From a virus, in the IMG/VR virus record IMGVR_UViG_3300030099_003103, positions 1 through 40,957 of that record: a stretch of 40,957 nucleotides of DNA; one strand, given 5' to 3'. Position 1 is the first letter of the stretch, and the number at the start of each line of letters is the position of its first letter. The notes beneath the pieces were generated by a model. The model worked only from the letters and a program-made list of their open reading frames with translations, did not search any database and was not told where the DNA came from. Positions 1 to 40,957 of the stretch are shown here, in pieces. The translations under genes were made by a program, and so were the position numbers.

Positions 1-1
1 C

Positions 2-202
2 TGTGGTCTCATCTTCCAGCGCGAAGCTGCTGGTTGTGTTGAAGCCATCGGTCCTCAGGTGCAAGTCACCTCGGGCGACGTCTCCGTGGTTTACCAGGGT
101 GACGTGATTCTGGGTCGTCTCGCCATGGGCGCTGACTACCTGAACCCCGCTTGTGCTGTTGAGCTGTACGCTGGTACCGCCACCGCACCTGCTGCATTCT
201 GA
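2..202 (+). CDS. Major capsid protein, C-terminal end (partial)
   Basis: The open frame from the window edge to the TGA at 200-202 encodes the last 66 residues of a T7 gp10-like major capsid protein. The segment includes GPQVQVTSGDVSV, YQGDVILGRLAMGADYLNP and a short Ala/Thr-rich tail, which I recognise as the conserved end of cyanopodovirus capsid proteins. The protein forms the icosahedral shell around the packaged DNA. The 5' part lies outside the window, and psbA at the far end of the window would normally sit just upstream. A strong terminator follows directly, as in T7 after gene 10. Truncation here is only a window-edge effect. Confidence 0.9.
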   Translation, partial: CGLIFQREAAGCVEAIGPQVQVTSGDVSVVYQGDVILGRLAMGADYLNPACAVELYAGTATAPAAF

Positions 203-216
203 TTTATTCAATTCTG

Positions 217-244
217 GGGGATCCTTCGGGGTCCCCTTTTTTTT
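217..244 (+). terminator. Intrinsic terminator after the capsid gene
   Basis: An 8-bp stem (GGGGATCC with GGGTCCCC, one G-T wobble) closes a TTCG tetraloop and is followed by eight T residues. It sits 15 bases after the capsid stop and just before the tail tube gene. This is the position of the T7 Tphi terminator, which lets capsid mRNA accumulate over the downstream tail genes. Confidence 0.92.
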
Positions 245-250
245 ATCTAT

Positions 251-871
251 ATGGCTTTTCCTACCACTAACTCGCAGCAAGAGCTGCCTGCTGTCAATCA
301 AATCCTGCAGTCATGTGGTCAAGCGCCTGTGACTACCCTAGATCAAACCAACCCGGACGTTGCGATTGCCTATCAGACTTTACTTGAAGTCTCTCGGGAA
401 GTACAGGCGGAAGGATGGTCCTTTAATAAGGAGTACAAATATGAATTTACTCCTGATGTAAATAATGAAATTCAAATCCCTAACAACGTTCTGCAACTTG
501 ATTTGAGTAACGACCCTGCAAACGTTGAGTACGGTGCTGTTCGTCGTAGCGGTCAGCTATACGATCCAGTACATCACACGTACAAGTGGACTAATTTCAC
601 TACAGTTAAATGTGATGTAGTTTGGCAGTTTGACTGGGTTGATATTCCCAAGCCTATTGCTGACTTTATTACTAACCGTGCTGCTGCTATCGTATCTAGC
701 CGTATCGTCGGTGACCCTAATCAATACACAATCCTACAACAAAAGGAAGCATTCTCCCGAGCTATGGCTATGGAGTATGAATGCAATCAAGGTGACTACA
801 CCTTCTTTGGTCACGCTGGTGATACCAATCAATACATTAGCTATCAACCTTACAAAGCTCTTATTCGATAA
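251..871 (+). CDS. Tail tubular protein A (T7 gp11-like adaptor)
   Basis: This 206-residue protein matches the size and position (straight after the capsid gene) of T7 gp11, the dodecameric ring that joins the portal to the tail nozzle and gates DNA. Family-typical features are the N-terminal helix-rich part (AVNQILQSCGQAPV, then VSREVQAEGWSFN) and the C-terminal block with DFITNRAAAIVSSRIVGDP. The ATG at 251 comes 7 bases after the terminator T-run. The stop is immediately followed by the ATG of the next tail gene, suggesting co-translation. Confidence 0.9.
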   Translation: MAFPTTNSQQELPAVNQILQSCGQAPVTTLDQTNPDVAIAYQTLLEVSREVQAEGWSFNKEYKYEFTPDVNNEIQIPNNVLQLDLSNDPANVEYGAVRRSGQLYDPVHHTYKWTNFTTVKCDVVWQFDWVDIPKPIADFITNRAAAIVSSRIVGDPNQYTILQQKEAFSRAMAMEYECNQGDYTFFGHAGDTNQYISYQPYKALIR

Positions 872-3499
872 ATGCCTGCAGTTACTCAACGGATCGGAAA
901 CTACCTCGGTGGAGTTTCACAACAATCAGATGACAAAAAATTACCGGGTCAGGTCCGTGAGTGCTACAACGGCTACCCTGATGCTACCTATGGGTTAACT
1001 AAACGACCCGGTTTTGAACACATCGTCAACTTAGGTACCGGTACTACATACGATAGTGGTAAATGGTTTTACATCAATCGTGATGATGATGAAGAATACA
1101 TCGGTGTAATCAAAGGCACTGATATTGATATTTGGAATGTCAAGACTGGTAACGCAGCTACAGTTACCTTTCCTGATGGCACCAGCTATCTAGGCAGTAC
1201 CCGTGACAAGTACAACCTCATCACTGTACAAGATACAACTATTGTTATTAACAGTGATAAAACTGTCGGAACCCAAGCTGCACCTACATTCAACGCACAC
1301 CGTGTTGCAACTGTTGAAGTTAAAGCTGTAACATCAGGCGCTACCTACACCGTTGAAATTACAATCAACAGTGTCACAAAAACAGCTACCTTTACAGCTT
1401 CTTCATCTTCTGATGTAAATGACATTTTGACAGATCTTAAATCTGATATTGATGCATTTACTGGTGATCATGCTCAGCTTACTGTTATTAGACTTAGTAA
1501 CACCTTAGAAATTAGCAGTACTCTTCACATGGATGTCCATGCTGAGGGTGGTGCTGATAACCTAGAGTTGATTGTTTTTGAAGATGTTGTTGCTAACGTT
1601 TCTGAGCTTCCAGCTAAAAGCGTGCATAACAGAGTTGTAGAAGTTGTTAACACAAACTCTGATAAAGATACCTACTATGCTAAATTTGTAGCACATGATG
1701 GTGTATCTGGAGAAGGTTACTGGCAAGAGACTATTGCACCTGATGCATCACCTGGTCTTGATGCAGCTACTATGCCACATGAGCTGGTAAATACTGCTGT
1801 AGATACTTTTATTTTTCGTAAAATATCCTACACAGACAGGCTTGTAGGTGATGATGTAACTAACTCACATCCTAGTTTTGTAGGTGAAAAGATTACCGCT
1901 GGTTTTTTCCACAACAATCGTCTAGGATTTCTATCCAAAGACAATGTGTCGATGGGTCAATCTGGTGACTTCTTTAACTTCTATCATGCATCTGCTCAGA
2001 TTGTTATTGATTCAGATCCGGTAGACCTTAGCTGCTCTTCTATCCGACCGACAGCACTGCATGCTGTGTTACCTACAGCCCAGGGTGTCGTACTGTTTTC
2101 TAAAGATCAGCAGTTTATTATGTTCTCCGATAGTGGAGTGCTGACACCTGCGTTGACTACTATCCGTACCCTTTCTAACTTTGAAATGGATACTGATATT
2201 TATCCTGTTGACGTCGGTACAAACATCAACTTTGTTAGCAAGACTCCTGGGTACAGCCGTGTGTTTAGCATGGTTACTAGAGGTCAGCAAGAGAACCCCC
2301 AGGTGTTGGACATCTCTCGTGTTGTCAAGGAATGGATTAGCCCTGACATTGATTCTTTGATTGCAAGTCCTCAAAACTCTTTAATTGCACTCAGTGGTCA
2401 AGGTTTAAATGAAGTATTCCTTTATCGTTATTTTAATGATGGCAAGGAAAACTTGATGGAAGCTTGGGTCAGCTGGTTAATGCCCGGTACTGTGCAGTTC
2501 TTGGCTACTAACTCTGATGAGATGTATGCCGTTACTAAGCAAGGTAATCAATTTACGATCACTAAAGCAGCGTTGAGTCAAAGCCCTGAACAAGCTATCA
2601 TTGTCAACAATGACGGTGAAAAGGTTAACCCCAGTATTGACCTGTACAAAAACATTGCATCCAGTGCTGTCGTTTATGACAGTACTAACAACCGCACTAA
2701 GTGCTACATTCCATACAATGATGTATCTGGGTTGACACCTATTATTGTTATTAAAGGTGACACCAGTGGCGGTACTTTTGTTGAGTCTGGCTTTACTATT
2801 ACACCTGAGCGTGGTTCTGACACCAACGGTCCTAACTCACCTGCTACTGAGACGTTCTTTATTATTCCTAATAAAAACCTTACAGCTAGTGGAGAGGATG
2901 CACTGAACGTTGCAGGCGACGTAATTGTCGGGTTTAAGTATAACTTTGACATTAGACTGCCTCGTACATACTTCCGACCAGATCCTAGAATTACTGACTT
3001 TACTGCTTCACTAACTATTTCACGTATGAAGTTTGCTATCGGTTTGTCCGGTATGATGAGCTTTAAACTTGAGCAAAAGGGAAGACGTCCTTATGAGATT
3101 AGTTTTACTGGTGACGGCTCTACAACTACATATACATTCAACAAACGTGATCTAGATTTTGTTGACAGATCTGAAGTTAAGATTACTGTCAATGGTGTAC
3201 GTGAGACTGGGTTTACCTTTACAAACGACACTACGATTGTATTTGACTCAGCTCCGGCTAACAATGCAAAGATCATCATGTTTATTGATGAATGGTTTAC
3301 TATCAACCCTGTAGCTGAAGCTAACCAGTATCTTGCTAATGACGTTCCTCTAAACAATGAAACTGTGTTTACTGTTCCCGTCCATCAGCGTACAGAAAAC
3401 TTTACTATTAGAATGTTCAACAATTCACCGTTTCCAGTCGCTGTCAACTCTATGATGTGGGAAGGTAACTACACACCTCGTTTCTATAGGAGGACCTGA
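872..3499 (+). CDS. Tail tubular protein B (T7 gp12-like nozzle)
   Basis: An 875-residue protein in the place of T7 gp12, which forms the hexameric tail nozzle. The start is typical: RIGNYLGGVSQQSDDK and TKRPGFEH, the 'not too many problems with import of parameters' style opening of gp12 proteins. It starts directly after the gp11 stop. Residues about 744-806 hold a short domain (TGxGSTTxYxF ... FTFxNxTTxxF) that closely resembles the first 65 residues of the tail fibre at 11185, so nozzle and fibre share a module. The C-terminus (MMWEGNYTPRFYRR) is typical of the family. Confidence 0.92.
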   Translation: MPAVTQRIGNYLGGVSQQSDDKKLPGQVRECYNGYPDATYGLTKRPGFEHIVNLGTGTTYDSGKWFYINRDDDEEYIGVIKGTDIDIWNVKTGNAATVTFPDGTSYLGSTRDKYNLITVQDTTIVINSDKTVGTQAAPTFNAHRVATVEVKAVTSGATYTVEITINSVTKTATFTASSSSDVNDILTDLKSDIDAFTGDHAQLTVIRLSNTLEISSTLHMDVHAEGGADNLELIVFEDVVANVSELPAKSVHNRVVEVVNTNSDKDTYYAKFVAHDGVSGEGYWQETIAPDASPGLDAATMPHELVNTAVDTFIFRKISYTDRLVGDDVTNSHPSFVGEKITAGFFHNNRLGFLSKDNVSMGQSGDFFNFYHASAQIVIDSDPVDLSCSSIRPTALHAVLPTAQGVVLFSKDQQFIMFSDSGVLTPALTTIRTLSNFEMDTDIYPVDVGTNINFVSKTPGYSRVFSMVTRGQQENPQVLDISRVVKEWISPDIDSLIASPQNSLIALSGQGLNEVFLYRYFNDGKENLMEAWVSWLMPGTVQFLATNSDEMYAVTKQGNQFTITKAALSQSPEQAIIVNNDGEKVNPSIDLYKNIASSAVVYDSTNNRTKCYIPYNDVSGLTPIIVIKGDTSGGTFVESGFTITPERGSDTNGPNSPATETFFIIPNKNLTASGEDALNVAGDVIVGFKYNFDIRLPRTYFRPDPRITDFTASLTISRMKFAIGLSGMMSFKLEQKGRRPYEISFTGDGSTTTYTFNKRDLDFVDRSEVKITVNGVRETGFTFTNDTTIVFDSAPANNAKIIMFIDEWFTINPVAEANQYLANDVPLNNETVFTVPVHQRTENFTIRMFNNSPFPVAVNSMMWEGNYTPRFYRRT

Positions 3500-3504
3500 C
3501 ATTG

Positions 3505-4617
3505 ATGAATCCATACGAATTTAATCCTAAACAAAACCTCCTTGATGATCAGCTAGCTGTATCTGGTGTAGATAGCAATATCTTTGGTTTTGTTGCTGAC
3601 GTATTTACTGGTGGTGCTTACAGCCGAAACAAACAGGCTAAAAAACAAGCAGACCGTACCAATGACTACAACAATAAGGTTTACGATTATTCTCTTGGTG
3701 AACTAGAGCGTAAATACAACTATTCTGTTGAAGGTCAAAAAATACTTAAGCGTAAAACTGAAGAAAACCTCAAGTTCCAAGAAGCTCAGTTAGCTCAACA
3801 ATGGAACTACGGTATGGGCATTCGTGCGTACCAGCATCACCAAGAGCTGCGTGCATACGAACAGGACCTTAACCAAGCTGCTAATCAATTTACATTCAAT
3901 GAGATTGCAGAACGTCAAGCTAATACACAGCAGAATCGGTTTGTTCAAGAACAGATGCTTGCTATGGAGTTTGACCAAGATCAGACTCTTATTAACTTTG
4001 AAGCTGCTGGTCTTGGCTTAGCTCTTAGCCGACGAAAGGCTGAAAAAGAAGCTGCATTTGCTACACAACAAACACGTCTTGAAGCACTTAAGGCTACTGG
4101 TACTGCCCGTGCTCGTGGTCAAGCTGGTCGTACTGCTCAAAAGAACTACCAATCTATTGCTTCAGAAGCTGGGATGAGGCAAGCACAGATTGTTGAACAA
4201 CTGTTGTCTACAAAGGATGCACTTGACATCGACTTTGTTAAACTCAGTGATCAACTAAATCTTGATATTGCTAAGCTTGGTGCTGCGCGTGATAGCTTGA
4301 TGGGTGCTGATGTCAACACTAGACAGCGTATTAAGATGCAACGTCTTCAAGCTGACTTGGATACTAAAGCAAGTATCGAACTTAAGCCTGAGATTATGCC
4401 TCCGCTGCCTAAACCGTTTGCACTGCCTAGACCTGAATATCAGGACATCTATAAACCTGTTGCTCCTCCACGTCCACAAGAAGCTGTTGCACAGACAACG
4501 AACTTGTTTGCTGCTGCTGTTAGTAGGATTGGTGGTGCTGTTGCTGCTGGTTATGCAGGTGCACCAGTTGGTGATAACTTTAGCTATGCTGCTGCTGCTG
4601 GTAGTCTCTTCCGTTGA
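3505..4617 (+). CDS. Internal virion protein (T7 gp14-like)
   Basis: This 370-residue protein is alpha-helical and rich in Gln, Ala and charged residues, with long coiled-coil stretches (residues about 40-290), a Pro-rich segment (MPPLPKPFALPRPEYQ) and an Ala/Gly-rich hydrophobic end. Its place between gp12 and the two large internal proteins matches T7 gp14, which is ejected into the host outer membrane at infection. I chose the ATG at 3505, not the TTG just before it, because an AGGAGGA Shine-Dalgarno lies at 3488-3494 with 10 bases of spacing. The assignment rests mainly on order and composition. Confidence 0.8.
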   Translation: MNPYEFNPKQNLLDDQLAVSGVDSNIFGFVADVFTGGAYSRNKQAKKQADRTNDYNNKVYDYSLGELERKYNYSVEGQKILKRKTEENLKFQEAQLAQQWNYGMGIRAYQHHQELRAYEQDLNQAANQFTFNEIAERQANTQQNRFVQEQMLAMEFDQDQTLINFEAAGLGLALSRRKAEKEAAFATQQTRLEALKATGTARARGQAGRTAQKNYQSIASEAGMRQAQIVEQLLSTKDALDIDFVKLSDQLNLDIAKLGAARDSLMGADVNTRQRIKMQRLQADLDTKASIELKPEIMPPLPKPFALPRPEYQDIYKPVAPPRPQEAVAQTTNLFAAAVSRIGGAVAAGYAGAPVGDNFSYAAAAGSLFR

Positions 4618-4634
4618 TTTAACTACACTTCCTT

Positions 4635-7283
4635 ATGTCTTATAAAAGTTTTGCTTCACAAGGGAGCTTCAGTGACAATCAACTGAGAGCACCTGATGAA
4701 TCCCAAAAAATTAGAAGTCAAGCTGCACGCCGTGTTCAAGGTATGAATACGGCGCAAGCCTTTCTAGAAAAGAATGAATCTATTTATCTTCAAGCACAGC
4801 AGCAAGCTCAACAGCAAGAGCGGATGCAACGTGAAGATAACTACAAACTTGAAACACAGAATCGTCAAGCATATATAGACGCGGTTACTCGTGACTATAA
4901 CATTGAACTGCAAAACGATAAAAACAAAGCACAGTCTAGCCTTAATCTTCTAAGGGATCTTTCTGCTTTTTCTAAGAGTGCTTTTGATACTTACTCAGCT
5001 ATCCAAGAGCAAGAGAGAAAAAAAGAAGCCGGAACAGCTTTTGGTGTTATCATACAAGCCGGTCTTAATTATAAAGACCTTCAGGCTGTTCTCAGTCTAA
5101 GTGATAATTTAACTCAAGCAGAGTTATTTCAACAAGATGCTGTTCGAGAAACTTTTGGTGAAGTAAAAGATCCAGCTGTTCGTAATGCTATTTACCAGGT
5201 TTATCAAAACCGCAACACACGTGCTTGGATTGAAAACAAAGCTGTTTATCAAAATACTCTTCAATTATATCCAGAGTTTGTTCAAGAAGAACTAAAAAAA
5301 CTACCACAGGATGCACCTGCTTCACAGCAACTTGCAATCCTTGACTCATCTTTAGCTAATTTTGTAGCTACACATTTTGAGGGAGCACGGCCTGAAGTAA
5401 TTGGTGTTTCTGTTATTCCTGGATTAAGAGGTCTACAGAACAACATAAGAGAAAGCCTGCAAAGCAGAATTAAATCACAGCAAGAAGCAAGGCTAGAGTT
5501 TGATACTATGCAAGCCCTGAACATAGCTTATGCTGATAAAGGTGCTGCAGGTGTTATGAAGTGGTTCACTACCACACCTAGAGGTCCTGAAAAACGGAAA
5601 GTAGCTGCTAAATGGATTGTAAACTCGCTTAAAAGTGGAGGACCGAATGCTTTAAATGCTCAAGAAGCTTTAGATATTCTTAATTATCAGTATGAGTTTA
5701 ACGGCAAACTTACTTCATGGTCTCAGCAATTTACTGGAACAGATGAAGTAGCTGATGTAAACGTTGCTGTTAGAGAGTATCGTGATCGTGAAGCTGCAGC
5801 TTATCGGCAATCCGTTAACGACAGAAAACGAGATAACGAGCAGTCGATTCGTGAAAAGTATGATGAGTTAAATGAAGATGGATTTTACACATCTCAAGAA
5901 CATCGTAGGCTGCAAGAATATGCAGAACAAATCGGTGGTATTGGATACGACAGTGAGTTTGTAAAGTCTGCAGCTAAGACAACTCTTGAGCAACGTGCCG
6001 CACCTTTGGCACAGAAAATGCTAGACAATAGGCTTGCTTCTGGTACGTTGACTGTTAAATATGTACAGTCCATGAAACTCACCAGGCAGCTACATGCTAC
6101 TTACATGGCACTGGCTGAGCAGCAAGAACGTATGCTAGAAGATCCAGAGGTAGCGTCTGCTATTAAACAAGTGCGTGCTTCTGTTTTGAATAACGATGCT
6201 ATCGCAGTAGCTTATCAAATGAAGAAAAACGTAGCTACTGTTACTGGTATGCAGGACAAGCTGGTTCGTGAATTCAAACAAAACCTTATTGCTTCTAACG
6301 GTAACATTCAGCAGGCTCTTGCAGCTAACAATGCTAGGGTAAGCAGTCTACTTAGCAACCCAGCTAACTACGACAAGAACGGTAACTTCAACGAAATTGT
6401 TAGTGAACTGCAAAGTAATGCTAGCGATGCAGCAAAAAGTATTACGACATTTAACAATGTTACCCAAGCATTGCTCAACCCAAAGGCGTTGACTAATGCT
6501 GAAACAATTACAAACGCAATGAGTCCTGAAATGATCGCTGACATCTCTGAGTATATTGATAAATTTGGTGATCCTGGAATCAAACAACCAGCTATTATTA
6601 GGTATATTGGTGAATCTTTGAACTTGGATCCCTTGGGTGCTTTGAACTACATCGCACCTGCTATTGGTAAAGAGCCTGTTAGATTTGAAAATAATACGTT
6701 GCAGGCATTGAAGAACAGCCTTCCTCCTAAATTCATCCGTGCAGCTAACACTTATCGTACCAATGAGCGTGTCAATCGCGCTACGTTGGCGATGACTGAT
6801 GGAGCAAACACTGCAGATTTGCGTGGTGCTTTTGGTGCACAAGTAGTTATGTCTGACAAAGCTGTCCCTGGAGCACGTACTCTTGTGGGTATGGGAGTTC
6901 CACCAAGAGCTGCTGCGACTATGTCCGGTTCTATTGAACAAGAGTCTACGTGGCAAGGTCAACGTAACTGGGGTGAAGTACAAAATGATGGTAGTGTTAA
7001 AAACTATGGTCTGCTATCTTGGGCTGAGTTCCAAGGTGACCGTACCCGTGTTGCACGTATTGAAGGGTACCTAGGCAAAGAAATCGATCAGGCTTCTGAT
7101 GAAGAACAGCTGGCAGCTATCCTTCGGGAAATGAAAGAGGTTTATCCTGCTACCTATCAGGTTATTATGGATCCAAACTCTAGTCAGCCTGAGCTGAACA
7201 AAGCCATGAAAGATTATGTTGGCTACGGTATTGCTGGTAATCGCTACAGATTTACAAACCGAATCTATTCTCAAATTAAATGA
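4635..7283 (+). CDS. Internal virion protein with C-terminal tail-lysozyme domain (T7 gp15-like)
   Basis: An 882-residue protein in the gp15 slot. Residues 1-740 are helical and Gln/Ala/Glu-rich, as in ejection proteins. Residues about 748-880 look like a phage-tail lysozyme domain: GSIEQESTW carries the probable catalytic Glu (768 or 770), followed by YGLLSWAEFQGDR and a helical end with DYVGYGIAGNRYRF. This domain would cut peptidoglycan during DNA entry. In T7 the murein hydrolase is at the N-terminus of gp16, and the gp16-like protein here has none that I can see, so the activity appears to have moved. The stop overlaps the next ATG by four bases. Confidence 0.82.
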   Translation: MSYKSFASQGSFSDNQLRAPDESQKIRSQAARRVQGMNTAQAFLEKNESIYLQAQQQAQQQERMQREDNYKLETQNRQAYIDAVTRDYNIELQNDKNKAQSSLNLLRDLSAFSKSAFDTYSAIQEQERKKEAGTAFGVIIQAGLNYKDLQAVLSLSDNLTQAELFQQDAVRETFGEVKDPAVRNAIYQVYQNRNTRAWIENKAVYQNTLQLYPEFVQEELKKLPQDAPASQQLAILDSSLANFVATHFEGARPEVIGVSVIPGLRGLQNNIRESLQSRIKSQQEARLEFDTMQALNIAYADKGAAGVMKWFTTTPRGPEKRKVAAKWIVNSLKSGGPNALNAQEALDILNYQYEFNGKLTSWSQQFTGTDEVADVNVAVREYRDREAAAYRQSVNDRKRDNEQSIREKYDELNEDGFYTSQEHRRLQEYAEQIGGIGYDSEFVKSAAKTTLEQRAAPLAQKMLDNRLASGTLTVKYVQSMKLTRQLHATYMALAEQQERMLEDPEVASAIKQVRASVLNNDAIAVAYQMKKNVATVTGMQDKLVREFKQNLIASNGNIQQALAANNARVSSLLSNPANYDKNGNFNEIVSELQSNASDAAKSITTFNNVTQALLNPKALTNAETITNAMSPEMIADISEYIDKFGDPGIKQPAIIRYIGESLNLDPLGALNYIAPAIGKEPVRFENNTLQALKNSLPPKFIRAANTYRTNERVNRATLAMTDGANTADLRGAFGAQVVMSDKAVPGARTLVGMGVPPRAAATMSGSIEQESTWQGQRNWGEVQNDGSVKNYGLLSWAEFQGDRTRVARIEGYLGKEIDQASDEEQLAAILREMKEVYPATYQVIMDPNSSQPELNKAMKDYVGYGIAGNRYRFTNRIYSQIK

Positions 7284-10200
7284 ATGAGTATGAAGACACA
7301 CTTCTCGGTGGTACGCCAACTCTAAGTGAAGAAAAACGTCAAGAACTTTTGCAAGAGCAAGAGCGGACTGATCAACTCATTCCTCAACTAGAGCAAACCG
7401 CAGAAAGTGCACAACAGCAAGCACCAGCTCCTGAAGCTACGGCACAGGAGCCTGTTGCTGCTAACAAATACAGAGATGCCGAGGGTAACCTTGACATAGA
7501 AAAACTAAGGAGAGAAGGTGGTGAGTTTGACGTAGCTGCGGTTACAGGTGTGGTTGATTTTGGTATCGACCTTTTGAACCTGATCCCTAACGTTGATATT
7601 CCCAAAACCTCTCCTTTTGAAAATGAAGTAGCCCAAAGTGTAAGGGAGCTTTCCTCTATTGTAATCCCTACTCTTGCTATTGGTGGTGCCGCTAGTGGTG
7701 CCATCAAAGGCGTTGGTGCAGTACAAAAATCTAAGTTTCTTTCTGATCCACTTGTCAAACATATTGGTGAAGCTGCGCTTGGTGCAGGTACCGGTGCGTT
7801 TGTTGACTACACTGTAGAGTTGAACCAAGAAGACGATAACCTGTCTGGTAGTCTTCGTAAGAACTACCCAAGGTGGTTCGGTTGGTTGCCCGAAGATCTA
7901 GCTACATTGGACGAAGATAGCCCTGATGTTAAACGTGCAAAAAACGTTCTTGAAGGTGCTTATCTTGGTGTAGGTGTAGATGTACTTTTGGGTCTTAACA
8001 AACTTTTTAAAGGTGTTCGTGGTATCGATCGTTCTACACAATGGGTACCTGAAAGCGAAAAAGCAAAGGCTTGGTTTGATAAAAACCTTGAAATTGATGC
8101 TGCTACACCTGAACAAGCTGTTGAACGTTCTGCAGCTAAGCGGTCTGAAGCATTAGATGAGGTTGGTAGCTACAACTTTGAACAGTCACCTAACCTTGAT
8201 CAGCCTGTTTTTGGTGTGCATGATCTCTATGGTTACCAAGAACAAGGCATTAGATCTGCAGATGACCTAGGTGTTGTCGGTGCAGCAGTTGACTACGCAC
8301 GTATCAGTAAAGATGTTGATACAGTCTACGGTCGTGTAGGCAGTGTTGTCACTGAAGGTGCGCTTAAGTTTGGACTTGAAGCTGCTAATAACCAAGAGAT
8401 TATTATCCGTGGTGTAGCTGAGCAGCTAAAAGATGCTGGTGAATACGGTTACAACACCGCTTCTGGTCGATATCTTAGTCATAATGAAATCCTAGAGTCT
8501 GGCGAAGATTTAGCAGGTATGTTTTATGAGATGGATGTACCCCAGCTTAAACAGGCTATAAAGCAGTTCCAAGGTGTTGATGTAGACACTGGTGCCCCTG
8601 TGCTTAAATCAGAGGCTTACGCGGGCGCTATGGGCGCTATCAAGCGTTATATGGATGACTACATTAACATGGATTACATGCGTGCACAAGCGTATGTAGG
8701 TACCTCCTTTGCTGGTCAGATTTCTGATATGGCTCAAGGTATGCGCCTTACTGAAGGCACGCCTGCTATTGAGCGTGCACAAGAACAGATCCTTGATCGT
8801 GTTGAGTTCTTGATGGCACAAAAGGGTATGACTTCGTATGCACGTGGTCGTGCTTTGAACATGCTGAACCTTTGGAATCGGATGTCTAAAAAAGGCACCG
8901 ATGCATTCCAAATGGCAGAAGCTAAACGCCTTGAGAACCTCGTTAAAAACGAGTCCAACGCTACCCTCCGCGCTATGGAGAGGATTAAGCAAGAAGCTAA
9001 ATCAGTTGTAGATAACCTACGTGTTATCAAAGAAGAGCGCCCTGAAATGCTTGCTCCGTTGATGCTTGCGTATGAACTTACCGATGGTAATGTAAATACA
9101 ATTACAAAGCTAAACAACTATGTCAAAGCTTCTACAGGTGTGTTGAGTAAAGCATTTGTTGATCTTACCCCTGAGATTCCTTCTGTGGTTCTCCGTGGAT
9201 TTTGGTCTAACCTTTATAACGCAACGCTTAGTGCTTTTGCTACTCCAATCAAAGCAGGTCTTAGTAACGCTGCATTGCTGATTGAAAAACCAGTGCGTAC
9301 TTTGGCTGGTGGCATGGCTGCTAAGGACAACCAGACTATTCGTCGTGGATTCTATCAATACAGCAGTATGGTAGAAACGCTTCAAGAGTCGTTTGGTTAC
9401 ATGAAGGAAGTCTTTAAACGCAGTGGTTCTGATCCTTATGTTGTTGCAGCACGTGATGACATTGGTCTTAAAAACGAACGTCAGCTTGAGATCCTTAATC
9501 AGTTTGCTGATGCTAAAGCAGAACGGGGAGACTATGGTCCCCAGGTGATGATGCAAGTCATCAATGACATGAATGCTTTGGCAGATCATCCTTACCTTCG
9601 GTTTGGCAACCGCGCTATGCAGGCTCTTGACGGTTTTACACAGTCAATGATTGCTACTGCAGAAGCCAAAGGTCGTGCATTCGACATGGTTACTAAAGAA
9701 GGTAAAGAAGTCTTTGACGCTAAAAAAGCAGACGCTCTGTACAAACAAGTAAGGAGTGAGATGTTTGACAGCAATGGTTTGATTACCGATTCTGCAGTTA
9801 AACATACTTCTGGTGAGATTGCTCTTAACTTGGATAATGCAGCTAACGATGCATTCTCTGGAGCTATCCGTCGATTCCCAATCCTCAAACCGTTCTTGCT
9901 GTTTACCAAGACACCTTTGAATGAGATTGCACTGTCTGCTTCTTATACTCCCCTGGGTATCTTTTCTAAAGCTCGTCAAGACTTTGACTTGCCTTTTGAA
10001 GAGATGTCAGGTCAAAGGGTTGAAGAACTGCTCACTGCTCGTGGCATTGATTTGAGCAACACACCTTCGATCAAGGCTAAGTACAACGAACTTAGAGCTG
10101 ATATTAAAGGTAGAGAAGCTATTGGCAACATTGCAGTTGCTAGTGCTTTTGGCTTGTTCTTTAGTGACAGGATTACCGGTAACGGTCTTTACGATAAACA

Positions 10201-11164
10201 GAAACAAGCACTTCGTAGAGATGCAAACTGGAAACCACGTTCTATCCGTTTGCCAGGCGGAGACTGGGTAAGCTATGACAACCTTGGTCCTATTACCAAC
10301 TGGTTGGCATTGACAGTCGATGTTATGGACAACTTCGATCAACTGGCTCCTAATGACATTGAAGAACAACTACGTAAGCTTGGTTTTGTGTTTGCTTCTT
10401 CGATTACTGAAAAAACAACCACTTCCGGTTTAGAAGTAGCCTTTGATGTGTTTAGAGGCGACGTGGGTGCTATTGAAAAATGGTCGTCTAGTTTCTTGAC
10501 CAGTGCCACTATTCCTGGTTCTAGTCAGCTAGCCGAGATTTCTCGATTGATTGATCCTGGTCTTAAAGAAGTTGAACAAGATGTATTCAGTCTTGTACGT
10601 AATAGGTTACCTTTGTTGAAAGGACAGCTTCCTGCTAAACACGATTGGATTGATGGTGGTGAAGTAGGTGTCCCTGATACCTTCCTTGCACGTGCCTGGA
10701 ACACTTATTCTCCGTGGAAAATTAGCGGAAAAATTAGTGATGAAAAACAGTTCTTGATGGACATTGAGTACGATGCCCGTCCTACCCTGCAAACTAATGG
10801 CAAGGGTGTTGAACTTACTGACGACCAACGGTCTGAAATTACTGACATTATGGGTCGTGATGGGTTGTTTAAAGATGGCATCAGACGTGTCATGCAAAGC
10901 ACAGATGCAAAAGAATTTAGACGACAGTACAAAGAAGCTGTTGACGCCGGTCTAGAGCCAGACCTTAGCACGTTCCAAAACTTGCATTTTATGCTCGACC
11001 GTGAATTACGTTACGCTATGAGGATGGCATCTGCTAAATCCACACAGCGTGATGATGTGTCCAGACAACTGTACACTCAGGAAGTTGTTGGTAACTACCT
11101 GCGTAGTGGCGACCAAGCAGCCGCTGAGCGGTTCCTTGAATACATGAAAGACTTTTCTTATTAA
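7280..11164 (+). CDS. Internal virion protein (T7 gp16-like core/ejection protein)
   Basis: A 1294-residue protein, the position and length of T7 gp16, the largest ejected core protein that spans the inner membrane and draws in DNA. The first 65 residues are a Glu/Gln-rich, probably disordered region rather than a transglycosylase domain. A hydrophobic Gly/Ala segment lies near residues 128-150 (IPTLAIGGAASGAIKGVGAV) and another helix-rich Ala region near 640-690. The rest is long helical sequence with few cysteines. The start overlaps the gp15-like stop as ATGA. The function comes from synteny and size rather than from catalytic motifs. Confidence 0.82.
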   Translation: MNEYEDTLLGGTPTLSEEKRQELLQEQERTDQLIPQLEQTAESAQQQAPAPEATAQEPVAANKYRDAEGNLDIEKLRREGGEFDVAAVTGVVDFGIDLLNLIPNVDIPKTSPFENEVAQSVRELSSIVIPTLAIGGAASGAIKGVGAVQKSKFLSDPLVKHIGEAALGAGTGAFVDYTVELNQEDDNLSGSLRKNYPRWFGWLPEDLATLDEDSPDVKRAKNVLEGAYLGVGVDVLLGLNKLFKGVRGIDRSTQWVPESEKAKAWFDKNLEIDAATPEQAVERSAAKRSEALDEVGSYNFEQSPNLDQPVFGVHDLYGYQEQGIRSADDLGVVGAAVDYARISKDVDTVYGRVGSVVTEGALKFGLEAANNQEIIIRGVAEQLKDAGEYGYNTASGRYLSHNEILESGEDLAGMFYEMDVPQLKQAIKQFQGVDVDTGAPVLKSEAYAGAMGAIKRYMDDYINMDYMRAQAYVGTSFAGQISDMAQGMRLTEGTPAIERAQEQILDRVEFLMAQKGMTSYARGRALNMLNLWNRMSKKGTDAFQMAEAKRLENLVKNESNATLRAMERIKQEAKSVVDNLRVIKEERPEMLAPLMLAYELTDGNVNTITKLNNYVKASTGVLSKAFVDLTPEIPSVVLRGFWSNLYNATLSAFATPIKAGLSNAALLIEKPVRTLAGGMAAKDNQTIRRGFYQYSSMVETLQESFGYMKEVFKRSGSDPYVVAARDDIGLKNERQLEILNQFADAKAERGDYGPQVMMQVINDMNALADHPYLRFGNRAMQALDGFTQSMIATAEAKGRAFDMVTKEGKEVFDAKKADALYKQVRSEMFDSNGLITDSAVKHTSGEIALNLDNAANDAFSGAIRRFPILKPFLLFTKTPLNEIALSASYTPLGIFSKARQDFDLPFEEMSGQRVEELLTARGIDLSNTPSIKAKYNELRADIKGREAIGNIAVASAFGLFFSDRITGNGLYDKQKQALRRDANWKPRSIRLPGGDWVSYDNLGPITNWLALTVDVMDNFDQLAPNDIEEQLRKLGFVFASSITEKTTTSGLEVAFDVFRGDVGAIEKWSSSFLTSATIPGSSQLAEISRLIDPGLKEVEQDVFSLVRNRLPLLKGQLPAKHDWIDGGEVGVPDTFLARAWNTYSPWKISGKISDEKQFLMDIEYDARPTLQTNGKGVELTDDQRSEITDIMGRDGLFKDGIRRVMQSTDAKEFRRQYKEAVDAGLEPDLSTFQNLHFMLDRELRYAMRMASAKSTQRDDVSRQLYTQEVVGNYLRSGDQAAAERFLEYMKDFSY

Positions 11165-11184
11165 CTACTAGGTATTAAAGCGTA

Positions 11185-14100
11185 ATGGCTAACACTTTTG
11201 TTGAATACACAGGGAATGGTTCAACCACGAACTATTCATTTACATTTGAATACATTAAAGAAGCTGAAGTCAAAGTAACTATTGACGGCACAGCTACAAC
11301 TGCATTTACTTTTGCCAACGCTACCACCCTTAGTTTTACAACAGCACCAGCAAGTGGCGCTAAAATCCGTATCTATCGTGAGACGGATGTGTCTTCTTTA
11401 AAAGCTACGTTCTTTGCTGGTTCTGCAATTAAAGCAGAAGATCTTAATGATAACTTCACGCAAAACAACTTTGCTGTTGAAGAAGTACGAGAAAGTACTT
11501 GGGATGTCGATACTGAAACCATCAAGTCTAACGAGACTTGGGTAAGCAGTGACACCCAAATTGCCACTACTGCTGCAATGGACGCCCGCTTCCAAGATGA
11601 AGCAACAGAAACCATTACTAGCAGTGAAACTTGGCCGGACAATGATGACACTATTGCTACAACGGCAGCCATCGATAATCGTATCGACACTGCCATTACT
11701 AATGACATTGCCGGATCTGATGGTGTGTCTATTACTGATGATGGTGACGGTACTATTACGGTTGGTTTAAGTGCTAGCTCTGTTGATTTTGATCGTATCA
11801 AAGATACGGACATCATTACTTATAATGAGCAGAATGCTGGTTCTCCATCTCCTGCAGATAGCAACATCTTCACTGCATCTGCTGCTGCACGTCGTTTTGA
11901 TACGATTGTACAGACTGGTACTCCTAGTGGTTCTGACTGGCAAGTTGGTAAAACTTGGCTGCAGAATGATGCTGACAAAACTCTGTCAGTTTGGGATGGT
12001 GATAGCTGGGAAGGTATTAGCTCTGGAGGTACCTTTACTAGCCAAGCTAAGGTTGTCTATGTAGACGCTACTAACGGTAACGACGCTAACGATGGTCACC
12101 GTATTAGCCGTCCTAAGGCAACTATTAAAGCTGCTGTACAACAGATCAACGGTGATGTTACCTATGGTGACGGTAGTATTGTTATTGTTGCACCTGGTGT
12201 TTACCAGGAAGCATGTCCAATCCAAATCCAAAAACGTGACGTTGCTATCGTTGGTACGGCATTGCGTCAGTGTGTAATTCATCCTACTGCTGCTACTGAA
12301 ACCGCAACGATGTTTGAGGTCAACAGTGGTACATACCTGAAAAACTTGACGTTCACTGGTATGAAGGCAAGTGGTACACGGGGTGCTACTGGCTCTTTGT
12401 GGGAAAACGCTACGTATGGTCTGCCTCCTACACAGGGTTGGAACGTTGCGTTCTACAACAACGCCTATATCTACAAGTCCCCGTACATCCAAAACTGTAC
12501 CAACTTCTCTGACTCTGAGATTGATAACACCGATCTTGGTTTCTATGCTGGTGATACTGACAAAGGACGTGCTGGTGACCTTGACTCTGCACCGACTGGT
12601 GGTGGTTTGTTGGTTGATGGTTCAACACCTCACCAAAACTCTCCGCTTCGGTCTATCGTTTGCGACAGCTATACCCACACTGGTCTAGATGCACCTGGTA
12701 TCTTTGTTACTAACAATGGTTACGTGCAGGCTACCAGTAGCTATGCGTTCTTCAACCACGCACACATCACTTGTATCAATGGCGGTCAAGCAAACCTTGC
12801 TGCATCTACAAGTGACTTTGGTCGTTATGGTTTGATTGCTAGCGGTAAATCCAGCACTGCAATCTTTACTTCGACTATTGATGGTGCTGTTTCTGATGGT
12901 GCTATTAGCTTTAACATCGATGCACCTACTGCTGGTGCTGGTTGGCACGGTTCTGCTACTCGTCCTGCAGGTAACCAGTTGGTGACCGTGAACAGCGTTA
13001 CCTATCCTATTTTGTCTGCTGTTGCTAATGGTTCTGGCTGGACTGTGACTATCAGCCGTCCTGATCCTAACAACCGTAGCACTAACCTTGGTGTTAACGG
13101 TGCAATTAGCGATGGCGCTGCCGTGTCGTTCTTCCTTAGGTCGATGATTGCTTCTAGCGGTCACACCATGGAATACGTTGGTAGTGGTACTGATTATCGT
13201 GCATTGCCTGAAAATGGTGGTGTTCCTAACGATGCTAATCAAAAGATTGAGCTGGATGACGGTAAGATCTGGACTGCTACTACTGACCAAAATGGTAAGT
13301 TTACTATTGGCGGTAACCAGACTGATGACCCGTTTTTTGAAGTAGACCAGCAGCTTGGTTACGTTACCATCCCTGAAGGTTCTATTGCGTTTAACTTGCT
13401 GTCTGACTTGACGCCACAGCTTGGTGGTAACTTGGATGTTAACGGTAACGAAATTACAAGTGCTAGTAATGGTGATGTAACAATTAACCCTAACGGTACT
13501 GGTGATATTGTACTGGATGCAAATGTTGGCATTGGAACATCGTCGCCCGCCGCAAAGCTTCATGTCAACAGCGGCACGGCTAATACATGCGCCACTTTTG
13601 AAAGCACTGACGCTGGCGCAACAATCAATCTCACTGATAGCAATGCACGCTCTAGTATTGAACAAAATGGAACGACCTTAAGCATCATTGCCGACACAGA
13701 TGCTTCTGACGCAAGCAGCAACATCAGGTTAAAAGTTGACAACAGCACAAAGTTAATTGTCAACAGCTCTGGCAATACTGGCATTGGAACAACGTCGCCT
13801 AGCCATTTACTTGATCTTTCTAATTCAAGTGATGCTTACATTCGACAAACAAGAGGCAGCTCAGCTTTCCGTGTGGGGCCTGCTGGCGATCAAGCTAGCG
13901 ACGGCGCAATTCTTGGCACTGATACAAACGGTCCGCTGCGTATTTTTACCAACGGATCTTCAAATGAGCGCCTACGCATCGACAGCTCAGGGCGGGTCGG
14001 CATTGGAACGTCGTCGCCTAGCAATCTTCTGCATTTGAACAGCACTTCAGACCAGTTGCGTATTTCCGACGGTTCAAACGGATTTGATATTCGCGCAGGT

Positions 14101-15813
14101 GGCAGTTTTATAATTGAAGATGATGGCACCGAGCGCCTGCGAATCGACAGCTCTGGCCGCGTTGGCATTGGGACTAGTTCACCGACGACAAAGTTAAATG
14201 TTAAATATGGCGCTCTTGAGGCAGCAAGCCTTTATGAACTAATTCTCAACGCAAATTATGGAAGCAGTAATAACGGTGGTGGTCGAATTGGCATTACATT
14301 TTCTGGGAACCCAGATGGAACAGCAGGTGCAGGTCAAAAAACAGCAGGTGTTTACGGTGTAAGCACAGACAGCACTCAGTTCACACGATCGATGGGTCTG
14401 GTGTTTAATACATCAGGCACGGATGCTAATGCAGCCGAGCGGATGCGCATCGACAGCTCGGGAAATGTTGGCATTGGAACGTCAAGCCCTAGTGCAAAAC
14501 TAGACGTTAATGGGAACGTTCAGTTTGGCGATGGCGGTGGCTTTGATATGAACATCAATGGCACTCGTCACCAGTTTAGTATTGGTGGCAGTGAAAAAAT
14601 GCGAATCGACAGCTCTGGCAACGTTGGTATTGGAACAACGTCGCCAAACTTCAAATTAGATGTAAATGGCGAAGTAGCTATTACTGAGGGTCAAGCTCTT
14701 ACATGGCACGACGGTAGTGGCGGCAGATCCGCACAGATTTTCGGTGGCTCAGGTGATGTACTTGTCTTTAGAAATACAAGCTCACTCAGTGAGCGGATGC
14801 GAATCGACGGCTCGGGGCGGTTGCTCCTGGGCACGACGACTGAAGGTGATAGCACGGCTGATAACTTAACCATCGCTGATTCTGGAAACTGCGGAATGAC
14901 CGTCCGCAGCGGAATATCTAGCAGCGGTAGTATTTTCTTTTCAGATGCCACTTCTGGTAGCGGAGAATATGACGGATACGTTCAATATCAGCACAACAAT
15001 CAAGCTTTAAGGTTTGCTACTGCTGCAACAGAGCGGATGCGGCTGACTAGCGGGTCTAGCGCAGGACTTCACCTTGGGAAAACAGACTTCAACGTTAATG
15101 AGGTTGGTGTAAGCATTGGTGCTGCGGGAAGCGCTAAAGGAGTTATTGAGTGTACGCGATCTGGTGCTGAATGCTTAAAGGTTGGTCGCAACACAAACGA
15201 CGGTAAAATTGTTGAAATCAGGCAAGGCGCTTCAGAAGAAGGAAATATCAGCGTTTCAGGTAGCACTGTTTCATACAACGGCGGTCACCTTAGTCGTTGG
15301 TCACAACTTGCAGGTGGTGCGGAACGCACTGAGATTCTGCGTGGCTCTGTACTAAGCAACCTCGATGAGATGTGCGAATGGGCTCATGCTGCTCAAGACG
15401 CAGTGCTCTACACCGAAGAGGATGAGCTGCCTGAAGGCGTCAGTGTTGGTGATGTAAAAACACCTGCTGTTGACGCTTACACAGAAGACAACGAACAGCT
15501 GAACCGCATGAAGGTCAGCGATGTTGAAGGCGATCCAAATGTGTCTGGCGTGTTCCAGGCTTGGGACGATGACGATGACACCTACACCAACGACTTTTAC
15601 TGCGCGATGACGGGTGATTTTGTTATCCGCATTGCACAAGGCACAACCGTTGCACGCGGTGATCTGCTGATGTCTGCTGGTGATGGAACGGCAAAACCGC
15701 AGGATGATGACATCGTGCGTTCCAAGACCATTGCCAAGGTGATTAGCACTACGGTGTCTACTACTTACGCTGATGGCAGCTATTGCGTACCTTGTGTGCT
15801 GATGGCTTGCTGA
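11185..15813 (+). CDS. Tail fibre protein, T7 gp17-like anchor with beta-helix and repeat-rich tip
   Basis: At 1542 residues this is far longer than T7 gp17 (about 550). Residues 1-100 are the phage T7 tail-anchor domain (EYTGNGSTTNYSF ... IRIYRETDVSSL ... AEDLNDNF). A duplicated ETI-S-ETW-D-IATTAA-D-R block follows at about 110-175. Residues about 290-400 resemble a pectate-lyase-type beta-helix entry (VVYVDATNGNDANDGHR, IVAPGVYQE). From about residue 775 there are eight loose copies of an ERMRIDSSGNVGIGTSSP-type repeat, then a unique C-terminal knob ending in YCVPCVLMAC. Codon use changes near 13530 (Gly GGT gives way to GGC and GGA), suggesting that the distal part was acquired by recombination. 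It binds the host surface. Confidence 0.92.
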   Translation: MANTFVEYTGNGSTTNYSFTFEYIKEAEVKVTIDGTATTAFTFANATTLSFTTAPASGAKIRIYRETDVSSLKATFFAGSAIKAEDLNDNFTQNNFAVEEVRESTWDVDTETIKSNETWVSSDTQIATTAAMDARFQDEATETITSSETWPDNDDTIATTAAIDNRIDTAITNDIAGSDGVSITDDGDGTITVGLSASSVDFDRIKDTDIITYNEQNAGSPSPADSNIFTASAAARRFDTIVQTGTPSGSDWQVGKTWLQNDADKTLSVWDGDSWEGISSGGTFTSQAKVVYVDATNGNDANDGHRISRPKATIKAAVQQINGDVTYGDGSIVIVAPGVYQEACPIQIQKRDVAIVGTALRQCVIHPTAATETATMFEVNSGTYLKNLTFTGMKASGTRGATGSLWENATYGLPPTQGWNVAFYNNAYIYKSPYIQNCTNFSDSEIDNTDLGFYAGDTDKGRAGDLDSAPTGGGLLVDGSTPHQNSPLRSIVCDSYTHTGLDAPGIFVTNNGYVQATSSYAFFNHAHITCINGGQANLAASTSDFGRYGLIASGKSSTAIFTSTIDGAVSDGAISFNIDAPTAGAGWHGSATRPAGNQLVTVNSVTYPILSAVANGSGWTVTISRPDPNNRSTNLGVNGAISDGAAVSFFLRSMIASSGHTMEYVGSGTDYRALPENGGVPNDANQKIELDDGKIWTATTDQNGKFTIGGNQTDDPFFEVDQQLGYVTIPEGSIAFNLLSDLTPQLGGNLDVNGNEITSASNGDVTINPNGTGDIVLDANVGIGTSSPAAKLHVNSGTANTCATFESTDAGATINLTDSNARSSIEQNGTTLSIIADTDASDASSNIRLKVDNSTKLIVNSSGNTGIGTTSPSHLLDLSNSSDAYIRQTRGSSAFRVGPAGDQASDGAILGTDTNGPLRIFTNGSSNERLRIDSSGRVGIGTSSPSNLLHLNSTSDQLRISDGSNGFDIRAGGSFIIEDDGTERLRIDSSGRVGIGTSSPTTKLNVKYGALEAASLYELILNANYGSSNNGGGRIGITFSGNPDGTAGAGQKTAGVYGVSTDSTQFTRSMGLVFNTSGTDANAAERMRIDSSGNVGIGTSSPSAKLDVNGNVQFGDGGGFDMNINGTRHQFSIGGSEKMRIDSSGNVGIGTTSPNFKLDVNGEVAITEGQALTWHDGSGGRSAQIFGGSGDVLVFRNTSSLSERMRIDGSGRLLLGTTTEGDSTADNLTIADSGNCGMTVRSGISSSGSIFFSDATSGSGEYDGYVQYQHNNQALRFATAATERMRLTSGSSAGLHLGKTDFNVNEVGVSIGAAGSAKGVIECTRSGAECLKVGRNTNDGKIVEIRQGASEEGNISVSGSTVSYNGGHLSRWSQLAGGAERTEILRGSVLSNLDEMCEWAHAAQDAVLYTEEDELPEGVSVGDVKTPAVDAYTEDNEQLNRMKVSDVEGDPNVSGVFQAWDDDDDTYTNDFYCAMTGDFVIRIAQGTTVARGDLLMSAGDGTAKPQDDDIVRSKTIAKVISTTVSTTYADGSYCVPCVLMAC
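13508..15060 (+). repeat. Coding repeats in the tail fibre tip
   Basis: About eight imperfect copies of a unit with core GCATCGACAGCTC followed by GGCATTGGAACG lie here, spaced unevenly with variable inserts. At protein level the unit reads E-R-M-R-I-D-S-S-G then N/R-V-G-I-G-T-S-S-P and a K-L-D/H-V-N-type ending. The last two copies are degenerate (RIDGSGRLLLGTTT and RLTSGSSAGLHLG). DNA similarity among the first six is high enough to permit homologous recombination and copy-number change. Confidence 0.85.
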
Positions 15814-15844
15814 ATAATTCACCCTTATTTTTTATTTACTAATT

Positions 15845-16150
15845 ATGTCTACTATTACTTGGAAAGTTGCTAACCTCGACCGCACTCTTGCTGACGGTCG
15901 CGTTTCTAATGTTCACTACACCGTTGATGCACGCTCCGACGATGAGGTGTATTCCGCAGGTGCCTACGGCTCTATCGGCCTGGAAGGCGATGTGGCTACC
16001 CCCTATGCCGACCTCACTGAAGAAGTGTGTGTGGGCTGGGTGAAAGACGCCCTGGGTGAAGAAAAGGTTGCAGAGGTTGCTGCTGCTCTTGGAGCACAAC
16101 TCACTGAGCAAGCTACACCTACCGTTGGATCTGGTACACCCTGGAGCTAA
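15845..16150 (+). CDS. Small phage protein of unknown function (probable DUF7936 type)
   Basis: A 101-residue protein: MSTITWKVANLDRTL, then SNVHYTVDARS, SAGAYGSIGLEG and ADLTEEVCVGWVKDALGEE. I recall this pattern (Trp near the start, HYTV, A-GS-GLE, WVK-ALGEE, a TPWS-like end) from a small family common after tail fibre genes in cyanophages and other marine phages. No catalytic residues are visible and the role is unknown. It begins 31 bases after the fibre stop, past a T-rich stretch without a hairpin. Codon use is more GC-rich than in the tail genes upstream. Confidence 0.75.
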   Translation: MSTITWKVANLDRTLADGRVSNVHYTVDARSDDEVYSAGAYGSIGLEGDVATPYADLTEEVCVGWVKDALGEEKVAEVAAALGAQLTEQATPTVGSGTPWS

Positions 16151-16152
16151 TC

Positions 16153-16314
16153 ATGATTGCACTTATTCGCCCCGTATTGATGTCGTTTCTTGGTAGCGAC
16201 AAAGTAAAGCGCCTTATTGTTGACCTGCTCCGTAAACTGGCAGAAAAGTCTGACAACACTGTTGATGACGCTGCTGTTGATGTTTTGGAACGCGGTTTGT
16301 TTGGTGATAAGTAA
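16153..16314 (+). CDS. Small amphipathic protein, unknown
   Basis: This 53-residue reading frame (MIALIRPVLMSFLGSDKV start, LERGLFGDK end) begins 2 bases after the preceding stop and its TAA shares a base with the next ATG. It has a short hydrophobic N-terminus, then a charged helix, with no clear full membrane span. Tight packing between two genes supports translation. I recognise it only as a cyanophage small ORF; function unknown. Confidence 0.65.
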   Translation: MIALIRPVLMSFLGSDKVKRLIVDLLRKLAEKSDNTVDDAAVDVLERGLFGDK

Positions 16315-16769
16315 TGGACCTTGGAGAGCCGCCGGTACTACCGTCTCTACGGCTCCCTGAGCCCGTTGTTTTACCCCGTCCGGTACTAGATGTCCCACGA
16401 GCGGATTTGCCCTCTTACAAGCCGCTTGTGGTGCCTCCTAGCGACCTCCGGCCACCTCCAGGGGTCAAAGGATCCAAGACATCCGAAGAAAAACCTAAAC
16501 CAAAACCACCTCCGGTTAAATTACCGCAGGATACAAGGCAGGTGGATGTTCCATTTACGGATGTGACCATGCCTCTGCCTTCTAATGAAATACTTGTCAC
16601 GGCTGGTACTACTGCTACCGTGTCTGTTGCAGCCACCCTTACGGCAACAGCAGTCTTTAAGTGGACTGTAAATGCAATGAAGCCCATCCTTAAACAAGCA
16701 TGGACAAAAATAACAAAACGGAAGGGTTCATCAAGTTCATCGTCCTTGTCTGGTCCGCCGGACTCCTAA
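16314..16769 (+). CDS. Proline-rich protein with C-terminal membrane segment
   Basis: A 151-residue protein. Residues 1-85 are extremely Pro-rich (for example LPEPVVLPRPVL and KPKPKPPPVKLP), residues about 93-115 form a hydrophobic Ala/Thr/Val segment (LVTAGTTATVSVAATLTATAVF), and the end is basic then Ser-rich (KITKRKGSSSSSS). The layout suggests a membrane protein with a rigid extended arm, reminiscent of envelope-spanning lysis proteins, but no spanin signature is present. It overlaps the next gene (16700) by 70 bases in a different frame, at the low-complexity Ser tail. Confidence 0.65.
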   Translation: MDLGEPPVLPSLRLPEPVVLPRPVLDVPRADLPSYKPLVVPPSDLRPPPGVKGSKTSEEKPKPKPPPVKLPQDTRQVDVPFTDVTMPLPSNEILVTAGTTATVSVAATLTATAVFKWTVNAMKPILKQAWTKITKRKGSSSSSSLSGPPDS

Positions 16770-16876
16770 CTGCTAGTTATGCAGGTTGGATGGAAAAGAT
16801 GGATCCTACCTATGTCGCATCAATTCTTAGCGGCACTCTAGCAACTTTTTCTATTACACGAGAAAAAAAGGAATGA
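16700..16876 (+). CDS. Small membrane protein, holin candidate
   Basis: A 58-residue frame with a clear membrane helix (FIKFIVLVWSAGLLTASYAG, residues 10-29), a short polar turn (WMEKMDPTY), a second weaker hydrophobic stretch (VASILSGTLATFSI) and a charged end (TREKKE). Two helices with a charged tail in the lysis region between tail fibre and terminase fit a small class II-type holin, the place of T7 gp17.5. It overlaps the gene before it out of frame and its stop overlaps the next ATG (ATGA). Holin function is inference from topology and place. Confidence 0.55.
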   Translation: MDKNNKTEGFIKFIVLVWSAGLLTASYAGWMEKMDPTYVASILSGTLATFSITREKKE

Positions 16877-17223
16877 AAAAGCTACTTCTGTTGCTGCTGT
16901 TGGCTGCGCCTGCATCAGCTCAAACTGTTACCCCACAGTTCACCCAGGGGTCAATGCAATCGACAACCACCACCACGGTTGACATTGAACGTACTATCGA
17001 GACTGAAGTCTTTGGTGGTGATTACAACTCATGGAGTGGATCAAACGTAACTCCCAGCGCAGACATTGCGGGAGACAGTACAACATTCTCAGTTACAACT
17101 TCTGGAGATCCTTGGTCTCTGGAAATCACAACACGAGACGCAGGCGTTGTAGAAACGATCGACATCACAGAAACAATCGAGTCCACTTCTACCACTACCT
17201 CGCTCTCTATCTTCTCGCAGTAA
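16873..17223 (+). CDS. Secreted Thr/Ser-rich protein with signal peptide
   Basis: A 116-residue protein with a textbook signal peptide (MKKLLLLLLLAAPASA, probable cut before Gln17) and a mature part very rich in Thr and Ser (TTTTTVDIERTIETEVFGG, TIESTSTTTSLS). No lipobox Cys is present, so it is not an o-spanin lipoprotein. It would be exported to the periplasm or outer membrane. Its last ~190 bases overlap the next exported-protein frame. Related signal-bearing small proteins occur in cyanophages between tail and terminase genes; the role is unknown. Confidence 0.65.
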   Translation: MKKLLLLLLLAAPASAQTVTPQFTQGSMQSTTTTTVDIERTIETEVFGGDYNSWSGSNVTPSADIAGDSTTFSVTTSGDPWSLEITTRDAGVVETIDITETIESTSTTTSLSIFSQ

Positions 17224-17777
17224 CCGCAGGTTACACCTACGTAACACCTGCGTATGCAGAAGACCCTAAAGTACAGAATACTTCTAACCCTGTAGCAGCT
17301 GCAACTGGTAATGTTACCAACCAAGCTGTACAATTCCAGAACAATGGTGCACCAAGTAGACAGATATTTGGTGCTAATAGTTCGTGTAACGGAGCTACAA
17401 TGACGTTTAGCCCATTTTATATGGGCAACGACACTATACCGTACGAAGCTGACGGATACGTCCGTTCTAACAACTACGGTATGCAGATGTCTTTTATGAT
17501 ACCACTAGATGGTAGCATGATTGAGCAGTGCAAACAGATAGCCCGTCGGCATGAACAAAAGATGAGGTTAAACTACGAGATGATTCGTGCAGTCAAGTGT
17601 ACAGAGATCATGAAAGCTGGTTTTACCTTTCGTCCTGGTAGTAGGGTAGAAGTGTTGTGCCATGACATTATCCCTATCGTATCTTTAAAAAATGATCGAA
17701 GCCCTAGTGAGTCTGTCGATAGCAGCGATAGCGGGGGGAGCAGCACTGAACAGCAGGCTGCACAACCGAATCAATAG
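17031..17777 (+). CDS. Exported Cys-containing cyanophage protein, start uncertain
   Basis: The downstream body looks real: a hydrophobic stretch and cleavage-like site (LALYLLAVTAGYTYVTPAYA before EDPK), a mature domain with four cysteines (SSC, EQC, VKC, VLC) and IPLDGSMIEQCKQIARR, a pattern I recall from exported cyanophage proteins of unknown role. The start is the problem. Between 17115 and the hydrophobic stretch this frame has no ATG, GTG or TTG, so translation must start at ATG 17031 or TTG 17112. Either gives a long Arg/His-rich leader read from inside the preceding gene; frameshifting from that gene is the alternative. The C-terminal Ser/Gln-rich 28 residues overlap the next gene. 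Confidence 0.6.
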   Translation: MEWIKRNSQRRHCGRQYNILSYNFWRSLVSGNHNTRRRRCRNDRHHRNNRVHFYHYLALYLLAVTAGYTYVTPAYAEDPKVQNTSNPVAAATGNVTNQAVQFQNNGAPSRQIFGANSSCNGATMTFSPFYMGNDTIPYEADGYVRSNNYGMQMSFMIPLDGSMIEQCKQIARRHEQKMRLNYEMIRAVKCTEIMKAGFTFRPGSRVEVLCHDIIPIVSLKNDRSPSESVDSSDSGGSSTEQQAAQPNQ

Positions 17778-17946
17778 TGTTCACGAACGTATTAGTGCGC
17801 TTGACCGCCGACTAGATGGCATTGAACTTACTGTGGCTTCTGACTATGTTAAGAAGTCTGAGTTAGCTGAGTTGCTTAGCCGGATGGAAGATCACATGGT
17901 ACGTATTGAAAACAAACTGGACCAAATCGTGCTTCGCAATGTCTAA
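17692..17946 (+). CDS. Membrane-anchored coiled-coil protein (spanin-like architecture)
   Basis: An 84-residue protein: MIEALVSLSIAAIAGGAAL forms an N-terminal membrane anchor, followed by a heptad-like coiled coil (RINSVHERISALDRRLDGIEL and later LAELLSRMEDHMVRIENKLDQI). This N-anchor plus coiled-coil plan is that of an inner-membrane spanin (Rz/gp18.5 type), and the place next to terminase fits, but the family match is uncertain. The first 86 bases are also read in another frame as the Ser/Gln-rich end of the previous gene. Its TAA overlaps the next ATG. Confidence 0.65.
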   Translation: MIEALVSLSIAAIAGGAALNSRLHNRINSVHERISALDRRLDGIELTVASDYVKKSELAELLSRMEDHMVRIENKLDQIVLRNV

Positions 17947-18184
17947 GAAAAAAGCTACAGAAGACCAGTTTAACGAGCTGCATAATCTAGTTACTAAGGA
18001 GTTTCTTGCCCGTATTAAATCAGGTGAGGCTTCTACAGCTGATCTTAAAGCAGCTTGCGACTGGCTTAAAACAAATGACATTAGTGGTGTTGCTATGGAC
18101 GGCAATCCATTGTATAAACTGGCTAATGTAATGCCGCAAGTTGACCCAGAACTCGTACAAAGCAGACTCTATGGCAAGCGGTAA
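17939..18184 (+). CDS. Terminase small subunit (T7 gp18-like, DNA packaging)
   Basis: An 81-residue protein from ATG 17939. The core (ELHNLVTKEFLARIKSGEAS, TADLKAACDWLKTND) and the end (NVMPQVDPELVQSRLYGKR) match the short T7-type small terminase/DNA packaging family. The small subunit recognises concatemer DNA and activates the large subunit. I preferred 17939 over an upstream in-frame ATG (17906) because it overlaps the preceding stop, as most genes here do. The gene end overlaps the start of the next gene. TerL lies 1.3 kb downstream, after three inserted genes. Confidence 0.75.
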   Translation: MSKKKATEDQFNELHNLVTKEFLARIKSGEASTADLKAACDWLKTNDISGVAMDGNPLYKLANVMPQVDPELVQSRLYGKR

Positions 18185-18428
18185 CACATCCAAATACTAC
18201 AAATCAAATCCTAAAGCCGCTGCTCGCCGTCGAAAGCAGCAGCGTGCATACAACAAGACTGCAAAAGGTCTTAAAATTAGAACTAACGCAAACAAACTCA
18301 ATCGAAGGCTCGGTACTTATGGTAACGGCGACGGAAAAGATGCATCTCACACAGGACCTAACAAAGGTAAACTTGAAAGTCCTAAACGAAATCGCTCTAG
18401 ACCACGTCGTAACCAAAAGTACGCATGA
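18171..18428 (+). CDS. Small highly basic protein
   Basis: An 85-residue protein from ATG 18171, very rich in Lys, Arg and Asn (SKYYKSNPKAAARRRKQQRA, then GTYGNGDGKDASHTGPNKGK, then NRSRPRRNQKYA). The YGxGDGKDxSHT and N-R-S-R-P motifs recur in small basic proteins next to packaging or structural genes of many marine phages. It may bind DNA or help HNH or terminase function, but this is inference from charge and place. Start and stop overlap the neighbours (13 bases upstream, ATGA downstream). Confidence 0.7.
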   Translation: MASGNTSKYYKSNPKAAARRRKQQRAYNKTAKGLKIRTNANKLNRRLGTYGNGDGKDASHTGPNKGKLESPKRNRSRPRRNQKYA

Positions 18429-18754
18429 CCCCGCTTTTCCCAAGTCCTGATCACTACCTTTACAACCTAATAACCATGACGTCCTCTGAAGCCAAGCGCC
18501 TTTGGAGGCGCAGCATTAAAGAACACTTTGGATGCACATGTGTTTATTGCGGAATTACTTATGACTTACATGAACTTACATTGGACCACGTACATCCTCG
18601 TTCTCTTGGGGGTGAAGACATTACATCAAATGTCGTACCAGCCTGTTCCAGTTGCAATCAGGACAAAGGAAGTTTACATTGGCGAGAGTGGATGAGACAA
18701 CAATTTGGTAAAAATCTACTCAGAGAATCTTTAATTTTATCACACATTAGCTAA
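18425..18754 (+). CDS. HNH endonuclease
   Basis: A 109-residue HNH nuclease. Visible features are a CVYC zinc pair, the LTLDHVHPRS motif with its catalytic His, a Gly-Gly turn, Asn-Val-Val, and a second zinc pair CSSC followed by NQDKG. HNH proteins beside terminase genes assist DNA packaging cleavage in several tailed phages; a free-standing homing nuclease is the alternative. ATG 18425 overlaps the previous stop (ATGA); an internal ATG at 18476 would give a 92-residue protein with the whole domain. The stop overlaps the next ATG by one base. Confidence 0.88.
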   Translation: MTPLFPSPDHYLYNLITMTSSEAKRLWRRSIKEHFGCTCVYCGITYDLHELTLDHVHPRSLGGEDITSNVVPACSSCNQDKGSLHWREWMRQQFGKNLLRESLILSHIS

Positions 18755-19452
18755 TGGCAGATACCCCTAAACCGATACCATATTCTGAATGGAAGGTTAA
18801 AGCAGAAAAAGCATATAAACCAAATAAATACTCTGTTCGAGAAATGCTTCGAGATTGGGGGTACCCTTCAGATCGTCCTAAAGGTCAATGGACTTTTAAT
18901 TTTCAAAAAGGCAAACTGCAAGGCAAGCGTTACTCAACTAGAAAACGCACCAGAGGCAGCGGTACAGGTGGACGGCGCAAACAATTAGCCAAAATATCTA
19001 CACCACCTGGTACTGATCGTCTAGCTTTTTTTGAAAAAATGACAGAAGCAGGCGCTGCAGGCAAGGAAGGACACCACAGAACTCCTTTGTTTTTGTCTGG
19101 TCGTGCATTGCTAGAAATGTCTGAAGAACGTATTGCTCAATACTTTGAACGCTTTAAACAAGCTGGAGTTGCTTTAGGTGACACCGCTGAAAATATTATG
19201 TCACTTGGTAAACAAGAGCACAGACAAGCTCATGTTGAAGGTGAAGCACTTCAGCGCAAACTGAAGCAAATGGAGCAAAAACCCCAAAGAAAGACTAGAG
19301 TACGACCTAAAGGAGGTACTATGCAATTTATTAGCACTGCTCCTAACTTTTTTAACACAGGATTCCCTACACCTGGTGACGACAATCCATTTGGCGGTCG
19401 TACAGTTGAAATGGATCCCTTTGGTAGCGGTGCTACTATTCGTCTACCTTAA
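18754..19452 (+). CDS. Protein with GHH-type (HNH/endonuclease VII fold) nuclease motif
   Basis: A 232-residue protein. Residues 1-80 are basic (KRYSTRKRTRGSGTGGRRK). At 106-111 there is GHHRTP, followed about 40 residues later by Asn147 and then His156 and His160 (LGKQEHRQAH). This spacing recalls the GHH/AHH branch of HNH/endonuclease VII nucleases seen in phages and polymorphic toxins. The C-terminal 60 residues are Gly/Pro/Asn-rich. The gene sits between the HNH gene and TerL with spacing of under 5 bases, so a role in genome processing is plausible. The nuclease call is by motif only. Confidence 0.6.
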   Translation: MADTPKPIPYSEWKVKAEKAYKPNKYSVREMLRDWGYPSDRPKGQWTFNFQKGKLQGKRYSTRKRTRGSGTGGRRKQLAKISTPPGTDRLAFFEKMTEAGAAGKEGHHRTPLFLSGRALLEMSEERIAQYFERFKQAGVALGDTAENIMSLGKQEHRQAHVEGEALQRKLKQMEQKPQRKTRVRPKGGTMQFISTAPNFFNTGFPTPGDDNPFGGRTVEMDPFGSGATIRLP

Positions 19453-19455
19453 CCT

Positions 19456-21186
19456 ATGACCGACATCCTATCCGCCCTACAAGATGATTTTAAGCTGTTC
19501 CTGCAAGCCCTGTGGGCGCAGCTTGATCTACCGGAGCCTACACGTGCACAATACGCAATCGCAGACTATCTTCAGTCTGGACCTAAACGTCTTCAGATAC
19601 AAGCTTTCCGTGGAGTTGGGAAGTCATGGATTACTGGAGCCTTCGTTCTTTGGACGCTTTTCAATAATGCAGAAAAAAAGATCATGATTATTTCGGCTTC
19701 TAAAGAACGAGCCGACAACATGTCTATCTTCCTGCAAAAACTAATTATTGAAACACCATGGCTTTCTCATTTACAGCCCAAGTCAGACGATGCAAGGTGG
19801 TCGAGGATAAGCTTCGATGTGAACTGCTCACCCCACCAAGCCCCAAGCGTAAAGTCGGTGGGCATCACTGGACAGCTAACCGGAAGCCGCGCCGATTTAA
19901 TGATTCTAGACGACATTGAAGTTCCTGGTAACTCAATGACTGAATTTATGCGGGAAAAACTGCTTCAACTGTGTACTGAAGCAGAATCTATCCTTACACC
20001 TAAGGATGATTCCCGCATTATGTACCTTGGTACCCCACAAACAACCTTTACTATTTATCGTAAGCTAGCAGAACGTAATTATCGTCCGTTTGTTTGGCCT
20101 GCAAGGGTCCCTAGGAGCCTTAGTAACTACGAAGGACTGATTGCACCACAACTGCAAGAAGACATCGATACAGGGGCACAGGCGTGGGAGGTAACTGATC
20201 CTGACAGATTTAGTGATGATGATCTTATCGAACGTGAAGCGGCAATGGGACGAAGCAACTTTATGCTTCAGTTTATGCTTGACACGTCCCTTAGTGACGC
20301 TGACAAGTTCCCACTTAAAATGCAAGACCTTGTGGTTACTGCTGTTAACCCTACCACTGCTCCTGACTCCGTCATCTGGTGCTCAGACCCAAAAAACGTC
20401 ATCAAAGACGCTCCGACTGTTGGACTACCTGGAGATTATTTCTACAGTCCAATGCAGTTACAAGGAGAATGGCACCCTTACCAAGAGACAATCTGCTCGG
20501 TTGACCCGTCGGGTCGAGGATCAGATGAAACAGCGGCAGCTTATATCAGCCAACGCAACGGTTTTTTGTACTTGCACGAAATGCGTGCTTACCGAGACGG
20601 ATACTCAGACAACACACTTTTGGACATTTTAAGAGGTTGTAAAAAATACAACGTAACTAAACTTGTAATTGAAACTAACTTTGGTGATGGCATTGTTGCT
20701 GAGCTGTTTAAAAAACACCTACAACAGACAAAACAAGGCATTGATGTTGAAGAAGTTCGGGCTACCTTACGTAAAGAACAGCGAATTATAGACAGCCTTG
20801 AGCCTATACTTAATCAACACAGGCTTGTTATAGACAGATCAGTTATTGACTGGGATTATACTTCAAACAAAAACGAAGCACCTGAAAAACGACTTATGTA
20901 CATGTTGTTTTATCAGATGTCACGTATGTGTATGGAAAAAGGTGCTGTTCGACATGATGACCGTATTGACGCCCTAGCACAAGGTGTCAAATACTTTACC
21001 GACGCTATGGGTATTTCTGCTCAAGAAGCGGTAAACCAGCGTAAACGTGAAGAATGGAACGACATCCTTAGGTCAACTATCGAAGACCCACAATCTAGCG
21101 CTAACCACCTTGTTTTGGGTATGAATTTAGACCAAAGAAGGCAGGCTAGAGGTAACGACAAAAACTCTGTCCCTACCTGGGTTTAG
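19456..21186 (+). CDS. Terminase large subunit (T7 gp19-like)
   Basis: A 576-residue packaging motor. The ATPase has Walker A at residues 50-58 (AFRGVGKSW) and Walker B at 148-153 (LMILDD, then IE). A nuclease domain follows, with SVDPSGRGSDETAA supplying the first acidic ligand and later acidic residues in VIETNFGDG and HDDRIDALAQG. It pumps concatemeric DNA into the prohead through the portal and cuts it. Length and order match T7 gp19. It is the last late gene; a possible promoter-like motif and a terminator follow within 75 bases. Confidence 0.95.
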   Translation: MTDILSALQDDFKLFLQALWAQLDLPEPTRAQYAIADYLQSGPKRLQIQAFRGVGKSWITGAFVLWTLFNNAEKKIMIISASKERADNMSIFLQKLIIETPWLSHLQPKSDDARWSRISFDVNCSPHQAPSVKSVGITGQLTGSRADLMILDDIEVPGNSMTEFMREKLLQLCTEAESILTPKDDSRIMYLGTPQTTFTIYRKLAERNYRPFVWPARVPRSLSNYEGLIAPQLQEDIDTGAQAWEVTDPDRFSDDDLIEREAAMGRSNFMLQFMLDTSLSDADKFPLKMQDLVVTAVNPTTAPDSVIWCSDPKNVIKDAPTVGLPGDYFYSPMQLQGEWHPYQETICSVDPSGRGSDETAAAYISQRNGFLYLHEMRAYRDGYSDNTLLDILRGCKKYNVTKLVIETNFGDGIVAELFKKHLQQTKQGIDVEEVRATLRKEQRIIDSLEPILNQHRLVIDRSVIDWDYTSNKNEAPEKRLMYMLFYQMSRMCMEKGAVRHDDRIDALAQGVKYFTDAMGISAQEAVNQRKREEWNDILRSTIEDPQSSANHLVLGMNLDQRRQARGNDKNSVPTWV

Positions 21187-21187
21187 A

Positions 21188-21213
21188 GCGGTAGCCGCCT
21201 TATACAGGGGGAA
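21188..21213 (+). promoter_or_regulatory. Candidate phage RNA polymerase promoter, copy 1
   Basis: A 26-base segment directly after the terminase stop matches 26484-26509 at 24 of 26 positions, with an 18-base exact core (TAGCCGCCTTATACAGGG). It ends GGGGGAA where the other copy has GGGAGAA; T7 promoters end in GGGAGA at the start site. Its place after the last late gene is that of T7 phiOR. Only two copies were found by eye, so the promoter role is a proposal. Confidence 0.35.
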
Positions 21214-21234
21214 GGGTGGACCCTCTGTGTAATT

Positions 21235-21258
21235 GGGACTCTTCGGAGTCCCTTTATC
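21235..21258 (+). terminator. Intrinsic terminator after the terminase gene
   Basis: A perfect 7-bp stem (GGGACTC with GAGTCCC) closes a TTCG loop and is followed by TTTATCT. It ends the late transcription unit before thyX. The loop and style match the terminator after the capsid gene. If the motif at 21188 is a promoter, the two would bracket an RNA of about 50 bases. Confidence 0.85.
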
Positions 21259-21338
21259 TACAGTAACTAGATTACTGAGAGACATGTGTATATATGATTT
21301 ATACAACTGTGTCACACCTGAAACACCTTTACTACTGT

Positions 21339-21962
21339 ATGCACTCCGTTAAACTCATTCATTCAACACCTGATGGTGATAACCTTGTCAGCTATATGGC
21401 ACGTGTATCTAATCCATCTAATCAAAACAACACTGAGACCAGTGCTCGTTTAATTAAATACCTCATAAGCCACAAACATTGGTCACCGTTTGAAATGGTA
21501 AACATGTGTGTAGAAATATCTACAACACGATCAATAGCTGCACAGATCCTACGTCACCGCAGTTTTAGCTTTCAAGAGTTTAGCCAACGGTACGCTCAAG
21601 TTACAGATAAACCAGCTTTGCCTGCATTACGCCGTCAAGACACGGTAAACCGGCAAAACAGTATCGATGATCTTGATCCATATACAATTCAAGACTTTGA
21701 AATTAAAACACAGCAACTATATGATATGTCATACCACTTATATGACGAAATGTTGGCAGCTGGAGTCGCTAAAGAGTGTGCACGAGAGGTTTTACCTCTG
21801 TCAAGCCCTACAAAGCTGTATATGAACGGCACATTACGGTCTTGGATTCATTATACTGATCTAAGATGCGCTAACGGAACGCAAACTGAGCATAAACAGA
21901 TTGCAAATCAGTGTCGTAAGCTGATTGAAAACTGTTTTCCACAGGTTTATGCTGCATTATGA
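21339..21962 (+). CDS. thyX: Flavin-dependent thymidylate synthase ThyX
   Basis: A 207-residue ThyX converts dUMP to dTMP using methylenetetrahydrofolate and FAD/NADPH. The signature RHRSFSFQEFSQRY (residues 72-85) fits the ThyX RHRxxSxNExSxR-type motif, with Gln in place of Asn. Other marks are HWSPFEM, REVLPLSSPTKLYMNGTLRSW and a C-terminal QIANQCRKLIENCFPQVY. I chose ATG 21339; an in-frame ATG at 21294 would add 15 residues without family similarity. It stands alone after the terminase terminator and overlaps a tiny membrane gene (ATGA). It supports phage DNA synthesis with the RNR and MazG genes of the replication region. Confidence 0.92.
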   Translation: MHSVKLIHSTPDGDNLVSYMARVSNPSNQNNTETSARLIKYLISHKHWSPFEMVNMCVEISTTRSIAAQILRHRSFSFQEFSQRYAQVTDKPALPALRRQDTVNRQNSIDDLDPYTIQDFEIKTQQLYDMSYHLYDEMLAAGVAKECAREVLPLSSPTKLYMNGTLRSWIHYTDLRCANGTQTEHKQIANQCRKLIENCFPQVYAAL

Positions 21963-22054
21963 TTGTTTGGTCCGTTGTTTGGTTGTTGGGTTTACTGCTA
22001 ATGGGTGTATGTGTCGTAATTTATAAGGTCATAAATTTTGACAAAAATGTGTGA
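21959..22054 (+). CDS. 31-residue single-pass membrane peptide
   Basis: The frame starts in an ATGA overlap with the thyX stop and encodes a short N-terminus, a membrane helix (VVWLLGLLLMGVCVVIY) and a basic/polar tail (KVINFDKNV). Translational coupling and strong hydrophobicity support it; no family is recognised. It would insert in the host inner membrane. Confidence 0.5.
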   Translation: MIVWSVVWLLGLLLMGVCVVIYKVINFDKNV

Positions 22055-22179
22055 GACCTATTAGCGTAGGAGCTGGGACGCATTCCCCCCCGTGGGGGTG
22101 GGTAGGGAGCAGCAAAAACGGCAATACCCCAGTGGTAGCAAGCGGTTTAGCCCGGTATTTCTCTGTACTTTGCTGGGCT

Positions 22180-22232
22180 CTACCGCGCAAACCGACTACC
22201 GCGCGGGTGTACACGCGATCTAACTACCGCGC
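22180..22232 (+). repeat. Three direct copies of CTACCGCGC
   Basis: CTACCGCGC occurs at 22180-22188, 22196-22204 and 22224-22232, the last two preceded by A. The surrounding 100 bases are much richer in GC than neighbouring DNA. Short GC-rich iterated motifs near the genome end could be protein-binding or packaging sites. Confidence 0.6.
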
Positions 22233-22284
22233 CCGCGCACGACACGCGGCTCAATCTCTCGCGATCTGTCGGCTCAGTTAACCT

Positions 22285-22330
22285 ATGGTTATAAGTCAGC
22301 AATCAACTGATAAGCAACGATAATAACCAT
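22285..22330. repeat. Inverted repeat ATGGTTAT / ATAACCAT
   Basis: ATGGTTAT (22285-22292) and its complement ATAACCAT (22323-22330) flank an AT-rich 30-base spacer. The layout could be an operator, a melted origin or chance; no function can be assigned. Confidence 0.35.
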
Positions 22331-22420
22331 TGGTATGACTGGGATCTGATGCTGTGTTGTGCAGCTTGGCCGATTGTCCACCGTGATTTGGGGAGATGAG
22401 GGGCTATACTCAAACAGAGA

Positions 22421-22495
22421 TGACTGATTTGAAGGTCTTGATCTCGACTCTCCCTGTTAAGGGGGAGGAGAGTCTCGATCTTCAACCATCAGTCA
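22421..22495 (+). repeat. Long imperfect hairpin
   Basis: The arms start TGACTGAT and end ATCAGTCA (8 bp perfect). TTGAAG then pairs with CTTCAA, and the inner part GATCtCGACTCTCCC pairs imperfectly with its partner around a TGTTAA loop. The two arms together span 75 bases. There is no T-run, so it is not a standard terminator. RNA processing site, genome-end structure or replication element are options. Confidence 0.55.
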
Positions 22496-22541
22496 CTCCC
22501 ACCGAACCTTGACAACTTCATAGCTCGTTGCGACGGCGAGG

Positions 22542-22660
22542 TGCAGTCATCTGCAGCAGACCGTAGAGCCTGGAGGTGCTTGACCAGTTGGCCGGCCAGG
22601 ATGTTACACTGTGTGACGGTTACACCGTCGCCGCCGAGCCACAGGCGGCATACAAGTATG
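22542..22660 (+). repeat. Chain of short hairpins
   Basis: Successive perfect stems lie at 22542-22555 (TGCAG/CTGCA), 22589-22598 (palindrome TGGCCGGCCA), 22615-22629 (GACGGT tac ACCGTC), 22630-22649 (GCCGCC/GGCGGC) and 22649-22660 (CATAC/GTATG). Such dense packing suggests a structured RNA or leader rather than coding sequence. Confidence 0.5.
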
Positions 22661-22665
22661 CTCAT

Positions 22666-22692
22666 GGCACAGAGGTCGCTCGTGACCTCGCT
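22666..22692 (+). repeat. 27-base exact repeat, copy 1
   Basis: Identical to 23082-23108. It begins GGCACAGAGGTC and contains a 6-bp hairpin GAGGTC/GACCTC with loop GCTCGT. It lies about 140 bases before the first early gene and is followed by a CCGATG/CATCGG inverted repeat (22703-22734) and then a TGCAA-loop hairpin. Confidence 0.85.
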
Positions 22693-22756
22693 CAGGGATG
22701 TACCGATGCGTCCCGCACTACATATGCACATCGGATAGGCAGACACGTGAGCGTCC

Positions 22757-22778
22757 TGCTGGGTGCAAGGTCCCAGCA
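22757..22778 (+). promoter_or_regulatory. TGCAA-loop hairpin 1, leader of first early gene
   Basis: A 7-bp perfect stem TGCTGGG/CCCAGCA has the loop TGCAAGGT. It lies 55 bases before the ATG at 22834. It is one of three hairpins with different stems but a common loop start TGCRA, each ahead of an early gene. Confidence 0.6.
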
Positions 22779-22833
22779 CTGCCATTGCTACTCCTCAGGG
22801 ACGTAGCCTTTTGTTCACTTAACTTCACACTTC

Positions 22834-23082
22834 ATGTTCACCTATTCTGCAACTCGTACCTCTGCTGCTTGCCAGTTCGTCCACGTTGACCTGCTGCGTG
22901 GCGTAGCCACTGTGTCGTTCAAGAACGGCAACATGTACGAGTACAAGAACGTGTCCCGTCGTGCTATCGCTAGCCTTATGGCTAACCCTAACATGAGCCT
23001 GGGTTTCTGGGTCAACCACAACCTGCTTGACTCCAAGCGTACCAGCTACAAGCTGGTGCCTGACTACGCTGCTGCCCGATAG
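22834..23082 (+). CDS. KTSC-domain-like early protein
   Basis: An 82-residue protein resembling a KTSC domain: a beta strand with a hydrophobic pattern (FVHVDLLRGVATVSFKNG), then MYEYKNVSRRAIASLMAN, a short segment ending in FWVNHNLL. KTSC proteins are small, of unclear role, often found with RNA- or DNA-processing genes. It is the first gene after the structured region, so it is probably expressed early from a host promoter. No Shine-Dalgarno is visible. Its TAG lies within the first bases of the second 27-base repeat copy. Confidence 0.65.
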   Translation: MFTYSATRTSAACQFVHVDLLRGVATVSFKNGNMYEYKNVSRRAIASLMANPNMSLGFWVNHNLLDSKRTSYKLVPDYAAAR

Positions 23083-23108
23083 GCACAGAGGTCGCTCGTG
23101 ACCTCGCT
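23082..23108 (+). repeat. 27-base exact repeat, copy 2
   Basis: An exact second copy of 22666-22692, beginning at the last base of the KTSC-like gene's stop codon. It carries the same GAGGTC/GACCTC hairpin and is followed 22 bases later by the second TGCAA-loop hairpin, so both copies are part of a duplicated leader module. Confidence 0.85.
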
Positions 23109-23130
23109 TGCTCACGGGATCATAGCCCGC

Positions 23131-23151
23131 TGCCAGGTGCAATGCCTGGCA
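23131..23151 (+). promoter_or_regulatory. TGCAA-loop hairpin 2
   Basis: A perfect 7-bp stem TGCCAGG/CCTGGCA has the 7-base loop TGCAATG. It lies 46 bases before the next ATG (23198). The stem sequence differs from those of hairpins 1 and 3 while the loop start is kept, as expected for a conserved RNA shape. Confidence 0.6.
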
Positions 23152-23197
23152 TGAGCCTGACACCTAGCGTGTCATGTACACTACACATTCACACATC

Positions 23198-23509
23198 ATG
23201 TACAACGTGTCACCTATGTTCGACGCACTTGCTGAGCGCTTCGATAACATGGACGAGATCAAGGACGTGGCCGAGTATGGCTGCGCTGCTGGTGTCTCAG
23301 ACTTCATCTACTCGACAGAACTGTGCGAGTTCTTTGACAAGTACGAGGACGAGATCGAAGATGAACTCGACGGTCTCGGTCTCAAGTACACAGACCTCGT
23401 TGATACTGACGAGTTCTGGACAATGCAAGAACTCAAAGAGAAAGCTGTGTGGTGCATCGTTGAGATGTACTGTCACAACCGTGTCGATGCAGCCTGCGCT
23501 GTAGCCTGA
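23198..23509 (+). CDS. Acidic early protein, unknown
   Basis: A 103-residue, strongly acidic protein (ELCEFFDKYEDEIEDELDGL) with several Cys and a hydrophobic C-terminal helix (EKAVWCIVEMYCHNRVDAAC). Acidic early proteins of T7-like phages often mimic DNA or bind host enzymes, but no family is recognised here. I chose ATG 23198 over the in-frame ATG at 23174, which would lie nearer the leader hairpin. No clear Shine-Dalgarno. Confidence 0.65.
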   Translation: MYNVSPMFDALAERFDNMDEIKDVAEYGCAAGVSDFIYSTELCEFFDKYEDEIEDELDGLGLKYTDLVDTDEFWTMQELKEKAVWCIVEMYCHNRVDAACAVA

Positions 23510-23524
23510 TCCGTTCAAGCGGGT

Positions 23525-23545
23525 GGCTAGGTGCGAACCCTAGCC
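23525..23545 (+). promoter_or_regulatory. TGCGA-loop hairpin 3
   Basis: A perfect 7-bp stem GGCTAGG/CCTAGCC has the 7-base loop TGCGAAC, and lies 38 bases before the ATG at 23584. The loop has the T-N-C-R-A pattern of a tRNA T-loop, with G instead of T at its second position. Confidence 0.6.
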
Positions 23546-23583
23546 CAGGTATTGCCTACGCACTGAGCGAGGCACTCATTAAC

Positions 23584-23727
23584 ATGTACCAAGTTTATCA
23601 ACTCACGGACGATGGGTTTGAGCAATCGCTCGGATACTATCACGATCTCAAGGACGCAGATGATGCGTTAGATGAGTGGTCTGAGTGGAGACCACATGCT
23701 TACATTGACATTCGAGAGGTTAACTGA
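23584..23727 (+). CDS. Small acidic early protein
   Basis: A 47-residue frame (MYQVYQLTDDGFEQSLGYYH, then DLKDADDALDEWSEW and IDIREVN). It is compact, acidic and aromatic-rich, with a GAGG at 23570-23573 that may serve as a weak ribosome site. Gene spacing (2 bases to the next ATG) supports it. Function unknown. Confidence 0.6.
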   Translation: MYQVYQLTDDGFEQSLGYYHDLKDADDALDEWSEWRPHAYIDIREVN

Positions 23728-23729
23728 CC

Positions 23730-24074
23730 ATGCGTAAGATCGAGCAACAAATGATCAGCGCCGTCAAGAATTGCAAGGACTGGCGCAATGATAACACCGA
23801 GGTGTTGTACTCACCATCACGTAAGGTGTCATGTGTATACTTACACAACAATCTCATTGCTACGATTAGCAAGGACGACGTTGAGATTTACGATGGTGGT
23901 TGGCAAACCAACACTACCAAGTCTCGTCTCAATGCACTCATCAACAACCTGTGTGATGGCATGAACCAAGGTGTGTACCAACGTAACTTTAATTGGTACA
24001 TTCAGGATGACGATCGTACCCTGAACGTCATACCTTTTGAACATGGCTACCGTTTCCAACGACTCTACATCTGA
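23730..24074 (+). CDS. Conserved phage protein with DDVEIYDGGWQT motif
   Basis: A 114-residue protein. MRKIEQQMISAVKN at the start and VEIYDGGWQTNTTKSRLNAL in the middle are hallmarks I recall from a widespread family of small phage proteins in cyanophages and other marine phages. The remainder (RNFNWYIQDDD, IPFEHGYRF) is beta-rich. No catalytic motif is evident and the family's role is unknown. It overlaps the next gene by one base (TGATG). Confidence 0.75.
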   Translation: MRKIEQQMISAVKNCKDWRNDNTEVLYSPSRKVSCVYLHNNLIATISKDDVEIYDGGWQTNTTKSRLNALINNLCDGMNQGVYQRNFNWYIQDDDRTLNVIPFEHGYRFQRLYI

Positions 24075-24262
24075 TGATTCACACTGACAAGTACTACGCA
24101 CAGCCTACTGTGTTCAAGCTGACTACATGTCTCAAGGACAAACACATCACCCTGGACACACATGGTAACGTGTCAAAGATGCAAAGCATCACAGGTAAGA
24201 TAGGCAACACGTTTATGCGTGCTGTGTCTTATGTATCCAACGACGCTGCTGTTTTTCCATGA
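24074..24262 (+). CDS. Small early protein, unknown
   Basis: A 62-residue protein (MIHTDKYYAQPTVFKLTTCL, TGKIGNTFMRAVSYV). It is joined to its neighbours by one-base and four-base overlaps, which supports translation as part of an early operon. No domain is recognised. Confidence 0.6.
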   Translation: MIHTDKYYAQPTVFKLTTCLKDKHITLDTHGNVSKMQSITGKIGNTFMRAVSYVSNDAAVFP

Positions 24263-24435
24263 GATTATGCCCTACCCTTCACAAGTACGCTGTGAAGTGC
24301 AACAATCCACATACAATCACCGAAGATAACATCGACTTTTGGTATGACAGTCTCAATGATTGTTATGCCAATCGTATGCCTATTAACAAGATATGTACTT
24401 ATGTCGAAGCTATCACGGACGAGGATACAGAATGA
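24259..24435 (+). CDS. Small Cys-containing early protein
   Basis: A 58-residue frame (MRLCPTLHKYAVKCNNPH, DNIDFWYDSLNDCYANR, EAITDEDTE) with four Cys scattered as C4, C14, C35 and C46. It is coupled by ATGA overlaps on both sides. The Cys spacing is not a standard zinc finger. Function unknown. Confidence 0.55.
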   Translation: MRLCPTLHKYAVKCNNPHTITEDNIDFWYDSLNDCYANRMPINKICTYVEAITDEDTE

Positions 24436-24566
24436 GAATCACATCCGTCACAATCATCATTTTGCTGGGGCTACACATCGGCCTGACAGCCATGGATCAC
24501 CTCAAGGACATGCAAGACAAACGCATGGACCACCTCTGTAAAGTTGAGCCTTCTTATTGCAAATGA
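24432..24566 (+). CDS. Small membrane or exported early peptide
   Basis: A 44-residue frame with an N-terminal hydrophobic helix (ITSVTIIILLGLHIGLTAM) followed by a charged tail with two Cys (DHLKDMQDKRMDHLCKVEP, SYCK). It could be a single-pass inner-membrane protein with a soluble tail. ATGA overlaps on both sides favour expression. Confidence 0.55.
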   Translation: MRITSVTIIILLGLHIGLTAMDHLKDMQDKRMDHLCKVEPSYCK

Positions 24567-24790
24567 ACGTCTACGTGCTGCGCTACAAGACCGAATGGTC
24601 TGATGACATGATTCAAGTCTATGCTAACCTGCGAGGTGTCATAAATCGCCTGGAGATCATGGACCTACATGATAACTTTGATGAGGACGAGGCTGTCACC
24701 ATCGAGTGCATGGAGTTAACATCCGAAGAGACTTCACTCGAACGTCTCAACAACATCCGCAAACACTACGCTGAAAAGAAGAACAAATGA
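24563..24790 (+). CDS. Small acidic early protein
   Basis: A 75-residue protein from ATG 24563 (MNVYVLRYKTEWSDDMIQVY, DNFDEDEAVTIECMEL, LERLNNIRKHYAEKKNK). It is acidic in the middle with a basic helical end. ATG 24563 overlaps the preceding stop; a TTG two codons upstream is less likely. No family recognised. Confidence 0.6.
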   Translation: MNVYVLRYKTEWSDDMIQVYANLRGVINRLEIMDLHDNFDEDEAVTIECMELTSEETSLERLNNIRKHYAEKKNK

Positions 24791-24906
24791 TCTGGTCTGA
24801 ATCAAACATCATCTTTGCCATCATCGGTATGGTAGGATTGTTCAGCACTGCTATCATCTGGCAGCGCTCCAACCGAATCACATCTAAATACTATGGAAAA
24901 AAGTAA
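24787..24906 (+). CDS. Small single-pass membrane protein
   Basis: A 39-residue frame with one membrane helix (NIIFAIIGMVGLFSTAIIW, residues 7-25) and a basic tail (QRSNRITSKYYGKK), which predicts a cytoplasmic C-terminus. It starts in an ATGA overlap and overlaps the next gene by 14 bases. Function unknown. Confidence 0.55.
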   Translation: MIWSESNIIFAIIGMVGLFSTAIIWQRSNRITSKYYGKK

Positions 24907-25099
24907 ATCACTAGACGACAATTACTTTATCAAGAACGCCATTCTTTGCTGGCTACACTACTACGGAAACAAGAACCATCGTTGGGATTCTATCTACAAA
25001 GAACTAGCTACACGAGATGTTTACATTAGCATGGAGCCTGATGCAAAGCCCAAACCAAGACCAGCTCGACGTCGGGCTGCAAAGCCCAAGACTACATGA
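24893..25099 (+). CDS. Small basic-tailed early protein
   Basis: A 68-residue protein: an N-terminal helical part with aromatic residues (NYFIKNAILCWLHYYGNKNH) and a Lys/Arg/Pro/Ala-rich tail (KPKPRPARRRAAKPKTT) that suggests nucleic-acid binding. The tail overlaps the next frame. No family recognised. Confidence 0.6.
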   Translation: MEKSKSLDDNYFIKNAILCWLHYYGNKNHRWDSIYKELATRDVYISMEPDAKPKPRPARRRAAKPKTT

Positions 25100-25238
25100 G
25101 TACAACGTAACACTATCTAGTGGCGAGGTAATGTACATTCTCGCCGCCAACTCTGAAGAAGCCGCATGGGATGCTTTGGAGTTGTCCATGGATCGCGATG
25201 TTACCTTAGTCAACGTATTTAAAACACATGAGTGGTAA
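25041..25238 (+). CDS. Small early protein with compact alpha/beta core
   Basis: A 65-residue protein from ATG 25041; an in-frame ATG at 25017 would lengthen it by eight. The core YNVTLSSGEVMYILAANSEE followed by AAWDALELSMDRDVTLVNVF reads like a small beta-alpha-beta domain of the kind seen in phage proteins of unknown role. It overlaps both neighbours. Confidence 0.6.
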   Translation: MQSPNQDQLDVGLQSPRLHEYNVTLSSGEVMYILAANSEEAAWDALELSMDRDVTLVNVFKTHEW

Positions 25239-25545
25239 AAAGCCCTATCATCCCAACAACTGGAAGATGTTCAAGGACGCTCCTGATGAAGCGTTTCAAG
25301 AACATACATTTGAGGAGGTCATGGAATGGAAGGTAGCTGGCTGGGAGTTACCTGCTGATGTAGCATGTATCATCCGCACAACTAATCTCACAAACCAAAA
25401 GACCAAAGAGTATATCTACAAGAGGCAACATGCTGCTGAACAGAAGATACTCAAGCTCATGGACGAAAAGAAACATGAGTTTATCGTGTGTACTCACGAT
25501 GCCCTACACTATGTTGGACCTGATCTAATTAACAACGATGACTGA
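25228..25545 (+). CDS. Early protein, unknown
   Basis: A 105-residue protein (MSGKKPYHPNNWKMFKDAPD, FEEVMEWKVAGWELPADVAC, HAAEQKILKLMDEKKHEF, ending GPDLINNDD). Trp-rich with charged helices; no transmembrane part and no recognised motif. It overlaps the previous gene by 11 bases and the next by 8, within the early operon leading to the RNA polymerase gene. Confidence 0.65.
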   Translation: MSGKKPYHPNNWKMFKDAPDEAFQEHTFEEVMEWKVAGWELPADVACIIRTTNLTNQKTKEYIYKRQHAAEQKILKLMDEKKHEFIVCTHDALHYVGPDLINNDD

Positions 25546-25672
25546 CGCCACCTTCAATTTTCGTCTCGACACTTTGATTGACGAGATTGACATGCATCCA
25601 TACAAAGATGAGATCATCCTGCTCATGCACGAGCAGGTGATCGATGACCTGACCACCACATATGAGGAGTGA
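25538..25672 (+). CDS. Small acidic protein just before the RNA polymerase gene
   Basis: A 44-residue acidic frame (MTDATFNFRLDTLIDEIDMH, LLMHEQVIDDLTTTYEE) with helical character. Its TGA is immediately followed by the TTG that appears to start the RNA polymerase gene, so its translation may control polymerase synthesis through coupling. Function unknown. Confidence 0.55.
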   Translation: MTDATFNFRLDTLIDEIDMHPYKDEIILLMHEQVIDDLTTTYEE

Positions 25673-28012
25673 TTGACCTTATTCGCAGATATTGCAGCAC
25701 AGATTAAGCTTGAGCGTGAACAAATTGCTCAAGGACTTAAGCAACTACATGACAACACAACTAAACTTGAGGACAAGGACTATGCCTCGGCTAGTGTGTA
25801 TGGCGTGGCTTCTATTGAGCAACTTATTCCTCTTGTGGTTGATCGTATCAACTCAACTAATAACAGGATAAAAGAAGGTAAGATTGGTGTATGCTTCAAA
25901 GAGATACAACGCTATCTCATGGACATCGAGCCTGAAGCAGCAGCAGCTATCTCCTGTAAGGTTACCTTTGATAAGGTATTCAGCTCTAAGCCGCGTAGCT
26001 CTACGGTACAAAATGTCACGGATGCAATCGGTCAAGCGATAGAGAACGAGTGCATGATGCGTTTCTATGAACGTAACGTTCCAGGTTTACTACGTGTCAT
26101 TAAAGACAATTACTTCCACAAATCTATAGGCACACAACAGAAGGTCAAGGTCGTAACAACTCTCATGAACAGGTACGACGTTGATCACTGGCAATGCTGG
26201 GGTATTGCTAACCGTGTGAAACTAGGTGGATGGTTGCTTGACTGCATCTGCGAGTCATCGCAGTGGTTCATGCGTGAAACACGACGTGAAGGACGTAAGA
26301 CCTACAACTTCGTGGTACCCACACCTGAGTTCATGTCCATCAAGGACCAGGTCATGACCAACGCTGAGTTGTTCAGCCCGTTAGCCTGGCCGATGTTGGT
26401 TGAGCCTAACGACTGGACCAACGAAACAGCAGGTGGTTACTTGCTTAACGAGGTTATGCGTGGGCATGACATGGTACGCCGAGGCGATAGCCGCCTTATA
26501 CAGGGAGAAACCCCAATCAACTTTCTGAACAAGATTCAGAAGGTAGGATATACACTCAATACATTCATTGTAAATGTTGCAGAAACATTACAAGAACGTG
26601 GTATTGAGGTCGGTAAGTTCATCCCTGTCGTAGATATACCTCTACCACCCAAGCCTATTGACATTGCAGACAATGCAGAGTCACGCAAGGACTATCGTCG
26701 CAGAGCTGCTGAGGTATGTAACATCAATGCACAAGCGTTTCAGAAGTCATGTCGTACACGTATGACCATGAACGCAGTGAAGATATTCAAACAGTACGAG
26801 AAGTTCTACATTCCGTGGTCGTTTGATTATCGTGGACGTGCTTACCCTATCCCTGCGTTCTTGACACCTCAAGACACAGATTTTGGTAAGTCACTCCTTA
26901 AGTTTCATGAGATGTCGTTCATGACACCTGAAGCTGAGGAATGGTTAGCCTTCCAAGTTGCTACAACGTATGGACTTGACAAGGCTCCCATGTCTGAACG
27001 ACTAGCCTGGGTACGTGACAACGTCACAATCATCAGTAAAGTCGCAACAGATCCCATCGGTAACCTTCCTGAATGGGAGGTCGCAGATGAACCGTGGCAG
27101 TTCCTGGCAGCATGTGAGGAGTATTATGCATGTGTAATAGCGTGTATAAGACAACACACATCTCTGCCTGTAGCTACAGACGCTACATGTAGTGGTCTTC
27201 AGATCCTGGCAGGTCTTGCCAGGGACGCATCCACTGCTAAGCTGGTTAACGTATTGCCTTCTGATAAACCTCAGGATGCATACAAGGTTGTCGCAGAAGC
27301 GGCAGCCCCACACGTACCGGAAACGGTCAGACCTTACATGGACCGTAAAACCGTCAAACGTGTAGTGATGACCGTACCCTACAATGCTAAACCATTTTCC
27401 AATCGTGGATACATACGTGAAGCATTGAAGGAAAAAGGTGTCGAAGTTGAAAAAGATGACTTAACTGAGACTGTCAAAGCTGTACGGGCTGCAATGGATC
27501 GCATTGTGCCTGGACCTATGGCTGTGATGTCTTGGATTGAGTCAGAGGTCGGTAATGCAATCGATCGTGGTCTGAATAAACTTACATGGACCACACCGTC
27601 TGGCTTCTCAGTTACACAAAAGCTGATGAAGAAAGACCACCAAGAGATCAGTCTTGAGTTACTAGGTCGTTGTAGGATCAAGGTTGCAACCGGTGATAGC
27701 AGTAAGGTAGATAAGAACCACCACAAAAACGCAACAGCGCCAAATCTTATTCACTCCCTTGATGCATCACTCCTGCACCTATCTGCATTACGCTTCGACG
27801 CTCCGATTTCCCTCATACACGACTCGGTTCTATGTCGTGCTACTGACATGTCTGTACTTTCAGCCATTGTTCGTGAAACATACATGCACCTCTTTGCGGA
27901 GCATGACTACCTAACATCCTTTGCCCAACAAATTGGGGCAGAGACTGACCCACCGATGATTGACGACTTAGAACCCGCATCGGTTATCGAATCCACTTAT
28001 TTCTTCTGCTAA
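25673..28012 (+). CDS. Single-subunit DNA-dependent RNA polymerase (T7 gp1-like)
   Basis: A 779-residue T7-type RNA polymerase that transcribes middle and late phage genes. Catalytic landmarks are Asp503 in VATDATCSG, Lys562 and Tyr570 in KRVVMTVPYNA, and Asp717 in LIHDSVL. FDYRGRAYPIPAFLTPQ matches the T7 MDWRGRVYAVSMFNPQ region. It is about 100 residues shorter than T7 RNAP (883), mostly in the N-terminal promoter-binding part. The only plausible start is TTG 25673, four bases after a GAGGAG and adjacent to the previous stop; the next in-frame Met is far inside. The C-terminus ends in YFFC instead of the T7 FAFA. Confidence 0.96.
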   Translation: MTLFADIAAQIKLEREQIAQGLKQLHDNTTKLEDKDYASASVYGVASIEQLIPLVVDRINSTNNRIKEGKIGVCFKEIQRYLMDIEPEAAAAISCKVTFDKVFSSKPRSSTVQNVTDAIGQAIENECMMRFYERNVPGLLRVIKDNYFHKSIGTQQKVKVVTTLMNRYDVDHWQCWGIANRVKLGGWLLDCICESSQWFMRETRREGRKTYNFVVPTPEFMSIKDQVMTNAELFSPLAWPMLVEPNDWTNETAGGYLLNEVMRGHDMVRRGDSRLIQGETPINFLNKIQKVGYTLNTFIVNVAETLQERGIEVGKFIPVVDIPLPPKPIDIADNAESRKDYRRRAAEVCNINAQAFQKSCRTRMTMNAVKIFKQYEKFYIPWSFDYRGRAYPIPAFLTPQDTDFGKSLLKFHEMSFMTPEAEEWLAFQVATTYGLDKAPMSERLAWVRDNVTIISKVATDPIGNLPEWEVADEPWQFLAACEEYYACVIACIRQHTSLPVATDATCSGLQILAGLARDASTAKLVNVLPSDKPQDAYKVVAEAAAPHVPETVRPYMDRKTVKRVVMTVPYNAKPFSNRGYIREALKEKGVEVEKDDLTETVKAVRAAMDRIVPGPMAVMSWIESEVGNAIDRGLNKLTWTTPSGFSVTQKLMKKDHQEISLELLGRCRIKVATGDSSKVDKNHHKNATAPNLIHSLDASLLHLSALRFDAPISLIHDSVLCRATDMSVLSAIVRETYMHLFAEHDYLTSFAQQIGAETDPPMIDDLEPASVIESTYFFC
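26484..26509 (+). promoter_or_regulatory. Candidate phage RNA polymerase promoter, copy 2
   Basis: A near-copy of 21188-21213 (24 of 26 bases) lies inside the RNA polymerase coding sequence. The end, TATACAGGGAGAA, resembles the TATAGGGAGA initiation block of T7 promoters. If active it would drive replication genes from inside gene 1. The bases also encode SRLIQGE, so coding constraint must be excluded. Confidence 0.3.
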
Positions 28013-28579
28013 ATGGCACGCACCATCATCAAAACTGAACAACCCGTTGTCCTTGAAGGTTATCAGGCTGTACTGCAACCCGGTAAGTTCGGCTACAAGC
28101 TCATGGCTGTGGTCGGTCAAGAGGTCGTGGATCAGCTGGAAGCTGATCGCACCGAGTCCCTGAAGTGGGCTGAGTCCAAGCTCAAGAATCCCAAGCGTTC
28201 GGTCATGAAGCCTGAGCCCTGGGAGGAAGTAGCTGAGGGTAAGTACCAGGTCAAGTTCACCTGGAACGACGAGACCAAGCCGCCTGTGGTAGACACCGAA
28301 GGCACTTTGATTACTGACGAAAGCACACCGCTGTACAGTGGTTCTAAGGTAAAGCTGGCGTTTTTCCAGAAGCCTTACATTCTCAAGGACGGTGTTACCT
28401 ACGGCACCAGCCTGAAGCTCAAAGCAGTTCAAGTCATCTCGCTTTCATCGTCTGCTGGTGTTGATACCGGTGACATGGATGAAGCTGATGTGGCTGAGCT
28501 GTTCGGTAAAACCGAAGGTTTCAAGGTTGGTGACCCTAACGTGTCCAACGATGCAGGAGAACCTGAAGACGACTTCTGA
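28013..28579 (+). CDS. Single-stranded DNA-binding protein (T7 gp2.5-like)
   Basis: A 188-residue protein with an OB-fold-like beta-rich body (KYQVKFTWNDETKPPVVD, PYILKDGVTYGTSLKLKAVQVISL) and an acidic C-terminal tail ending in GEPEDDF, the T7 gp2.5-type tail that contacts polymerase and helicase. Place after RNA polymerase and before endonuclease I matches T7. It coats single-stranded DNA at the fork. It starts one base after the polymerase stop and overlaps the next gene by one base. Confidence 0.9.
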   Translation: MARTIIKTEQPVVLEGYQAVLQPGKFGYKLMAVVGQEVVDQLEADRTESLKWAESKLKNPKRSVMKPEPWEEVAEGKYQVKFTWNDETKPPVVDTEGTLITDESTPLYSGSKVKLAFFQKPYILKDGVTYGTSLKLKAVQVISLSSSAGVDTGDMDEADVAELFGKTEGFKVGDPNVSNDAGEPEDDF

Positions 28580-28932
28580 TGGCTTTCCGATCCCGACTCG
28601 AAGAGAAGGTTGCTGATCTTCTCGTCGAGCTGGGTGTCAAGTATGAATACGAAACCGAAAAGATCTCCTATGTAATCGAACACAAGTACAGCCCGGATTT
28701 TATTCTTCCAAATGGCGTGTACCTGGAGTGCAAAGGTTACTGGGACTCTGCAGACCGGCGCAAGATCAAAGCAGTCAAGACTCAACATCCTGACCTTGAT
28801 CTGCGCATGGTTTTTCAGGCACCCTACAACACTATCTCTAAAAAAAGTAAAACGACCTACGCCAAGTACTGTGAGAAACTCGACATACCTTGGTGTTCGT
28901 TTGCAAATATCCCATTGAACTGGCTCCTATGA
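28579..28932 (+). CDS. Endonuclease I, Holliday-junction resolvase (T7 gp3-like)
   Basis: A 117-residue nuclease. The catalytic set Asp40, Glu50 and Lys52 (YSPDFILPNGVYLECKG) has exactly the spacing of T7 Asp55, Glu65 and Lys67, with an N-terminal Glu (8 or 9) as the fourth residue. It resolves branched DNA before packaging and helps degrade host DNA. It is shorter than T7 gp3 (149). The stop overlaps the primase-helicase ATG. No T7 gp3.5-like amidase follows, unlike T7. Confidence 0.93.
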   Translation: MAFRSRLEEKVADLLVELGVKYEYETEKISYVIEHKYSPDFILPNGVYLECKGYWDSADRRKIKAVKTQHPDLDLRMVFQAPYNTISKKSKTTYAKYCEKLDIPWCSFANIPLNWLL

Positions 28933-30512
28933 CCAGTGAGTTTGTCAGGCACATGGCCTGTCCACACTGTGGCTCGTCGGATGCAGCTAGCCTGTACGAC
29001 GACGGGCACATTTTTTGTTTCAGGTGCTACACTCATACACCAGGTGATGGCACCGAAAGTTTCCACAATCATCACATGCGAGATGTCCACCTACAAGGCT
29101 CAGCCGGAAGGCTGCAGAAGCGACGGATCTCAGAAAGAACCTGTGAGTTGTTCAAAGCCTATAAAGATGGAGAACAACTACGCTTCCATTACTACAACAG
29201 CTCTGGCACACTTCTTGGCGCAAAGATCAAGACCAAAGACAAAGAGTTTCGTTGTGAGGGTGAGGTAAAAACCCTGTACGGAATGCAAAACTTCCGTCAC
29301 AAAACAACCAAAAAAGAGCAGAAGCTAGTTATCTGCGAGGGTGAGATGGATGCATTGTCCATCTGGGAGGCACAACCTAACTGGGACGTGGTCTCCATCC
29401 CTAATGGAGCAGCAGCAGCTAAGAAAGCGATCCAACATAACTATGAATGGATCAACTACTACGATAAAATCGTCCTTTTCTTTGACAACGATGAAGCCGG
29501 CCAGAAGGCTGCTCAAGACGCCGCCGGTGTGTTACCACCTGGCAAGGTGTTCATCGGTCTTCTAGAGGACTACAAGGACGCCTCAGACGCTTTACAGTCT
29601 AACGACAGCGAGGCTATCCGAGCTGTATGTAACTACGCACACACCCAGTACAAACCTGACGGCATCATCGACGCAAAAAACTTGCTCGATGTAATCACAA
29701 CACCGTCACCACCATCAGATCATGACTATCCATTTCAAGGACTACAATCAAAGCTTCACGGGATCCGGTACGGAGAGCTTGTCACGATTACTGCAGGATC
29801 AGGGATTGGCAAATCGTCCTTCTGTCGTGACTTATGTACTCACCTGCTTAACAAAGGAGAACGGGTCGGTTACCTGGCACTTGAAGAGTCAAACCGCCGT
29901 ACAGCTCTCGGACTTATGTCAGCAGCAGTCGGACGAAGCCTCCACCTTGGAGAGCATGATCGATCTGAGCTAGTCGATGCGTTCGACAAAACTATCGCAA
30001 CGTGGAATCTCCACCTTTTTGATGGTTTTGGATCGTACGACCCGGACCACATCTACGAACGGATCGAGTACATGGCATCTGGTCTTGAGACCCGTGTTGT
30101 TTTCCTTGATCACTTGTCTATCCTGCTCAGCGGTCTTGACGGCGACGAGCGGAAGATGATCGATACCACCATGACCAAGCTGCGCTCACTGGTTGAACGC
30201 ACTGGTATTTCATTGTTTCTTGTATCACATCTACGGAGAACTACATCAGATGTCAACCATGAAGAGGGAGCACGTGTCACACTTGGACAGCTACGAGGAT
30301 CCGCTTCTATTGCTCAACTCAGCGATGCGTGCATTGCACTTGAGCGAGATCAGCAGAGTGGATCTCAATCAAGCTCTACGACTGTGCGAGTCCTTAAAAA
30401 TCGATATTCAGGCGAGGTTGGTGTCGCCTGTCAACTGACCTATGATCTTTCCACCTGTAAATTCAATGAATCACAACCAGAAGCAGAGTTCGATCCAACA
30501 ACCGATTTCTAA
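28929..30512 (+). CDS. Primase-helicase (T7 gp4-like)
   Basis: A 527-residue bifunctional replication protein. The zinc-binding domain has Cys11, Cys14, Cys30 and Cys33 (CPHCGSS and CFRC). A TOPRIM primase core follows (LVICEGEMDALSIWEA, VLFFDNDEAGQ), then a hexameric RecA-like helicase with Walker A around Lys295 (TAGSGIGKSS) and Walker B-like VVFLDHLSILL. The C-terminus is acidic (EAEFDPTTDF), as needed for polymerase contact. ATG 28929 overlaps the previous stop as ATGA; an upstream TTG at 28890 is less likely. Confidence 0.95.
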   Translation: MTSEFVRHMACPHCGSSDAASLYDDGHIFCFRCYTHTPGDGTESFHNHHMRDVHLQGSAGRLQKRRISERTCELFKAYKDGEQLRFHYYNSSGTLLGAKIKTKDKEFRCEGEVKTLYGMQNFRHKTTKKEQKLVICEGEMDALSIWEAQPNWDVVSIPNGAAAAKKAIQHNYEWINYYDKIVLFFDNDEAGQKAAQDAAGVLPPGKVFIGLLEDYKDASDALQSNDSEAIRAVCNYAHTQYKPDGIIDAKNLLDVITTPSPPSDHDYPFQGLQSKLHGIRYGELVTITAGSGIGKSSFCRDLCTHLLNKGERVGYLALEESNRRTALGLMSAAVGRSLHLGEHDRSELVDAFDKTIATWNLHLFDGFGSYDPDHIYERIEYMASGLETRVVFLDHLSILLSGLDGDERKMIDTTMTKLRSLVERTGISLFLVSHLRRTTSDVNHEEGARVTLGQLRGSASIAQLSDACIALERDQQSGSQSSSTTVRVLKNRYSGEVGVACQLTYDLSTCKFNESQPEAEFDPTTDF

Positions 30513-30621
30513 ACCCAATCCTCCCACGCCTGAGATGGTAAAGCGTGCACAATTTGTAGACAAAACTTACCACTGGAAAAATGCTGGTATTCGACCTGGA
30601 GAGCAACGGACTTCTAAATGA
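30466..30621 (+). CDS. Small protein bridging primase-helicase and polymerase genes
   Basis: A 51-residue frame (MNHNQKQSSIQQPISKPNPP, then EMVKRAQFVDKTYHWKNAGI and RPGEQRTSK). It overlaps the primase-helicase end by 47 bases and the polymerase start by 41, both out of frame. The composition (basic, with a helical middle) is protein-like, and it covers an otherwise uncovered 68-base gap. No family recognised. Confidence 0.4.
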   Translation: MNHNQKQSSIQQPISKPNPPTPEMVKRAQFVDKTYHWKNAGIRPGEQRTSK

Positions 30622-31096
30622 TGTTAGCCGGATCCACTGTCTTGTCATCTACGATTCGGAGACTGATGAGACGCTCGTTTACAATGACGAAGGCAATGCT
30701 GAGCCAATTACACGCGGCGTTCAACGTCTGGAAGACGCTGAGGTCATCGCGGGTCACAACATCATCGGGTATGACATCCCCTGCCTTCGCAAGATTTACC
30801 CGTGGTTCACACCAACCGCCTTGGTTGTAGACACGTTGCTCCTTTCACGCTTGTATCACACAGACATGCGTGACCTAGATATGAAACACAAGTGGAAGAA
30901 CATGCCGTTACAACTGTACGGACGTCATTCACTTGAGGCTTATGGTCACCGACTGGGTGAATACAAGGGTGAGTTTGGTAAAGATGCTGACTGGTCTGAA
31001 TGGTCACAAGAAATGCAAGATTATTGCATACAAGATGTTAACGTAACTAAAAAACTATGCGATCACTTCCACCCATACCTGAGTGGGTCGCGCTAG
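30581..31096 (+). CDS. DNA polymerase, 3'-5' exonuclease part (T7 gp5-like, split gene)
   Basis: A 171-residue frame with the whole proofreading domain: Exo I FDLESNG (Asp5, Glu7), Exo II GHNIIGYD (Asp65) and Exo III YCIQD (Tyr148, Asp152). It ends after a run of six A at 31049-31054 with 13 extra residues (LCDHFHPYLSGSR) that look like out-of-frame reading, while the polymerase domain continues in the -1 frame from the overlapping gene. Joined at that point, the two give a protein of about 580 residues, the normal size for cyanopodovirus family A polymerases. It may act as a separate proofreading subunit or be fused by frameshifting. Confidence 0.9.
   Translation: MLVFDLESNGLLNDVSRIHCLVIYDSETDETLVYNDEGNAEPITRGVQRLEDAEVIAGHNIIGYDIPCLRKIYPWFTPTALVVDTLLLSRLYHTDMRDLDMKHKWKNMPLQLYGRHSLEAYGHRLGEYKGEFGKDADWSEWSQEMQDYCIQDVNVTKKLCDHFHPYLSGSR
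31049..31055 (+). promoter_or_regulatory. A6C run at the polymerase frame switch
   Basis: The exonuclease frame reads ACT AAA AAA CTA here. A -1 slip on the two Lys codons would read ACT then ATG and enter the polymerase frame. The zero-frame phasing is T-AAA-AAA rather than the classic A-AAA-AAC. A weak 5-bp hairpin (ACCCA/TGGGT, 31071-31088) lies 16 bases downstream. Transcript slippage on A6 is also possible. Confidence 0.45.
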
Positions 31097-32322
31097 AACA
31101 CCAAGTTGCACAAGTACTCACCCAACAAGAACTTCATGGATGGCATTTTGACTCAGAGGCTGCATGGAAACTTGCATCTTCTCTCAGAACAGAACTTGAA
31201 GAAACTTATCAGTTACTACGCGACAGGCACCCTTACGTCTTCGGATCAGAATTTACTCCTAAACGAAATAACAAATCATCTGGATACGTTGAGGGATGCA
31301 CATTCACAAAGCTCAAGGAACTAAACCCTACTTCACGAGACCATATTTCATGGATCCTGCAAACATTTCATGGCTGGAAACCAAAGGAACTGACACCTAC
31401 TGGGAAGCCCATCATCGACGAAGTGATTCTCAAGGATATTGGGACACCGATTGCGATGGATTTCTTGAAGTGTCTCGATATTACGAAGAAGCTGGGGATG
31501 ATCTCGGAAGGCACGAACGCATGGCTGAAGCTATGTACGACTGCTGATCGTATTCATCACCACTGTTCAGTTGCTACAAACACACATAGATGTGCACACC
31601 GTAAACCAAACCTAGCTCAAGTACCTAGTGATCATGACTTCAGAAAATTATTCACGGCATCACCTGGTCAAGTTATGGTGGGTGCCGATCTTAGCGGTAT
31701 CGAGCTTCGGATGCTCGCACATTACCTCGCTAAATATGATGAGGGACGCTACGCGGACGTACTACTCAACGGAGACATCCATCAAGTCAACGCAGACCGA
31801 ATTGGAATCAGCCGCCGCCAAGTTAAAACAGTCACTTACGCCTTCCTCTACGGTGCAGGTGACGCCAAAATCGGACATTCCTTTGACTCTTCCCTGAATG
31901 ATCGCAATGCGAAACTACACGGCAAGGAGATCAGGGCGGCGTTTGTTTCTGCTATTGATGGACTTGCGGAACTTCTGGCGGCAATCAAAGCGGCGTCTGA
32001 GAAGGGCTTTATTCGATCAATAGATAAACGAAAGATTGCCGTTGACAGCCCTCACAAAGCTTTGAACTACCTGCTCCAATCAGGAGCCGGTGTGATTGCA
32101 AAGCGTTGGATGGTAATTAATCACGAGAAAACCAAAGAGTTGTGTTGTTCACAGCTCGCTTTTATACATGACGAACTACAATTCGAGTGCGACCCAGTGG
32201 ACGCAGACGCGGTATCAGCATCCCTGGTACAAAGCGCTCAAGCGGCTGGAGAGTACTATTCACTACGCCTCCCAATCAGTGCAGAAGCAAAGCAAGGGAG
32301 GGACTGGTCGGAGGTCCATTGA
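31057..32322 (+). CDS. DNA polymerase, polymerase part (T7 gp5-like, split gene)
   Basis: A 421-residue frame with the family A palm, fingers and thumb. Motif A is GADLSGIELRMLAHYLA (Asp211), motif B RRQVKTVTYAFLYGAG, and motif C FIHDELQ (Asp372). The start of the protein, IPEWVALEHQVAQVLTQQEL, is what follows the exonuclease domain in unsplit relatives. ATG 31057 has no Shine-Dalgarno and lies 40 bases inside the exonuclease gene, so expression needs coupling, re-initiation or -1 frameshifting. No T7-like thioredoxin-binding insert is obvious. Confidence 0.93.
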   Translation: MRSLPPIPEWVALEHQVAQVLTQQELHGWHFDSEAAWKLASSLRTELEETYQLLRDRHPYVFGSEFTPKRNNKSSGYVEGCTFTKLKELNPTSRDHISWILQTFHGWKPKELTPTGKPIIDEVILKDIGTPIAMDFLKCLDITKKLGMISEGTNAWLKLCTTADRIHHHCSVATNTHRCAHRKPNLAQVPSDHDFRKLFTASPGQVMVGADLSGIELRMLAHYLAKYDEGRYADVLLNGDIHQVNADRIGISRRQVKTVTYAFLYGAGDAKIGHSFDSSLNDRNAKLHGKEIRAAFVSAIDGLAELLAAIKAASEKGFIRSIDKRKIAVDSPHKALNYLLQSGAGVIAKRWMVINHEKTKELCCSQLAFIHDELQFECDPVDADAVSASLVQSAQAAGEYYSLRLPISAEAKQGRDWSEVH

Positions 32323-33107
32323 TGAAACTACTCATTGACGCCGACTATATCGTTTACAAGTCTTGCGCCGGCGCTGAAGACGAAATTGACTTCGGAGATG
32401 ATGTCATCTTGGTTGTTAGTAAGTTTTCAGAGGCACTATCTAATGTACAGCGTGAGCTGAGCAAGATCAAAAACAACTTTATGTGGGACGTGCCAGAAAT
32501 GGTGCTGTTCTTTAGTGACTCTAAAAATTTTCGGAAAAAAATTTACCCCGATTATAAAGGTCACCGAAATAGAAAGAAGCCCTGTGGCTATCGCCGCGTA
32601 ATCACAGCACTCAGTCAGCAGTACCAAGTTATTAGAATGCCTGAGCTTGAAGCTGACGATGCCATGGGTATCTACGCTACTGCAAATCCTGGTAACATTA
32701 TTGTATCTCCTGATAAAGACATGCGTCAAATTCCTGGTCGTTTGTACAATCTTGACGAAGTGATAGACATCACGCCGGAAGAAGGTATGAAATGGCATTT
32801 TATTCAGACGCTTGCAGGTGACCAAACAGATGGTTACTCAGGCGTACCTGGTATTGGAATCAAACGTGCCGTTGCTTTGTTTGAAGAGAATGGATACACG
32901 TGGGAGACTGTTGTCAAGGCGTTTGCAGAAAAAGGTCTTGATGAAGAAGTTGCTTTGACAAATGCCAGACTCGCACGAATTCTTACACACGAAGATTTTG
33001 ACCAACACAAACAACAGGTCATACGATGGGCTCCCCCCTCCGCCAGTGACAGAGCTGACGATGGAGCAGGACCTAAAGATCAGACGCCTCAAGGACCTAC
33101 TTCCTGA
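32322..33107 (+). CDS. 5'-3' exonuclease (T7 gp6-like, FEN fold)
   Basis: A 261-residue flap/5' exonuclease that removes primers, degrades host DNA and aids recombination. Acidic metal sites are visible in LLIDADYIVYK, MPELEADDAMGIY, VSPDKDMRQI and GDQTDGYSGVPGIGIKRA, the last being the helix-hairpin-helix. The C-terminal 30 residues are low-complexity (Pro/Asp/Gly) and overlap the next gene. ATG 32322 overlaps the polymerase stop by one base. Confidence 0.92.
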   Translation: MKLLIDADYIVYKSCAGAEDEIDFGDDVILVVSKFSEALSNVQRELSKIKNNFMWDVPEMVLFFSDSKNFRKKIYPDYKGHRNRKKPCGYRRVITALSQQYQVIRMPELEADDAMGIYATANPGNIIVSPDKDMRQIPGRLYNLDEVIDITPEEGMKWHFIQTLAGDQTDGYSGVPGIGIKRAVALFEENGYTWETVVKAFAEKGLDEEVALTNARLARILTHEDFDQHKQQVIRWAPPSASDRADDGAGPKDQTPQGPTS

Positions 33108-33240
33108 GGCTGACAAAGATGACATCATCACGTTGTTCATCGCACTACAACGGCAGAACTTCTGCCTTTGCAACACAGTCTCCAACCTAGTTAAGGAATG
33201 GATCACAAGTCACCCGCCCATTACACCCGAGGATCCATAG
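33061..33240 (+). CDS. Small conserved cyanophage protein
   Basis: A 59-residue protein (MEQDLKIRRLKDLLPEADKD, DIITLFIALQRQNFCLCNTV, VKEWITSHPPITPEDP). I recall EQDLKIRKLKDLLPxADK proteins at this spot, after the exonuclease, in T7-like cyanophages. It is predicted helical and has no known role. It overlaps the end of the exonuclease gene by 47 bases and the next gene by 43. Confidence 0.65.
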   Translation: MEQDLKIRRLKDLLPEADKDDIITLFIALQRQNFCLCNTVSNLVKEWITSHPPITPEDP

Positions 33241-33488
33241 AAGTCTGGGACTTCATACGGGATCAAGAACTCAACTATCACCTTGGTAATGCTATTAAAT
33301 ATATTTGCAGAGCCGGTTTCAAGGGTGATAACACAAAGTCTAAAGACCTTAAAAAAGCTATCCACTATCTTGAGAATGAACTCCTACATACACACGAGCC
33401 TGATGGATCAGGCGGAACAGTTCCGCTCCGCATACTCACTGACGACTGGGAAGGACCGTCGGAGTGGTCAGAAAGCTTTGATCGATGA
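33198..33488 (+). CDS. DUF3310-like protein (putative nucleotide-related)
   Basis: A 96-residue protein with the DUF3310 pattern: SPAHYTRGSIEVWDFIRDQEL, then YHLGNAIKYICRAGFKG and KSKDLKKAIHYLENEL. Members occur in many phages and have been linked to nucleotide kinase-like or pyrophosphatase-like roles; its place before MazG and RNR genes fits nucleotide metabolism. Residues after about 64 overlap the MazG-like gene out of frame. Confidence 0.82.
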   Translation: MDHKSPAHYTRGSIEVWDFIRDQELNYHLGNAIKYICRAGFKGDNTKSKDLKKAIHYLENELLHTHEPDGSGGTVPLRILTDDWEGPSEWSESFDR

Positions 33489-33747
33489 AGAATGGTCAGA
33501 GTTCCATGAAGCCTATCACATGAAGGATGAGTGTGAACAACTGAAGGAGCTGGCTGACCTGGTGTATGTTTGCTACCAATATGCTGCCTCTCAAGAATGG
33601 GATCTCGATGAAGCAATGCATCGTGTCCACAAATCAAACATGTCCAAGCTCGGAGAGGACGGAAAACCTATCTACCGAGTAGATGGTAAGGTCATGAAAG
33701 GACCTAACTATCAGCCACCAATTTTGAACGACCTTATTATCGAATGA
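33403..33747 (+). CDS. MazG-like nucleotide pyrophosphohydrolase
   Basis: A 114-residue all-helical NTP pyrophosphohydrolase. The metal-binding signature is DEEWSEFHEA (residues 28-37) with ELADLVYV (49-56); after it comes WDLDEAMHRVHKSNMSKLG and DGKVMKGPNYQPP. It hydrolyses NTPs or dNTPs to monophosphates and can recycle host nucleotides. Upstream in-frame ATGs (33283, 33379) exist; 33403 gives the family length. It is coupled to the RNR gene by an ATGA overlap. Confidence 0.82.
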   Translation: MDQAEQFRSAYSLTTGKDRRSGQKALIDEEWSEFHEAYHMKDECEQLKELADLVYVCYQYAASQEWDLDEAMHRVHKSNMSKLGEDGKPIYRVDGKVMKGPNYQPPILNDLIIE

Positions 33748-35111
33748 CCACCTCATACATCGCACGCACCGGTCGAGTCCAGTCTTGGATCGACGACCCT
33801 ACCTCCCGGTTGCCTGTCAGCTGCACTGTTTTTACCGTAGAAGATTCTATCGAGGGAGAAAATGGCATTGAAGCATCCTGGAAATTTGTATCACATGCTC
33901 TACGTTTTGGAGCAGGTTGCGCGGTCCACTTGTCGAAACTGCGACCCAAAGGAACAGAAAATGACAAAGGCTTGGTTGCATCTGGACCAGTGTCCTTTGC
34001 AAAAATCTACTCAACGCTAAATGAGATCCTTCGTCGCGGTGGTGTTTACAAGAACGGTGCTGTGGTGGCTCACCTGGATCTTAGCCATCCTGATGCACTT
34101 GAATTTATACAAACTCCTCGCCATGAGCTACCCTGGATCAAGCGATGCATCAACATCAAGCCGGAGTGGTGGGAGGCTTGCACGTTTAAAGAAGAACTCC
34201 TTTATGGCATTAAATCAGGTGACATCTGGCTCAACAAAGTAAAGTATGACAATGAAGGAAACCGCATCCGAGGAAACGTCTGCCTTGAAGTTTACCTGCC
34301 CTCACGTGGAACGTGCTTGCTACAGCATGTCGCTCTTGGTGCCTGTGAATTCGACGACATCCCGCGAGCTTTTGCTGAAGGTATGTCCGAGCTGTGCAGC
34401 CTCCATGGCAAAACAGGTGTTGGAGAAAGCGGTGAGTACCTCCCTTCAAAGACCGACCGACAAGTTGGGCTGGGACTACTCGGACTTGCTAACCTACTAC
34501 GGCGGTACGGAGTAACCTATGAGCAGTTCGGGCTTGCTCTGGACCAGTACAATGCAGGAGAAGTGGTACGCACACCAGCCTATGAACTGGTCTCCCAGTT
34601 TGACGCTGGTATTAAAGCTGCAGCCGAGATTGCTCGCGCTGCTGGTATGGTTCGAGCCTTTGCTATCGCACCCACTGCCTCCTGCAGTTATCGAAGCAAG
34701 GATCTGGATGGTTATACTCAAGCACCAGAGATCGCACCACCTATCAGCCGGACGGTAGACCGTGACAGCGGTACGTTCGGGGTACAAACATATGAATATG
34801 GCGACGTAGAGATCGCCGCAGAAGTTGGTTGGGACAACTACAAGCGTGTTGCCGATGGCATCATGACGTTGCTCAACAACACGGGACTTCTTCACGGGTA
34901 TAGCTTCAACAGTTGGAGTGATGTTGTCACATACGACAACGCCTTTATCGAAGAGTGGTTGGAATCTCCGCAAACCTCCCTTTACTATAGTCTGCAAGTC
35001 ATGGGCGATACACAAGATAAGTCTGATGTTTATGCAGCTATCAAGGAAGACGTCGATGAGTATCTTGCAGACATTCTGAATGAAGAACTTACTTGTGACT
35101 GTCAAGAATGA
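33744..35111 (+). CDS. Ribonucleotide reductase large (alpha) subunit, compact class I type
   Basis: A 455-residue alpha subunit, much shorter than the E. coli NrdA (761), lacking an ATP-cone and most of the N-terminal domain. Catalytic residues are present: Cys27 (LPVSC), Asn178, Cys180 and Glu182 (GNVCLE), Cys191, the Tyr414-Tyr415 pair (SLYYSLQV) used for radical transfer in class I enzymes, and a C-terminal Cys451-x-Cys453 pair for re-reduction. It reduces ribonucleotides for phage DNA synthesis. The small subunit gene overlaps its stop (ATGA). Similar cyanophage enzymes were once labelled class II. Confidence 0.92.
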   Translation: MTTSYIARTGRVQSWIDDPTSRLPVSCTVFTVEDSIEGENGIEASWKFVSHALRFGAGCAVHLSKLRPKGTENDKGLVASGPVSFAKIYSTLNEILRRGGVYKNGAVVAHLDLSHPDALEFIQTPRHELPWIKRCINIKPEWWEACTFKEELLYGIKSGDIWLNKVKYDNEGNRIRGNVCLEVYLPSRGTCLLQHVALGACEFDDIPRAFAEGMSELCSLHGKTGVGESGEYLPSKTDRQVGLGLLGLANLLRRYGVTYEQFGLALDQYNAGEVVRTPAYELVSQFDAGIKAAAEIARAAGMVRAFAIAPTASCSYRSKDLDGYTQAPEIAPPISRTVDRDSGTFGVQTYEYGDVEIAAEVGWDNYKRVADGIMTLLNNTGLLHGYSFNSWSDVVTYDNAFIEEWLESPQTSLYYSLQVMGDTQDKSDVYAAIKEDVDEYLADILNEELTCDCQE

Positions 35112-35821
35112 ACCCTTATCAAAAACTACTCAATCGAAAAAGAAAATGGACACCGGTGCAGATGACTGCCGGTACCTGCAAAGAAGGTGCGGAAGCAACG
35201 ATCCACCGTGCACTTGCATTGCGACACATGGAACTGCCTGTGGGAGAGTTTATCACTGATGCTCTCTCCACTGAAGTTCCAGATCTTGCGCGGGAAATAC
35301 TCCACTCTAACGTTCAAGACGAAGAGAACCACGACATCGCTCTTGGTTACGTTGCCTCTGCTTACGGCGTTGATGAGAAAGCTGAGGCGGAAGCCCTTAG
35401 GCTTAAAGCCGCTTGGGAAGCACATCCAGATCACACGATCACCAAAGCATTGGTTGCCGAGCGTGCAATCTTCTTCGTTCTTCTACCATTCTTCCGCTTT
35501 AATGGTGACGCTGGCATGAGGACCATTTCAGCGGACATCAGTCGAGACGAACAAGTCCATGTGGCGGTTAACTCACTGGTACACACTGAGCTGGGCTACA
35601 ACATCAGTCCGTCTTTGGACAAGCTCCGCAAGGCTACGATCAACTGGGTGATGCAGCCCCTGGGCGAGCACGCCGATAAATATTTGGACAAAAAATTTTG
35701 GCTCGATTCTAGTGATCGTCTAATGTATGAGGGCAAAGCACCTGAGCTTGCCGCTACACGATCAGCTCGGATGCCTGCCTTCTTCGAGCACAGCAATGTC
35801 AACCTCCCCCAATATGCTTGA
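35108..35821 (+). CDS. Ribonucleotide reductase small (beta) subunit, divergent
   Basis: A 237-residue ferritin-like beta subunit, shorter than usual (about 320-375). Metal ligands can be placed: Glu72-x-x-His75 (DEENHD), Glu118 (VAERAIFF) and Glu148-x-x-His151 (RDEQVH), with a first acidic ligand near Glu42. The position four after His75, Tyr122 in E. coli, is Leu79, so no canonical tyrosyl radical can form. The C-terminus (VNLPQYA) has a penultimate Tyr that could relay the radical. It pairs with the alpha subunit encoded just upstream. Confidence 0.85.
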   Translation: MNPYQKLLNRKRKWTPVQMTAGTCKEGAEATIHRALALRHMELPVGEFITDALSTEVPDLAREILHSNVQDEENHDIALGYVASAYGVDEKAEAEALRLKAAWEAHPDHTITKALVAERAIFFVLLPFFRFNGDAGMRTISADISRDEQVHVAVNSLVHTELGYNISPSLDKLRKATINWVMQPLGEHADKYLDKKFWLDSSDRLMYEGKAPELAATRSARMPAFFEHSNVNLPQYA

Positions 35822-35978
35822 GGTTCTTGGGATGAATTCCCGTGGACTTATCCATGCACTAGAAGAATCCTTTCCACCCACCAACCCTACACCTGACGAT
35901 ACAATGGAAAAAATTATGTACCGATCCGGTCAACGTAGTGTCGTTGAGTGGGTCATAAAATATATGGAGGATAACTGA
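35796..35978 (+). CDS. Small helical protein, unknown
   Basis: A 60-residue protein from ATG 35796 (MSTSPNMLEVLGMNSRGLIH, then DDTMEKIMYRSGQRSVVEWV and IKYMEDN). It overlaps the end of the RNR beta gene by 26 bases and the next ATG by one. The MEKIMYRSGQRSVVEWI-type helix is reminiscent of a small phage protein seen before portal genes. Function unknown. Confidence 0.65.
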   Translation: MSTSPNMLEVLGMNSRGLIHALEESFPPTNPTPDDTMEKIMYRSGQRSVVEWVIKYMEDN

Positions 35979-37267
35979 TGGCACAGCAGCATAGGGATCT
36001 ACGATTCCCAACAGTTAATTTTCACGGCACATACTACACTGCTGATCTGGTAGGAAATGCATCTAGCGGACGTTCGTATTACAACTATAAAGGTGTTAGG
36101 TATGACGATCTAGAACGTGCATTGGAAGCCGGTCAAACTGTTATTGGACCGTCAGGAAGTGTTGCTCCTGCAGGATATTATTTAGCAGGTACATCGGGTC
36201 GTAGCGGAAAAGTCGGTAGCTTTGTACCAACAGGTAATCTTTTTAAAAAACTACCGACTCCTGAAACTAAGATTGAGTACCGCGCTGACCCTGCTCAAGC
36301 TGATGAAATCAATAGGCTAAGGAAAGAGCTTGAGTCTCTGAGACCTTTAGAAACAGATGTAGTACCTGGACTTAAAACTCAGGTAACCAATCTGACTAAT
36401 CAATACGAAAGTCAACTTACTGACTTACGTGACAGCTTGACATCTAAGTATGAATCTAATCTAGAAAAAAGGTTGAATGAATTACGTTCAACTTTAGAAG
36501 CAGATTATGGTACTGTACTTGAACAGCAGAAATCAACTGTTGCTACTCAGCTTGCTCAAGCTAACACTGCTGCTGAACAACGCCTTGCTGCACAGAACTT
36601 AGCTGCAGAAAAAAGGATGGAAGAGGCTCGTACTTTAGCTACACAACAGCTAGAAGACTACAAGCGTCAAGCAACTGAAGAGCTGACTGGTTATAGAACT
36701 AGAGCTGCGCAATCTGAACAAGCTATGACTGAGTATCAGTCGTCAGTTGAAAAACAGATTGCTGATCTTAGGGCTCAGTCAGCGTCCCAGCTCCTAGAAC
36801 AGGGAGAGGCTGCAAGAGCTAGGTTAGAAGGGCTCCGTTCAGAGCTTACTTCTCAATACCAAACACAGTTAGGAGGTCAGCAGCAATCGTTTGAACAGCA
36901 GCTAGCTCAGACACAACAGCAGTTAGGCCAAGCAGAAACTCAATACGCATCTCAGTTAGACGCAGCTAGAGCTAGGTACCAAGAGCTACTTGGTCAACAA
37001 ACTACCCAGTTTGAAACACAAGCTGCCGAACAACAAAAACAATACGAAACACAGCTAGGTCAAACACGATCTCAATACGAGTCACTGCTTAAATCTGAGC
37101 AACAACGTTTTGCACAACAACAAGCTTCTCTCCGTCGTCGGCAGGAAGCAGCACCAGTTAGTGTTAAATCTACCACTTCAAAAGGTCAGCAAGTTGGACT
37201 GACTGCACGTGGTACTACTGGTACATTTGGCAGACGTGGTCTGCGTATCTCTTCTATTAACGTTTAA
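35978..37267 (+). CDS. Long coiled-coil virion-associated protein upstream of portal
   Basis: A 429-residue protein. Residues 1-100 are Gly/Tyr-rich and beta-like (FHGTYYTADLVGNASSGRSY). Residues about 108-385 are one very long Gln/Ala/Glu/Arg-rich coiled coil. The last 45 residues are basic and Gly/Ser/Thr-rich (GRRGLRISSINV). The tail and the position just before the portal recall T7 gp6.7/gp7.3, short virion proteins needed for tail assembly and ejection, but this is four times longer. A structural role is inference; proteomics would settle it. Confidence 0.65.
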   Translation: MAQQHRDLRFPTVNFHGTYYTADLVGNASSGRSYYNYKGVRYDDLERALEAGQTVIGPSGSVAPAGYYLAGTSGRSGKVGSFVPTGNLFKKLPTPETKIEYRADPAQADEINRLRKELESLRPLETDVVPGLKTQVTNLTNQYESQLTDLRDSLTSKYESNLEKRLNELRSTLEADYGTVLEQQKSTVATQLAQANTAAEQRLAAQNLAAEKRMEEARTLATQQLEDYKRQATEELTGYRTRAAQSEQAMTEYQSSVEKQIADLRAQSASQLLEQGEAARARLEGLRSELTSQYQTQLGGQQQSFEQQLAQTQQQLGQAETQYASQLDAARARYQELLGQQTTQFETQAAEQQKQYETQLGQTRSQYESLLKSEQQRFAQQQASLRRRQEAAPVSVKSTTSKGQQVGLTARGTTGTFGRRGLRISSINV

Positions 37268-37271
37268 TTAA

Positions 37272-38831
37272 ATGTCAGCACGTACACGTTACGACAATTT
37301 GTCGAGCGATCGTTCTCAGTTTCTTGAAGAAGCTAGACAAGCATCAGAGCTGACTCTTCCATACTTGATTCGTGGTCACGAGGAGTACACCGTGGGCATG
37401 AAACAGCTTAAGACACCTTACCAAAGCGTTGGCGCGAAGGGTGTAGTTACTCTGGCATCTAAATTGATGCTGGCTCTGCTACCTGTTCAAACCAGCTTCT
37501 TTAAACTGCAGCTTGACGAGAGTCAGTTGGGTCAGGAGTTTGGACCTGAAGTTAAGTCTGAACTTGACCTGTCTTTTGCAAAGATTGAGCGCATCATCCT
37601 TGAATCCATCGCTGCATCAGACGACCGTGTCGTAGTACACCAAGCTCTGCAGCACCTGGTGGTCAGTGGTAATGCTCTTGTCTTCATGAGCAAGTTTGGA
37701 CTGAAGTTATATCCTTTGAGCCGCTTTGTAGTGGATCGAGACGGGAACGGTCAAGTGATTGAAATTGTCACGAAAGAACGTATCTCTAAAAAACTACTTG
37801 AAAAACAACTGCCTCCTGATTTCTTTGCACAAAGAGTGACGGATGAAGGTGGTCCATATAATGATGACGTCGATGTGTACACACATGTGCGACGTGATAA
37901 CAATCGCTTTATTTGGCATCAAGAAGTATTTGATAAAGTTATCAAAGGTTCACAAGGTAAAGCACCGATCAATGTAAATCCATGGATTCCTCTCCGGTTC
38001 AACACTGTTGACGGTGAGAGCTATGGACGTGGTCGTGTCGGTCAGTTCATCGGTGACCTGAAGTCACTTGAAGGGCTGTCCCAGGCGCTTGTAGAAGGCT
38101 CTGCAGCGGCTGCTAAGGTCGTCTTTACTGTGTCACCATCAAGCACTACTAAGCCCAGCACACTGGCTGCTGCAGGCAACGGAGCTATCATTCAAGGACG
38201 TCCCGATGACATTGGTGTCGTTCAGGTTGGTAAGACTGCTGACTTCCGTACTGCTTATGAGATGGTCGGTCAGCTAGAACGACGACTGAACGAAGCATTC
38301 TTGATTCTTAGTGTCCGACAAAGCGAGCGTACTACTGCTGAAGAAGTACGTATGACACAGATGGAACTTGAGCAGCAGCTTGGTGGGCTATTCAGCTTGC
38401 TGACTGTAGACTTTCTTGTTCCATATCTCAACCGTAAACTGAGTGAAGCTCAGAAGTCAGGTGAGATTCCACGCATTCCTAAAGACATTGTCAAGCCTAC
38501 TATTGTTGCTGGTATCAATGCACTTGGTCGCGGTCAAGACAGAGAAAGCCTGGCTTCCTTCTTGACTGTGCTTGCTCAAACCCTTGGACCTGAAGCCATC
38601 GCTACCTTCATCAACACTGATGAGGTGATTAAACGGTTGGCTGCTGCACAAGGTATTGATGTACTTAATCTTGTACGTTCTATGCAAGAGGTACAGCAAG
38701 AAAGACAGGCTGCAGAGCAGCAGCAGATGGCAATGCAGCAACAGCAGATGGAGATTGAAGCAGCTAAAGTCAATGGCGGCGAACAAGCTCCACCTCAAGA
38801 ACCTACTATGGAACAACCACCTATCCAATAA
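37272..38831 (+). CDS. Portal protein (T7 gp8-like head-tail connector)
   Basis: A 519-residue portal forms the dodecameric ring through which DNA enters and leaves the head. The start is typical (TRYDNLSSDRSQFLEEARQA, ELTLPYLI), as are GAKGVVTLASKLMLALLP, the stem region and LSVRQSERTTAEEVRMTQMELEQQLGG. The C-terminus is Gln-rich (QQQMAMQQQQMEIEAAK). Length is close to T7 gp8 (536). The scaffold gene follows after 6 bases. Confidence 0.96.
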   Translation: MSARTRYDNLSSDRSQFLEEARQASELTLPYLIRGHEEYTVGMKQLKTPYQSVGAKGVVTLASKLMLALLPVQTSFFKLQLDESQLGQEFGPEVKSELDLSFAKIERIILESIAASDDRVVVHQALQHLVVSGNALVFMSKFGLKLYPLSRFVVDRDGNGQVIEIVTKERISKKLLEKQLPPDFFAQRVTDEGGPYNDDVDVYTHVRRDNNRFIWHQEVFDKVIKGSQGKAPINVNPWIPLRFNTVDGESYGRGRVGQFIGDLKSLEGLSQALVEGSAAAAKVVFTVSPSSTTKPSTLAAAGNGAIIQGRPDDIGVVQVGKTADFRTAYEMVGQLERRLNEAFLILSVRQSERTTAEEVRMTQMELEQQLGGLFSLLTVDFLVPYLNRKLSEAQKSGEIPRIPKDIVKPTIVAGINALGRGQDRESLASFLTVLAQTLGPEAIATFINTDEVIKRLAAAQGIDVLNLVRSMQEVQQERQAAEQQQMAMQQQQMEIEAAKVNGGEQAPPQEPTMEQPPIQ

Positions 38832-38837
38832 CCACCT

Positions 38838-39587
38838 ATGGCTGAAGTAATGTCTATGATCTCGGAGGATAATGCTCCGGGAGAACTTAATGCAGAAGAG
38901 CAGGATTCTCTGAAAGTTGGAGAAGAAATGGAAGCAGCCCAGGAGCAAATGCTTGCTGGTAAATACAAGAATGCTGAAGAGCTGGAAGCTGCTTACCTTG
39001 AACTCCAAAAGAAACTTGGTGAACAACCAGAGGAAGAAACCTCTTCTGAAGAAGAACCTGAAGAGGAGACTGACTCCACGTTGTTCGACCGTCTTTGGGA
39101 AGAAGCTCAGACTGACAAATTGTCTGACGAAACTTTGAAAGAATTGACAGAGTCTAATCCTGCTGATCTTGCAAAGATGTACCTTGATTATCGTACTCAG
39201 GTACAGGCTGGTGAAGGTGAGCAGATGACAGAACAAGATGCTGACAGTCTCAAAGAAGCTGTTGGTGGTGAGCGAGCCTATGCTGATATGATGGGATGGG
39301 CTAGCCAAAACCTCAGTGAAGAAGAGATTGCCATGTATGATTCTGTCATGGAATCGGGTGACAAAGCTGCCGCATACTTTGCAGTTGAAGCTCTGTCTAA
39401 CCGATACGACGATGCCAATGGTGTTGAGGGTAACCTCCTCCAAGGCAAAGCACCTACCAATAATGATGATACTTTCAAAAGCCAAGCAGAGCTTGTCGAA
39501 GCAATGGGTGACCCACGCTATAGTCGTGACCCTGCGTACCGACAAGAAGTCATGCGAAGACTTGAACGATCCGATATTGATTTCTAA
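38838..39587 (+). CDS. Scaffolding/capsid assembly protein (T7 gp9-like)
   Basis: A 249-residue, highly acidic, helical protein (EEETSSEEEPEEETDSTLFD) that ends with a conserved basic-helical segment (GDPRYSRDPAYRQEVMRRLE, RSDIDF), as in T7-like scaffolds. It guides prohead assembly and leaves before DNA packaging. Place between portal and capsid cassette fits. The stop overlaps the hli ATG by one base. Confidence 0.93.
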   Translation: MAEVMSMISEDNAPGELNAEEQDSLKVGEEMEAAQEQMLAGKYKNAEELEAAYLELQKKLGEQPEEETSSEEEPEEETDSTLFDRLWEEAQTDKLSDETLKELTESNPADLAKMYLDYRTQVQAGEGEQMTEQDADSLKEAVGGERAYADMMGWASQNLSEEEIAMYDSVMESGDKAAAYFAVEALSNRYDDANGVEGNLLQGKAPTNNDDTFKSQAELVEAMGDPRYSRDPAYRQEVMRRLERSDIDF

Positions 39588-39778
39588 TGTCTACTGTTGT
39601 TGAAGACCGAGGTCGCCTGAACCTCTATGCAATCGAACCACCTATGCAAATCATGGAAGTAACTGAAACTCACAACGAAAAGGCTGAACGCCTGAACGGA
39701 CGCTTTGCAATGCTCGGCGTCATGGCTGCGCTTGGAGCGTATGCACTCACTGGTCAAATTATCCCTGGTATCTGGTAA
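39587..39778 (+). CDS. hli: High-light-inducible protein (Hli)
   Basis: A 63-residue chlorophyll-binding one-helix protein. The signature EKAERLNGRFAMLGVMAALG (residues 31-50) includes the Glu-x-x-Asn-Gly-Arg motif that binds chlorophyll, and the helix continues into AYALTGQIIPGIW. Hli proteins protect photosystems in the thylakoid membrane under light stress; phage copies help keep photosynthesis running during infection. It is a host-derived gene placed between scaffold and psbA, as in other T7-like cyanophages. One-base overlaps with both neighbours. Confidence 0.97.
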   Translation: MSTVVEDRGRLNLYAIEPPMQIMEVTETHNEKAERLNGRFAMLGVMAALGAYALTGQIIPGIW

Positions 39779-39939
39779 TGCCCTACGGTAAAGGAACTTA
39801 CGGCTCTCAAGTCGGACGCCCACCTAAAAATAAAAAGAAAAAAAAACTGTCCTCTGGTCAGCGTAAGATTGCCAGCCAAGCTGGTGACAAAATGAAAATT
39901 GAAGCTGCTGATTTTAGAAAACTTCGGAGCAAAAAGTAA
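39778..39939 (+). CDS. Small Lys-rich protein
   Basis: A 53-residue basic frame (MPYGKGTYGSQVGRPPKNKK, then SSGQRKIASQAGDKMKIEAA and DFRKLRSKK). The opening MPYGKGTYGxxxGRPPK is seen in small marine phage proteins. It is joined to both neighbours by one-base overlaps. Probably nucleic-acid binding or virion packed; function unknown. Confidence 0.65.
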   Translation: MPYGKGTYGSQVGRPPKNKKKKKLSSGQRKIASQAGDKMKIEAADFRKLRSKK

Positions 39940-40001
39940 TGCACAAATGTAAGTACGGCTCCTACAAAGGAGGCAAGAAAGGTGGCGGTAAAAAAAAGTA
40001 G
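39939..40001 (+). CDS. 20-residue Lys/Gly peptide (possible)
   Basis: A tiny frame, MHKCKYGSYKGGKKGGGKKK, starts in a TAATG overlap with the previous stop. Its body contains the AAAGGAGG ribosome site of the next gene, so it may exist mainly to bring ribosomes there, or be a chance frame. Confidence 0.3.
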   Translation: MHKCKYGSYKGGKKGGGKKK

Positions 40002-40239
40002 TACCAAGTCCGTTAGTCTAAAAATTGGTAAACACAAATCCCATTCTGGTGGCTTGACAAAAGCCGGGCGGGAAAAATATAACCGAGAGACTGGTTCCAA
40101 TCTGAAGGCACCCCAACCAGGAGGAGGTCCGCGTAAGCGCTCTTTCTGTGCTAGGATGTCTGGAGTCAAAGGACCGATGAAAGATTCAAAAGGTCGTCCT
40201 ACAAGGAAGGCACTTGCCCTACGTAAATGGAAATGTTAA
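39982..40239 (+). CDS. DUF6321-like basic protein
   Basis: An 85-residue protein with HSGGLTKAGREKYNRETGSN, LKAPQPGGGPRKRSFCARMS and a KALALRKWKC end, the pattern of DUF6321 proteins found in many phages and in marine bacteria. Start is GTG 39982, backed by AAAGGAGG at 39966-39973 with 8 bases of spacing. It is strongly basic; the role is unknown. It overlaps the preceding micro-frame out of frame by 20 bases. Confidence 0.82.
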   Translation: MAVKKSSTKSVSLKIGKHKSHSGGLTKAGREKYNRETGSNLKAPQPGGGPRKRSFCARMSGVKGPMKDSKGRPTRKALALRKWKC

Positions 40240-40389
40240 ATGGCTAAACGAGGTCTCTACGCAAACATCCACGCAAAACGCCTTCGTATCAAACAAGGTA
40301 GTGGAGAAAAAATGAGGAAGCCTGGGGCTGAAGGCGCACCCACGGCTGCTAACTTTAAACGCGCCGCTAAAACTGCTAAAAAAAAGTAA
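40240..40389 (+). CDS. Small basic protein (GLYANIHAKR type)
   Basis: A 49-residue protein (MAKRGLYANIHAKRLRIKQG, SGEKMRKPGAEGAPTAANFK, RAAKTAKKK). The GLYANIHAKRxRIKxGSGExMRKPG pattern is common in phages and probably marks a small DNA- or virion-associated protein. It follows the previous stop without a gap. Function unknown. Confidence 0.75.
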   Translation: MAKRGLYANIHAKRLRIKQGSGEKMRKPGAEGAPTAANFKRAAKTAKKK

Positions 40390-40396
40390 CACACAC

Positions 40397-40750
40397 ATGA
40401 AATCTATTATCGCTTCCGGTCTCCTCCTCGGCATGGCACATGGTGCCGCTATTGCTGGTCCCTACGTGAATGTTGAAAACAATGCTGGCTTTACCGGCTC
40501 TGACTTCACCAGCCAGACTACCGACTTCCATGTCGGTTACGAAGCTGAAGGCGTCCTGGGTTCCTGGGGTGTACAGGCTGGTCCTTCTGTTGTCGTCCCC
40601 GACGGCGGTGATCAAGAAACCATCTTGACTGGTAAGATCTTTGGTTCTGTCGCTGCTACCGAAAAGCTTTCCGTCTATGGTGAGTTGTCGGCAGCGTTCG
40701 ATGACACCAACTCCTACGGTACCAAGGCTGGTCTGAAGTATAGCTTCTGA
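40397..40750 (+). CDS. Outer-membrane beta-barrel-like secreted protein
   Basis: A 117-residue protein with a signal peptide (MKSIIASGLLLGMAHGAAIA, cut before GPYV) and a mature part of alternating short beta strands (PYVNVENNAGFTG, DFHVGYEAEGVL, KLSVYGELSAAF) ending in KAGLKYSF, the terminal aromatic typical of outer-membrane barrels. Similar small porin-like proteins occur in cyanomyoviruses. It may change the host envelope or be virion associated. Codon use is richer in GC than the structural genes. A terminator follows, so it closes the unit before psbA. Confidence 0.75.
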   Translation: MKSIIASGLLLGMAHGAAIAGPYVNVENNAGFTGSDFTSQTTDFHVGYEAEGVLGSWGVQAGPSVVVPDGGDQETILTGKIFGSVAATEKLSVYGELSAAFDDTNSYGTKAGLKYSF

Positions 40751-40757
40751 TCAATAC

Positions 40758-40792
40758 AGCCCGCCACTGGATGTGAGCCTTGGGCGGGCTTT
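40758..40792 (+). terminator. Intrinsic terminator before psbA
   Basis: An 8-bp stem AGCCCGCC/GGCGGGCT with a 17-base loop is followed by a short T-run (TTTAC). It lies between the porin-like gene and psbA, so psbA can be transcribed as a separate unit. Confidence 0.7.
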
Positions 40793-40839
40793 ACAAAGTG
40801 CTCAAATACATAAGACTGTAAATGTAACCGCACTTTTAA

Positions 40840-40957
40840 ATGACCGCAACTATCGCACAAAGGCAGTCTCAATCTACTTGGGAGGAGTTCTGCCGGTGGG
40901 TAACGTCCACTAACAACCGTCTTTATGTAGGCTGGTTTGGTATCCTTATGATTCCAA
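40840..40957 (+). CDS. psbA: Photosystem II D1 protein PsbA, N-terminal part (partial)
   Basis: The first 39 residues are D1: [20 protein letters not shown], then [19 protein letters not shown], with the start of the first membrane helix. The rest runs past the window end. D1 is the fast-turnover core of photosystem II; phage copies keep electron flow and ATP supply going during infection. Upstream, TTTACA (40790) and AT-rich DNA may hold a promoter, though no good -10 is seen at the right distance. No Shine-Dalgarno is visible. The capsid gene should follow outside the window. Confidence 0.96.

Follow-up and report, generated by a model that had tools for sequence, protein, structure and literature searches.

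Three short hairpins precede the first three early genes of IMG/VR virus record IMGVR_UViG_3300030099_003103, whose 40,957 nucleotides were analyzed at full length (hereafter, the window), and the question they raise is what an RNA structure could be doing in these leaders. The window is a fragment of a T7-like cyanopodovirus, with terminase, ThyX, a noncoding stretch and small early genes followed by RNA polymerase. Of annotated phages, Synechococcus phage S-SBP1 is nearest to it in the early region (88.5% DNA identity). Positions 1-193 belong to the capsid gene, where identity with S-SBP1 is 87%; the region from psbA to the capsid start is therefore missing from this contig, which is itself a fragment. 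A sequence-only reading had described three perfect 7-bp hairpins with TGCRA loops, 38-55 bases before the start codons, as selected RNA structures, two of them with 7-base loops in the pattern of tRNA T-loops. All three were found where described, 55, 47 and 38 nt before the ATG codons at 22834, 23199 and 23584, respectively:

22757-22778, + strand: hairpin 1, TGCTGGG-TGCAAGGT-CCCAGCA, 8-nt loop
22834-23082, + strand: early gene 1, 82 aa, phrog_7365, with a weak, sub-threshold KTSC domain match
23131-23151, + strand: hairpin 2, TGCCAGG-TGCAATG-CCTGGCA
23199-23509, + strand: early gene 2, counterpart of S-SBP1 gp02
23525-23545, + strand: hairpin 3, GGCTAGG-TGCGAAC-CCTAGCC
23584-23727, + strand: early gene 3, 47 aa, counterpart of S-SBP1 gp03

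Among all perfect hairpins of at least 7 bp with loops of 3-9 nt in the 41-kb window, only these three carry TGCRA loops of 7-8 nt. When 260 cyanopodovirus records (2.3 Mb) were searched for G-T[T/G]CRANN-C hairpins with stems of at least 5 bp, 131 were found on the coding strand and 3 on the other, a split that is not due to chance. Both checks made in relatives, for covariation and for hairpins at equivalent sites, favored the original idea: covariation was strong, and such hairpins were present in many of these phages, which supports selection on a structure with a tRNA-like T-loop.

What the sequence-only reading overlooked is that the flanks of the hairpins also pair, so that a three-way junction is formed. 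The hairpins are the T-arms of larger RNA elements of around 50 nt that carry no annotation. An outer "acceptor" stem and a small D-arm-like hairpin complete each element, with T-arm and acceptor adding up to 12 bp as in tRNA; 3' of this stack come an unpaired base (N), a U (usually as UUG), a second stem-loop and the start codon. The copies in the window are as follows:

22738-22787, + strand: element 1; acceptor 22738-22742/22779-22783, T-arm 22757-22778, N at 22784, TTG at 22785-22787
22745-22754, + strand: D-arm-like hairpin of element 1, ACG TGAG CGT
22787-22807, + strand: stem-loop 2 of element 1 from the fold, the predicted 5'-end structure of a processed mRNA
23110-23160, + strand: element 2; acceptor 23110-23114/23152-23156, T-arm 23131-23151, N at 23157, TGA at 23158-23160
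23115-23129, + strand: D-arm-like hairpin of element 2
23158-23174, + strand: stem-loop 2 of element 2, TGACAC CTAGC GTGTCA
23504-23554, + strand: element 3; acceptor 23504-23508/23546-23550, T-arm 23525-23545, N at 23551, TTG at 23552-23554
around 23511-23522, + strand: D-arm-like hairpin of element 3, CCG TTCAAG CGG
23553-23574, + strand: stem-loop 2 of element 3, with loop ACTGA, of the conserved ACTGA/AATGA class

The outer stems differ in sequence (GGCAG/CTGCC, GCTCA/TGAGC and GCCTG/CAGGT), and the 5' strand of element 3 overlaps the stop codon of gene 2. In phage 9515-10a one copy reads AGGTAG / GCAT TAAGG ATGC / GACGGG TTCAAGT CCCGTC / CTACCT / A / TTG, followed by a stem with loop AATGA. 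The T-arm conforms to the canonical tRNA pattern (GG-TNCRANN-CC, 5 or more bp). However, most elements have only 8-28 nt between the acceptor 5' strand and the T-arm and lack an anticodon arm, no CCA is encoded after the discriminator-like base, where N-UUG is found instead, and the outermost pair is mismatched in many of them. Single-sequence folding gave the junction and the second stem-loop in all six sequences tried, and the minimum free energy folds supported all three elements of the window, with the same junction in element 1. The fold energies of the three window copies are only moderately below those of shuffled sequences (z of -0.86, -1.74 and -2.95, the last for element 3), and for that reason the case rests on comparison rather than on stability.

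Comparison was done in several ways. RNAalifold, run on a plain MAFFT alignment of 28 elements, recovered the three helices, with compensatory changes in 13 of 15 pairs and a covariation score of 0.757, against 0.174±0.022 for shuffles, which ignore kinship among elements, and 0.08-0.15 for slid controls. These 28 elements had been picked for a paired T-arm and acceptor, while the D-arm helix played no part in their selection; in this helix 83% of the cells pair and double changes are seen in all four pairs. The acceptor stem is backed independently by a register test that used no structural model. At 92 sites, the 5-mers at nt 7-11 and 8-12 after the T-loop had an exact upstream complement at 33 (around 5 in shuffles), complementarity falling to background from nt 10-14 onward, and TTG/TTA began exactly at nt 14 in 41 (background around 3). 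Complements reaching only to nt 12, with TTG/TTA at nt 14, indicate 12 bp, one unpaired base and then U, which at the sequence level is the geometry of the T/acceptor arm, discriminator and trailer of a tRNA precursor. Covariance models agreed with this picture: R2, a held-out model built from distant phages without the window or its nearer relatives, returned exactly the three sites in the 41-kb window and no others up to E=10 (E=0.0048, 0.084 and 7.2e-6 for elements 1 to 3), while the original model, R1, scored them at 44.6, 45.6 and 49 bits. The three-way fold is well supported.

The trailer is equally regular. Of 66 elements in contigs selected by RNA polymerase, 61 have U at +1 after N, and in a set partly selected for TTR 102 of 103 have it at +1 or +2, so that a U within 2 nt after the discriminator, as in RNase Z substrates, is present. 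A stem-loop of at least 6 bp begins no more than 5 nt after N in 36 of 67 elements (1-7 in controls), and the distance from the element end to the ATG is most often 29-34 nt.

In the tRNA elbow, D-loop residues G18 and G19 meet T-loop residues 55 and 56. The D-like loop of the elements ends in GG when the T-loop begins with TTC and in AG when it begins with TGC, a joint change of the kind expected from such an elbow. GG in the loop or linker occurs in 53 of 60 TTC-class elements versus none of 24 in the TGC class. Calling loop ends with Watson-Crick stems only, AG was seen in 16 of 22 TGC hairpins and 0 of 26 TTC hairpins, and GG in 15 of 26 TTC and 0 of 22 TGC hairpins. Alignment column pair 19-36 is G-C in 26 of 28 elements, and contacts equivalent to 18-55 and 19-56 of canonical tRNA therefore appear to be kept. 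Both loop classes can coexist within one genome (e.g. L076, L077 and 9515-10a), and element 1 of the window (ACG TGAG CGT, TGC) aligns with L077:992-1041 (ACG TCAGG CGT, TTC). We infer that the switch between classes may represent the exchange of a G18-U55 pair for A18-G55. Position 55 of the T-loop is G in the TGC class, unlike in nearly all tRNAs, and an A18-G55 elbow pair is rarely, if ever, known from tRNAs.

Genuine tRNA-Asp genes, identified with ARAGORN, are found in the early region of other phages, followed by TTG/TTA and a stem-loop, mostly CACTGAG or CAATGAG, i.e. by the same trailer as the mimics:

tRNA-Asp(GTC) with TTG/TTA stem-loop trailer, early region of cyanopodovirus-like contigs: L172, L277, L285, L286, L290, L291, L294
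same arrangement, early region of further cyanopodovirus-like contigs: L300, L304, L306, L318, L333, L335

Genes that follow these tRNAs have homologues (30-54% identity) that follow mimics in other phages, the gene 2 family among them; the apparent gene 2 counterpart behind the element at L077:1360-1412 likewise has homologues that genuine tRNA-Asp genes precede. This exchange is the strongest functional hint, since it suggests that either a tRNA or its mimic will serve for whatever recognizes the leader.

RNase Z binds its substrates at the elbow, with cleavage 3' of the discriminator (PMC4810234); in Bacillus subtilis the enzyme is stimulated around 200-fold if one of the 2 nt that follow the discriminator is a U (PMC10100781). 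For RNase P, the elbow is the point from which the length of the T-arm/acceptor stack is gauged (PMC4919913), and tRNA-like mRNAs are among the substrates that it accepts (PMC4919913, PMC11143913). Cyanobacteria possess RNase Z, RNase P and RNase J (PMC10989914). The elements are probably compact tRNA mimics in mRNA leaders that punctuate phage mRNA by way of host tRNA-maturation enzymes, offering to them the three-way junction, 12-bp stack, elbow co-variation, N-U plus stem-loop trailer and replaceability by tRNA-Asp that the comparisons above support. These enzymes would recognize the elbow and gauge the 12-bp length; the cut by host RNase Z, activated by the following U, would fall behind the discriminator-like N, and RNase P might cut before the acceptor stem. 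A polycistronic viral transcript would thereby be split, and the downstream mRNA would gain a short 5' leader, UUG plus stem-loop, slowing 5'-end-dependent decay, a role in cyanopodoviruses like that of RNase III sites in T7. The RNase Z cuts predicted in the window are at 22784/22785, 23157/23158 and 23551/23552, and the 5' ends predicted in P-SSP7 (AY939843.2) are 650, 1047, 2606 and 20681; in S-SBP1 they are predicted at 635, 977, 1373 and 19346. Among the functions first proposed (recognition by a protein, control of translation or marking of cleavage sites), the last fits best, given that the likeness to a tRNA precursor extends through the discriminator and the following U. The acceptor stem, D-arm-like hairpin, 12-bp register, trailer stem-loop and exchange with real tRNA genes all go beyond that first reading.

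Other explanations have to be weighed against cleavage by tRNA enzymes. An uncut element that acts in translation, promoting or timing it through binding of the ribosome, EF-Tu or a tRNA-binding protein, would agree with the short distance to most start codons, with the lack of Shine-Dalgarno sites in the downstream genes noted in the sequence-only reading, and with the fact that elbow mimicry also attracts the ribosomal L1 stalk or elbow-binding proteins (PMC4810234). Nevertheless, an N-U(U) motif fixed directly behind the 12-bp stack, and tRNA genes that share this trailer, point to 3' processing rather than ribosome binding, and the elements of capsid leaders lie around 110-190 nt from the start codon; we consider such translation control unlikely. 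The recurrence of copies along the early operon and before the late capsid and psbA genes could also be explained by a nut-like site, at which a phage or host protein would act in antitermination or transcript stabilization with no role for tRNA enzymes. This would need neither a 12-bp ruler nor a discriminator-U motif nor exchange with genuine tRNAs, and no candidate protein was found, which makes it improbable in our view. We give a similarly low likelihood to the RNase P cut on the 5' side being the main event, with the RNase Z side incidental. Although this enzyme measures the T-arm/acceptor stack and takes tRNA-like mRNAs (PMC4919913, PMC11143913), it is the 3' side that bears the strongest signature in the sequence, N then U; on the 5' side only an upstream hairpin was examined, and a guarding hairpin upstream of the acceptor stem was not significantly enriched (31 of 111 versus 18-31 in controls).

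The resemblance of the T-arms to tRNA 3' halves, the usual integrase target, the presence of true tRNAs at comparable places and a Prochlorococcus element (L371) near an integrase gene might point to decaying tRNA genes, or to recombination or integration targets acting as DNA. This reading is strongly disfavored by the 131:3 coding-strand bias and by the covariation that all stems and the non-helical elbow contact show across unrelated sequences, which decay would destroy; it seems very improbable. Intrinsic terminators were rejected as well, there being no U run after the hairpins, which continue as ATTGCT, CTGACA or ATTGCC into a second hairpin. Whole tRNAs were equally rejected, ARAGORN and Rfam being negative in the window.

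With regard to distribution, elements were found upstream of early genes, of the capsid gene and once of psbA in many cyanopodoviruses, including P-SSP7 and 9515-10a. R1 gave 43, 57 and 7 matches in three locus sets retrieved mainly by RNA polymerase, invariably on the coding strand and with a few low-scoring genuine tRNAs among them, and 160 matches in contigs retrieved by sequence pattern. Among isolate or fosmid records of cyanopodoviruses, 9 of 19 carry elements. None was detected in the other ten (S-RIP1, S04-C24, S28-C3, 7B11-B, WH11-B, S-B28, S-CBP1, S-CBP4, DSL-LC07 and S-SRP01), so the element is not essential for the group. The psbA-capsid interval carries elements in P-SSP7, P-SSP2, S-SBP1, S45-C4, S-CBP3 and S-TIP37, and in S45-C4 there is also one before psbA:

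L379:833-883, L380:1000-1049, L381:843-893: capsid (and S45-C4 psbA) leader elements
L382:2349-2400 and 989-1032, locus read on the - strand: capsid (and S45-C4 psbA) leader elements
L383:828-878, L384:717-765: capsid (and S45-C4 psbA) leader elements

A strict-pattern search of 257 Gb of genome contigs gave 23 matches, mostly in unrelated taxa, where they are presumably due to chance, and one in a Prochlorococcus mobile element.

Both tRNA-like structures and tRNA punctuation are already known. None of 4227 Rfam families matched at the gathering score, nor at E≤5 in the 22500-23700 region, and no prior description of the element was found in a literature search; an anticodon-less, multi-copy tRNA mimic of phage mRNA that alternates with real tRNAs thus appears to be new. 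The element shares with tRNA (RF00005) and mitochondrial punctuation the TNCRA T-arm loop, 12-bp stack, elbow and discriminator-U trailer, as well as its position between or before genes and its substitution by real tRNAs, but it has neither anticodon arm nor CCA, and its D-arm is only 3-5 bp or a GG-bearing linker. The RNase III sites of T7, which mark early gene boundaries and also occur in late leaders, consist of long double-stranded hairpins. The phage element occupies the same kinds of place in a T7-like genome and presumably splits transcripts too; however, no T7-type site (around 20 bp of continuous double strand) was found in the folds, where the longest helix is the 12-bp stack, nicked by the junction, and R1 matched nothing in T7. 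In MALAT1 mascRNA, plant viral tRNA-like structures and tmRNA, mimicry likewise recruits tRNA enzymes to a longer RNA (PMC4919913, PMC11143913), as proposed for the phage element, but these end an RNA or are stable RNAs, whereas the phage has many leader copies per genome, each with its own 5' stem-loop. The manA, wcaG and PhotoRC-II RNAs are also structured RNAs in cyanophage leaders, although they are T4-like or marine-sample motifs at metabolic or photosystem genes (PMC2864571).

The broader proposition, to which we give about even chances, is that phage-wide, anticodon-less mimics, interchangeable with real tRNA genes, enlist host RNase Z and RNase P to cut mRNA and so set transcript ends and stability for early genes, capsid and psbA, with an A18-G55 elbow pair that is rare or not known at all in tRNAs. 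If true, bacteriophages would have their own counterpart of mitochondrial tRNA punctuation, and the splitting of transcripts in cyanopodoviruses would be explained, with exact predicted cut sites in the cultured phages P-SSP7, 9515-10a, S-SBP1 and S-TIP37. The elements would define a natural minimal set of requirements of tRNA enzymes (12 bp, elbow, N and U), the A18-G55/G18-U55 exchange would be a natural test of elbow pairing rules, and an unannotated RNA family, common in marine viromes, would be added.

Some further observations were made. The uncultured Prochlorococcus single-cell contig L371 carries an element with trailer stem-loop (1386-1434, - strand) downstream of a 506-aa integrase gene, possibly in a phage-related mobile element. 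Farther downstream of the element, a conserved stretch like CCGTCATGACGGTGGGATAGACCACAA is common to the capsid leaders. Public CDS annotations overlap the element or stem-loop 2 at L001:649-924 (S-SBP1 gp01 start), L018:1975-2301 (P-SSP2 CYLG_00016) and L011:412-720 (S-CBP3 SYPG_00001), and are probably mis-annotated. In the window, a perfect 27-nt repeat, GGCACAGAGGTCGCTCGTGACCTCGCT, which holds the inverted repeat GAGGTC..GACCTC, is present at 22666-22692 and 23082-23108; the second copy, four bases upstream of element 2, resembles an insertion of around 22 nt relative to contigs L020, L022 and L023. Finally, a long imperfect hairpin with 14-nt arms (86% complementary) at 22440-22480, in the noncoding stretch before the early genes, is a possible terminator or packaging-related structure.
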